Of a stretch of 64,000 bases of DNA, positions 1-64,000 are shown in pieces; within the stretch, counting starts at the first letter, position 1; each line of letters opens with the position of its first letter. Source of the DNA: Gongronella butleri (taxonomy: Eukaryota; Mucoromycota; Mucoromycetes; Mucorales; Cunninghamellaceae); assembly GCA_025201375.1 (NCBI GenBank), contig JAIWZP010000015.1, positions 62,001 to 126,000 of the forward strand, given 5' to 3'. The position numbers and the translations under genes are program-made. A model generated the notes under the pieces. It saw only the letters and a list, made by a program, of their open reading frames with translations. It did no database searches and was not told the DNA's origin.

Positions 1-960
1 AAAAAAAAAACACCGAGAAACGTCGTGGAAGTGTTGGTAAGGTGCTGTTTTTAACCTTTTTGCTGTGATGCGCGTGATTCAATACAGTAAAAAAAGTCTA
101 GAAAAAGGATACTGTATGCTAAACAAACCGACGGCATTTGGATCGGATGGCCCCCAACATTGGTCGACATTCTGGACGTGAAAAGTGTTCAAATATCCAT
201 TTGCCGATGAAATGGCCTTTTGCCGCGATTTAGCGGAAAAAGCGCATGATGTATGGAAAGTTAATTTTTACGCATTTTTTTATTTTGCAAATGCATTTTT
301 GTGTGCTGACCGCTGAGGTGGCTGGTGGGCTGTAGGCTGGTGAAATGATCAACGCAAAAAAAAAAGTTCAAAACTCAAGCTAGCGCGCTGCAAGTCATCC
401 CATTTGATGATTTGCTCCACAGTTTATTAGTAAAACTGCAGTAAAAATTGAGGGTCCACTAGACCTTTGTCGAGCATATCGCGATCAAAGATTTTGATGA
501 AAAAGTGAATTTTCTCTGCGAGTTTTAGCCATCCATAGGTGAAACTGGTTTCATTCGATTGAGTTCCAACTGGTGCTTTCGACATGTTAAAAGCACCGTG
601 CACTGTCTAGTCCGCTGTTGAGAGCATCGAGGTTGAAATTTTTTGAAATTTGAACGGGTTTCACAAGCGTACAAAGTTCACGCATCAAGCGAACAAACAA
701 TTTGGAAATGATGATCGAGCGCGTTTCTTTCGAATGGCGCCAGCTTCATCCCGACCCACAAAATATATCGAGAGCCACTGCAGAATTTGTGAAAATATCG
801 ATATTTTGGATTTATCTGCACAGAGACTCAACGGACCTCTAATTTTCGACACCATGTTAAAAAAAAAAAAAACGCAACGAAATGGCCTAATGAAACAGTT
901 TTGGAGGCAAGCTATTACAGTAACCCCGAAAAACGAAAAAAAAAAAAACGCGTAAATGAT
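1..960. repeat. R1 dispersed repeat, module A (copy a)
   Basis: Non-coding, AT-rich sequence. The stretch from about 440 to 830 matches, with many substitutions and small indels, the stretches at 19200-19570 plus 20607-20720. The part at 450-530 also matches 57490-57570. Shared landmarks are a 'TTGTCGAGCA.ATCGCGA' block, a GCAAGC/GCGAAC-AAACAATTT block and a 'GAATTTG..AAAATAT' block. Copy a is uninterrupted at the place where the 19.2-kb copy carries a foldback element, so it acts as the empty site. Three TACAGTA/TACTGTA 7-mers lie here (83, 110, 916). No reading frame is convincing. Confidence 0.7.
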
Positions 961-2100
961 GTATTTTGCCTCGCGTTTCCACTGCCACACCTGAATCTCG
1001 AGGTTCCTCAAGACTGAGTAATCCGTTTTGCGAAAAAAGTTTTGGAATCATCAAAGTTTTGGGTCGAGTATCCACTGGTCTGAATTTGGCGTCATATCGT
1101 CAAGCATGTCGCGAGGAACGCGTAAAAGATTATTTGGTGCTGGGGTCTCACTAGCAAACACGAATCTCGAGATTTCTCGAGACGGAGTGATCCAATTCGC
1201 GAAAAAAATTAACACAGTTGGTGAAATGGGTTCACCATCAACTGGTCCAAATTTGGGGCAAGATGATCCGTTTCTGATGAAGCGCCAACTTCATAGGCGT
1301 AAAGGGGTAAAAACACCAGCATTTGGTCTCGTACCGCGGTAACGGCTGAGCGCTCCGACGCGTGGGTCACCTCAAATGAATCAGCGGGCAAACGCGGTGA
1401 AAGCGATTAAGATTTGGGGACATCGCGTCGAGTTCTCCGCGATTTAACTTTCAGGAATCATTTTGACCCTAATTTGGCCCTGAAATTACGCAAAATGCAT
1501 TTTCTCAAGATTGAGTGATCCGAATTCTGTAAAACCTTGGAATCGCTGGAATTTTGTGTTCAACATTCTCTAGCTCAAATATAGGACCCGATGAACAAGA
1601 TCTGGAGGAAGCGCCCGGCAAAAAGGGGTAAGGTCTTTTCCATTTTGGTAGCGTGCGCGACAACGGTCCAACGTATCGACGCGTGCATCATCTCAAATGA
1701 ATCAGTGTTCAAAAGCGGTAAAAGTGCTTGTTGTTTGGAGAGATTGTGTTGAGATCTCGTGGAGTTAGCTATCAGAGGTCGTTTTTGCCTTGATTTTATG
1801 CAAAGTGCAGTTCCTCAGGACTGAGTGATCCAATCTCTGACAAATCTTCACATCGTCGGATTTTCCTGTTCAGCGTCCTCTAGTTCAAACATGGGACCGG
1901 ATGAACAAGATCCGAAGGACCACCCGGCCAAAGAGAAAAAATATCTTTTCCATTCAGTTTGGGAGTTTGTCCATGGAAGAATTGACGCCAACGTACCATC
2001 GGTTTGGTCATCCGCTTTCTATGACACAATGAAAGATATGAAAAGTTTTATTCATGCACAAAGAGAAATCAGGGTGAAAAGGGATGGGGGAAGAAGAGGA
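960..2100. repeat. R1 repeat, tandem module B (copy a)
   Basis: At least four degenerate units follow one another. Each opens with a 'CTGAGTGATCC' block (near 1014, 1186, 1514 and 1822, spacing about 170-330 bp). Each continues with a Lys/Asn-rich A-tract, a 'GATGAACAAG' or 'GGACCAGATG' block, and an 'ACGCGTG..TCACCTCAAATGAATC' block ending in 'AAACGCGGTAAAAGCG'. The same order of blocks recurs at 34060-34680 and 57560-58980. The open frames inside do not agree between units, so I read this as decayed non-coding repeat. Confidence 0.75.
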
Positions 2101-2107
2101 GGTTCAT

Positions 2108-4748
2108 TTAGACACCAGGCTCTTGTTGCAGGCCAAAGACTTCGAGCGCGACCATCATATCGATGTTCAATTGGCCCTGGTCGGTCTTGAGGTCATCGAA
2201 TTCCATCTTGATGGTGCTGACATAGCCATTGGTTGCTGGGGAGGCGGCGGTGGATGAGCAGGTTGGAACGTCGTCGTCCTGTTCCATCTCGGTCACCTGC
2301 GAGACGGGGACAAACACGCGGTCCTCGGGGTCAATGTGTTCTGGCGGCATTGTCGCCTGGTGGCGCTTTAGGCAATAAATCGTGTAGCGGATCTTTGGTG
2401 CTGGATTGGACGCGCCCATGATGGATGGTGACGTGGATGATGATGTCGCTTCGTGGTCACCGCGCTGCGCCACCGAGGATGGTCCGTCGCGCTGCAGATC
2501 AAAGCGGCAATGAAGCTGTTTGATCAAAAATAGAGAAAACATAAGCATGATCCAATGACAATTGGCGTTTTTTTTTTTTTTTTTTTTTTTGGTGTCTTGC
2601 CTGGTAGTCTCCGAGACACAAGGACGTGGAAGTGGTGCTTGTGGTGCTGATGGATGTGTTTTGGCTTGCCGTGGTCATGTGTGCGTCGTGGTGTGCCTGT
2701 GGCTGTGACGACGACGCGCATGAGGAAGCCGATGGGCGGCGGACGGCGGTGGCCTCCACGCGAACGCGATACCAATGGCCAAGGACGTGTTCCGAGTCCG
2801 AGTAGACAAACTTGCGCCACGCCGGCGTGGTGATTTCGCGCGTCTGCGTGTGTGATGATGCTGTGGATGTGCGATTGCCGATTTCCAGGGTATGCACGGC
2901 TCCTGTGGGTGGACTGTCTGCCGACGTCGCGTCGGTAGCGGCTTTCCCGACGGCATTGGTTTCGACAGGGTGATCCGATGGCTCTGCGTCCTGCGAATTG
3001 ATGAATTCCATGATGGCATCGTCATCGTCTTGCAAATCGGCAAATTCACTGTCCGAGTCGTCGTTGGACGCGTCGATGGCGGCATTGGAGGTATGTGTGT
3101 GGCTGGGCTCGAGAGTGACGGGTTGCCAAGAGTCTGTGTGTGATGAAAATGGGCAGTCGAGGACGACGGACGCGCAAAAGCGAGTACGTGGTGTGCCAAG
3201 TAGAATGCGGCGGCGTTTTTCCTTCTCCGTAGTGGCTCCATCGACATCAAAATACTCATTGAGGGCATTGTGGCGGTCAGTTGTATCCTCGGGTTGCGGT
3301 GGGGCCAATTTCTTGTTGTAAATTGGGATTGCGGAAGCGGGCATGGTGGGTGAGGATGAGGATGAGGAGGTGGAGCGCTGTGTTTGGCGGTCGAATGCTG
3401 GGTACAGGAGGCGATCGAGGGATTCACGCTGCCAGAGCGCACGGAAGACGACGGTTTCATCAACAATGCCATCCTGGCGCACCATGGTCAGCTGATCAAA
3501 GGACATGTTGCTGTAGATGACGGTGGTGCGCAGCAGGTACGAGAGGATGGTGGCCTTGTCCAAGATGCCGCCGGATGACGCGTCGGCCACGAGTTTTTCA
3601 AATGGCACGCACGCCGAGAAGCTGAGACGCGTCAATGCGCGCTTTTGCGGCGGCGATGACAAGGTGGTCGATTCCCCGAGCAGATCCTCGGACGGGATGC
3701 GCTTTCTCTTGCGTTGGTTGGAGAAGCGGACGTCTGATGCGGTGATTTGGTGACGATTCTGTTTGGGTGAGGCGATGGCGGGCAGGCGATTGATAAAGCC
3801 GGAAAGGCGCTTGCGTTCCTGGTCGATGGGGCCCGTTTGAGTCCATGTGATCTTGCCAATGGAGTGCATGAATGCAATGAGGACCTCACGCAGTAGACAA
3901 TAGCGCTCGTATTCGCAGCTGACAAAGAGAAGATCGGCACTGAGGATGTCGGACATGTAATCGACAGGCAAACGGGCAAGAAGTGCAGGATGTTGAGGGC
4001 CATTTCGAAGCAAGAGTAAAAGGGCGGCGTCGCGCAATTGGTGGTAGGCGCGGTGGTCGCGTGGCAATTGGCAGATGATCTCGAGATCGCGATTGACGGA
4101 TTCCATTGTCAATTGCCGGTCCTTGTACCTGTCGAGACATGCGTCCACTAATGCGTCCAAATCAAACAAGATGGCCATGCAAAGCACGCGAAGCGTGTGT
4201 TCATCCTCCAGCGTGTCCATCAGCGCAGCGCGTTGCATCGAATACAGCCACCGCAAGACAAATCGCACGTGTGTCGAAAGAATATGTTGCGAACCCGCGT
4301 CGCCACCATTGCCGTTGCCTTCATTCGTCCCCGACGTGTGCGCTGCTTCTTCTTCAGCCACCGTCGTCATCGGCTTTTGCCATTGTCGCCGGATAATGTG
4401 CTGAAGCGGCGCCATCACGAATCCTCGACGCGTCATCGCGTCAATCAGGTCGATCGTCAGATGAAGCGTGGCCACATGGCCCTGAGCAGGAGCCCCGGCC
4501 TTGTCGCCTTGCTGAGAGGATGTAGGTGTCGACGATGCTGCGGAAGACGTGCGTGACAAGGACGAAGCGGTGGGAATCCGGTGTGTGTTGTTCAACAAGT
4601 GTCGAAAAAAGGGCGACTGGGCAACCATCGCCTTGTGCACACTGAAGCTCATGGTGAATGGGAAAGCAGAGTGGTAAAACGCAAGCGACAGATCGCTAAA
4701 CAGCGACTTGTCAAACATGTTGTCGAGAATATGCTCTTCCAGGCCCAT
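2108..4748 (-). CDS. BTB/POZ (and BACK-like) domain protein
   Basis: Two exons, 2601-4748 and 2108-2515, give 851 aa. A BTB/POZ fold is suggested near residues 10-170: an F-S-D-L-S-L strand, 'SVHKAMVAQSPFFRHLL', then a Ser/Gly-rich insert, then helices with 'VRFVLRWLYS'. A helical BACK-like stretch follows. After a basic Ser-rich linker comes a C-terminal beta-rich region with an Asp/Glu-rich loop. BTB proteins are usually Cul3 adaptors or scaffolds; the partner cannot be told here. The 85-nt intron (2516-2600) has a GC donor (CAG|GCAAGA) and a CAG acceptor, and contains a 24-nt T run on the plus strand. The start is the first ATG giving the BTB motif; an upstream non-ATG extension is low complexity. 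Domain call is moderately sure, function unknown. Confidence 0.8.
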
Positions 4749-6223
4749 GTTGAAAAAAAAAAAAATGAAAACAAAAGGAGCACAGAAAGAGAGGCACAGA
4801 AAAAAAAAAAACACGCCCAATGTATGCTGCGATTTGAAACACCGCTTTTGGAAAATAGCAAAAACTGGCCAATCCGGGTTTCTTGCCTGACAATGTCTCA
4901 CTGCTGGCGCGCTGACTTGTTTGAACCGACGAATTCCAACGTTTCTCGTTCAAACGAGCCTACCCTTGAGGCGCTACACCCACTGGATGGTGCACAATCG
5001 CGATTTTTGAAAATGACGGATTTTCCAAGGGGGTCAGTCGAGGATTTGAAAATTGAAAATTTTGAGTTCTCTATTCGCCACACCATTCACACTCATGGTC
5101 ATCACACGTCGTTCACCGACGAAAATGGTCTAAAAACCCGGAGCCTATTGGCTGGTTTCGACGGAAAGTGCAATTTTCTTTTTATTTTCGCCACAAGGCT
5201 AACTCGACGAAAAATAATCGCTCGGTCTCGAAACGCGGATCACAAGGAATAGTACGGACTGCTGCGTATGTGGATATCGATGATCACTACAAAAACGTGT
5301 TCCAGGCAGAATTGATGCGTGCAAACCGTTTGCTGGGAAAGTTTGACGCGTGATAAATCGCGTCAGTCATCGAATTACACGCATCTGTTCTCAATCAAAT
5401 TCATGCCTCTGGCCTACCTCTTGCTAGTTGACGCGTCGGCGCCGCTTTTCGGGCGTTTCTTCCGGTGCAATTCGCCTTTGAAATTAAGTGCAAAATTGCA
5501 CATTGCTCGTCAACGAGCCAATAGATCCCGCTCCTTTTTGGCCTTTTTCGTGGTTTCTCCGTGTGATGTTTCTTTGTGTACACGTTTGGATCAATTCAGG
5601 CGACGTCATTTTTCGATTTTTGTTTTGGAGCTCGCCATGGCTGATTTCATATTTTGCGTGTGTGGCGCTCCATGGCAATGCGATCGCTGCAAATCAAGTT
5701 CCAAGCGGTGTTTCTAGCTTGCCAGATCACGTCAAGACTTGTTTTGGGGTCATGTATTGTGTTTTTGGCGAGTTTCATGCATTATCTTCAAAAAGGACAA
5801 CATTTTATGTATTGTTCCCGTTGAACTTGTCCAGTGATTGCAGCCTTAAGCCACTGGATGATCAAGATCGAAAGTGATCGATTTCAGGCTTTGGCGGGCC
5901 ATCGGCTCGTGCATTATTTTTTTTTAGGAAACAATTCTGATTTTCTTATTTTCAATCTGATTTTCTCGAATGTTTTTCCTTTAGAATTGAAACTTGGAGG
6001 GATGTCTTCAACTACCACGAGACAGATGTGGCCCAAATATAAAAAAAATTAGCTCCTTGGAACGTGAGAAATGGGCGATATGGAAGAGATTTTGCGATTT
6101 TTGAGCATTGGTCACTAAATCCAAGTTAATTTGCGGTTTCTGAGCAGGCGATATGAGCACCAAGTCACAAAAGAGCAGAATGAGTCAAGGCAGGTTGTCA
6201 GTCCCTTCTCTTTTTCATAAAAG
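4749..6223. other. Intergenic: promoters plus repeat R2
   Basis: This divergent intergenic region separates the BTB gene from the unknown gene at 6224. It contains A-runs just upstream of the BTB start, one copy of dispersed repeat R2 (4931-5720), and nothing I can identify from 5720 to 6223. ORFs seen here are repeat shadows. Confidence 0.6.
4931..5720 (+). repeat. R2 dispersed repeat, copy 1
   Basis: Matches 32220-32950 in the same orientation over about 700 bp, and a fragment at 44225-44345 in reverse orientation. Shared blocks include 'CACTGGATGG', 'GTTCACCGACGAAAATGG', 'ACTCGACGAAAAAT', 'GACGCGTGATAAA.CGCGTCAG' and 'AAAATTGCACATTGCTCGTC'. Divergence is roughly one third. Differences between copies fall about equally on all three codon positions of the longest frame, so the repeat is not evolving as coding DNA. 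Confidence 0.75.
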
Positions 6224-7404
6224 ATGCCGCGTGTTCACTTGCTGGATGCCGCTGACGACGCCACTGACATGCGTCAAGAGCTGTACAGCGAGTTTGCTGT
6301 GCATGGACACGACTACAGGATATGCTCGCCCAGTGAGGCCATTTTTCAGGCGGAACAGATGACGTCTGTGCCTGCCGCACGCAGTGACGGCGACTATTCG
6401 TCCTTGATGTCGATTCCCGGCTCATTTTCCCTCGTGAATGCCGCGCTGCAGCTTCCGTTTGTCGATTTTCCTCAGCACGTGTGGGCGCTGCCCGCTGCCA
6501 ACGAAGCGCCCATGTCTGTGTGCATGAATTCCATCATCAAATATGCCCTGATCGCGTTTCATATGCTTTGTCACCATCCATCCACGGACAATTTCACCGC
6601 AAGCGCCTTTTTTAGCATTGTTGCGCCTGCCTTGGACGCCTTTGGTAGCGTCTCGGGCCTCTTTCAACTTGATTGGTGAGAAAAAAAAAAGGCAAAAAAA
6701 AGGCGAACGACACGCTAATTTCACCTTTTTTCCCCCCACAAATTCAGGGTCAATGGTGTTGGTTTTGCGCGTGCCACCAGTGGTCCCATGGAAACCGTAT
6801 TCTTGCCCACCGCTGGGTAAGATACATTACGAGCGTTTCGATTCTTTTTTTCTTTTTTTGCTCGCGTGATGCTCTGTTTGGCTTTTTTTTTTTTTTTTTT
6901 TTTTTTTTTAGCGGCTCGCCATTTTTGGTGCAGGTGCAGCGTGCGGAGCGAGTGCTGCGGCGCAGCATGGCGGCGTACGAATTTGGTAGCGCGAGCCGGT
7001 TCATGCAGCTCAAGAAATTCATTCTCCAATGGCGCGATGCCGACTTGTCGCTGCATGCGCTTCATGTGCGCGATGCGCATTCCTCTGATCTGGACAAATG
7101 TTACACTTGCCAGGTACCCTGCGCGTGGGATCAGTGCTTTAACATGTTCAGTGTCTTTGGATTGCTTGCGACATTGCTGGTAAAACGCGCTTTTCCCCCT
7201 CTATTTTCCCTCTCATTTTGATGATGGCCCATTTTGTTTTATTTTCTTTAGTTGGGCTTGCAGGAAAATAGCGAGACGGAGGAGCTGCATGCACGCGAAG
7301 CCGCTGGCCTGGATCACTTTGATGGTGCCACGGTCCAAATCGCGTTTCTTGACCGAAGCGCGTCGCCCGCGCCTTTTGGCAGCCCTGTTGTACCCCATGA
7401 TTAA
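6224..7404 (+). CDS. Unrecognised protein, 313 aa
   Basis: Four exons: 6224-6675, 6748-6816, 6912-7179, 7252-7404. Splice phases join cleanly and give one 313-aa frame, so the gene is very likely real, but I do not recognise the family. Visible features are a helical N-terminal half, a basic amphipathic stretch ('RAERVLRRSMAAYEFGSASR'), a Cys cluster (CYTCQVPCAWDQC, near residues 231-243) that could bind metal or form disulfides, and a short hydrophobic run (FSVFGLLATLLLGL) near residue 250. There is no signal peptide. Introns carry long T-runs before the acceptor. It is convergent with UPF1 (463 bp apart). An upstream ATG at 6153 is in another frame. Confidence 0.7.
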
Positions 7405-7867
7405 TCTGGAATTGGCTCTCACCACGTCTCCATGTCCTCATTTTTACTCTCTGTCTCTCAATTGACTGAATCATCGCATAAAAATGTCATTTTGACGTGA
7501 CAGTGGATTGTTCAAAAAATAAAATGGCTTTATGACGCAAAACAAAGCTACGGCAAAAAAGTGGGGCAGACCACAAGAAGGGGGACGGCCACGAGCGAAC
7601 ATTTGCGAGCCAATTGGGCCAGAGCAAGCAAAAAATAAGAAAAAACGTGAGAAAATAAAGACGCGCGTTTGGAAAGCCAATGCTGAGAGGGCATGGCGTC
7701 TCCTGCGACGGAATGGGGGAGGGGTAAGAGGGGGGAATCTGTCCGAAGAGCAGAAAATGAGTAGACAAAAAAAGAAATAAAGAGAGAAGAGAGCAAGATT
7801 CCCGGATCGCAAGATGTAAGCAGCGTCATGCGAGTTTTGTCTTTTTTTGATGCCATCAACCAAAGGA
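7405..7867. other. Convergent 3' intergenic region
   Basis: 463 bp between the ends of the unknown gene and UPF1. It is A/G-rich on the plus strand and must carry both 3' ends. An AATAAAATGG stretch near 7517 could serve the plus-strand gene as a polyadenylation signal. No gene or repeat seen. Confidence 0.5.
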
Positions 7868-10800
7868 TCAATACTGGGTGTATGCCTGGCTGGCTTGGCT
7901 GCGCATGTCGAAATCCTGACTAAGGACGCTTGCGACATCTTGCGACTTGTAGTCGTCAAAGGCAAAAGAATCCTGGCTCATGAGGAAGCTCTGGTTGCCA
8001 TTGACGCCCGCATTGGCGCCGGGTGAGGCATTGGCCTGCGTGGCGAGGTCGGCCATCATGCGCAGACGGTCGCTTTGCGAAAGAGCAAGACCCGTGGACG
8101 ATTGGCTCCCATAGAGTGATTGCGACGAGATGGACGACGCGCCCCAGCCGAGCGAGTGATTGGCAAAGGTGGACATGCCAGGGATATAGCGCGACTGGCT
8201 GGCGCCGGGCTCCAGAGACTGCTTGTAATTTTTGCGGTTTGCCACGCTCGATTGCGACAAGTCTTGGGTGAATGGACCGGTCGCCGATGGCAAAAAGGGA
8301 ATACTAATTTGCGACGATGGCAACGACCCCATGTCCGACGGAATGTAACCCACAGGATCGTGTGTATGCATGTATGTCTGCCCAAAGGCGCGATGACCAC
8401 GGCGCGCTAAAGAAAAGAAAAAACGACGATGAGATTCGCGGAAATGGACGTTGTTTCCTAGGCAAAGTGGCAAGGGTGCCCCCAATTCCACTCTCACTTA
8501 TTTTTTTAAAATATTTACCTTCGGATGCAGCGGGGGCTCTTGCAAAGTGTTCATTGGCGTCGACGGTGTGGGCGAGTCCTTGTCTGAATTTGTCGTCCTT
8601 GTTGTAGGATTTGCGGGGACGATTGAATTGGATCATGGAGACGCGGAGGTTGCTGAGTGCGCCGTCGACGAGACACGTCTTTTCCTTGTAATGGACGAGC
8701 AAGTGGTGCCACAATGGGTGTCTGCTGAGGATTTTCGGGTTGCCGAGGATGACAATGCCGTATTTTGCGCGAGTGAGTGCGACGTTGAGACGGCGTGGAT
8801 CGCTGAGGAAGCCAATGCCTTGGTGCTCGTTGGAACGGACGCAGCTGAGGATGATATAATCCTTTTCGCGGCCCTGGAAGGCGTCAACGCTGGCGACCTC
8901 AATGTCTTTGTAGAGATCCTTGCGCAGCGACCCGCTGGATTGCATGTGCTGAACAATGTAGGCACGCTGGCCCTCGTAGGGTGTGACGACACCGATCTGC
9001 GCAGGCAAAATGCCGGCCTTCATGAAGCGAGTCACGACTTTTTCGCAATTGGCGGCCTCCGTGCGATTCAGATAGGACGTGCCGGAGGTGGAGATCTCTT
9101 CGTTGCCCAAATTCACGTAAAACATCATGGGGGTTTCGGGCATGGGCCAGGGGAAATCGACGTGCTTGCGGATTCGTTCTTGCGTGGTGATGCCATTCTG
9201 CAGCGTGCCCTCGTAAAACATGTTGCTGGGGAATTCAGACAGACATGGATGCATGCGGTATTGCACTTGCAGTCGGATGGGCCGGATGCCAAGCGTCACA
9301 AGTCGCTCAAACAACGATTGGCATAACCCAGCGCGTGCCGCCTTTTTGTTCATGATCACAGGGCCCAATTGCTGGTGGTCGCCCACAAGAATCACTTGCT
9401 TGCAACCAAGCACAAGTGGGATGATGCATTCCGGCTCGGACGACTGCGTCGCCTCGTCAATCAGCACCGTGCGGAACTTGTGCTTGCTGACGCGTGGGTC
9501 CCCAGCACCTGCATTTGTACAGCAAATCACATCTGCCGCCTAAAGGGGAATAAGAGGGAAGAAGGAATGAATGGACACGAAAAAAAGCAAAAAAAAAAAA
9601 AAAAAAAAAAAAAACCACCCAATTGACCTCTTTTTTTTTCTCTTTTACCTGCAGAATCTCCTTTTCACACCGACGCTTGAGTGCGCGATACTTGTTCTCG
9701 TCCTGTGCGCTGAGTTCGCCTTGCTCTTGCTTCAATTGGATGAGCTTCTGTAATTCGACGTTGGTGTCGTTGTTGTGGACCTGCTCGTGCAAGGTGAGGA
9801 ACGAGATGGGCGAGTCGAGCGCCTCGCGCGACTTTGCCGTGACGCGCACCACCTTGAGCCCCGTGGTGTGGATCTTTTCCGCGAGCTGGTCGACGGCCAC
9901 GTTGGATGGCGCGCACACCAGCACCTGACCAGGATTCATCTTGGCCAAATGATACACAATCGATGCAGACGTCACCGTCTTGCCTGTGCCTGGCGGACCC
10001 TGGATCAGGCTCAATGGCTTTTGAAGCACAGACTTGACCGCGTACACCTGCGAGTGATTGAGCTCAGGGAGATTCGGCACAGAGAACCTGTTTTCAAAAA
10101 AAAAAAAAAAAAGTGAGACGCTTAAAAGAAAAAGAAAAAGAAAGAAAAGACGCGTCGCAACGCATTCTTTTAGGCCTCGTTTTTACCTTTTTGGCATTTG
10201 CGTCTTGAGAACTTGGGGCTCGACGTCGTGGCCTAGAAGGCGATGATAGATGTAGCCGCTGACACTGGTCTCGTCGACGGCAAAAGTGCGCATGGCATTC
10301 TGCATGCGATCAAAGCTTGTGGATTTCCACACAAAATCGACAGAAAAGTTGTGCGTGCAGCGCGTCGGCACCCTGCTGTTGGATCTGCGCAGCTCCAGCG
10401 CCACCTCGTCGTTGGTGCCTATTAGAAAAAAGTAAAAAAAAGAGAAATTGAGCACGGCGACGCGTCATTTTAAAAAAAAGGAAGCTTACTATCGGGGATC
10501 TTGATCACATGGCCCGAGTCTTCCCAAGCTTCTTGCAATTCGCCGCGGTAGCGCAGCCGCAGTTCGTCGCCGACGGCCAACTTGACTTCGCCCATCTCTA
10601 GCTTGGGGAAATAGAACCAGGCAATGTGCTTTTGATTGAGACCCACGTCCCATCGCACCACAATGTCGTCACACGTCTAATGCAACAATAAAAAAAAATC
10701 AATGGCTCCAATTCGTCAAAAAACAAAGAAAACGGGAGAAAATGCCCAATTTTTCTTTGTGCAATCTGTGCAATTTTACCTGTGCCTCCTTGAGCTTCTT

Positions 10801-11658
10801 GTCATAGTCGGCTTCCATTTTCACGAGGGGGCCAAAGATGTTTTGATACTGGTAGGCGTCCTCGTAGCGTAAAAGAACGGGATGGGGCTCGTCGTCGACC
10901 CCGGGCTTCTCCAGGTCCTCGAGGGTGGCGGAGCCATCGTCTTTCCAGAGATCCTCGAGCTTATTAATCTGCTGCGATGTGATTTGGCGTGCACGCAGCT
11001 GTTCCTGGTCCGAGGGGATCTTGACGAGCCATGTGAGGAAACATCGGTCGTCAATGAGGGGCATCCATTGGGCGGTGTCCCAAGTCATGTCCTTGGACGA
11101 TGGCACGGCCGCACATGGCTGACGACAGAGCAACACCACGACCGTGTCGCTCTTGGCCGGGATGAATCCGAGCAAAAACACGTTTTTGCATCCGCAATTG
11201 TAGCATTCGAGCACGGTTTCGCCCAAAGGTGAGTCTGGATGCAACATGACCTCCTTGTGCTTGGCCCTCACAAGGTGATTGATGATGTGCGAGCCCGATG
11301 TGTTGCCGCGCGAATTGCAAAACCACCTTGAGCACGTCACACACTTGACCACGGACGCCGGCGAGTGGATCCCACAATACTTGCACGCATGCGCAGGCAA
11401 ATCAACCGCATCCGCATCGTCCGCCTCCTCGAATTGGTCCTTTGTGCCTTCGTCGTCGTCGTCGTCGTCATCGTCGTCCTCTTCATCGTCATTGTCATCG
11501 ACATCGTCCGCAAAAGCGCCCTCGCCAAGCGAAAGCGACGCCAACGATAGATCATGTGGCTGCGTCATATCGCTCATGTCGTATTGCGACGCCTGTGTGT
11601 CAGCAGAGTACTCCAGGTACGTAAAGTCGTCTTGTCCAGTGTCTTCAAAGTGATCCAT
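7868..11658 (-). CDS. UPF1: Regulator of nonsense transcripts 1 (ATP-dependent RNA helicase Upf1)
   Basis: Six exons, in coding order: 10780-11658, 10490-10676, 10187-10418, 9649-10087, 8519-9539, 7868-8406; 1098 aa, usual for the family. Upf1 is the cytoplasmic SF1 helicase that drives nonsense-mediated mRNA decay. An acidic N-terminal tail with an Asp run precedes the Cys/His-rich UPF2-binding domain, which starts at C92 (CKYCG, CVTC, CYNCGC). Then come the 1B region, Walker A 'GPPGTGKT' (K about 469), a DEAT Walker B, 'YRMHP' and the Arg motifs of superfamily 1. The last 150 residues hold about twelve SQ/TQ dipeptides, the kind of site phosphorylated by SMG1/PIKK kinases. It is divergent from NUP133 with 168 bp between starts. 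The call is firm. Confidence 0.97.
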
Positions 11659-11826
11659 CACCAAATAATGATATAAAAAAAAAAAAAAAGGAACAAAAGA
11701 AAGAGAAAGAAAAAAAAATGTCCAAATGCGTCCGCCCGCTTTTTTATTTTTCATGTTGGCTAAAAGATTAAAAGCCCGCTTTTCCGTTTCTTGCTCTTCC
11801 CCCTCTCTTTTCTTCATTCTTACCCA
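11659..11826. promoter_or_regulatory. Shared divergent promoter of UPF1 and NUP133
   Basis: The two ATGs lie 168 bp apart on opposite strands, so this interval must hold both core promoters and 5' leaders. It contains a 'CAAATAATGATATAAAAAA' stretch (TATA-like on the plus strand) close to the UPF1 start, followed by A-runs. No further operator is recognisable. Confidence 0.5.
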
Positions 11827-14800
11827 ATGTCTGTTCCTGACGCGCCTGCCGAGGCCACCACCCCTCTGTTTGGCTCAGCGCCATTACACACAGACAGCTT
11901 GCATATTGTCCCTTGGACACACCCAGCCATCTATGGTCACAACTCGCCATTCTCCATTCGAGCCGCTTACAACCCACCTGCCTCGTTTAAATCAGCGTTG
12001 CAAGGTAAAAATGTCGCTCTTTTTACGTGTTTTTCTTATGCTCACCTGTCGTATAATAGACGATCCCGTGCGAGTTGTTGCGTCTCTGTCGCCCGCATCT
12101 CTTTTGGTCACAACCACGAAAAAGATCTATGTGTTTTCCCCAGAGGTAAACTGAAAAACACGAAAAAAAAACGCGTCAAATAGCTCATTTCGACCCTTTT
12201 TTTTTTTTTTCAAAAGAACCCGGCTCTTGAATGGGTAGTGGGGCACGGCCAAAGCGGCACGGTGCCACCGTGGGCGTGTCTTACGGGCGATGGGGTGCTC
12301 ATGATCACCAACGACGGAAAATTGGCGTTTTGGCGGTCATTCGACGCGACGGGCGCGCCAGACTCCACCGACACCATCTCGCTCGGCTACAATGAGACGA
12401 TTTCAGCTATCAGCGCCACACCGTCGGCCGTCATCGTCGGCACCACAGTGGGAAATCTCTATTTCATTCAAACCAAGCCAAACATCATCGCTTTCTCCTT
12501 GTACAAAAAGCCCATCCCCTCCAGTCGATTCAGCGCATTCTGGACCTATTTGTCCCCAGGTGCCGACATCAATGCAGCCGGCCGCATCATCAAAATCACG
12601 CCAGGACACGCGCCGTAAGCCTCGTAACTTGATTCTGCCTTGTTGTTTCTCACCATCCATCGTCTTTTCTTTTAAAAAATTAGGCACGAATGGCTCGTCT
12701 TTAGCTCCACCCTGATCCAGATTTGGTCCCTGGACCCCGATGCAGAAGCAAAGGTACGCATGCGCACGAGAAAAAGCGTCAATTACCACAAAATTCACCT
12801 TTTTCTTGAAAAAGATGCATTATGCCATCCAAATCAAGGACTATATCCAAACAAATGTCGTGCCAGGACTCGTGTCTGAAATACCCGCAGGCGATGCCGC
12901 CATCCAAATTTTAGATTTTGCAAAATACGAGCAAGTTGCATAAAAAAAAAAAACCAAGGACAAAGCGTACACCATTTGCTGATTCTCTTTTTATTTTATT
13001 TTTCTTTACAGAAACAATGGCTGGATTGCGCTGCTCACGTTCCGCGACGGGCAGAAGCACCGCATTGCACTGCTCTTTATGCGCCAACAACAAGAATTCG
13101 AGACGACCGACGTTGTTACACTGCCCGACGCGCTCGTAAGAAAAGGCCATATCACGTGCAATGTTCCCGAAACTGCGCCACTGATGCGCTTTTTTTTTTT
13201 TTATTCTTTCAGACATCGACCCCATCCCGCGCCACTTTGCATATCAGCGACAATGACGCGCTTGCCTTTGTCACCGTGAACGATGTGATTTCGGTGGTCG
13301 TCATTCCCTCACGCAACGTGTTTGAGAGCCGCCTGATCCTCCGCCAGCGCGACAACCAGCCAAATCACATCCTAGCCACCATTCCCGCGCCCAATGCGGA
13401 CGAAACCTCCAACACATGTCTTGTTCTCACTTCTGCCTCGGGCATTCTCCAATTCACCCTCAATCCTTCACACATTCAAAGGTAAAGAAAAACAAACGCA
13501 CCGCTTGCATCACCTTTGCTAACTTTTTTTTCTTTTTTTTTTTTTTACTCAGATTTGATGCCACCGAGGCAGAGGTGCATGTGCTTCGCTCGCAATTGGA
13601 ACAGGCGGTTTTTTTTGGCGATAACCAACGCGTACGCATGGCATTGACAGTGAAGAGAAAGAGAGAAAAAGGATTGCCAGTGAGAACCTGGCAAGCTCAC
13701 TGGAGTTTTTTTTTTTTTCTATTTTTTCTTTTTTTTTTTTGTCGCGCAGAATCCATTGGCGTTCCCAGTGACGGCATCGTGCAGCGATAGCATTGGCAAT
13801 GTAGCGTGTGCGCTTGCCAGCGACATTGTGAATGGCGGGACGCCGCTGATGCCCACGACCATGGAAATGTCAGTGCTGCTCACACACCGATTGCGCTGCG
13901 TCAAGCGCATCCCCGAGATCCTAAAGGCGCAGCATCTGCTTGCAAAGGTCGATCAGCCCACGCTTGCCAAGCTCTTGCGCTTTGCAGAGGCTGCGCAAAT
14001 CAGCCTCGAAATCTACAATCAAGTGATTGAGGCTCAGTACGCCGCGTTTTTCTCGAAAACATATAGTAATTTGGGCTCACACGCACACACTTTTTTTTTT
14101 TAGGAATGAGGACCAGCGCAAGGCCGAGTTGATCGAGATCTTTTGGACAAAAGCCCTGGACGGACGCGACCTTTACAATCTCTTTGCCGAACACGTAAGT
14201 TTGGTGTCTTCTTTTTTGATGGCTTGACGAGATCTTACCCTCTTTTATTAGACAATGGCCATCCCCAAATTCCTTGAAGAAGGCACTGATCCTACCTTGA
14301 CGTCGCTGCCGGGCCTCGACTCGCGCGAGTACAGCGACATGTTGCTTCTCATCAGTCAATGTGACCTGGTAAAACGCTGGGAAAATGGCTGGGAAAAAAG
14401 CTCAATTCTTTTTTTTTTTCACCCGTTATTAGAACATTGTCTACGGCCTTGATCTGCTGCGCCAAGCGTTCCAGCGGAATTATGGCATAAAATTCGCTGA
14501 TAATGACAAATCAGGTATGGAAATGATGCAAAAACGGGAAATGAGGCTCACGCGCTGTTTTTTTGTTTTTTACGCGATGATAGTGACCATGGCGACGATC
14601 CTTGGACGCGCTTTTACGCGGATCAAGGCGTGCAAGGAAGGGTCTGGGGCCAACGAGCACAGCCAGCCGTTTTTGGACCAGCTGGCAGAGCTTGGCAGTG
14701 TGTTGTTGGACGGGTGTCGCGACAAGGCGCGTGTATCCAATGATTTTCAGCCATTGTACGAGCTTGAGAAGGAAGTGGTGATCAAAGCACTGGGCGATGT

Positions 14801-16247
14801 CGGCCTCCATGATGTCGCGCTCAATTTGGCCAGGGACCACGAATGCTTTCCATACCTGATTGACGCCATGTCGCCCGAGACCGAGGCCGAGCTCACGCGC
14901 CAGTACATCGACGACTACGGCGAGCCCTTTGTCAAGATCTTGCTCGAGCACTACCTCCGGCACGAGCGCTACGACGATGTCTTGAGCATGGCCGACGCCT
15001 ACCATGACCTCGTTGCCGACACGCTCGCCTGTTTCCCACATGTCAGCTGGAAATTCTACCAAAAGCAAGGCCAGGACGAAAAGATGGCGCGCGCACTTGT
15101 TGCTTGCGTTCCAAATATGCAGAAAATCGTCGACAAAAAGGTAATTCACAGTGGCTGTGCGTGACAATTCGCTCGTTTCTCATTTTTTTTATTTTTTGAA
15201 TCGCTAGTTGTGTTTGCAACAAGCGCAATTGGCGTACCTCGTGGCGTATTGTCAAGGGCCGCAATCAAAACCTCTGCATGAAGTGATGCGTACGCGCTCG
15301 TCATTTTGCGCGTATATTTTTTCTCATTTGCTCGTTTCTTTGGATAGATTATCCCTCGGTGCAAGTCGTGATGGCAGAAGTGGAGCTGATCGAAGCGCAA
15401 GAAGCCTTTGTTGCCAAGTGCAAGGCAAATGTCGACTTTAGCTCCGTCGCGGATCTCATGGGCCACATCGCATCGTACCTCGTCCAGCGCGGCTGGCGCA
15501 CCGAGATCGAGGTAATGGGGGGGGGGAAAGGGCATGGAGGGCCGCGCAAAAATCTCATTTCAAATTGCTTCAGGCATTGTCTACATACCTGGATCGCATG
15601 CTCAAGGGCGACGCGCTCAATTTACCCGATTTCATCATCACCATTGCCTTACTCGATAACCGCGGCAGTGATTTGGACAAGTACTTGCTGGCCATCCACC
15701 TGCTGACACGCTTCAATGTAAGAAAAATCATTGATAGGCGCGTCGCGCTTACTGTTTTCCTGTTTTTTTTTTTTTTTTTTGCTAGATTGACGAGAATGAG
15801 GATCATATCGTGTCCTTGCTCAACATTCTGTGGGCTTCCATCTACATCCAAGACGAGTAAGCCGCTGCGGACGGACAATGGGACACGAGGCGAGTGACAC
15901 TTTTTCTTTTTTTTTAGCTGGAGCGACGTCCACGCGCATGTACAGGGCCTGGTCGATGTCCACGAGTCTGTGATTCTGAAGCAAACGATCCTGTACCGCG
16001 TTTTGTCATTGTGCGAGCAAAAGGGTAATGCCATTGACTCAATTTAAAGTGGACTGAAAGCGATCTTACCTGTTTATTAGGCATCACCGATGATTGGATT
16101 CGCCTGCCCAAGGATGTTCACCGCGCCAACGCTCCCCTCAGCGCTGCACAGCGTCTTGTACAACAATATTGCGCAAAACACAACTTATCTTCATACTTCC
16201 GGCAGATTTCAGGCCTCGTTTACGGCATTGACGAGCCAATGCAATAA
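11827..16247 (+). CDS. NUP133: Nuclear pore complex protein Nup133
   Basis: Nineteen exons (first 11827-12004, last 16081-16247) sum to 3189 nt, 1062 aa, close to the family length. Nup133 is the membrane-proximal subunit of the Y-complex of the nuclear pore. The N-terminal ~470 residues form the Nup133/Nup155-type beta-propeller ('[17 protein letters not shown]', '[13 protein letters not shown]'). The rest is the long alpha-helical stack, including '[19 protein letters not shown]' and 'LAYLVAYC'-type helices. Exons: 11827-12004, 12060-12145, 12217-12614, 12684-12753, 12815-12930, 13012-13135, 13213-13481, 13553-13631, 13750-14036, 14104-14194, 14252-14368, 14433-14514, 14584-15140, 15208-15289, 15348-15511, 15574-15717, 15786-15856, 15918-16024, 16081-16247. 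Intron 5 must start with GC (GA|GCAAGT) to keep frame. AATAAA overlaps the stop. Confidence 0.93.
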
Positions 16248-16709
16248 AAGCACCACTTTGCATCCCTTTTTCTCTCCCTTTCTCTCTTTCTGCCAGCCCA
16301 TTCACATCAGTTCAAAGGACTGAATGCAGCAGGCGCGAATTAAAATGCTTTCCCTGCGTTTGGAGACACTGGAGGAGAAAAAATAGGAAATGACAGTGAA
16401 AATAGCAGGCGATTGAGCCTGGCTTTCTTTTCGGACATCTCACACAACCATTGGTGTCATATTTCGTGCAACAGGAACTGGAAAAACATATTTTTGTCAT
16501 CCATTTTTTTTTTTACGCGCTTCATTGCAGGCGTTTTTCTAAATTTGCGTCATTCTTGGCTGACCAGTGCCCTTTTCCTCTCTGTTTACTCTAAAGTATT
16601 TGTGAGCGACACCGCGCGTCCAAAATTCTTTTAATAGAGACCATAAATACAATACATATAGGAGGTGTATGGGGGAAAAAAAAGCATCTAATAACGGGAA
16701 AAACAAGAT
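16248..16709. other. Convergent 3' intergenic region
   Basis: 462 bp between the Nup133 and thioesterase stops. It is T-rich and then AT-rich, with no gene, repeat or TACTGTA motif seen. It presumably carries both 3' UTRs. Confidence 0.5.
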
Positions 16710-17406
16710 CTAGAGGCGCGAGTCGATGCAAAACTTGGTGTGTCCGCCAGCGTAGCACGCCTTGCCCTCCTCATTGTAGATGACGGTGTAAATGTTGCCC
16801 ATATTCTTGCCCAGGCGCTGCACCTCAGACTCAATACGGATCTTTTGGCCCTCGGACACACCCAACATGTAGCTCACCGTCAAATCCGTCGAAATGCCGG
16901 GCATCTTCCATTTGTTCTTGCCTACACGCTACCATCAGATTCGCCCAAACTGTTTGTGTCTTGCTTACCTTCATACAAGTAGATTGCAAAGCTGCTGCAC
17001 ATGTCAATGGCTGTCGCCACACAGCCACCTAATAAAAAAAATTTGGTGAGACAAAGCTGCCATGGTTCACACGGAGGTAGCCGCAGCAGCTCGGCGGCAC
17101 ACGCGTAATGTCTTTTACCATGAATGTTGCCCAATCTGCGCAAAAGAAAAGAAAAAAGAGACAGAAGAAAGCAATTGAGACCATTTTTCGCATCCATTTG
17201 GATAATGCGGAGTTTGCTTACTGATTGCAATGGACTTCCTTGACGTCAAGCTCAAACACAACAGCGCCAGGTCGCGCGTCCTTTACCGTGAGGTGCTTTA
17301 CGAGCTGAAGGTCCCAGCCATTGGTCTTTTTCAGGTTTTCCCAGTACAGCCCGCACGTCTCGGCAAACTCGGGGTACTTTTCAGCAACAGCAGCGTCGAT
17401 CTTCAT
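16710..17406 (-). CDS. Hotdog-fold acyl-CoA thioesterase (ACOT13/PaaI family)
   Basis: Four exons, 17222-17406, 17119-17135, 16969-17028, 16710-16921, give 157 aa. Small ACOT13-type enzymes hydrolyse fatty-acyl-CoA as tetramers, often mitochondrial or cytosolic; the substrate here is unknown. The family signature N-I-H-G-G followed by A-x-A-I-D is present (residues 65-76, D76 the likely catalytic acid), then a long strand set and a short C-terminal tail. Exon 2 is only 17 nt (codes part of 'QLGNIH') and is required to make the signature. A wrong start is unlikely because no other ATG is in frame upstream. Convergent with NUP133; upstream lies a repeat-rich gap. Confidence 0.87.
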
Positions 17407-18359
17407 GGCAAAGCAAGGTGGATAAAAAAAAAGACAAGGAAAAAGAGCAGAAAAAAAAGGGCCGCCCTTTCATTTGCCCCATTTTTCCCATGTCAGCTTT
17501 GCAGCTTTGTCAGGGCCGGTTGTGACGAAAAAGGCAACTCCACGACTCACTCCACTTGCACGTGCCAAACACAATTTATCTCAACAAAACTTGCATGAAC
17601 CAGAAAAAAAAACGCGCCGGCGCTTGTCATGCATAAAATTTCACTTGGATTGCCGCCATTCTCGCAAGCTATTATACAATAACACCTTTGCCTTTGTTGG
17701 ATTCTCTATAATCCCCAAAGGCACAACGGGCAAGCTGGAAGACTTGACCGGAGGCAATTCTTTTTTTTTTTTTGGGCTGCAAAGCATCCCAGCAGCTGCG
17801 CAGCAAAGCCTCTTATCATAAATCATAGTCTTGTGCTAGCCAAAACAAATTTCGAGGCTGGTTGAAAATGTCACCATGTGTCCCTATTGGAGCAAATGCT
17901 CCCTCGGTCTTTCTTTTGGAAGCATTTCATGACCAGCTACTGTATATTTCAACGAGCTTTTAAATCTGCGCTGTGGTGCCGCTGCATGTTGTGAACTAAA
18001 TCATCGTTGTTCCTGCCTGAGTATTTTCGCCCTGCAAAAACATGGTCAGCTGTGTCATTGTCTCTTGCTTAAAATCTTGCGGTGGCGAAAAAGCTAGGCA
18101 AACCCCACAATAATAATAACCCGATTTTAAAGTTTTTGGCATTTTGTACATACGTATGATACTGTATCTTTGAACAGAGCACAACAGCACATCAATTTCT
18201 TCCGCTTTGATGCTACATTATGATACAGAGTAGGCAAGCACTTTGAATTTAAAAAATACCATGAAAAGCGCTATGATAAATTGCTTTGATTTTCAGCCGT
18301 AAGCCCGTAACTGCTTCTCGACATTTAGCCATGCGATCAGCTTGAAATTTTTTCAACCG
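17407..18359. other. Intergenic, promoter side of thioesterase gene
   Basis: No gene recognised. It holds the thioesterase promoter, a T14 run near 17760 and two TACTGTA motifs (17938, 18160). Sequence becomes repeat-like toward 18360. Confidence 0.45.
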
Positions 18360-19571
18360 CATTGCCCCAACTTGCCATTCAACTTTATTCTTTTGAGTTG
18401 CGCGATGCTGCTCTGCGTGAAGTAAAACGTTTGCTAAAGAAGAAGCTTAATTTTCTCGATTTTCCCCTGCGTACAGTATTGTGCCTCCAGAATTTTTTTT
18501 ACAGCCTACCTGTGCGCCGATGAAAATTACGTCACGGCACGAACTACAGCCCAATGACCGCGACGTATCCGTCCGATTTTTTTTTGAACCAGCAAATCAC
18601 AAAAATGTCAAGTTTGTCCTATTTTGCATTCATCTCGCCATCAGCTTGGTTGATCCCGCTGAAAACAGCTGCATCGCGTTCAGCGCAAAATTTGCAATAA
18701 AAATGCTTGAAACCCCAAAGCGCTATGACCACTTTTGAAAAATTCAGGGGTCACTCAGGGGTCACACATTTCAATCTCAGAAAACGCCAAATTTGGGAAA
18801 TTTCGAACCCCGAGTGATCAATGCATCCCAAACAGGTAAATCCGACGAATTGCTATTATTGGAAGACAAAATGACAGATCGCCCCAACTTTAGAAAATTA
18901 CCCCAAGATTGACGCATGAACGGCGATCGACCAAGAAAAGTGCCTACTTTGGGCAAGATTTTTTTCAAAAAATTAAGGTTTAAGACTTCCAAATTAAGGT
19001 CGTGGATTGCTTGGAAATTTTATTTTTTTTATTTTTTCATCATATTTTTTGTTTTACAGATTTTTATGCACTTGGTGGGCGCGCAGGCAGCCTGCAGAAT
19101 AATGACCGATGCAAGATTTTCAAACCCAGCAAGCTAGAGGCCCGAGAGTGGTCCCATCAGACGCGCCCACCTATAATATTTGCAATACGTACAGTATATA
19201 AAAACCAGGGGTCGACTAGGCCGATGTCGAGCAAATCGCGATTAAAGAAATACTGTAAAATACTGTATTGTCGAAAAAAGCTGTTTTCTTTCTCTGTCAG
19301 TTTTAATCGGATCGCGGTAAAACTGGATTCATCTGAGAGAGATTCAGAAGCTGCTTTTGACATGTTGTTAAAAGCGCTATGGGCCGTCCTTTCTGTTGTC
19401 GAGAAATTGAGTTTGAAAAGTATGATACAACAACAGTACCGTAATTCAATGTTTGATCATTGATTGATGCATTGATTGATCGCTCGCTCGACTTTTGCAA
19501 GCGTGCAAAGTTCGTTCATCGGGCAAGCAAACAATTTCAAAATGTCGTCCGAGTGCATCTCCTTCGAATGT
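18360..19571 (+). repeat. R1 dispersed repeat, copy b (left part)
   Basis: The part from about 18590 to 19110 aligns closely to 55880-56440, including 'TTGATCCCG', 'CAAAGCGCTA', 'TTCAGGGGTCACTCAGGGGT' and 'AAGTGCCTACTTTGG'. From 19200 it aligns to copy a at 440-730. The copy is broken by the foldback element at 19572-20606 and resumes at 20607. Five TACTGTA/TACAGTA 7-mers occur in it. Confidence 0.8.
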
Positions 19572-20606
19572 TACTGTACCGTACCCTAACAAAAAAGTTG
19601 TCGCAAAGTCAATTTTTTTGCAGTGCCATCTGAAAAATTTATCACTTTAATCTCTTCTGTATTGATCAATAATGGCTCGAATGACATGAAACTTTGTACA
19701 AACGATGATTAGGAGGTACTGTATAAAAAAGAATATGAAATTATAAAATGAATACAGAGAGCGGGTTTTGAAATAGAGCAAAAAAGGGGAACCTGACGCG
19801 TCACGCGACGCGACGCGTACCCAAGCTTATACAATGGCCTGTGGAGACGAATTGACATTATGAATCAATATCTCCAAATTTTTCTGAGACAATCGTGGAA
19901 GTGTCTGATTATTTCTGCCAATTCATTTTAGGGCATACGTGTCATGCCAGAGCACAGCGTGTCAATTGGTCAAGTTGTCACTGTGACGCGCCAAGCGCCA
20001 AAAACGTATGGAAGAATGATTTTATCACTAGCAAACAATTTTAGTCTCTTTGTTGACTTGAAACTATGATAAGCATTTAATTTGAAAGCCAAAGAGTGGA
20101 TACTACAGTATTGAGTAGCTGTGATTATATCAACCAGGCAGGGCATCACGGTCACATTAAGGAAATCGCGGCAAATGGCGCGTCCGACGCGTCACAGTGA
20201 CAATTTGACCAATTGACACGCTGTGCTCTGGCATGACACGTATGCCCTAAAATGAATTGGCAGAAATAATCAGACACTTCCACGATTGTCTCAGAAAAAT
20301 TTGGAGATATTGACTCATAATGTCAATTCGTCTCCACAGGCCATTGTATAAGCTTGGGTACGCGTCGCGTCGCGTGACGCGTCAGGTTCCCCTTTTTTGC
20401 TCTACAGTATCTCAAAACCCGCTCTCTGTATTCATTTTATAATTTCATAGTCTTTTTTATACCTCCTAATCATCGTTTGTACAAAGTTTCATGTCATTCG
20501 AGCCATTATTGATCAATAGAGATGAGATTGAAGTGATAAATTTTTCAGATGGCACTGCAGAAAAATTGACTTTGCGACAACTTTTTTGTTAGGGTACGGT
20601 ACTGTA
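19572..20606. mobile_element. Foldback MITE, Tc1/mariner-type ends
   Basis: Two 417-bp arms, 19574-19990 and 20188-20604, are near-perfect inverted copies around a 197-bp centre (19991-20187). The termini read C(T/A)GTACCGTACCC going inward and each is flanked by TA (19572-19573, 20605-20606), the target duplication of the Tc1/mariner superfamily. No transposase is encoded, so it is non-autonomous. It sits inside an R1 copy: the sequence 'TTCGAATG' to its left and 'TTTCATCACGA' to its right are adjacent in the R1 copy at 730-755. The arms differ by substitutions and by two 5-bp TACTGTA-type insertions (19717, 20403). The high arm identity argues for a young element. Confidence 0.88.
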
Positions 20607-20735
20607 CTAGTTTCATCACGATACAGTACACAAAAAAATCGAGATCCAGCGCTGAATTTGCAAAAATATACAGTATACAGTAGCGAAATTTTGGATTCAT
20701 GATGCATTCATCTTAACAATTTAATGATCCAGTGT
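20607..20735 (+). repeat. R1 dispersed repeat, copy b (right part)
   Basis: Continuation of copy b after the inserted foldback element. It aligns to 743-830 of copy a but carries three extra TACAGTA units (20622, and the tandem pair 20669/20676) that copy a lacks. Confidence 0.7.
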
Positions 20736-21247
20736 TCCAGTCGACCTCCGGTTGTTCATTTCTCATGGAAAGAGGACACCAAAAACACAAATGTTTTGAG
20801 GTGTCTCGCACCTTTTTTTCATCAAAGCCAGAAGTGGCCCGCACTTCTTGTCATGCCAGGCAAAGGTCACCAGAGCTTGTTCTCGCCGAACAACTTGATT
20901 GACCTTTTTTGGTTTTTAATTTTTTTTGAAAAGAGGGGTGGCAAATTTTCTGGCGCTTCAATGATGATGCGTCTTTGGAGATTATAAAATATACCTTTTT
21001 TTTTTTTTTTCTAAAATTGGCGTCATTTCATCAGAAAGTAACGTGGTGGAATCATGGCAAAACCGCGTCTGCAGCAGAACAGGTTCAGTCGGCCTTAGAA
21101 CTGATGCGCGCTTGACGTTGAAATGCTTTTGCGCGAGAATTGGGTCGCCGCTGCTCAGTCTTAGGACGGCCTGGTGACAAAATCTGCCTTTTTTTCTTTT
21201 CTTTCCTTCGAATTCACTTGATTGCCGTGCTAGTTTGTCAGAATAAA
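20736..21247. other. Intergenic, promoter side of FAM32A
   Basis: No gene recognised in these 512 bp. A T16 run lies near 20997-21010 and a pyrimidine-rich leader precedes the FAM32A start. No TACTGTA motif was found. Confidence 0.45.
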
Positions 21248-21711
21248 ATGTCTGCGTACGACCACGTCAGCGGTGGCTCGCTGAAATTCAAGGGAGGCGG
21301 GTCGTCCATCAAGTAAGAACGATACGGGAGCCAATTTTAGCGGTGGGCTGTTGACCTTGATGCATGTATTATAGGAAAAAGAAGAAGAAATCCAAGTCCA
21401 GCAAGGAGAAAATGACCAAGGCATTGGAAGCGAGCAGCGATGAGCCCAAGATCGTGCAAGTTATCGAAAAAACCGAGGCCGAGAAGAAATTTGAAGAGAT
21501 TCGGCGAAAGCGCGTAAGCAAGCTGTGACGGACAGCCTAAGTAAAAAAGCGCCTCACTGACTCCTACGTTTTTTTTTTTTGTTCATCGTAGCAATTGGAT
21601 CGCGCGTCCAAGCAGGCGCAGAAATCACACAAGGAGCGTGTTGCCGACTTTAACACCAAGCTGGACAACCTGACTGAGCACTTTGACTTGCCCAAGGTCG
21701 GACCCGGCTAA
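21248..21711 (+). CDS. FAM32A-like protein (spliceosome-associated)
   Basis: Three exons, 21248-21312, 21375-21513 and 21592-21711, give 107 aa. FAM32A is a small, basic, conserved nuclear protein that in humans helps stabilise the catalytic spliceosome at the 3' exon. The hallmark features are all here: 'GGSLKFKGG' near the N-terminus, a Lys-rich block ([10 protein letters not shown]), a Glu/Lys-rich middle ('[14 protein letters not shown]') and the conserved C-terminal '[20 protein letters not shown]'. The short length fits the family. Convergent with the hydrolase gene (241 bp). Confidence 0.92.
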
Positions 21712-21952
21712 CATTGGCTGTGCAGTACCTCACGGCGAGTGCATTGGGATGGACGCATTTGTCGTGAAGGGAAAAAATCTTGGTCTTTTTATTGCGCGCT
21801 GTCTTTTTTTTTTTTTGCTGCGCGCATCATTTCAAACGACCTGACCATCCCTCTTTTTTTTTTTGCACCCCCCCCGAACCCGTCTCATGGCCATCTTGGC
21901 CATGCTTGTTAATCAATAAAAATGCACACCAAGGGTTGATTTATTCGCAATT

Positions 21953-22986
21953 TTACAACTTGCAAGTGTCGGGGAGAGCCAATGCAAAGTCTGCAGCTGG
22001 CGATGCGCTGACGAGCCATTGATGGCACCATGCCTTGGCCAAGTCATGCATTTCCGGGCACCAAGCGTGGCCGACCTGTGCGACGGTGACGCGCGCCCAG
22101 TCCTTGGACTCCTTGCCCGCGGGCGAGCGGCGCAGGTGTTCGACAAGCGGGTCATTGAACTTGCCAGGCACGAGCTGGTCGACGGCACCGCTGATCGCAA
22201 GTAGCTTCTTGTGAGCCAATTTCTCGCCAATGCCTTGATAATGCGCGCCAACAACAAGCTGCAGCCATGCAGGGAAGTATTCCTCGGGATAATCGCCGCC
22301 TTGAAGTCGCGCGTTCATTAAACCGACAAAGTCGCTCGTGCCGACAATGGGGATCACCACAGAGAGGCGAGGGTCTACACGACACTATTAAGTCTGCACC
22401 CTTTTTTTTTTATCTTGCTTTTTTCGACCCCATTCCGAGTTTTTACCATTAGCGCCTGCCAAAAAGGCGATGTGTCCACCCAGCGAGAAGCCCAAGCAGC
22501 CCCACAATTGCACGGGTCGCGTGTCAAACAGGTAGTGCTCCAGGACATCGATGAGTTCCGAGATGGTATTTGCGCCGGATCGAATCATGCGCCACATGTC
22601 CATGGCGTGCGACGCGTTCTGGTGTTTGCCCTCTTTCCAGCTAAAGTTGGCGCGCTTTTCCACGAGACGCGTGCCGTGGTTGAGCTGGTCATAGGCAACG
22701 ACAATCAGGTGTCGCTGGTCCGCGGCGCGTGAGGTGTTCAATTGACACAGGGATTCAGCAATCGGCTGCATTCTGCCCTTTTCCTCTTTTTTTTCGCGGA
22801 CAAGAAACCATATCAGACCCCCGTTTTTTTTCTCTGTTACTTCGTGTCACGTCACTTACGAAGACGGCCGTGGATGGCAAACAGGACGGCAACAGGTGTA
22901 TTCTTGGGAAGCTGCTTGTATTCTTCCAGTCCGTAGACGGTCAGGGTCAGGCCACAGACGACAATATCAGTTTTAGAGGTGGCCAT
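21953..22986 (-). CDS. Alpha/beta hydrolase (putative serine esterase or peptidase)
   Basis: Three exons, 22860-22986, 22447-22785, 21953-22374; 295 aa. An alpha/beta-hydrolase fold is clear: nucleophile elbow G-F-S-L-G-G (S143), acid D221 in 'SGAVDQLVP', and H258 in 'VGHAW'. 'FAIHGRL' and 'VVAYDQLNHGTR' mark early strands. This looks like the fungal intracellular family annotated as esterase/prolyl-oligopeptidase-like; substrate unknown. The first intron's acceptor follows an A8 run (AAAAG|AGGA), not the later CAG: only this choice keeps frame and gives 'GRLQEKGRMQPIAE'. No signal peptide, so probably cytosolic. Confidence 0.85.
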
Positions 22987-23639
22987 GGCGAGGTGACGAG
23001 GTGTGAGAGTGAAAACGTACAGAAAAAGAACCTAAAAAGAGAGCTGTCAATTCTGCTTTAAAATCGCTCTCACACTTCAGGGAAAAAGACGACCCGGATG
23101 GGAAATCAACCTGCTGCCAGGATTTGGCATTGGATCGGCGCCCAAAGTGCGCGCATTATTGCATCCAATTTCAATTCGCGATGAATTGGGTGACGACGGC
23201 GCCGATCATGGATTTTATGCGTCCACAGATGCACGCGCGCTTTTTTATTTTATTTTATTTTTTTTTCGTGGCTCAGATCACGAGACAACAAGACGTTGCT
23301 TTCGCGGGTTACATGGATCAATGGCATGGATATCACTTGGATCAGGGTTCATTGCTTTATTTGATTAAGTCGAATACGATTAAAAGAATTAAAAAAGGCA
23401 TAACAAGAGAGGCATACGAGGGAAAAAGGCTGCTGGAAATCACATAAAAAGGGGGGGGGCATAGACGATCACTTTTGCATATCAGAAGAGAAGTGGCTGC
23501 ATGATGCTGAGAGAGAAATAGAGAAAGAGAGAGAGAACGAGGGTAGACGCGTCCATTGTGGGGTTAAAACAAAAGATAGATTCACAAGGGGCGCGATCGT
23601 GACTAAAAAAAGGAGGAAAAAGAGGGGAAATAGAAGGAT
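22987..23639. other. Intergenic between two minus-strand genes
   Basis: 653 bp that contain the hydrolase promoter and the 3' region of the Myb-like gene. A T-rich tract lies near 23240-23270 and a G9 run near 23452. I see no gene or repeat here. Confidence 0.45.
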
Positions 23640-24737
23640 TCACAGGGCGGTTTTTTTGCCGTCCATTGTTTTCCAAGCGCGGCGCGCGAGACGCGATTGT
23701 TGTTGAACCTTGAGATCGATCAGATTCTTGCTTTGCAGGGTTTTGAATCTGCCCCAGCAGCATCCGCGCGATCGATGGGGAAGGTACGTGGACGAGATCA
23801 TGGCCCACGACAGGCCCTGCTCGTATCCTTTTTGTAGCAGCTCGTCTTCGATGGGGGTCCATGGCGTACGTGTCTGCATGGGTGAGACGGGCATGGCCGA
23901 CGACGTCGCCAGCATCGTGTGCACGTTTGACGTCGAGCAAGAGCGATGGCGCTGGCGGGCCTGCGACATGTGTTTACGCGGCATGACGGTGGACATGGAT
24001 GAGGTAAGCGGCGCGACAAGGGCGTCTTGATGCGGCGATTGGTGCGGATGGAGCAATTGCGGCTGTTGACTTTGCTGTTGATAATACGAAAGCAAAGGCG
24101 AAGTGCGATGATGTTCGCTGTAGGCGCGCTGGCGAGGCGATCCGCCTTGGCTGCTACTAATGCTGTTGCTGCGGCTGCTGAGCGAACTGCACGTGCTAAG
24201 GCTGCTGCTGCTCATCGATCGCGCACGCTTCCACGCATCCACATCGTGATAAATTTGATCAATGTACGTAGCGTGCTGCGGCGACTGCACCGTCAACAGA
24301 TCCTGCGGCCCCAATTCATTGGCCACCTTGATCTGCTGGCGCTGCTGCTCAATGTCCATCGACTGACACAATAAATGCTTGATATCCATCACGTCTACAA
24401 GGAAAAAAGAAAAAAAAAGAAAAAAAAAAGAAAAAAAACGAAAAAAAAAAACGAAAAAAAAACGAAAAAAAAACGAAAAAACAAAAAGAAAAAGAAAAAA
24501 AGGAAGAAAATGTCAGTCCTCGGCAATACCCATCTCATTGTCTTGCTGCCGCCTCCCTCCTTTCTCCTTCCTCCCCCCTCTTTGTGCCCCCTTCTCCTCC
24601 CCCCCTCCCCTCACGCCAAGCACATGTCGGCCCCTCCTCAATGATGAACACTGTTTTCCTTTCCTAATCCGATGAATGCCATGCGACAATGGCATTTTGT
24701 CTTTTCTTTCTCTATTTTTTTTTTACTTACTTGACAT
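23640..24737 (-). CDS. Myb/SANT-like domain protein
   Basis: Exons 24731-24737 (7 nt, ATGTCA + A) and 23640-24394 give 253 aa. The C-terminal third holds one Myb/SANT repeat: 'TPWTPIEDELLQKGYEQGLS', then 'WAMIS' and 'GCCWGRFKTLQ' supply three spaced tryptophans. The middle is Ser-, Gln- and His-rich low complexity. One repeat with a Cys-Trp third helix suggests a DNA- or chromatin-binding regulator; target unknown. If the tiny first exon is wrong, translation could start at the in-frame ATG four codons into exon 2. The 336-bp intron is unusual (see separate entry). Divergent from the glutamine amidotransferase gene across 3.8 kb. Confidence 0.75.
24395..24730 (-). repeat. Low-complexity intron of the Myb-like gene
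   Basis: About 100 bp of A-runs interrupted by single G or CG (24401-24510), then a strongly pyrimidine-rich stretch (24545-24615) on the plus strand. On the coding strand the acceptor is therefore preceded by a long T-rich tract. The intron is several times longer than most others here (roughly 50-110 bp). Confidence 0.6.
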
Positions 24738-27700
24738 GTTGATCGAAATATAAAAAAAAGCAATTGAGGCTATTGGGGGGAGGGAAGGCGATGACAAATG
24801 TATTCAAAGAGGGAATGACAATAAATCAAAAATAAAATACACAAAAAAAGTTGGCAGACAATTGAATAGATAAGATGCGGGTTGAGACGTGAGTGTGCCA
24901 AAAAAGAAGAAAAGAAATGGAGAGTAAAGAAAGATGGTCGATAAAAAGAGCGATCAGGCACAATAAAAAAGTATTGCGTGGATAATATGCTTAGGGAGTA
25001 AAATGAGGTGGGTCTACCAGGGGAAAGAGGTCATGAAAAAAGGAGTTGTAAAAAAATAGTAAAAAGAAAAAGGGGAAAAAGAGAAAAAGAAAGAAGGGGG
25101 AGGCAAAAAAAAAAGTGCTATTTAACATGGAGGATGCCGTCGATGACGCGAAAATAAAGATCATGAAGCAGTCAATGTCTTAATTGAAACCCATTTTGTT
25201 GCATCATGGCGCCCTGCTTGGATTCGATGGGCTCTTTTGTGCACTGCGTACATGTGCGTTTTGTGTACGCGTGTGTGTGATCATCCCCCTCTTTTTTTTT
25301 TTTTTTTTTTCTTTCTCCACACCCATCATAAAAAAGGCGGCCCAGGTCATGAGGCGCGCGTCCATTTGGAAGAAATAAAACGTGGAAGATCGTTTACCCT
25401 CCCCCCATTGTCATTTACGACGTCGCTTCATGCACACGCAAGCGTAAAAAAGGTGGCCATTCAACGTCCAAATGCTAAATTTGGATCAAAATAAAAGAAA
25501 GGGTGAGCAGAGCGAGCGGCTAGGGGGGAAAAGGACGAGGGATAAAGCAATTGAAAAGCCCCTGGGTGTCAGGCACACTTCCGATAGCATGCGTCAGCGC
25601 TCGGCACATCTTTTTTGATCATTTTCCCAAATTTGGTCAACAAAAATAAAAAAGCAAGAGTAAGCTTACTCTTCTCACTTTTGAAAAAAAAGGAGGTTGG
25701 GCGATTTGAAGTGCACAAAAAAAAAAAAAAATGGGGGGTGAGCGGTGTTGCATCTGCGCGCGCCCACTTATTCTTTTCAATGGCCCCGCCCTCGGATCCA
25801 GCTGGATGGTCGCGCGATCAGCATCCATTGGATCCTGATCACGGCCTGGTTGCAATGTCAACGCGGGTAGAAATGCCGCGTTGGCAACCTCACGAGGTGT
25901 CGAGCCCCCCAGAGCCCTCGCGGGCCCGCCCCTTTGTCTTTTTTTTTTTTTTTTTTTTTTTCCTTGTTGATCAACATGTCGGCGCACCATCGAGTGCCGC
26001 AAATCACGCGCTCAATGGGGCAATTTGTGGCCGGCGCAACTTTTTCGTGCCAAGAATGACACTCTTTTTCTCTCTTTTTCGCTTTCGTCGGTCCTATGGG
26101 GGGAATGCATGAGCAAGGGGATAAGCAACAGGCAATTTCTTATTTTCTCGCTTTTTGGGATGAAAAGGGAGGGTTGAAAAAAGTGAAAGGCAACCTTGTT
26201 GATGCAAATACGCCATGTCATGCGCATGCTTTTTTACTTTTTCACCTAAATTTAGGTTACACTGACCCTTTTTGCCCCTCTCCTGAAATGACCCCATTTG
26301 CAGTAGCAGCCATCTTGTCAAATAGGACCCGTTCATCCGCCAGGACGTGACAGGATGCACCTTGAAAATGGGAAATTTGTGTAAAAATAGCGCGCGACCG
26401 CCTTTAAAAGGCATTTTGTCAACTGATGAACGATAAACAATCATTGTATGCGGCTTGACATGCACAGGCGCTAACAGGCCTAAAGTTGCGCGGCAAGGCA
26501 GGGCCAGATGTGTCGAGAAAAAAAAATTCATTATTAAAAAAAAAAAAAAAACAAGGAAGAGCAAAGCGTGGGGGTGGATGCATGAGCGTGCCTTTGGACG
26601 TGCCGGCCTCCATCCAAATCCACGCAATTCCATCCAATCCTCCTCTTCAATGCAGGACAATGAGAAACCAATTGGCCAGCGTGTGAGCATTTCCCCGGCT
26701 TTTGCTTGCTTTTGTCAATTGCGTAACCTGGGTGGGCGCAAGTGCGGCACTGCATATGCCTACATACAGGAAGATGCGCAAAACAGAATCCTGCTCGTTT
26801 CCCTGCGCATCCCCCCTTGCTCCGTGATGCAAGCAGCAAAAAAAAAAAAAAAAAAAATAGAGAGGGTCATCTGCATCTCCCTCGCTCTTGTTCGCTCCTT
26901 TTGCCTTTTCATCCGTCTCCTTGAGCCCTTGCGATAAGCCAAGTTCATTACTCTGTTGATCAGCATGGCAACAGGGTGGCTTGCATCCCACCCCTTGTTT
27001 CCCCCAATTCCCTTATTTCCCTAGTTTCCCACCAACCAATCTCCTCAATTTCACGCATGACGGCCGAAATGCCCTATTTTAGCAAACGTGGCCATGAGGC
27101 CCACGCTCTTTTACAAAAAGAAAAAAAAACAAAGGGTCTGGTCGCCAACGCCAGTCCAAGCGCATACCCCTCCGACATCGACCTTGATTCACGCGCAGTA
27201 CGCTGATCATGCTTGGCATGGCCAATGTTCTGCCATTTATCAAGGGAAATCGAGACTTGTCGCGCATGTAAGGGGTCACGCCAGCTCACAATGGGGGAGC
27301 AAAAAATACAGAGGCACTCACTACCCCTCCGCACGATACAAAAACCCGTCCCCGTGTTGCAAACGCCATGGAACTCCTTCCCCAGAGTGGATCAGAACGA
27401 GAAATTTTGTCACGTAGAGCCCCAGGAAATAGCCAAGAATCTCCGCTTGTTATTTTTTGAATTTCTGATCGAAATAATTTTTTTTTTTTTTTGCCCGCTG
27501 CAACTTGCTTCCGCCGCGACTTGCATCCAACGCGATGTTTTGACGCATGATTCCTTGGCCAACACACGCCATACAAGGGTGTGAACTTGCACAATACAAA
27601 AAAAAAGTCGCCATCTAACCACGAGGTCGCGACAAATCGCGCGTTTTGTTTGTTCATTGGCGTGCACGCGATCAATTCGTTCCCAAGGCCACGCGGCGCC

Positions 27701-28544
27701 CTGCGACAATGACCACAAGCCGGGTGGAACGCAATGCCCAAGCCTCCTTTGCAGCTCTTCTTTGCCCGTGGTTTCATGAACATTGGGAATCTTCCAAGTT
27801 GATATCCATTGATCCCTCTCGTCTTTACTTACTGTCTCTTTTTTTTTCTTTTTATTTAGATCCTGGCATGCGGAGTCACTGGAACCGCATCTTCTGAATG
27901 GCACACATGTCTTTCTATACTTTTTAGTGCTTCCTTTGCCAGGAATTGGGCGGCATTACTGCCAAGCACAAGGCAGCTTTGTCCCTAGATCATTTTTTCG
28001 TTGGGTTCGTGAGAAGGCACTCGATCATTCCGAGATTTTCCACTCGCATGGCGCGGGAGCCCCGGATGCTTGGGTCCTTTGGCATGAAAAATCAGGTACA
28101 ATCAGTGGATGTGATGGAAGCGTGCCGTGTGATTGGTGGAAAAGATCTTTTGATCATTGCGCAACAAGGACAACGATTGGCGCGCCATTGACCCGCCCGT
28201 CAGACTGAAACCATGATTGGCCCCCCGCGTGTGAACTTGTTGCCTTTTTCCGTCTTTTGGCTTTTTTACATTGTGATCATTGATCATGCATTAAATCTCA
28301 GTTTTAATTTTTACGATCTCACTTGACCACGCTTGCACACCCAAAAATATTCTGTTCCGTTGCCGCGGCTCACAAACCCCACACCCAAATTCAAGGCACC
28401 GGCGCGCCGTGACCCGCAGGGGAATGCAAAAAATGAAAAAAAAAAATAAAAAAAAATTATAAAAAGGCGACCCGGCGCACGAAACGAGAACAAAATTGTC
28501 AATTTTTTTTCTCTCTCTCAATTCCTCATTTTTAAATACCTTCC
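24738..28544. other. 3.8-kb gene-free divergent intergenic region
   Basis: It lies between the starts of the Myb-like gene and the glutamine amidotransferase gene. It contains several A or T runs of 12-20 nt (e.g. 25290, 25940, 26535, 26839, 27478) but no R1/R2 repeat and no TACTGTA/TACAGTA motif that I could find. ORFs such as 27946-28191 lack a recognisable domain and cannot be joined convincingly to flanking exons. It could hold an unrecognised gene, a non-coding RNA or an extended regulatory region. Confidence 0.5.
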
Positions 28545-29472
28545 ATGCCCGGTCAATCCATTGCACACCTTCATCTTGCGATCCTGGAGAGCTTCCGTCC
28601 ATCGGCGGATATCCAGAAGCACCATGGGTCGTTTGTGGACATGGTGCAAGCTGTCTTTGACAAAGCGGCGTCTGTGCGCAATGCTGGCAATGCGACCAAG
28701 GTGACGTTGTCGTGGGACACGTTCAATGTGCTCGATGGCGAATACCCGCTGCCCATGGAGATTGAAACGGGCAAATACCAAGGCATTGTGATCACGGGGT
28801 CGACCGATAATGCATATGGCGACGAGCCTTGGAAGCAAACGCTCGTGGCCTTCATCCAAGGTCTTATTGCTGGCGAGGGCCAATTCAAGGTCCCCATGCT
28901 TGGCATCTGCTTTGGCCATCAAATCATCGCGCGCGCCTGCGGTGTGCCTAGCGAGCAAAACCCGCGCGGATGGGAACTCGGGCCTTGCTCACTGCAATTG
29001 ACCAGCGTCGGACAGCATGTGCTACAGACTGATAAGACCGCCATTGTAAGTAAAAAAAAAAAAAAAAAGATATGATAGCGAATTCGACAAAAAGCTTATT
29101 TTTTTGCTTTCCGCACCTTTTTTTTTCTACTCTTTTTTTTTTTTTCGCCAGGTTTTGAATCAATTCCATGAAGATCATGTGCCAACGCTACCAAAGGGTT
29201 TTGTCAATCTTGCAACGACGGCGCCACACACACCTGTGCAAGTGATGATTTCCGAGGACAGCCGCTGCCTCACTGTGCAGGGCCATCCCGAGATCACCAC
29301 GGCTGCCACGAGCACGCTCGTTGACAAATATGGTCACACCATGCCCATTGACACGGTGTGTGCCGCACGAGAGCAAATGGCCCTCGATCCGGCCCTGGAA
29401 GGCGTTTGGCTCACCGATCGCCTGCTGTCCCTGTTCCTCCGAGAGCTACCACTCCCTACTCAAGTTCAGTAA
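28545..29472 (+). CDS. Class I glutamine amidotransferase-like protein
   Basis: Two exons, 28545-29045 and 29152-29472; 273 aa. Stand-alone class I (triad) GATase domain: nucleophile in 'MLGICFGHQ' (C122) and the His-x-Glu pair in 'VQGHPE' (H212, E214), with 'GIVITGSTDNAY' forming the oxyanion region. Stand-alone fungal members resemble GMP-synthase GATase domains but lack the synthase; their acceptor is unknown, so hydrolysis of a gamma-glutamyl amide is inferred only from the triad. The intron carries an A15 run directly after the donor and T-runs before the acceptor. Its 3' end faces the Rab prenyltransferase gene, 137 bp away. Confidence 0.92.
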
Positions 29473-29609
29473 AACTGTATCCATTCCCCCCCTTGTTCAT
29501 ACAATCATCTTATTTCATATGTAGAAAAACACCCCACAATTCAATAAAAACGCGCAAAAGACGCGTCGACAATCTTGTATTTTACAAATCTATTGCTACA
29601 CGACCACTT

Positions 29610-31719
29610 CTACAGGTCAAAAAGATAGGCCAGCAATGCTGGACCATGCTCTTTTTCTTTCAAAATCGTTTCCATTGCCCGTCGCACCATAATTCGATTT
29701 TCTAAGGGCAAAAAAAAAAAAAAAAAGGAAAATGAGCAAATGATAACGCGCTCTCAGAGCCCGCCGTGAGCTTACTCATTTCTTTGTAGCGATTGGCGCG
29801 ATAGCTGTCCAGAGTAATGAGCTGGTCGACAATGGAGATGCTCTCATTGTCCAAAGTGCTTGCATTTGCGCCCGAGCGCAGGCGCAGCTGCTGCAAAAAG
29901 TGGCTGAGGGTTTGTAGCGCCCCTGGAAGACATCAAAAACAAGTTGCATGAGCTTACTGTCCGATGATTCACGAAATGTTGCCCCTTTTAATTGCTTACA
30001 TTTGCTTTCGGGCTCGCAGTCAATGAGGTCGCGCACCACTTGGATCTCGTTTTCGAGTGTCTGGATGGGATCCAGCGAGTACCAATTGCTGGAATCTTGC
30101 GCCATCGGGTCATTATAACGACGTGCAAGGGTGATAGGCTTGCTGTTGGCCCTTCGCGCGCTGACGATGCTATTCCATTTGTCTAAAACAAGAATGAGAT
30201 GCCTGTTTTCTTCTCTTTTGGCACGTGCTTTTTCTTTTTCGTTTTGTACCTGAGCTCAGGGGAACGTCTTTGATGGAATTTGTCCATGTCTTGTCTGTGT
30301 CCATGGTCATGGCGCTGCTAATCGGGAACACATTGTTGGAATGGATGGCAATGGATGCGGGTTGTGGCGCATTGGGCGCCACGGAGAAGAGCCATACTGC
30401 GCCGCTGTCGCCAGGCGTGTAGCTGCTCGCCTTGGAGATGGCAGTCTCCATGGGCAGCCATTGGCCGACCACAGCATGCTGTTGCGCGTCGAGCACCGTT
30501 GGAAATTGAGAAAATCGCACCATATCGTTGAAAACAAACAACAAATTCCCATCACCAACATTGTAAACACCAACAAGCGTCACATGAGACGGAGCTAAAG
30601 AAAAACGAAATGAAGAAAAATGAAAAAACGAAAAAAATGAGAAAAAGAGCAAAATGCGCGCCAGTCTGGGTCATTTTGACGTATCGACGGGTTGTTTTTT
30701 TGCGTGTCGTCACTCATTTTACCTTTTCCGAGAAGCCACCAGTAGTAGAGCCATGCAGACTGGTCGTCTGGGTCGGTGTAGATGGCATTTTGGATCATTT
30801 CAAACTCATTGCGCGCGACGTCGTTCTTTTCGTCCTCGGACATGTCAGCGACAATCTCGGGCAGCAGCTTTGATCGCTGATGCCATGCCGAATAATTGCT
30901 AAAGGACTGGTTGATCTTTTGCGTGGTAAAATCATATTCTTGCTGCACAATCGCATAATCTTCCTTTGCATTGCCAGTGAGCTGGCGCAGATGCTCCACC
31001 ACGACGCGTCGATAAGTCCATCCGTGGACTAAAAATAAATAAAGAGTTTAAAAGACTTCTCTTCTTGTCGTTGCCTAGAAACTTACAATTGCGAGCATCC
31101 ATGGTAAGCATCTTGTTGACGAGATGCAATTCGCCCTCCCAGCTTGGCCGGGGCATGGTGCGCAGGCACCAAAGCCGATGATTCCACAGCCAGTAGGATT
31201 TGGGATTGATGCGAATCAGCTGCATAAACAGCTCCAACTCTTGCAAAAACACCTTTTGATCGTGCTCTTTTTGCTCTTTTTGCTCCTGATCGTCCTCACC
31301 GCCTTGGCTCTGCAAAATTCCGCGCTGCAGCACCACGCGTCGGTGGTTCCACACTGTGTAATAGTCTGGATTCTGCCGCAGAAGCTTTGTCGTCACCAAA
31401 AGCGTCTCCGTCGTGTACTCGCCGCTGCTCATCTAAGAAACACCAGTGAACAATGGCAATGTCAGCACGTTTTACTGCTCTCTGTCTTTGTCCGGGCGGC
31501 CACTTTTTGACGCTCTTTTGCCGCGACACACTTACTCTGTGCCTGAGATCGCCTACAAGGCCATTGTACTCTTGAATCTTGCCAGCTTCCTTGGCTCGTC
31601 GCGCCTTGACGATCTCCTCGGAGGTCTTTTCGCGCTTCCTTCCGTGCTAAACATCACAAAAATGTTAATGAGACTCTCTGGGGAATAAGAATATTCGAAA
31701 AGTTTACCACTTCACTCAT
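29610..31719 (-). CDS. BET4: Rab geranylgeranyltransferase alpha subunit (with Ig-like insert)
   Basis: Eight exons: 31708-31719, 31536-31646, 31087-31432, 30723-31028, 30250-30594, 30000-30182, 29776-29922, 29610-29701; 513 aa. With a beta subunit it attaches geranylgeranyl groups to Rab GTPases held by REP. The N-terminus 'MSEVHGRKREKTSEE' and the PPTA repeats ('YYTVWNHRR', 'SYWLWNHR', 'NFHGWTYRR', 'YSAWHQRS', 'QSAWLYYWWLLGK') are diagnostic. Residues about 259-373 form a beta-rich insertion at the place where animal RabGGTA carries its Ig-like domain; yeast Bet4 lacks it. The C-terminal 'SKWALQTL' helices follow; no leucine-rich repeat domain is present. Exon 1 codes only four residues. 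Confidence 0.92.
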
Positions 31720-32215
31720 GGCCGTGTTGAAAATAAAAAGAAACGTGGAAGGAACAGGTGCCTCCTCATGCCCCTAGCGCAGGGAAGCCTATTTCAATGC
31801 CCGGTCTGAGTTTAAACATGCCGATTTCATATGCAAAGCGTATCAATATCTCGTGTGTGGTGATTTTTCGCTCATTACTAGTCCATGGACAGACCTTCAG
31901 GTGTCAAATTTTGCGCAATTTTTTCAATGCGCACAAGAGACAATTGAACCAAATTTGACAGAGGTAGAATCATTTCAACGCCAGCAAAATCGAATTGGTG
32001 CATTTTGGTTATGTTTTTGCGATTTCGACATGTAGTTGGACTGAATTTTTACACTTGAAGTGTGTCGTTGTACGATTTTGCGATTTGCAGTTAAATGCTG
32101 CGCAAAAACAGCAGCGATAAATTAGAGGTTTGTCGAGAATATCGCGGCAGGAGCCTTTTTCTTGTATTTTTCTTGTTTCTCGTTTGGTTCCCAGCCAAGA
32201 AAGAAATTGACACTG
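31720..32215. other. Intergenic, promoter side of BET4
   Basis: No gene recognised. AT-rich; contains the BET4 promoter and grades into repeat R2. Confidence 0.4.
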
Positions 32216-32950
32216 GGATCCGATGAAGACACCGCCTTCTCAACCAAATGAGCCCGCTCTTGCATCTCTGTAATCACTGGATGGCTCGCAATTTCGAATT
32301 TCAAAATGTCGAATTTTTCAAGGGGTGTACTCACTGATTTGAAAATGAAGAAATTTAGGTCCTCGGATCGTCATGCAATTCATGCACATGGTACACTGGC
32401 CTCATTCACCGACAGAAAGGCAACAAAAACCAGGGGCGCATTGACTGGTTTCGGCGAAAAAATGCATTTTTTGTCTTATTTTCGACTCATGCCAACTCGA
32501 CGAAAAATCCCTCTATCTCGATGAAATAAAAATTATCAAAAGAGCACGACACACTGCGTATGTAGACATTGGAGATCATTGAAAAAAGTGGGTTTTTGGG
32601 CATTTTCGACGCGGTTTTAAAGTCATAGACATTTTCCGACGCGTGATAAACCGCGTCAGACGTCGATTTGCACGCGTCTGGTCCTTATCAAATCCATGCG
32701 CCTGACGCATTGCTTGGTAGTGGACGCGCCGGCGGGGCTCTATGGACGCATTTTTCGTGCGCAATTCGACGCTGAAATTAAATATAAAATTGCACATTGC
32801 TCGTCAACGAGTCATTGGACCTCTCTTGTTTTTGGTGTTTTCCATGGGGTTGCCATGCCATCTCTCCTGTGTGCAAGTTTGATCTAATTCTGGGGACCTA
32901 AAAATTCGATTTTGGTTTTGAGGGCTCGCCGTGACAAAATCATCATTTGC
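32216..32950 (+). repeat. R2 dispersed repeat, copy 2
   Basis: Aligns without large gaps to copy 1 (4931-5720), sharing 'CACTGGATGG', 'TTCACCGACAGAAAGGC', 'ACTCGACGAAAAATC', 'GACGCGTGATAAACCGCGTC' and 'AAAATTGCACATTGCTCGTC'. It is in the same orientation as copy 1. Confidence 0.75.
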
Positions 32951-33685
32951 GCGTGATGTGCTCCAATGACTTTAGACCGTGTGCAAAACACGACCCACTA
33001 TGGGTTCCTAGCTGGCTCTTTAATGTTAAGATGCTTTTCGGTGCATTGCGGCGCATGGATGGCGACTTGCACATTAAAGCACCTTTAAAACCGAATTTTT
33101 ATAAAGTTTCTTCAGAGTATCTTGTTGAAAGGGATCCAATGTCAAAGGTGTTGATCGTGGAATCAAGGGCCACTCCAACATCGTCGAAAAATCGACGGTA
33201 GTTGAGTAAATTTTTGAAATGAACCCGCCTATATGAGTTTTTTTTTACGTATTACTATTATGTTGAACAGATGGGCTTGGCACGCTCAAGATTTAGCAAT
33301 GCAGACGTCGCAATTTCTACTCGACAAGAGCTGTACGTTCCCTGTTAAACAAACGGAAGGGATTTTTTGTTGCAATGATCGTAAAAAAAAAGGTTTGGGA
33401 CAAAACCACAATGTCAGGCGTTGCGCACAATTTTTAAGTGGGGTTCACCATCTCGTGGTGCATCAGCTAAAGTGGCTTTAAATTATGTGTCTCGAGACAT
33501 AACGTTATTTCACCATTATTTTATAAAAATGATTGGCGAGTCTTTTATTTTTATCATGTGTAAGAGTGTGTCATCTTTGTGTGAGTAAAAGATCTGGAAT
33601 AAGCAGAGACATTGCAAGTTGTGCCAAAAATATCGGAGGGTCTGCTGCGGTTCTAATGTTATGATATGAAATAGAGAGACTTTTC

Positions 33686-33739
<54 letters not shown>

Positions 33740-34050
33740 GAGCGACCGATCAAGCAAGCAAGGGCTTGCGCATGAACTTACAGTGGCGTGAGAAGCTTAT
33801 GCCATTGATGAGTGATGGGTGTGCTTTGCGTGCTGTTTGTTGTATAATTTACCTAATTGCCTTTGCAGATGAATAGTTTGAACATTGATGATTTGTGTTG
33901 GGCACGATTTTTTTTTCGCATATGGAACTACGAGATCGTCAGACCAATGTGCTTTCGTGTTCGAGAGTGCATTTTGGTGCCTGCGGCGGCGATGATAATG
34001 ATGATGAGTTGATCCAATAATGCTGTCCCCCCACTTGCAATATTATTTTG
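32951..34050. other. Unassigned intergenic DNA
   Basis: No gene recognised. The short ORFs at 32947-33201 and 33233-33481 show no known domain. They could be eroded element fragments. A 51-nt A tract lies at 33687-33737. Confidence 0.4.
33687..33737 (+). repeat. A51 homopolymer tract
   Basis: An uninterrupted run of 51 A, the longest in the window. It could be an eroded retroposon tail or simple slippage. No matching target duplication is evident on its flanks. Confidence 0.9.
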
Positions 34051-34059
34051 CGCTGCATT

Positions 34060-35300
34060 TTAACTAGTAAACACGAATCTCAAGATTTCTCGAGACTGAG
34101 TGATCCGATTCGCGAAAAAAAATTAACAACATTGAAGAACTGAGCCTATCATCAACTGGTACAAATTTGGGACCAGATGAGCAAGTTTCTCAGGAAGCGC
34201 CAGTTTTATAGGCGTAAATGGGATACGATCAGCAGCATTTTGTCTCGTACTGCGGCAACATCTGAGCGCCTCCCCACGTGACTCGCCTCAAATGAATCGG
34301 TGGCCAAACGCGGTAAAAGCGCGTGTGGTTTGGGGATATCGCTTCACGTTTTCGGCGAGTTGGCCTTGAGGGGTCGTTTTGATTTTGGTTTGGCCCTAAT
34401 TTTATGAAAAATGTATGTTCTCAGGACTGAATGATCCGATTTGGGAAAAAACTTGACATCGCCTGCTTTTTGTGTTCAGCATCCTATAGCTCGAACATAG
34501 GACCCGATGAACAAGATCCGGAGGACACTCCCAGCAAAAAGTGGGTAAGGGTTTGTCCATTTTGGCAGCGTACGCGACAGCCGCCCAACGTATCGACGCG
34601 CAATTTACCTCAAATAAATCTGTGAACAAAGACAGTAAAAGCGATTGTGTTTTGGAGACATTGCATTAAGATCTCGGCAAGTTGGTGTGCAAATACTCTG
34701 AAAACTCGCATTTTCGAGGTTGGTTTGGCAGGAATGATACTGGGCCGGCTCTGCCCGGCTGTCCGTATTCACAAATATGGGCTTCCGCAAGCGTGAAAAA
34801 AAAAACCAGTCAGCATCTCAGCAAGTGCCCGAAAAATGCACAAAAGAGCGATTTTCATCCGTTTTGGATTTTTACACACAAATAAAGCGTTTGATCTGTC
34901 CGTATTTCAATCTCAGTGGGCAGAAAAAACTGACGCGCGCTATCGTTTCGATGCCTGAGGCATCGCGCTATACGGCACAATAACGTACAACCTTTTAAAC
35001 GCCAAATAAAGAGCGTGTTTTTCAGATTATGGCGGCCTGTGTGCCTTCAGAAAAGTTTTTACAGCCTGCTCTCCCGGCTCGCAACGAAAAAATCAAATGG
35101 TAAAGGCCTTGAGGCGATCCAACCATTATACAGTATGTGGTGGTCAAAATCAGATTTGTAAATACTGTACCTACTGTACTCGCCCTGAAAAACTTGGGTT
35201 GGTTCGTCATTGTTGTTGGCCAACAAATGCCGGTGAATCTTTTTTTCACTTGACAAAGAAGCGAATTTTACAATCTTTATTATATCAGCATGCAGGGTTT
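34060..35300 (+). repeat. R1 repeat, copy e (tandem module B plus start of A)
   Basis: 34060-34680 repeats the module-B blocks in the same order as 1150-1950: 'CTCAAGATTTCTCGAGACTG', 'TTGGGACCAGATGAGCAAG', 'CTCAAATGAATCGGTGGCC', 'GACCCGATGAACAAGATCC'. Near 35038 'TGTGCCTTCAGAAAAG' and 'TTTTTACAGCCTGC' resemble 18481-18511 of copy b. Three TACAGTA/TACTGTA motifs are at 35129, 35163 and 35172. Confidence 0.75.
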
Positions 35301-35592
35301 TGATCTACTTGTCGTTGAGAAGCGTAAGGTTTTAAATGATTGACCCGAATTTGTTAGCCTGCAAAGTCGTCTGTCTCTTTCCAATCAGCAGTACACGTTT
35401 CACCAAGAACGCAGCAACGCACACAAAATTAAAAAAATCGGATTACAGCATTTTTATTTTATTTTATTTTTTTTTGGCGTGAGAAGAAGAAAAAATAAAA
35501 CGGAGAGAGGTATCGCATAAGTCCTTTATTGATTGATGACAGGGATTATGTAGCAAAAATTGAAAGGGAGAAAAAAAAGTGAGGAATGGTAT

Positions 35593-36287
35593 TTATAGCC
35601 TTGCAAGGAAGCGCGAGAAGAATCCGTTGTTTGGCGACAATTTGAGCTTGAGATACAGCAGCACGAGTGTGCCCGAGATATACATGACGGCGGTGAACAC
35701 CTTGTAGCTGAAAAACGCCGATGCGCCAGCGGACGACTCGATGTAGGCAGCCAAATTGGGTCCATACATAGCAAGGACCGTCAAAAGCAGAAACATGGCA
35801 TAACCTGTGTCAAACTTTTCGCTTCCCGTGACAATGCGCGTGATGGAGGGCCCAAGAGTCACAAACACACCGCCCGTCAGCCCAAACACACATGCAAAGC
35901 CCATCAGCATGTTGAAATCGTAGGCAATTGTCCAAATGATGATCGAGCTGAGTCCCGCGAGTGTGCTGCAGATAATCGTGGTGTTCATGTAGCCAATCTT
36001 GTCGGCAATGTGCCTGTGTCACAGCGAAAAAAAAAACGAATGTGAGCAATGTTTCAGACAGTTTGACACGACTTGACGCGCTTTTGACTCGCTTTTTACG
36101 CGATTTGTTCAAATTTTCAAAATTGTCTTTTTTTTTGTTGTGTGTGTCTTACCCAGTAACAATTCGCCCGACAGCATTGCACGCCGAGGCAATGGAAATG
36201 AGAAGTGAGCCCTGCGAGTCACTCAAGCCAAGATAGGTGGAGTAGGCTGCAAAGTTAAGAGAAATCCGGTACAATGAGTGCGACACG

Positions 36288-36318
<31 letters not shown>

Positions 36319-37875
36319 GGTTTCCATGACTTACATGGCAAGAAGAACAGAGGCACATAGTAGCCAGCTTCAATCAAAGTGTCTGCCACGACCCAGATGA
36401 TCAAGTCAATATTCTTACACACGGACAAATCGACGACATCGCGAATACGCGTGTTTTTCTCGCGCGGTCGCTTGTCTTTGAATAAAATACACGCAATGAT
36501 ACAAATAAATAAAGCAATGATCCCGAGGATGCGGTAGCACCAGGCTGCACCCAGGGTGCGATTGAGTGGCGTGATCAAAAACGGCATCACAAGCCCACCA
36601 ATGCAGCTTCCGCTGCTCGCCAGACCAAGAGCAAGCCCGCTGCGCTTGTCGAACCAAAGTGCCACTGTGCTCATGCCAACCTGTAAGCAAAAAAAAAAAA
36701 AAAAAAAAATCAGGGGTCAAGCTCAAGGAGAGGGGTGTGTGTGGACGGCGAGATCGACAAAAGGGGGGAAAACGCTTACATAAAAGATAATTGAGCAGCC
36801 AATGCCATAGATGACGCCTTGTGTCAGCAACAAATGCCACATCTGTCATGAAGAGAATTGAAATGACGCGTTAATTAGTATAAAATAGGCTTAGGACGAG
36901 AAACAGAAAAGGTTCCAAACGCGCGATGCGCGACGATGTACGCCATTCATCATCTTTTTTTTTTTTCTGCACTTTACCTCCGTGCTCAAGCTTGCCAATT
37001 CAAGACCCGCCGTGCATAGGATGGCGGCGACAAGGATGCCGCCTTTGACTCCCACAAGGGAAATCAAGATTTGCGAAAAGACGCTCATCAGATTCATCAT
37101 GCAATTGGCGGTTGCTCCGACCAGACTGAGCTGCAATGCCACGTTGGGATTCACGCCAAAGTTGTGCTGCTCGTAATAGTCCTGCATGACACCTAAGAAA
37201 AAAAAAAGCATGTCAGCAAAATGGCCGACAAAATGGATAAATCACTCCATCATGGGCTGTCTGTCCCCTAATTGCGGCCTCCTTGCCTCGGTGGGTTGGC
37301 CAATCGCATCCCCCTTTCTCCTCTCTGCCCACACCCCCTAATGCGTGCGCACTCCTTGTGTGCACGCTATTTTTCTAACAAAAGGGGTCACTCCCCCCTC
37401 CAGCGACACGACGATCACGCTTTTTTTTCTGGGTGACATACCCCTATTAAACAAACAACAAGGTCAGAAAATGAGGACTTTCAGTGTACATCCTAGGCTG
37501 GGCAAGGAACGGAGATGGGTGTATCCCCCCCTTTTTTTCGGAAAAAGAGTGGCCATGCATGGTCGATCTTTTTTTTTTCTGGCAAAATAGGCTTGCCACG
37601 ACGTTTTCTTACCATCCAGTAACAATGCCCAGACCAATGAGCTGTACAAGAAAGGCTGCGAGCACGACAAACCATCCATAGCCGCCGTCAGTCTCAAACG
37701 CGTCGTCATCGGCGTCTTGGCCGGCCTTTTTGTTCTCCATGCTGCCGGGGCAATACTTTTCCGGGTCGTTTCGATAATAGGCTTCCAGCGCCGCGTCATC
37801 GAGCTTCTTGAGCGTTGGCTGTTCGACGAGCGTCGACTCGGTCGATTGATCAAAGTACGGTGTAGGCAGCGACAT
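35593..37875 (-). CDS. MFS transporter, monocarboxylate (MCT/MCH) type, paralogue 1
   Basis: Eight exons: 37613-37875, 37442-37443, 36978-37192, 36780-36842, 36335-36680, 36153-36246, 35593-36013 as the main series, with exon 2 only 2 nt; 467 aa (seven exons listed are all). A cytosolic N-terminal tail of about 65 residues precedes 'DGGYGWFVVLAAF', the MCT-family TM1 signature, then the W-G-V-M-Q-D-Y-Y motif, 'ALWFDKRSGLALGLASSG' between TM4 and TM5, and 'GPNLAAYIESS' late. Such fungal plasma- or vacuolar-membrane carriers are related to animal monocarboxylate transporters; substrates are often unknown. Without the GG exon the frame breaks at the Trp-Gly motif. Paralogue 2 lies 1.8 kb upstream in the same orientation. 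Confidence 0.92.
37442..37443 (-). other. 2-nt microexon of MFS paralogue 1
   Basis: On the coding strand the exon GG is flanked by acceptor TTTAATAG and donor GTATGTCA. The preceding exon ends in TG and the next starts GTGTCATG, so TG+GG+GTGTCATG spells Trp-Gly-Val-Met as in the family. The flanking introns are 169 and 249 nt. Confidence 0.8.
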
Positions 37876-39641
37876 TTTCAAATCAAGTGTGCAGCACGCG
37901 TTTTGTCCGAAATGGGTGATAAAAGTGGGTCTATTCGCCTGCAAAATGAAATTAAGGTTTCTGTCAATGGGCGTTTTCGATGCAAATGGCTGAAATGGTA
38001 TCACGATGAGCAGAATCAGGGTCTGTGGGATCCCAATTGTGGTGTGACAAGCCCCGTGGTCCGATCTGGACGCGCCTTTCTTACCTATTACGGTGGACAG
38101 AGAGATGTTGATTTTTTTTTTTCGCTTCTTGTGGGCCGTGTTGACTTTTATAAACCGTGAAAGAGGTAGAAAAAAAAAAAAAAGAAAAAGGGAAGGAAAG
38201 AATCAAAAATAAAAGTGAAAAAGAGTGAAAGAGAATCAAAAAAAGTTGAACCAGAAGTTTTAGCGAGAAAAAAAAAAAAAAAGCGGGAGGCAAGGAGGGG
38301 GGCGATCTTTTTTTTTTTTCTCGAGTGATCTCAACGTGAATTGGGATATCCTTCCGAATTGAGTAAACGGTTGTCAAGCGAATTTCAATCTTGATGTGGT
38401 GACATGACCATGCGAACGCTCTTTTGGGTAGCAAAAGGATGATGGAAGGAAAAGGGGGCCGGTGACGAGGGGGCAATTAGCTTTTGAGGCTATGAGACGA
38501 GTCACTAGGCTATTTCGAGATACAAAGAGACGCGTCTCGTTGCCGATACTTCGCCTCGATCCATGTTCTCCGTCATTTTAATTTAATTGTGTATTTCTGT
38601 AGATGTCCAGCCCAAAAAGTCAGAGCGCGCCCTATATGTCGAGGGCGGCAACAATTAAAAAAAGCTCGGAAATAATGTGATCTAATGAAATTTTGACAGA
38701 AAATAAAGCTAGGACGATCCTTTTTTGACGTTACCATCGGCCATTGTCACCGGCAAGGAGAAGATCAGTAATTGGGCAAAGGGAGAGGGCTCGGGGAACG
38801 CACCTGGAAGCAAATGACTTGACAATTTATCACGACGACGGCAAAAAAAGAGAGTGGCTACGTCACCTGGTCTGATTGACACCACCTTGGTACCTTTTTT
38901 TCTCTTTTTTTATTCGGGGGTCGGTCAATGGCAGTAAAGCGGGATGTTGTGGGGCCGGGGGACACGCCTTGGTTGAGATTTTCATGCCTTTTGTTTGTAT
39001 CTTCTTTTGCGTCGGGGAAAAACGCCAATGCATTGGCATTGGCTTATGACGACGCCCCCGCAATCATCACTCTCCACTAAAAAAAAAAACAGCCTTGGTG
39101 CCTTGCTTATTGCATGTCATGATCAACGCTGGATAGGGGGGATAAAAGGATCTCAGGGGATTCCATGGCTTCATGCTGACCACAACGCGCGCAATGGCTT
39201 TACAATGCTTTTCGGCGTCATTTTCAACGTCATCGTCCTCTTGTCGTTCTTGCCCCCCCTTGCCACGCACCCCCACCGTCTCCATCCTTTTTTTATTTTT
39301 GCTGTCATCAGATGGAGATACCGATGCAAATGCGGTGCACATATCTCGGATCCCTTTCATTTGCTCACATGTTGCACATGTGCATTCCTGCATCACTGCT
39401 GTCCCCAAGCATGCTGATAAAAAAAAAGGGAGACAAACAAGGTGGCAGGGCGGCGGCGCGGGCCCTTGGACGATGGGTGAATGTTATTTTTATCTCATTT
39501 TTGTTTTATTTTGATCAAAAATAAGGAGACGGCGGCAATTGACCGCCTTGCTGGGTGTGCTAATGTCGTAGGGTTGGGAATAAAGGGTTGTGTTGTGGAT
39601 CTATCATCATAAAGTCGCATAAAAAATACAAAAATTGGCCA
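37876..39641. other. Intergenic between the two MFS genes
   Basis: 1.77 kb including the promoter of MFS paralogue 1 and the 3' region of paralogue 2. Purine-rich A/G tracts at 38160-38290 lie close upstream of the start. No gene, repeat family or TACTGTA motif found. Confidence 0.45.
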
Positions 39642-42444
39642 TTACACCTTTGCAAAGACATTGCGGTTGATACGGAGCTTCAGCACGCACAAGATCAAGG
39701 CACCGAGGAGGTACGCCGCGCCAGAGAACATCTTGTATGAAAAATAGGGCGGCGAGCTGACACTGCTCTCGATGGCACTTGCGATGTTGGGGCCTAAAAG
39801 GGCCAAAAAAAAAAAAAAAAACGAGAATTGTCAGCATATCAGCGGATCCAGTGGGAAACCTAGTTTCATGCTAGTTCCTGGAACTCCGCAAGAGCAGAAA
39901 TTCAGGGGTCAACTCAATTGCGAGGAGACCCAGCATCAATGGGCACCCAAGGGGTCCATTTTCCCTCGACAATTCAAATTAGCGCCATCCCTGGCTGCTT
40001 CAATCCTGATTTTTTTTCTGCAACCACCATTCACTTGCACCTCCCCCCCTCCCCTCCACGGATCTCCTTATTTCGTCCTTTCTGCCCATGCTTTGCTGGG
40101 ACTCAGAAAAAAAAGAGATCGACATGACAACACATCTTTTCCACCCTCCCTCCTCGATTCTGCATGATGGGAGTTGAAAGGGGCAGCTTACCAAAGACCG
40201 AGATAGCATTGCCGATAAGTAGAATGCTGAGGGCGGTGGGGAATTTCTTGAACCCGACGATTTGCGTGAGGATGGGCGACAATAATGCAAAGTAGCTGCC
40301 ACAAAAGATGCCAAAGATGGCGCTGTATGCCATGAGCACACCGTACGAGTCGGCAAAGGTCCAAATCAGCAGCGAGCTCAAGCCGCCAAGGGCGGTGAAT
40401 AGGATGTTTGTGTTGAGTTGGCCCATATAGTCGGCGGTGAAGCCTGCGAGGATGCGGCCAACGAAATTACAGGCCGAGCTGACGGCGACGAGCGCGGCAC
40501 CCTGTGTACTGTCCATATTCTTGTATGTTGCATAGCTTGGTAGGAAAAAATAGGGGATAAAATAACCAAACAACGCGACAAGCGAGCCAACGGTGAAGAG
40601 CATCATATTCACGTTCTTCAGCACCTCCAATTGAATGATGTCCGACAGCTTCTTGCGCTGACGTGGCACGGGCACACGCGGCTTGACAAGAATTGTCGCA
40701 AGCACGTCGCAGCCGAAACACACGAAGCCCAAAATACGATATGTCCAGCCGGGACCCAGTTTCGCATTAACAGCTGTCATCAAAAAGGGGAGAACGAGAC
40801 CGCCTATGCAATAAAAAGAGGGATTAGATTCACGTTGCATATCCCAGGCCATCCATGCATCGACCTTTGCCGATTAATGACATTTTATTCATGTCTCGCT
40901 GCCTCCCACTTTATTGCCCCTCATCCCCATGTTGCCCTGTTTCCCGACGCTCTTTGGATCTTCATGATGCATTGCATCCTCACAAGGGATGCGCAAATCT
41001 CCCTTGGACTCCCAAAAACTCGATTTTGACCGTGATTTCCAGGGTCAATTGCGCCGTGCATCTTGTCGATACAGGTCGATTTTGGCCATAAATTTCGCAA
41101 TTCTCTTTCATCTACGCTTTCCAAGCTTTCATTCTGTTCCTCTTTTTGCCTCTTGATGCTTACCAATGCCACTACCGGACGTGACGACGCCCAATGCCAG
41201 ACCACGTCGTTTGTTGAACCAAAGCTAAATGCGGCAAAAAGAAAAAAAAAACGAAAAATGAGAGATTGAGGATTAGCGCGAGCCATTGAGATTATACAGA
41301 ATTAGCGGCAACTTACAGGGGCGATGCTCATGATGCTGCAATACATGATGGACGCGCCAAAACCGAACAGCACGCCTTGGGACAGGTACAGGTGCCAAAT
41401 CTGAGTGGCCCAGCCTGCTGTGATCAGGCCCATGGTGACACAAATGGTGCCAATGGCCATTGCGATCCGTGTGCCGAGCAGCGACGCGATAATTTGCGCC
41501 AAGGGTGCCGACACATTGATGCAGATGAGCGCAATTGTGCTGTCCCAAACGCGGAGAATAAAAAATTAGGTTCAGCACCGTCGCTTGTACCCCGCGGAAC
41601 TCCGGACACCCAAGCGCCTTCACATGAACCACACTCCCTCTTACCCGACAAAGCTGAGATTCAGAGTCTGCGATTCACCAAAGATTTTCTCATAGTAATC
41701 TTGCATCACACCTAAAAAAAAAAAAACAGGGAAAATAGGCATACAATATAAGATGTGCGTCCAATTGAACTTGATATGAAACACAATTGGGCTCTCGTGG
41801 TTCAAATTTACCCCTACAAATAAAGAAAGAAAAAAAAAGATTTGCCCCGTCAGATCGGAATCTTGTGCAAGTGCGGCCCTGACCGATGTGGGCGGATATT
41901 CATTGTTCCAGATCAGAATTTTTTTTTTGAATTTACCAGCTTGTTGCAGTGCCCTAAATAAAGCAATGATTTCCCCACAACAAATGCATGAACCATCAAG
42001 TCAATTCGAGGATGAAACGCTGATCCCCTCGCCCCATTTTCATTGTTCTCCTTACAAAGCTGGTCACTTGGACCAAAAATGCGCCGAGAACGACCAGCCA
42101 GCCGTAGGGGCGCTCCTCAAAGTCGTCGATGTTGGTGATTTGCTTGGTCAATTCTTCTGAAATCATAAAATTGGGTCGTTGAGTGCCGCAGTCAAGTCAA
42201 TTCCTTCTTTTTTGTTGTCTTTGAGCGGCCAACGAGCTTTTTTACCTCCTGTCTCGTCGTCATCCATACCGTCCAATGGCTTGTCGTCTGTCTTTTCGTA
42301 CACCGTGGTGATGGACTCGGCGGTGCCTGCAGGAGACATTGTCTGCGGTTTTGAGGCATCATGCAAAGCATCCGCGGGCGCCGCAGCCTGTGCATTGCCC
42401 AAAGCCGTCGCTCCATGCGTCCTGTCATCAATTGAGTCGCTCAT
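39642..42444 (-). CDS. MFS transporter, monocarboxylate (MCT/MCH) type, paralogue 2
   Basis: Nine exons: 42246-42444, 42056-42156, 41937-41953, 41812-41813, 41645-41711, 41317-41539, 41164-41224, 40192-40803, 39642-39793; 477 aa. The architecture matches paralogue 1: a ~80-residue acidic Ser/Thr-rich N-tail, 'RPYGWLVVLGAFLVQ' as TM1, Trp-Gly-Val-Met-Gln-Asp-Tyr-Tyr, 'LWFNKRRGLALG', and 'GPNIASAIESS' near the end. Two consecutive microexons, 17 nt and 2 nt, build the segment G-T-A-T-S-W-G. All intron positions except those bordering the 2-nt exon differ from paralogue 1. Substrate unknown. Confidence 0.92.
41812..41813 (-). other. 2-nt microexon of MFS paralogue 2
   Basis: The exon GG is flanked on the coding strand by acceptor TTTATTTGTAG and donor GTAAATTT. 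Upstream exon 3 ends TG and downstream exon 5 begins GTGTGATG, so only inclusion of GG restores Trp-Gly-Val-Met. The flanking introns are 123 and 100 nt. Confidence 0.8.
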
Positions 42445-45400
42445 GAAAGGGGAATTGGCGTGAAAGACGGGATACAAAAAGAAGAAGAAAAAAGACAAAG
42501 AAAATGAAAAAGAAGAAAGAAATGCGGAAAAACAAGGTTAAAAGCATTTTCAGCACCTTTTTTTTGAACCTAATTTGGAAATAGGTATCCTTGGGTTCCT
42601 GATGGATTGTGAGAAACTCCAGGCTAGCGCGGTGGGCCCGCACTTTGTCATTCCGATGCAAAAGTCGTCTTTGTTTGATGACCGCCCTCGCCGAGCGCCG
42701 ACAGATTTCAAAGCATGGATCGTGCCACCATTTCATGCATGAGGTCTCTGCCCAAAAATGGCGGCCACCACTGTGTTGGTTGCTTGTACATGCTCTATCA
42801 TCAAAATAGACACGTGAAGGGCCTCTTTAGCGCACAATATAAAAAAGAGGCGTCGTGGATCTCATCAATGCCGTGCGCACAGAGCTCTACACCACGTGTC
42901 TTGCGTGGGAAGCATCGTGGGTGAATGGATGGCCCCGTTTAATGGGTGGCGGCTACATTTTTTCATCTTTTGTGAGGACATCGGGCGTAAAAAAATCCGC
43001 GTGGCCACGTGTGATACTGATTAAGGAGGCCGCTATTTGCCTGCTGTATTACATGCCATTGTCAGTCTTCAAAACAGCCCGAAGAAACACCAATGCCCTC
43101 CAGATATGCTTGCAATGGCTCGCTAAATCAATACAATAGTGCATTTTGAGCTATTTTGAGCTTTCAGCAGAGCAATTCGAGCTGTCACTTCGCCGATTGC
43201 CGTGAAAAACTGCTGGTCTAAGATGGATATTGGTTGCACCGTTCTTCTTCGTGCCATATCGGCCAACGGCATCCGAAGTTGCGTAAAAAAGAAAAAAAAA
43301 AAAAAGGCGAGCGCTTGGGCCTGCAATTGCTAAATTAGGAGCGTGTAAAAAAAAAAAAAAGAAAACAATGTAAACCTAGCGGTACGTCGTATGGAGCTGC
43401 TTGTGGATCGTCTACGTCCTAAAAAGGGGAAGGAGATTAAAGGCTCTTGATTTTTAATTTTACGTACCTACAGTAAAATTGTCATTGTACACCAACTAGT
43501 AATCTCAATACCCCAATGGCGGGTTAATTTGAAAGAGAAAGAATGGAACAATTGATCCAAAAGAACAAATGTCCTCGTAGGTTGTTATTTCAACGAGAAA
43601 TGACTAAAAGATTATAAACAATATCTTATAGTGGATTTTTCGACAGTCTTCCTATCCATCTTTATGTTTAGTCCACAGAGTGCTGCTATAATAACAAAAG
43701 TACAAAACGCATCCCATTATTTAGTCTCACTAAGTTCAAGCGGCCATGGGCAATGCGTCAAAATGGATCTCCAAAGGTACAAATATGCGATTGCTCGCGT
43801 TACAGGGATCCAATCACTGTCAAATTTAACCAGTTGTCCATCATGCACATCGAATTTGTTGCGTATGGCTTGGAATACAAAAATCCGCTGTCCAACAAAA
43901 ATAGAATAGAAATGGAATAATTTGTTTTTGTATAATACTTCAAGAATTCACTATGATAGTCTATGGCTGAAAAGGCTAAGCATTATTGCGCTTCTACTTT
44001 AGCTGCTGCCTCATTTAAGTTTGAATTCTTTTGGACAAAGACTTTTGGAGAAAATGGCAATAGATTGATTTTTAATGTATTCCACGAGAGCTTTGGCAAC
44101 CAGGCATGAGAAATCCCCAAAATCTGTCTCAACATGAAAAGACGAGCTAGAAAATCATTGTTGAATCAAGCGCGTTTATCATGAGGCTGAATAGCGTAGC
44201 GATCAGAGAACATAAATTTGCCTGTTTTCAAATCCACGACTATACCCCTTGGAATGTCCTTGATTTTTTAAATTGTCAAGGCTCACCATCCAGTGCCCTG
44301 AGAGCCACAAGAGCGGGCTCATTTAAACGAGAACGCTTGGAACAGTGTGTTAAGAAAGCTGTTCTCCTTGACACTTGTGGATTCCGCATCAAAAGACTAA
44401 AAGCTATAAAAAAATCTCCAATCGCGATATTGACGACAACCACTTTATAAATGTCCCTGTAAAATCTACAGCAAGCAGCTTTCATAACAGAATCTCGAAA
44501 TACATATCGTATGTTTTAGAGTTGGCGTCCACGAGCCTGAATAGACTTTGCAAATGGAAGAACATTTCAAAAAGCGCAAATTTGGAATTGCAATCGTTAC
44601 AACAATACAATATTTTATATTTGGACAAGTGGCTCAACGTGAACACTGGAAAATTTGCCCAGAATTTTAAAGGGTTCAGCACGGCTCGTGTGAAAGATGT
44701 CATCTAAAACTCGTATTTTGAGCGTGCATCAAGGCCATCTAAAAGTTGAGAAGGAAACGAAGGCCATGCGCGCTTCTGGAATGACGTGGAAAGCCAGTGT
44801 TGCCTAAAAATACCGCGTCCAAACATAAATAATGATCCTAAAAGGGGTATGATACGTTGGGCGGGAAATGATACAAATGTCTAATCTTTTTGTCGCGTTT
44901 TTTCTGAGTGCCTTGGCCCTTTGACGTGTTTCACTCGCCACTAATGGCAAGAATCTATAGTGAGTATGGCATTGGTAAGCACCAGCAAGGCGCCAAGTAT
45001 GCAGGTTGGCATCTTTTTCTTTAATTACAGCGGCAAGCAATGGTTCTGCGCGCCTCAGCATAAAAATCTGAACCAGATGACATGGGCTGCAAGCAATGGA
45101 ACAATGAAATGTGAAAAGGGAAGAGGGGTGGGAGTGCGAATTATGCAGCAATCCGAAGAAGAAGAAAAAATCAGGGGCTGCACGCAACCAATCAGGTTGC
45201 CATTTTCAACTTGCATGCCACTGACCCAGCGTGCCGTTCGCACATGCACCAAGCAAGAACGCCGTCTAGGCGCAAGGAAAAACTACAGTACACCTTGCTG
45301 TTTTCGAGGAGGCTTTTGGGCCTATTCGTGTTTTTCATGCATTTCACTCTTGAGGGGGCTTAATTGGCCTTATCTTTTGACGCGTTCATCATGCTATGCT

Positions 45401-45889
45401 CCATGGTCGAGGTACAAGCACGATGTGCGCAATAATCATAGATGACCAGCGAGGGTGGAAAATGGATTGCAAGACGTGAGTAAGCCTAAAAAAGGCAATT
45501 GCCGCTCATTGATATTCCGACAAGGACTTAAGACGCGTCAGCCGGCGCCAGAAAAGACGCAAGGAGTGACGAACAGCGATAAAAAAAAAAGGAGGGTGGT
45601 GGTGGTGGGGGGGGGAGGCCGGCGGCTGCCTAGCATTTGCATTTGAGTGATTCGTCTTGCAGATGAAAATGGTGATCAGCCGATCAGCCAGCTTGCGTTT
45701 TTTTTTTTAGGACGGCCAAATTTGGCATGCATAAAGCCCAAAAAAAATATGCATGAAGCCAAACAGGACAGGGGAGGGGAGGGGGGAGCAAGCAAAAAGG
45801 TCAACCTCCTGCAAGCCCTTTCATTTCGCTTCTCTTTTCCTTATTTTGTTTTATTTTTCTTTTTTTGGTCCAGGAAAATAAATGCACTC
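42445..45889. other. 3.4-kb divergent intergenic region
   Basis: It lies between the starts of MFS paralogue 2 and the kinase gene. It contains a reverse fragment of repeat R2 (44225-44345), two TACAGTA motifs (43469, 45284), A-runs near 43300-43360 and a G-rich stretch at 45592-45618. ORFs such as 42855-43139, 43631-43909 and 44375-44707 show no known domain; I see no supportable gene. Confidence 0.5.
44225..44345 (-). repeat. R2 dispersed repeat, fragment (copy 3)
   Basis: The reverse complement matches the start of copies 1 and 2: the 'TTCCAAGCGTTCTCGTTTAA' block, 'GAGCCCGCTCTTG', 'CACTGGATGG' and 'CAAGGGGTATAG'. The rest of the repeat is absent or too decayed to see. Confidence 0.65.
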
Positions 45890-46133
45890 ATGCGTCTGTT
45901 CCAATTTGCCTCGTCTACACGGCCGCCAGCAAACGCTCGGGATTATCATACCCGCCGAAAGCCGATCATCAACAATTACCAGCTCGTCAAAACCATCGGC
46001 CGCGGCGTTTCTGGTAATTGAACGTCACCGTGGCGTGATATCACGATTACGGCCAAGATGACATGACACTGCCGTGGAACGGCGTAATTGCGCGCCCGCC
46101 CCCGATAGACACTCATTCTTTTTTTTTTTTACG

Positions 46134-46169
<36 letters not shown>

Positions 46170-49100
46170 GAACAGGCGACGTGAAGTTGGGCATTCATTT
46201 GCACACAGGTGAGCAAGTGGCGATCAAGATCATTCCGCGAGCGCGCATGAGGCAATCGCCCACGGTTTCGCGTGCTGTGGAGCGCGAGCTTGCTGTGCTG
46301 CAGCTTCTTCACCATCCTTGCTTGGTCGACCTGCAACACGTCATGCAAGACGAGCACAATGTCTACTTTGTTATGGAGTATATGACCGGTGGCGACCTGT
46401 TCCAGCATCTGATCCAACAGCGTCATTTTCCCGAAAACGATGCAAAAGCCTACTTTCACCAGCTAATGCTCGCTTTGCACTGGTGCCACCAGCACCACAT
46501 TTGGTAAGCTCCATGGAAAAGTGGGATTCAAGCAATCCATTGACCCTCGAATTCCTTGAAAAAAGCCATCGCGATATCAAACTCGAGAACATCTTGCTCG
46601 ATCATACAAAAAAGCAGCTCAAACTTTCTGATTTCGGCATGGCCATCATGCAATCGCCCAATACACGGCTTCACACGAGCTGCGGGTAAGGACAGACACA
46701 CGCAAAATGAGACAACGAGCGCAATGGACGCAAACAAAAGAATCCATTGCATCATGAACTCCCATTTTTTTTTGCCTGAAACCTTAATTCATGCATCATC
46801 CTTTTTTTTTTTTTTTTTTTTTGCCTCTACGCTCTCCCTTTATCCGAATTCCGGTTTGATAGGTCGCCACATTATGCGAGCCCTGAGATCATCAAGGTAA
46901 AAAAAAAAAAAATAGGGCAAAAAGATGGCGACTAGCCTTCTCTCTATCCTTACGACGCGGCGCAGGCGTATCCCCTTGCATGGATTTTTCATTGCTTTGT
47001 GGACAGAGGATGGGGGGAGGAGAATTGGGCAATGGGGGTGAGCGGCCAAGTGTGAGTGCTAATGTTTACAATCTTGACACACTTTCTTTTTATAGGGCAC
47101 GCCTTACTCTGGCCCCGCCTCGGATGTGTGGTCTAGCGGCGTCGTGCTTTATTTATTGTTGACGGGGCATCATCCGTTTGATGATAAGCGCACGGGGCGT
47201 CTTTTGCGCAAAATCAAGGCTGGACGATATATTTCCTTGCCGCGCCATGTACCATCCCACGCAAAGGACCTGGTTTCGCGCATGCTGGTTGTGGACCCAA
47301 GCAAGCGCATCTCGGTAAAAAAAAAAAAAAAAAAATTGGAGAGAAATCTGGCCCCCCCCCAGCAAAAAAAAAAAAGCAAACGCGTGGATCCACGTGTTTT
47401 GCCCGGTGCGACGTGGCCCCGCGTCTCTCACACGTCCTAATTGATTTTCAAATAGGTGCCCGAAATCTTGGCGCACCCGTGGCTTCAGAGTGACACCGAG
47501 AAGATGGCTCGATCCAGCAGTCAGACGTCGACATCACCTGATTTCTTGGCATTGCCATTGGTGACCAGCGCGAATGATGTAGAAGGTTGGATATGGAAAA
47601 CGATGAACGTTCTATGGCGTGACGTTTCCACAAACGACATGGTGCAAGCCCTTTCGGGCCATGGGTATGAACAAAAAAAAGCACTGTGGCGTGGGAAACG
47701 GATTCATTGACCCCATTTTTCCTTTTTTTTCTTTTTTTTATTGCAGATTCAATGCGCAAAAGCAAACGTTCCAATTGCTCCGTGAACGTGGGCAGCGTCT
47801 AACGGCAACTGCCACCGAGAAGAGCCGCCTGTGGGCGGACAGGGAGCAGAAAATCCAGGCATCGGCATCGTCTGTGTCACTGCCATTAGCGGCCACCGCC
47901 TCTTCGTCGTCATGTGCCACACCACCCGTGGCGCGGTGCCGCCCCACTGCGCCGTCGACACCCAAAATGTTGCCAACGACGACCCATTGCGAGTCGTACT
48001 TGTCTTCCTCATCCACACTCTATGAAGACGCGCCTTCCAAGGCCATTGATTCTTTTGTCAAGGATGACCAGGCTGCTACATCGGTGTCCTGGCAACGCGG
48101 GCTCTTCCTGGGGACGCATGGGTACGTGATGAGCCACACGGAGATCACAGGGTGGGATATTTTATGCTCACTTTCTTGATTTTACAAAAAAAAAAAAAAA
48201 TGCTAGCCAACCGACGAGTTTGATCTCCAATGCCAGTCTTTACGCGTCAACAGCGTCGGAAGATCGTCAATTGCTGAATCTGCAGCTACGAAACAAACTT
48301 GCGCACGGAAGCAAGCCGTTTTACTATGATAACGCGCTCAGTGCCGTGATGCGGCGGCATCTGCTCAAATCGTCGGCATTGCGCCTCGATTCAAGCTACG
48401 CGTCCGTGTCGCACAACAGTAATTACGTGTCGTCACTGGCATCAACACTCGGCTTTGCCACACAGCAGTCATCCACGCTTTCGCATCTTGCTGCGGGCAC
48501 CGTCGTCTTTGACACGCTTTCATTTTGCAAAAAAATGTACCAACACACATCAGATTTCTTCCAGCACGTTTTTCAACCGGTCCAATGCCCAAAGGTATGT
48601 CTAAAAAAAAGGGAAAAAAGCGTGTCATTGACGTGATTTTGTGCTTTTCAGGCGTACACGATCCAATCCCTCGGCAAGCACGATTGGGAAGCAGCCGGGC
48701 AATTCAATCACGTGTTTCAAGAGGTAGGTCATGAAAGCAACACATCGTACAGGACGTGCTGGCTCAATGGGGGTTCTGACGCTCTTTTTTAGTATTTTAA
48801 CGGCCAATTGTCCCATCGTGGTTATTGCTTTGGCCAATCCATCTGGACAGGCACTATGCAGCCATTTACCGGTAAGAAAAAATGGATGACCTTGTATTGA
48901 AGCAAGTACATTTGGCTCATTTTTCCCTTTTTTTTTTCTGTATAATTCTTCTTTTTCAGATCAACCCAAGAGGACGGTACAAATCCTTTGCCATATTCCC
49001 TGCACCCCCACGTCCGGTGCCAACACACACGCTATCAAAGCAAGCTTTGTGCTAATAAGAGGTAAAAAAAAAAAAATGGACGCAAAAGACGGCATGCTGA

Positions 49101-49259
49101 CGCGTTTTTTTTTTATTTTTTTTCATTGATTTTCGGCATGCAGGACATCCCATTGTGATGAAGGCGGCGATGGATCGCCTTGATACCATTCTGTCCGAGT
49201 TTGAGCGCGACGTGAAGCTCGTGACCGAGTCCAATGGCTGGATCACAGCTGCATCATAA
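45890..49259 (+). CDS. CAMK-like Ser/Thr protein kinase (Gin4/Hsl1/AMPK-like)
   Basis: Twelve exons: 45890-46013, 46176-46503, 46566-46685, 46863-46896, 47096-47314, 47456-47664, 47747-48121, 48207-48594, 48652-48723, 48793-48871, 48960-49061, 49144-49259; 721 aa. A complete N-terminal kinase domain (about residues 30-290): G-x-G-V-S-G loop, K59 in 'VAIK', catalytic D154 in C-H-R-D, D173 in D-F-G, activation loop 'HTSCGSPHYASPE', and 'GPASDVWSSGVVLY'. That loop pattern fits the Snf1/Nim1/Gin4 branch of CAMKs. The middle is Ser/Thr-rich; the last ~120 residues form a compact conserved-looking domain that I cannot name (KA1-like placement). Role inferred: growth or cell-cycle signalling, not proven. 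Confidence 0.9.
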
Positions 49260-50008
49260 AAACCTGCATTGCACCTTTGTTTTTCCGTGTATTTTTAAAC
49301 CTGGACTTTCTAAAAATGGGAAACGTCAGTCGTCATTATGACGACGGCAAACGGTGAGAGAGGGAGTGCGTGGGGGGGTGACAACATGGAGCGCGCGAGC
49401 TGCGGGCGAGGAAGAAATAGGAGGTGAGGCTGCATCGTGGAAACGCGTCCGTCCATTTGCTAATGTGCTGCGTGGTGCTGCATTGCCCAAAAATGGTGAA
49501 ATAAAAAAATCATATGGATCCAATTGGGAGAGGCGAATGCGCGCGCGTCAACCCCCTTCCCTCCCTCCCCTTTGGTTCTTCTCATTTTGCAATTATCATC
49601 ATTTTTAGCTCTCTCTGCCTATCACAGTCGCACAAGCCATCCCCCAATGCGTTCCGCCTCCCTTTCGATCTCGTCATCGACCCCTCGTCACGCAAAAAAA
49701 AAAAAAAAAAAAAAAAGAAATAGGAGCAATTGATGTCGATGAAGTCAAAAAGATTCGCGCGAGATGAATTTGACTCTGCATATAATACTGTAAATATTAA
49801 GGAAAAAGGCAACAAAAGACGAGATAAAAATATAAAAAATAAAAGAAGACGCGCTTGGCAACAAAGTGGCACTGATCTTACAGCTTTCTTTTCGCCTTGG
49901 TCTGATGACAAGCAAGGAGTGAACAAGCAGCCAATAGCAAAAGAAAGAAAGCGTGATGAGTGAGCCCCGTGTCCCTGACCAGCTCGAAAAAAAAGACAAG
50001 GAGAAAAA
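49260..50008. other. Convergent 3' intergenic region
   Basis: 749 bp between kinase and dehydrogenase stops. It contains an A23 run (49695-49717) and one TACTGTA motif (49786). No gene seen. Confidence 0.5.
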
Positions 50009-51307
50009 CTATTTTACTTCAAAATAAGCTTTGACCTCATCTAGCCTCATGTCTCTCCTCTTGCTGCTAAGGTCAGCCAACTTGACCTCGAATTCGTCGA
50101 CATTTTTGGGCTCCAAAAGCGTGCCTTGGCCCGTCGTGATGCTCAAAACGTCGCCTGAAACGTAAAAAAAAAAAAGTCAGCTTAGCGCGTCGCGTCGATA
50201 GCACACATCACAATTTACCATTGAGCGAATCATCATTGATCAGTCGCATATAGGCATCGATGCAAATGGACATGGGAATATAGCCAACAGCAGAAGCTGT
50301 GGTCTTGGATGCTTTGGGAAGCATGGACGTTTCTACTTGCAAAAGGAATAAAAAATGAGTCAATGGTCCATTGTGAACGACCAAAGCACGTTTGCGCGTG
50401 TGTGTCACATGTTTCTTACCAATGAATGAGGGTGCCACGCAATTGACCCGGACGTCTGTGTGTTGAAGCAGCAATCCATAGCTTCGGGTAAGTCCTATGA
50501 TCTTTTAAATCAGGGACAAAGGCATGGATTGGTAGCACCAGAAAAAAAAAGGGGGGGAAAGAATGAGTTTTTGTCACGCACACGCGCATTTAGCATCGCC
50601 GACTGTTTTGAAAGTGATCGTACCGCATGCTTTGTCGCCGAATACATTGGTGCCAAGGGGGCACCATAGAGGCCATAGATAGAGGATGTGTTGATGATGC
50701 AGCCAGGCTTGTCTTTTAAAAAGAAATGCTGAATGGCGAGGCGATTGGCCTTGATGGCCGCGGTCAGGTTGACTTGGATGGTGTGGTAGACGCCATCCTG
50801 CTCGTGATCATTGATGAGGTCGGACGAATCAAGCACCCCGGCTGTGACAACCACAATGTCGACCGATTTTTTAAACAAGTTCTCGGCAATGGCATACGAC
50901 TCTTTTTGCTTGGCCCAATCGGTCACGTCGCATTGATGGAACATAGCTCGATCCGTGCTTCATTGTAAAAAAAAGGGGGGCCAGGTGAGCTCGACGGCTA
51001 TCAATGCCAATTGAAGGTCTTACTTGAGCTCTGCGGCCATGGTGACGCCTTTTTCAAGGCTGCTTCCCGAGTAAATCACATACGCTCTAATGGTGACATT
51101 GAAAAAAAAAGGTGAGACGACTTCCACGATGACGTGGCTAACTAATTGGTCTTACCCGTGCGATAAAAGCTTCTTAACAAGCTCCTTGCCAATACCTTTT
51201 TATAAAAGCGCGTTGACCCGCCGGTGAGTCGCTCGTGTTGCTTTCAAGATATGCTGCTTACCAGACGTGCCACCGTAAACCAATGCTACTGAATCTTTGA
51301 TTTGCAT
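50009..51307 (-). CDS. Short-chain dehydrogenase/reductase (15-PGDH-like)
   Basis: Seven exons: 51262-51307, 51156-51195, 51024-51086, 50624-50957, 50420-50501, 50219-50332, 50009-50154; 274 aa. Classical SDR: cofactor motif 'YGGTSGIGKEL', 'CDVTDW' for the adenine ring, 'VVTAGV', catalytic Ser142, Tyr155 and Lys159 ('YSATKHAIIGLTRSYG'), then 'VRVNCVAPSFI'. The pattern resembles 15-hydroxyprostaglandin dehydrogenase-type NAD-dependent enzymes, but the substrate cannot be read from sequence. The intron at 50502-50623 was set by frame: donor GCG|GTACGA and acceptor AAAAG|ATCATAGG give the conserved 'KHAIIGLTRS'. Divergent from SelO with 1.3 kb between starts. Confidence 0.88.
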
Positions 51308-51776
51308 GTTGTCGAATCAATTCCAGGGAAAGACGTAAAAAAGATAAGAAAAATAAAAAAAGAGATGAAGGGATGAAAAAGGATTGGGGTCTTTATAGTA
51401 AGACTTGTCCTCCCCCTCCCCCTCCCCATGGCCCCTTCTCACTCTGTCGCACCTTCCAGAGAGCCTTGTGCTCCCGAATTTTGATTCTGCATTGCTGAGA
51501 AAAAACGTAAGGCGCTCAAAATTCGGTGTTTTGCCTTTTTGGATTGACATTACCACGCCTCCCGTCCCCCTTTTCCCCCTTACCTCCGCCGCATTGAGCA
51601 ATGTGCCCATCGAAAAGGTTTTCCTGGCCCCCCTCTCATTGCTCTGTATTTTTTAAAGTTGGCCCCATTGACACTGAGGTCATGGGAGTGTCACAATGAC
51701 CCTGCGTCCAAACGAAATACCGAGGGCCGTGGCGCCGCCATTATCAAAAGACCTGGATGCCAATGATGCCACGCGT

Positions 51777-51844
<68 letters not shown>

Positions 51845-52443
51845 TGAGAGGAGCGGACCCACTGGTCTCATTGATGTACATGCACCAACAGGGAAAAGGT
51901 GGACTGTCGTTTTCTTGGATTTACATCTTTTTTTGCCTAATAGAGCGTGTAGGAGGTAGAGTGCGGGTGGAAAAAGTAGCAGCAAAAGACAAGGAGAACA
52001 AGGATGTCGACGATGAGCCATTGCTCATGGAGGCCGAGAAAAAGTATATTTGTTGCCAGGAGACACCTAAACACTAATTTTAGGTAATCTTGGGGTCATG
52101 CTACCCTGACCATGATTCACACAGGCAAACGCGAGTGAGGAGGTGGCCAATTGCCAAGCTGTCAGTGGTGGGAGGGGCGTCCGTCAGCCAGGTCGTGCGA
52201 TTTGATTAGCGCAAACCTCGGTACAACAATGATCAGCAAATATCTGGCCTGGTCAACCAGCGTTTTGTGCCATTGTCGACGCGATTTGCATATCATTCAA
52301 GTGACGCGATGCCAATGCAAAGTCAGAATGATGAATCTTGTGCGTTTGGGCGGGCTGCAAAAGCATGAATTTCATGCCAATTTTAGGGGCGGGCTTATTT
52401 TTCGTCTTTTTTTTGAGGGCGTGCTATGCTTGTCTTTTTCCCA

Positions 52444-52479
<36 letters not shown>

Positions 52480-52629
52480 CCTTTGACCGTTCACCACAAG
52501 TAAGAGTGCAGAGTGCGTGCGTTCCAGGCTCAATTACTTTGCTCACGACGCTGTTGTCTAGGAAACATACACACACCTTATTTTCTCCCTTCCTCCTTAT
52601 TTATTTTTTTTTTTTTTACCTGATCAACC
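51308..52629. other. Divergent intergenic region, SDR / SelO promoters
   Basis: 1.3 kb with both promoters, a C-rich stretch near 51410-51430, the A36-(GA)n microsatellite and a T-run of about 26 nt at 52449-52475. No gene recognised. Confidence 0.5.
51778..51841 (+). repeat. A36-(GA)n microsatellite
   Basis: Thirty-six A residues are followed by about fourteen GA units. It is a compound simple repeat in the SDR/SelO intergenic region and likely length-variable. Confidence 0.95.
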
Positions 52630-54836
52630 ATGGGTATCCGTGCCGCCACCAAACGCACGCTCGAATCACTGCCATTGCGTCCGGCCCGTCTGACGCAGCA
52701 TCTTGTTGCCGACACGACAAATGCCGGTTCTGAGCAATTTTCGCGCGTTGCGCGCCCTGTCCACGCCGACTTTGTCCACGTCAACCCTGAATCTGCCCCT
52801 GAACCCGTTTTACTCTCGGTTTCACCGGCTGCGCTCGATGCCATTGCCCTCGACCCCGAGGAGGTACACAATGACCAATTCACGCAATTGTTCTCTGGCA
52901 ATACATTGCTGCCCGACACGCACCCTTGGGCTCTCTGCTACGGTGGCCATCAATTCTCGTAAGATGAATGCAGAATCAAATGCCCCGTCTCTGTGGCACA
53001 GAGAGCAAGGGATGACTAAGCTTGAACGGCTCTTTTTTCACTTTTCATTTGTTTTCGCCGCATTTTAGGCTGTGGGCGAATCAATTGGGCGATGGACGTG
53101 CGATTTCTCTGTTTGAGACAGAGGCACCGGGTGAAGTATGGGATATTCAGCTCAAGGGCGCTGGTCGCACGCCATTTTCGCGCTTTGGCGACGGATATGC
53201 GGTGCTGCGCTCAAGCATTCGCGAGTATTTGTGCTCCGAGCACATGCACGCGCTTGGGGTGCCGACGACACGCGCACTCGCCCTGTTTGGCACGTCACGA
53301 GAAGTGATTCGCGAGCCAGAAAGCGCCGACGACCCCTCGGGGATCGAGCGCGGCGCCATTGTCGCGCGCATGGCGCCCTCGTGGCTGCGCATCGGCAGTT
53401 TTGAGCTGCCCTACGCACGGAACAACATGGTCGCCGTCAAACGCCTTGCCGACTATTGCGCCGATCACGTGTACGACGCGCCCACTTTGCAAAAATGGGA
53501 TGTCACTGCTGCGCCCGCCAATGGCAACAAATACGCACGCCTGTTTTTGGAGGTGGCCAAGCGCACCGCTCACATGGTTGCAGGATGGCAGGCAAATGGT
53601 AATTGGAAAAAAAATATTTGAAAAGAGGGCAAAATTAAACAATATTCTTTTTTTTTTTTTTGCAGGTTTCAATCACGGTGTGATGAACACAGGTAGAAAT
53701 CATCCTGCGTGCAAGACGCGTCAAAAAAGAAAAACTCATACGATTATCTTAGACAATATGAGTGTGCTCGGATTAACCCTGGATTATGGACCTTTCCAAT
53801 TTATGGATTTCTACGAACCAAGCTATATTTGCAACCACTCGGACACGGGCGGTCAATATGCGTTCAAGCGTCAGGTATGACCCCGCGCGTGACAAAAAAA
53901 AAAAAAAAAACAGCAGAAAAGGTGCATTGATACCTCCTTTTTTTATCTTTCAGCCGACAGTGTGCGTGTACAATCTTTTCAAGTTTGGTGTGCCCCTCTT
54001 TGAGCTGATTGGCGCTGGCGATGCTGTGGACGAGCTTGTGTACGTGGATCCAAAGAACGACAGCGAGGAGGACCAGGCCAAGGCGACAGATGCTGCGACG
54101 CGGCAATTGTATCGCGAGGCCGGCAAAGCGTACGTGACGCAGGTGCTTAGTGAGGATTTTACAGACTGGTTTATGGCGTCGCTGCAGTCGATTATGCAGG
54201 CCAAGCTGGGTCTGATCAAATCGGATGCCACGACAATGAGCGATGTGATTATACCCTTGCTGGATTGGGCAACAGAGTACAAGGTTGATCACCATCGCTT
54301 TTTCCGCTCGCTCGCCGCGTATGAGGTCACGGCCGACGGCGAGGACGCCGACCACGCGCGCGCTCTGGGCCCCTCGTCGGCCTTGGTCATTGAGCCCAAG
54401 GATGTTGCGCAGCTTCACGACTGCAAGCGCTCGCTGCGTCCTTGGCTATCCATTTACCGCCACGTGCTGATTGAAGAAGACCCCACCTTCCAAAACAAGG
54501 CTCGTGCGCTGCGCATGAATGCGGTTAATCCGCACTTTGTGCTTCGCAACTGGATCGCGCAGCAGGTCATCGAGGCATTTGATAAAAAGGACGACACCGA
54601 TGCCAAAAAGGTACTCGATGCCTGCTTGTACGCATCCACACATCCGTACCAAGAACACTATGAAGATCCTTTGATTGAGACTTGGATCAACACGGCCGTC
54701 CCAGAGGTATGATAAAAAGTTGAAATCAAACGATTTCTGAAAAATGCATCTTTATTTAATCATGAATTCTCACCGGTATTTTTTTATTTTTGCATTGCAG
54801 TGGGGTCAAGATCTCAAGTGTTCATGCAGTTCGTGA
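52630..54836 (+). CDS. SelO-family protein AMPylase (mitochondrial pseudokinase)
   Basis: Six exons: 52630-52958, 53069-53598, 53666-53692, 53753-53874, 53954-54706, 54801-54836; 598 aa. SelO/YdiU proteins transfer AMP from ATP to Ser/Thr/Tyr of targets using an inverted kinase-like site; fungal forms are mitochondrial and tied to redox stress. Diagnostic blocks are '[20 protein letters not shown]', '[20 protein letters not shown]', 'GVMNTDNMSVLG' (D296-N297 of the nucleotide site) and '[13 protein letters not shown]'. The C-terminus ends Cys-Ser-Cys-Ser-Ser, so Cys stands where animal SELENOO has selenocysteine; the stop codon TGA follows the last Ser. Exon 3 is 27 nt. Confidence 0.95.
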
Positions 54837-55187
54837 CGGAAAAATCACACCATTACAGTCATTAAATCTTGTAAAATAATACAGTACGTTAAGCCTCCCA
54901 TTCTATCGAATAATCAACATGATGCATTATTTCTGTGGTGTTCATCGGGTGTACTTTTGAATGTTGCACAAGCAAGCTTACAGTATTATCATAGTTTTTC
55001 GCACTGTATTTATTAAAAATGCCTATGCGTCTCACGCAGAACTTATACAGTATGATACTGTATCATACAACAGAAATGAAAAAACTCTGATTTCATGCAA
55101 AGTGCATCTTCTCTTCATGAACGAGGGGTCCGATTTGCGTACTTGGAATCATTGGAGCCTTGACTACAGTAGTATCATAAATATTTA
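54837..55187. other. Intergenic, downstream of SelO
   Basis: AT-rich with five TACAGTA/TACTGTA motifs in 300 bp (54880, 54979, 55046, 55056, 55165). No gene. Confidence 0.5.
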
Positions 55188-55726
55188 TAGGGATGTTAAA
55201 TCGAGAATCTCGCTCGTCGAAAATCTCGAGGAGGGTTCGAGACGAGATCGAGACGATCGAGACGACCTGAATCTCGCTCGTCTTCTCGATCGACAAGAAT
55301 GTAAAATCTTCTTGCTCGTCTCGTTCGAATCTCGAACAAAAAATTAGGTTACTGTATCATAGACGTAAAGTAGTTTCATCATGCATTTTACTGTATCATA
55401 GTTTCATAGATTAAATGGCTGGTGGTGTGGTGCAATGGGAAAAAGCTTTGAGTCTTGGCGGCACCCTGTACTGTATGTGATGAGAGGTTCGCCCTTGTCT
55501 TTGTGTCGCCTTTTCTTTGTGATTTTTTTCACTACACCAGGAAAAGTTTTGAAGAAAAATGCTCGAGTTTTGTCATGTGGCATGCGTGCTCGAATCTATC
55601 ATATCATAGCTCGAATCTCGATCGAGATCGAGATGATGACCCAAAATTTTGTAGAGAGCACGAGACGAGGAGTCAAGAGCACAAGGTGAATCTCGTCTCC
55701 CTCGCTCGAATTATTTAACAACCCTA
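55188..55726. mobile_element. Putative hAT-like MITE
   Basis: The ends are 14-bp imperfect inverted repeats, TAGGG(A/T)TGTTAAAT. Each end is followed inward by clustered TCGAGA/TCTCGA hexamers, like subterminal transposase-binding repeats of hAT elements. The flanking 8-bp sequences do not form a convincing target duplication, and no transposase is encoded. The assignment rests on termini and subterminal repeats only. Confidence 0.45.
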
Positions 55727-55799
55727 CATTTCTCAAGATCGAGTATGATACTGTATGATACAGTACTATTGTATGCATGATACAGTAGTGCTTCAATTT

Positions 55800-56600
55800 A
55801 TTATTTGCGAATAAAAAAAAGGAACACCGTTCTTCAAAACGAACCCGCCGATTTTTTTGGACTCGAAAATGCCAAAAATGCAAAAAAAACCTCCTATTTG
55901 TACCATTCTGCATTCATCTGTTCATCTGCATGGTTGATCCCGTTCAAAAATAGCTGCATCGAATTCAACGCGAAATTTGCAACAAAAACGCTTAAACCCC
56001 CAAAGCGCTACAACCACTTTTGAAAAATTCAGGGGTCACTCAGGGGTCACGCATTTCAAACTCAGAAAATGCCTAATTTGGATTTTTCGAACTCCGAGTG
56101 ATCAATGTATCCCAAACAGGTAATTCCGACAATTTGCTATTGGCTGACAAAATGACAGGTCGCACCAACAACATACGTAAGAAAACAGCCCAAAGAGTGA
56201 CGCATGAACAGCGATCGACTGAGAAAAGTGCCTACTTTGGTCAAGATTTTTTGCAAAAAATTAAGGTTTGACACTTCCAAATTAAAGTGTGTGAATTGCA
56301 TGGATTTTTTTGTACAGTATTACAACAGTGATTTTTGTATTTTTATATTTTGCGCATTTTTGTTGTGTGCTGAGAAGAAGAGTGGGCTGCAGCAACCTGG
56401 TCCCTGGTGAAATGACCGATGCAAAAAGATAAGACCATACAGTAGCTAGCCCGCGCTGCAAGTTATCCCATTAGGTGTGTCGTATGATAGGGGGGTAAAC
56501 AGGGGGGTCAACAATGTTGTGTAAAAAGTGATACTGTAAAAAAACAGAACCGGGATTCGTGATAAAAACGGCGGGTTGGACTTTCTTTCGACTATTGGGA
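55800..56600 (+). repeat. R1 dispersed repeat, copy c
   Basis: Closely matches 18590-19140 of copy b, sharing 'CAAAGCGCTA', 'TTCAGGGGTCACTCAGGGGT', 'AAGTGCCTACTTTGG' and 'GCAAAAAATTAAGGTTTG'. At 56390-56480 it also resembles 330-410 of copy a ('CTGGTGAAATGA', 'GCGCTGCAAGT.ATCCCATT'). Confidence 0.8.
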
Positions 56601-57470
56601 TGCAAGCAAGGCTTTTAAATACTATTTGAAGCGATAGCCATTTGATAAGAAATTACGATTATTGACATACGTACGCGACACGGGGGTGCCTTGCATCTCA
56701 TCAAAACCCTTTTTTTTTGTGCGCACTTGGCTCTCTGTTGTGTGTTTTGACGTGCCAAATGCTCTTCCGTTATTCTTGTATGTGTTCATGAGCATCCATT
56801 ATCGGTGACGTGTACTGTACAGTACTGTACGTGCTTTACAGTATAATACTGTATGATCCTCCATTCGCACGTCAATTGCTCATGACATTGACGCGCCTCA
56901 TTTTCGCGTATCATATCTTTTTTTTCGAGTGAGGCAGTGTGGCACGCTCCGCCTCACTTTGGGCCATTCAAGTGCCGCGGCCTGATTCTTTGATTACCGG
57001 CCATGCACTCTTTGAATTTACAGTAAATTCCTTTCCTTTATTTTCTTTTTTTCTTTTTTTTTTATCATATGATATCTTGTGTTGCCCGCGTTCATTGTGC
57101 CTGACACGCGGTCACACCTGTGTCTCTTTTCGTTCCTTGATTCCTCGGGGCTGCTTGACAATAAGGCTACTGGGCTGCTTATATTTTTTTATTTTAATCG
57201 CGCCTTTTGTCCCCGTCTGGCCAATGATTCGCGATGCCTTTTTTGTACATGTCAATGGCCACATTGACATGCACGTGCACCAGGTCGTGTGTGCCTGGGG
57301 AGACGGCTCCAGATGGCTGGCACCTGCATTGACTGATTTGATTTTTTTCAACCGCCTGTTATCCGGGCAGTTCGCGCCGCAGCCGGCGCGTCAATGCATG
57401 TCTACCAGCGCTTGACACTACAAGGTGCTTTGCCCCCTTGTTTGTTAAATAATACAATACTACGTATGAT
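56601..57470. other. Non-repeat island inside the repeat block
   Basis: No match to R1 or R2 seen. A 158-codon frame at 56939-57415 starts at GTG, has hydrophobic stretches and no recognised domain, so I do not call it. Six TACTGTA/TACAGTA motifs occur, including the overlapping run at 56813-56829. Confidence 0.4.
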
Positions 57471-57479
57471 AGAATAAAA

Positions 57480-59080
57480 AATCACACGTTTATTAGACCG
57501 TTGTCGAGCAAATCGCGAGCAAAAATTTTGATGAAAAAGTGAATTTTCTCTGCGAGACGCGAGTTAGCCTTGAGAGGTCGTTTTGATTTTGGTTTGGCCC
57601 TAATTTTATGAAAAATGAATGTTCTCAGCAGGAATGGGTGATCCAATCTCTGAAAAAACTTGAAATCATCAAAGTTTTGAGTCGAGTTTCCAGTACTCTA
57701 AATTTGGAGCCAGATGGTCAGTCTCATCGAGAGAAACGCGTAAAATATTGTTTCGCGTTGCGTTTTCACTAGCAAACACGAATCTCGAGATTTCTCGGGA
57801 CTGAGAGAACCGATTCGCGAAAAAAAATCAACACCGTTAGAGAATTGGGTTTATCATCATACCATCAACTGATCCAAATTTGGGACCAGATGAGCAAGTT
57901 TCTGATGAAGCGCGAGTTTCGTAGGTACCTACCGGTATAAAGGGGGGTACATTTATCGTACCGCTATTTGGTCTCGTACAGCGGCAACAGCTGAGCGCCC
58001 CGACGCGTGAATCACATCAAATGAATCGGCAGCCAAACGCGGTACGTAAAAGCGCTTGTGGTTTGGTGACATCGCGTTGTGTTTTCGGCGATTTAGCCTT
58101 CAGGGGTCGTTTTGAGCTTGTTTTGGCTCTGTTTTTACGCAAAATGCATTTTCTCAGGACTGAGTGATCCAATCTCTGAAAAAACTTGGAACCATTGAAG
58201 TCTTGAGTCGAGTATCCACTGGTCTAAATTTGGAGCCAGATGGTCGGCCTCATCGGGACCAACGCGTAATATATTGTTTGGCGCTATGGTTTAACCAGCA
58301 AACACCAATCTCGCGATTTCTCGCGACTGAGTGACCCGATTCGCGAAAAACGTTCGCAACGCTGAAGAATTGAGTCTACGATACAGTATACAGTACTGGT
58401 CCAAATTTGGGGCTAGATGAGCAAGTTTCTGAGAATGCGCCAGTTTCATAGGCGTAAATGGGGTACAATCAGTAGTATTTTATCTCGTACGGCGGCAACG
58501 GCTGAGCGCCCCGACGCGTGAGTCACCTCAAATGAACCAGCGGTCAAACGCGGTAAAAGCGCTTGTGTTCTGGGGACATCGCTTCAAGTTTTCGGCGAGT
58601 TGGCCCTGAGGGCCATTTTGGATCCAGGCTTGGCCTTGATTTTATAAAAAATGAATGTTTTCAGGACTGAGTGATCCGATCTTTGAAAAAACTTGACATC
58701 GCTGTCTTTTTGTGTCCAGCATCCTGTAGGCCAAACATAGGACACGATGAACAAGATTCGGAGGACACGCCTAGCTAAAATGGGGTAAGGCTTTGTTCAT
58801 TCTGGTAGCGAATGCGAAATCTGCCCAACGTATCGACGTGGAAGTCACCTCTAATGAATCCGTGATCAATAACGGTAAAAGCGCTTGTGGTTCGCAGGCA
58901 TTGCGTCGAGATCTCGGCGAGTTAGCCTTCACCGGGTCGAATTGGTCCCGATTACGTGCAAAATAAATTTGCTCAAGATTGAATGATCCAACCTCTGAAA
59001 ATGACATCGTTGGACTTTCGCGTTCATCAACTATGACTTTTTGGGACTTGAAAATGCCAAAATCCTTATATGAAATTATA
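57480..59080 (+). repeat. R1 repeat, tandem module B (copy d)
   Basis: At least five degenerate units: 'GTGATCCAATCTCTGAAAAA' near 57629 and 58163, 'GATTTCTCG.GACTGAG' near 57791 and 58318, 'CGACGCGTGA.TCAC.TCAAA' near 57999 and 58513, 'CGATGAACAAGATTCGG' near 58746. After the last unit, 59030-59100 returns to module-A sequence ('TTGATCCCGC'), which suggests an A-B-A higher-order arrangement. Confidence 0.8.
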
Positions 59081-59326
59081 TTTTGTTTGGTTGATCCCGC
59101 TTATGATATTATGGTCTGCAAGGAGCAACGTGTCAACTTGATGGATTTGCATCATCATGCATCCAGTCCACACGCTATGATGTCATGTAGAGGGGAGGGA
59201 TCAACCGATTTCCCGCGGTTCCTTTGTTTATTATTTTTTTCTTTTAAAAATTAATACATAAGCGATAACAAGGGGAAAAAAGCATGGACACGCGAAAAAA
59301 AATACATGAAATAGGGAAAAGAGCAG

Positions 59327-60236
59327 CTAAATGTACGTGTCGCCCAGCAAGAATTCTTGGTCGGTGGCTGAGGACTTGCGTTCGCGCGTGTTTTCGTCAA
59401 AAGTCTGTTCCTGGTGCATGGACGAGGCGGCAGCGACCGGTTGCTGTGCGGATGTGGATGAGGATGGCATTGGCGGGATGGGAGGGCGCTGTTGGTTCTG
59501 ATTGGGACTCTTCATGCGCGCGGACCAATCGTTAAAGAGACGAATGCCGTTGCCCATGACGTCTTCGCCAAAATGACGGACATTCTTGCCAATGGCGATC
59601 ACCTTTGTGAAGTCAAAGACCTCCTCCTCGTCGCTGTCAAAGCCAGCGCGTGTCGGGTCCAATTGCGTCTGCTGCTGCTGCTGCTGCTGCTGTGGCGACA
59701 CATCCCCGCCATCTTGCTCCTCTTGCACCAGGTCCAGCGTCGAATGGCTCTGGTTGCGTTCGGCGCGTTTCTGGTAGTGCTGGCGGCGCTGGTGCTGATA
59801 CGGCGCTTGACGGGGTGGCGTGGACACTGATTGGCTATTGGGCTCCGGACCGGCGAGCGAGGCAAAGAACGAGCTGGGCGTGTACAGCGATTGTGACGCG
59901 TCATGATCGATTGGCTGCGGCTGCTGACGTCGCGCGCCACGTTCAGCTTGTCCATGCGGCTGCTGTTGCGTGTCCTTGGGCTCATCTGTGTCATTGACGA
60001 GCTCAGTGCTTGTCAGCCCACTGATTTGATTGACAAATTTGACAAACGACGGTGCCACATCCATCAAGGAGCTGCTGCGCCGGTGCTGGCGCTGCTGCTG
60101 GCGTTGCTGCTGATTGGACCCAGCAAAGCGCGACGTGAATGGATCAAAAGATTGTCTGCTCGTCGCAAAAAAAAAAAAAAAAGTAAATTCATGTTCCCTT
60201 TTTCTTGTTTTCTTGTTTTCTTGTTTTCGTTTTCTT

Positions 60237-60267
<31 letters not shown>

Positions 60268-62127
60268 GGGTGGTGCCTTACCTTCGCTCATCATTCTGAA
60301 TAGATGCTGCGCGGTTTCTTCGAGGTGGCTTTGGTGGGGGCTGTGACATTTCGTCATCGAGAGAGCGGCGTGGTGTCTGATTGACCGAGGAAGTGGATTG
60401 ATCGTCGTCGTCGTCGTCCAGACTCATGATGATATTCTTGCGAATGTAGGCGAGCTTCTCTGTAAAGTCGTCGAGACGATCTCCCAGCAGCGAGTGGGCG
60501 ACCGCAGCAACTGATGAGCGGCGATCATTAGCGGTGGCCGTCGTGACATTTCCATCTTCGTTCACAATGGTCTCCATGACGGGTTCTTGCTCTGGGTTTT
60601 GCTCCGTGATAGAGGAAGTGCGTGGTGGAGGTGGTGGCGGTGACGCAGGTGCCTTTTGGGCAGAAACGGGTGTGGATGTGTTTGATGCGGGCATCGAAGA
60701 AGTGACAGAAGACGCAGTGGGCGCTGTGGCGGGGGTATAGTGGACGGGGGAACTTGTAGAAACTGGAGACGCGTCGATCGATGGCATGGAAAGCACCAAA
60801 TTGTCGATATGATCAGCATTGGCGCTCTCGACAGGCTCGTGTTGCACCTCGACCTGCTCCGCGACGTCATTTTGTGATGACGCGCGCGTTGTGTCGTCAT
60901 CTTGTTGAATATCAATCTCGGGTGTGTCAAGCACGATTTGCTCGATGTCTTGTTCTTCTTGCTCGTCGCCTTGCTGTTGTTGTTTCGTTGCAAGTTCGGG
61001 ATGTTCACGCTCAGCAGTGGTTTCCTCGTGCTGATCAACATCAAATACCGCCACATCGTCCTGCTGCATAATGATTTGAGGTTCATCCACGATTAAATCA
61101 TCCTCCGGCTGCGCATTGGGCTCAAAATAGTCGTCTTGCTGATGATTAAACTGATTCAAAGTGAGATGGGCTGCAAGCTCGTCAATTTGCAGCGGCTCAA
61201 TGGTGGGCATCTCGTCGTCATCATCGGGCACGAGCGTATCGCAAGCGGACATGGAGATCTCATGATCCTCGGGCGTTTCCAGGGCCATCTCATGGGTCTC
61301 GTTGTCCAATTGCTCCTCTGGAAGGCCATTGGAGGCTTCCGTGACTTCCTGTTCGGCTGGCGCCACACTCAATTCATTGACAGCATCGTCGTCCAGGACC
61401 GTTGGCGGCACACGAGCGTCAAGAAGCACCTGATCGTCGCAGACATCAGGCCAATCATCAACATCCTGGTCATTGAGGTTGAATGGCTCAGGCTCTGGCG
61501 AAGAGATGCCACTGAGCGTGATTTCAGTATTGACTAGATCGCCCAATGGTTGCTGATCAGGGGGTGTCGAAGAGTCTTGACCATCCATGGCGGCAAAAAG
61601 GCTGTTTAACTGGAGAAAAGCAAAAACGAGCGGCAATGAGAGATCTAATTGACCCCTTTTTTGTTTGTTTGTGATACCTTTGGAGCGTCGTTGATGACGG
61701 CCGAGATGCGGTGATCAGACAAAAAGGTAGCATCCTCATCATTGTCCATGAAGAAATCAAAACGCGGCAAGACCGGGGCATGATCGGCATCTGAAGTGGA
61801 TGCAAAGAGATTGCCCGAGAGAAAACGATCGGTGCGTCTGCGCGGTGCATGTTTGCTGCCACCAATGGCCTGGTCGATGCCATTGTCGTCGTCGTCGTCG
61901 TGCTGGTTGTATTCGTCCAAAATGGGTTCTATCGTGGTTGTCGTGTTGGGGTCCAGGTAGTCGTTAAGTGTGGCGTCCTCTATATCGTCTGGCAGCCGAA
62001 TATGGCCCGTGAAACGTGGCAAGCACGGCACACAGCTTGCAAACGACAAGGGTAGCCGCGACGACACCTGATCGTCTTCATCATCCGAGTCGAGGCGCAC
62101 GCCTGCCCTGGAATAAAAGGAGGCCAT
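59327..62127 (-). CDS. Acidic, low-complexity protein of unknown function
   Basis: Three exons, 61678-62127, 60282-61609 and 59327-60155; 868 aa. I do not recognise the family. Much of it is acidic (Asp runs near residues 25, 120 and 560) with Gln-rich stretches, including a Q8 run, and Pro-rich PPPPPPR and PPPKPPRR sites that look like SH3 ligands. Two segments look ordered: 'FTEKLAYIRKNIIMSL' near the end of exon 2, and 'KNVRHFGEDVMGNGIRLFND' near residue 780, followed by W-S-A-R-M-K. Both resemble short amphipathic helices. Splice phases are clean. It ends 4.5 kb from SelO across repeat DNA and is divergent from the USP gene. Confidence 0.75.
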
Positions 62128-62696
62128 ATAGAATAAAAAGACAAGCAACAAGCGGGAAGAAAGAGAGACGCAGGGAGTGAGAGACCACCAAGGAGGGCGA
62201 GAGGTAAAAAAAAAAAAAAAAAGGGTATCAAGCTCTGAAAGAGGAAAAAGAAGGGCAAAAGGAAGGAGAAAAAGGAAAGGGCTGCAGGTAAAAAGATGAT
62301 GAAAGAAATGAAAAAAAAAAAAATTAAAATTCAGGGCAGCTTGGCAAGCGCGTATCGTGTCCGTTGGAGCCTTTCCGTTTGGCGTGTGGCTAACAAGCGG
62401 CTTTTTTTTTTTCTTTCTGACTTCTTTTTTACTTTTTTTTTTTTATTATTCCCGTCACCGAGAAACTAAGCATTGTTGGCTTGGAATCGTCGTTGGTAGC
62501 GTGGAAAGCGCGATTCAGGTTGGATTGGAGCAGTGGGTGATCAAAAAAGGCACACGAGACGGCGGTGACACAAGGCCGAGCGGCTTTCGATCTCCGATTG
62601 ACTGGCCCTTTCCATCGTTTGCCTCGGGCGGTTTGAGTTTTTGGCTGTTCTCTCTTCCTCGCTTTCCACTCCAACTTTTTTCGCCTTACCACCGCC
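62128..62696. other. Divergent intergenic region
   Basis: 569 bp between the acidic-protein gene and the USP gene, with A15 (62206-62221) and A13 runs on the first half and T-runs on the second. It presumably holds both promoters. No gene seen. Confidence 0.5.
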
Positions 62697-63701
62697 ATGG
62701 CCGACATACCCACGCTCAACGCGCCTGAGAAATACGTCCGAGGCGTGTCCTTTGACACTATGAATAACAGAGACTTGCCCGACTATAGCTTCACCTTGCG
62801 CGGCAAGTCACCAGGCTACCGACGCTCGCGCCGCTCTCGCTCGTTTCTTCTAGCCACCGACTTGGCCACCTACTCGGACCACGCTTTGAACTGGGCTATC
62901 AACGTATGACCCGTGCTCGCGACTACATTGCTTTTTTTTTTTTTTGGCTCACTTTGGCGTTTTTCATATAGGATATCATTGACGACGGCGACGAGCTTAT
63001 TGTGCTGCGCGCCGTCACCGTCGATTTGAACGGTAATTTTTTTCGGTCTCGGAATCAAGTGGTCCGTGGGAGCTCACCATCTTTTTTTCTTTTTTTTTTC
63101 TGTATGCAGACAAAAAATCGGCCGTGGAAGCCACACTCTTGCGCGAAGAGAAGCAGGCAAGAGAAGATGCGCAAAAGGTCATGGATCGTATCATGTCAAG
63201 CAGCACAGACGACAAAAAGGTGAGCATTATCATAAAAGCAAAAAGAAAAAAAAAAAAAAAAGACGCGAATTTTGCTCATTTTTCAGTGTAGATTAGCGTC
63301 ATCATCGAATTCGTGGTGGGCAAAGTGCAGCAGACGATTCAGCAGATGGTAAAGAGGCTCGCATTTGGTGTGCTTTAGGGAATCGGGCTTATTCACGACG
63401 CTGTTTTTTTTAGATTGCCATGTACCAGCCATCGCTGCTCATTGTCGGCACGCGTGGCCTCTCTGAATTCCAGAGCATGCTGCTCGGCAGCGTGTCCAAG
63501 TATTGTCTACAGCATTCACCCATCCCTGTGGCCGTGGTGCGACCCCCGTCCAAGATCAAAAAGGCAAAAAAGAAGAAGGGCAAGCGACTTAGCGGTATGT
63601 TTACCAAGTCGCCACGGCCCTCCGACACCGAATCGTCAGATGACGACGAAAGCAGCGTGAATCCTATCAATGTCCCTTTGAAAAATCTCGCATTGGAGTA
63701 G
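62697..63701 (+). CDS. Universal stress protein (UspA) domain protein
   Basis: Five exons: 62697-62903, 62972-63032, 63110-63219, 63292-63348, 63414-63701; 240 aa. The USP fold starts at about residue 53 with 'FLLATDLATYSDHALNWAIN', then 'DELIVLRAVTVD', a charged helix, 'SVIIEFVVGKVQQTIQQM', and the ATP-binding signature G-x2-G-x9-G-S in 'GTRGLSEFQSMLLGSVS'. That signature argues for a nucleotide-binding subtype. A basic, Arg/Ser-rich stretch precedes the domain and a Lys-rich, Ser/Asp-rich tail follows, both likely regulatory. The physiological role is unknown in fungi. Confidence 0.92.
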
Positions 63702-64000
63702 CTTGTCCTTGTAAATAGTCCATTAAATGCTAAAACACGAAAAAACAGAGTGAACACAATGGGAGTAAGCTGGCGACGGAACAAGCGCGCGCAACGCGGT
63801 CCTCTCATAATGTACCAAGTACTCATGAAAATAGTACATAGTGAAAAGCGAAATGCGTGCACAGGACACATTATCCGCACTTTGACATGCGCCTTTTAAT
63901 GTGCTGTCAAGCAATGTCAATATAAAATCCGTCCTCGTCTTGCCTGCTGGCATTATTATTTTTGATGCAAGTCCTTTGAGTATGCAAACAAAGACGGAAC
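63702..64000. other. 3' flank of the USP gene
   Basis: No gene recognised up to the window edge. A minus-strand frame (63723-63953) has no known domain. An ATTAAA-like polyadenylation signal lies at 63721. Confidence 0.4.

Follow-up and report, generated by a model that had tools for sequence, protein, structure and literature searches.

Transporter genes and exon structure of the locus

The window of the current study, i.e., the whole stretch of 64,000 nucleotides that was analyzed (C18:62001-126000), is part of the 33-Mb assembly of Gongronella butleri and harbors two MFS/MCT-like transporter genes, which are located on the minus strand together with all of their features described in this section. 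Gene 1 (P1; 35593..37875) consists of seven coding exons with sizes of 263, 2, 215, 63, 346, 94 and 421 nt in 5' to 3' direction and encodes a protein of 467 aa. Gene 2 (P2; 39642..42444) comprises nine coding exons of 199, 101, 17, 2, 67, 223, 61, 612 and 152 nt, corresponding to a protein of 477 aa. The translations are letter for letter identical with the public G. butleri proteins P0121 (gene 1) and P0001 (gene 2). With GT-AG introns, only a two-nucleotide GG exon yields these proteins. The precomputed annotation of PF07690 on both host proteins documents their membership in the MFS. The closest match of gene 2 is the MCT10 chain (E-value 9e-32), followed by weaker matches to MCT8 and MCT1; it is also recognized by the lactate/MCT models of NCBIfam with scores under the curated cut-offs, and the substrate was therefore left unassigned. 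Judged by these matches, both host proteins are classified as MCT-like MFS transporters.

The GG exon of gene 2 is located at 41812..41813 and supplies the third base of a Trp codon and the first base of the adjacent Gly codon (TG|GG|GT). Upstream lies a 17-nt exon (41937..41953) with the 3' end TG (...AGCTG), and the two exons are separated by intron B (41814..41936; 123 nt), which extends from GTAAATTC to TTTGTAG and interrupts the Trp codon in phase 2. Intron C (41712..41811; 100 nt, GTAAATTT...TTTTTTAG) interrupts the Gly codon in phase 1 and is followed by an exon that starts at 41711 with GTGTGATG. The equivalents in gene 1 are the GG exon at 37442..37443, intron B at 37444..37612 (169 nt) and intron C at 37193..37441 (249 nt). 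All four introns have GT-AG borders. The initial annotation had claimed that the TG and the next exon of gene 2 are bridged by a GG at 41812-41813 directly behind TTTGTAG, and that the tiny exon provides the same codon parts of Trp-Gly in both paralogues; sequence and coordinates confirm both statements, with positions 37443-37442 taking this role in gene 1.

Distribution of the GG exon in the G. butleri genome

The comparison was extended to 17 genes of the transporter family, namely, P1, P2 and 15 fetched stretches around family matches. The GG exon is present in five of them, i.e., apart from genes 1 and 2 in L011 (C18:8237-8238), L012 (C45:686131-686132) and L022 (C27:83560-83561). Two further paralogues harbor a single intron at this site: L013 (C13) contains intron B alone (TG|GGGCGTG) and L018 (C28) contains intron C alone (TGGG|GCGTT), and in both the GG is embedded within a normal exon. 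L013 and L018 are natural controls, as each intron occurs singly at its exact position and phase.

Other family members were read by eye. L014 (C22:303296-303302, minus strand) and L015 (C23:205079-205085, plus strand) exhibit a 7-nt exon at the Trp-Gly site. Its sequence CTGGGGY (CTGGGGC or CTGGGGT) codes for the Ser-Trp-Gly corner, and the flanking introns occupy positions unlike those of the GG exon. Single introns were found in L016, L017, L019 and L020 at about -1, -1, 0 and -2 nt from the Trp codon, respectively. The intron positions cluster within about 8 nt at this codon, where introns may have slid or been inserted repeatedly. L021 has no intron that near to the Trp codon, and in L023 to L025 the Trp-Gly is absent at the corresponding place. 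Another small exon was noticed in the model of L013, where a 9-nt exon GTATTACAC (C13:561413-561421, minus strand) results in FMWYYT compared to FMYYT in the public protein P0116.

A single splicing solution for the Trp-Gly motif

We conducted trial splicings of the five genes either with one intron, whose donor was GT or GC, or with a pair of GT-AG introns. Introns had to be at least 40 nt long, and the exon in the middle was allowed up to 60 nt. The motif SWG(V/I)MQ is restored by none of the single introns and by exactly one two-intron solution, which is the GG exon in all five cases; the frames are open over 451-477 aa. The two residues in question, W106 and G107, show no variation among the 12 proteins of alignment A1, which were picked for intactness at this site. 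We furthermore estimated the chance of the splice motifs from their frequency in dinucleotide shuffles of the intervening region of each gene. AGGGGT and the extended version YAGGGGTA are both found in all five regions, and their shuffle frequencies are 0.022 and 0.0012 for P2, 0.178 and 0.0104 for P1, 0.005 and 0.0010 for L011, 0.120 and 0.0046 for L012, and 0.010 and 0.0012 for L022. The product of the five AGGGGT values is about 2e-8, and the occurrence of the motif in all five regions is not due to chance. Very short, flanked by two complete canonical introns and needed for both reading frame and motif, the predicted GG exon qualifies as a microexon.

The same mRNA would be obtained from each gene if both outer borders (TG|GT and AG|G) were moved by one base, so that one long non-canonical TA...TA intron replaced introns B and C and no GG exon existed. 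This reading leaves the YAG-GG-GTA inside all five regions to a coincidence of the magnitude calculated above. It is also at odds with L013 and L018, whose single canonical introns lie exactly at the borders of the GG exon, and with the lengths of introns B and C in the five genes, which are covered by the 62-398 nt observed among 34 other introns. We regard a TA...TA intron as very improbable and rejected it on account of the internal motif and the lone canonical introns of the two sister genes.

Splice sites and proposed splicing mechanism

Introns B and C do not stand out from the other introns of these genes. Introns B and C, 12 in total, contribute 24 splice sites. The scores of 22 sites fall into the span of the 34 other introns; the two exceptions are the donor of intron B in L011 (3.4; range 3.8-11.4) and the acceptor of intron C in P2 (18.9; range 0.9-18.0). 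A candidate branch site of the type YTNAY is present in all 12 B and C introns and in 33 of the 34 others. The 12 introns are 71-314 nt long, compared to the 62-398 nt mentioned above, and the five genes with the GG exon account for 81-169 nt (intron B) and 79-314 nt (intron C).

The close proximity of the two introns has little effect on the context of their splice sites. In all five genes, the removal of intron B leaves the nine-base donor of intron C unchanged. Likewise, the removal of intron C does not alter the context of the B acceptor (14 bases ahead of the border and four behind it) in four of five genes, with a difference at the last base in L022. Both contexts are largely unaltered because the pre-mRNA reads AG|GG|GT and the mRNA mostly TG|GG|GT. 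The removal of the two introns is hence compatible with either order.

Given the anatomy and the restored motif, the GG is very likely a constitutive 2-nt coding exon between two ordinary GT-AG introns, which would be recognized singly and whose consecutive removal would result in Trp-Gly. Short introns are recognizable across the intron. Intron B, which follows the first two bases of the Trp codon (TG), and intron C, which follows the initial G of the Gly codon two bases downstream, would each be recognized separately and then taken out one after the other in either order, since sites that are only two bases apart could hardly be bound simultaneously. The joining of TG|GG|GT would then restore the conserved Trp-Gly of the MCT-like transporter.

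The consecutive excision of adjacent introns is also the hallmark of fungal stwintrons, as described in PMC6616335, which raises the possibility that one intron is nested in a splice element of the other. The chance that this applies here is minimal: an AG belongs to intron B and a separate GT to intron C, and the GG is located between the two introns, so that no splice element is interrupted. A stwintron was rejected on the basis of this anatomy with two complete introns.

A different role of the exon, which the initial annotation had brought up, would be its retention for regulated skipping, in which a frameshift and a premature stop would lower the amount of transporter under some condition. 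Skipping would indeed lead, in all five genes, to a stop codon 7 to 64 codons past the Trp, with the last exon junction following 320-941 nt downstream, and a glucose-dependent microexon is reported for Trichoderma Xlr2 in PMC11121469. However, the frameshift is expected whenever an exon with a length not divisible by three is skipped, the splice sites of introns B and C are ordinary, and L013 and L018 manage without a separate exon. We therefore consider regulated skipping unlikely and favor the constitutive inclusion of the GG exon.

Evolutionary history of the two introns

The alignment of the seven paralogues with at least one of the two introns provided a map of 46 introns at 26 positions, in which the models of L013 and L018 begin within the coding region and might thus miss N-terminal introns. 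The positions of introns B and C are the most common ones and are occupied in six of seven paralogues each (runner-up: five of seven), with intron C missing from L013 and intron B missing from L018. The initial annotation had regarded these introns as the only ones shared by genes 1 and 2, and exactly these two common positions were retrieved from the map. Its proposal that the exon may resist intron loss finds a hint in the wide distribution of introns B and C, but L013 and L018 document that either intron can be absent.

A phylogenetic tree of ten G. butleri proteins and 27 public relatives, which was rooted at its midpoint for drawing, places L014, L016, L017 and one relative on the far side of the root. 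L018 is located outside a clade of six genes (L022, P1, L012, P2, L013 and L011; fork support 98/96), within which the branching order among L022, P1 and the remaining members is not fixed by the tree. The presence of both introns requires two changes on this topology, a value that is equally low in 500 of 500 label shuffles with just two labeled genes without this state. The following reconstruction is accordingly based on parsimony and not on the shuffle count. According to the simplest reading, the GG exon would have been present in the ancestor of the six-gene clade, and L013 would later have been left without intron C. Intron C may be older than intron B, because L018 carries intron C alone.

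Every lineage has relatives in other genera, as exemplified by Rhizopus and Hesseltinella for L022 and by Radiomyces, Blakeslea and Halteromyces for P1, which suggests that the duplications, and by extension the exon, are older than the split of the genera. The earlier suggestion that the exon predates the duplication of genes 1 and 2 is upheld by its presence in five paralogues, by its probable origin at the base of the clade and by these distant relatives. With respect to the borders of intron C, a GGT is common to donor (G|GT) and acceptor (G|GT) in P1, P2, L011 and L012, but not in L022. A deletion between such GGT repeats would excise intron C exactly and is a possible route of its loss in L013.

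The alternative to inheritance would be a repeated origin, in which intron insertion recurred at a favored place near the codons for Trp and Gly. This scenario could draw on the slightly shifted introns of other family members that were read by eye, i.e., the 7-nt exon of L014 and L015 and the one intron just upstream of the Trp in L016, L017, L019 and L020. It is nevertheless improbable in view of the identical position and phase of introns B and C in six of seven paralogues each, and the grouping of the five two-intron genes with L013 in one clade makes one origin and one loss sufficient. Vertical inheritance of the GG exon hence remains the preferred explanation.

Public gene models of relatives

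The introns themselves were seen in the G. butleri genome only, and the wider view is based on 128 public models of transporter-family relatives. The junction is not spanned with an intact WG in 93 of the 128 models. The site is covered with an intact WG by 35 models. In 52 others that extend across it, W or G is absent or substituted; seven contain an insertion, 21 start downstream of the site and 13 begin fewer than 20 aa ahead of it. Among this last group, P0054 has an intact WG. Deletion of the Trp affects 49 of the 106 models that span it (46%), compared to a median of 1% and a maximum of 8% over 366 other residues. Residues 101-105 directly before the Trp are deleted in 22-40% of the spanning models, and the Gly in 13 of 107 models. 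A short upstream exon, as in gene 2, may contribute to the model faults, since the faulty stretch is wider than two bases. Three of the seven insertions (P0018, P0030 and P0131) open with W-G-N or W-G-K, the result to be expected if GG|GTAA were read through.

In 16 of the 128 models, the first residue is the Met of VMQ, two residues past the Gly of the junction, and the N-terminus is thus lost (e.g., P0027, P0048, P0049, P0074, P0079, P0091 and P0108). These starts likely represent an annotation fault that extends over many genera. A related observation was made for L011 (C18:5500-11500, minus strand), whose GT-AG model with the GG exon encodes 451 aa with SWGVMQ. The public model P0096 has its start a short distance upstream of the junction, where its sequence is SWCVMQ, i.e., WC instead of WG.

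A breakdown by lineage, in which intact models were scored by a text match and single proteins may differ from the classification of the 128 models, resulted in 1/12 for P1, 0/4 for L022, 1/7 for L011, 4/8 for L012 and 25/91 for P2 among the two-intron lineages, and in 3/5 for L013 and 1/2 for L018 among those with one intron. The sole intact model among the 12 of the P1 lineage is that of G. butleri itself. With these small numbers, the comparison between one- and two-intron lineages is in the expected direction for P1, L022 and L011 and mixed for L012 and P2.

The pattern of gene-model faults fits, as indirect evidence, a distribution of the GG exon across the order Mucorales. A search for DNA of relatives in genome and viral collections with alignment A1 retrieved pattern matches, none of which was a relative. 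A more far-reaching proposal would combine an order-wide occurrence in Mucorales, over hundreds of millions of years and in at least five lineages while other introns came and went, with a function of the exon as a frameshift switch on transporter output; the odds of this combined reading are decidedly poor. At the junction, a systematic annotation fault is probable, which would mislead functional and comparative work on the family.

Comparison with known systems

Ultra-small exons are a known kind of exon, and the GG exon of G. butleri adds to it. It was absent from the titles and the beginnings of abstracts in the literature on fungal microexons, tiny exons, stwintrons, splicing in Mucorales and Mucoromycota, and the G. 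butleri genome. As far as this literature was searched, the novel aspects are the base-exact sharing of the exon by five paralogues, the sister genes with one intron each and the apparently wide annotation fault. The natural series within one genome, comprising both introns, the first alone, the second alone and a 7-nt version in distant members, allows asking how the spliceosome joins a two-base exon and how such exons arise and vanish.

The closest fungal equivalent is the 1-nt exon of the Fusarium CYP621A P450 genes, which was termed the first of its kind in a fungal gene in 2026 (PMC12940212). The same article refers to exons of 2-5 bp from Arabidopsis, Drosophila and humans. It describes an ultra-small exon (AG-G-GT) that is likewise needed for a conserved motif, was deduced from frame logic together with an intronless relative, and has been kept over many orthologues. 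According to this source, the CYP621A exon has a size of 1 nt, is found among orthologues of one Fusarium P450 subfamily and was documented by RNA reads, whereas the GG exon comprises 2 nt, belongs to Mucorales, occurs in five paralogues of one genome and is predicted from DNA.

Fungal stwintrons (PMC6616335) share with the present case the adjacent canonical introns and the consecutive reactions, the latter of which we infer for introns B and C. They differ in that one intron of a stwintron splits a splice element of the other, whereas two exonic bases lie between complete introns in G. butleri. Trichoderma Xlr2 is another example of a microexon in a filamentous fungus, but its inclusion depends on glucose (PMC11121469).

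The plant genes APC11 and VPS55 contain 1-nt exons (PMC4674806 and PMC8831610) and thus also represent ancient exons of nearly zero length. According to these two papers, the exons are absent together with their introns in some lineages, and reference annotations omit them and predict shorter or different N-termini, as proposed here for the transporter models. The differences concern the occurrence in plants, the size of 1 nt and the experimental documentation of splicing by reporter constructs (APC11) and RT-PCR. In G. butleri, in turn, there are sister paralogues with only one of the two flanking introns each.
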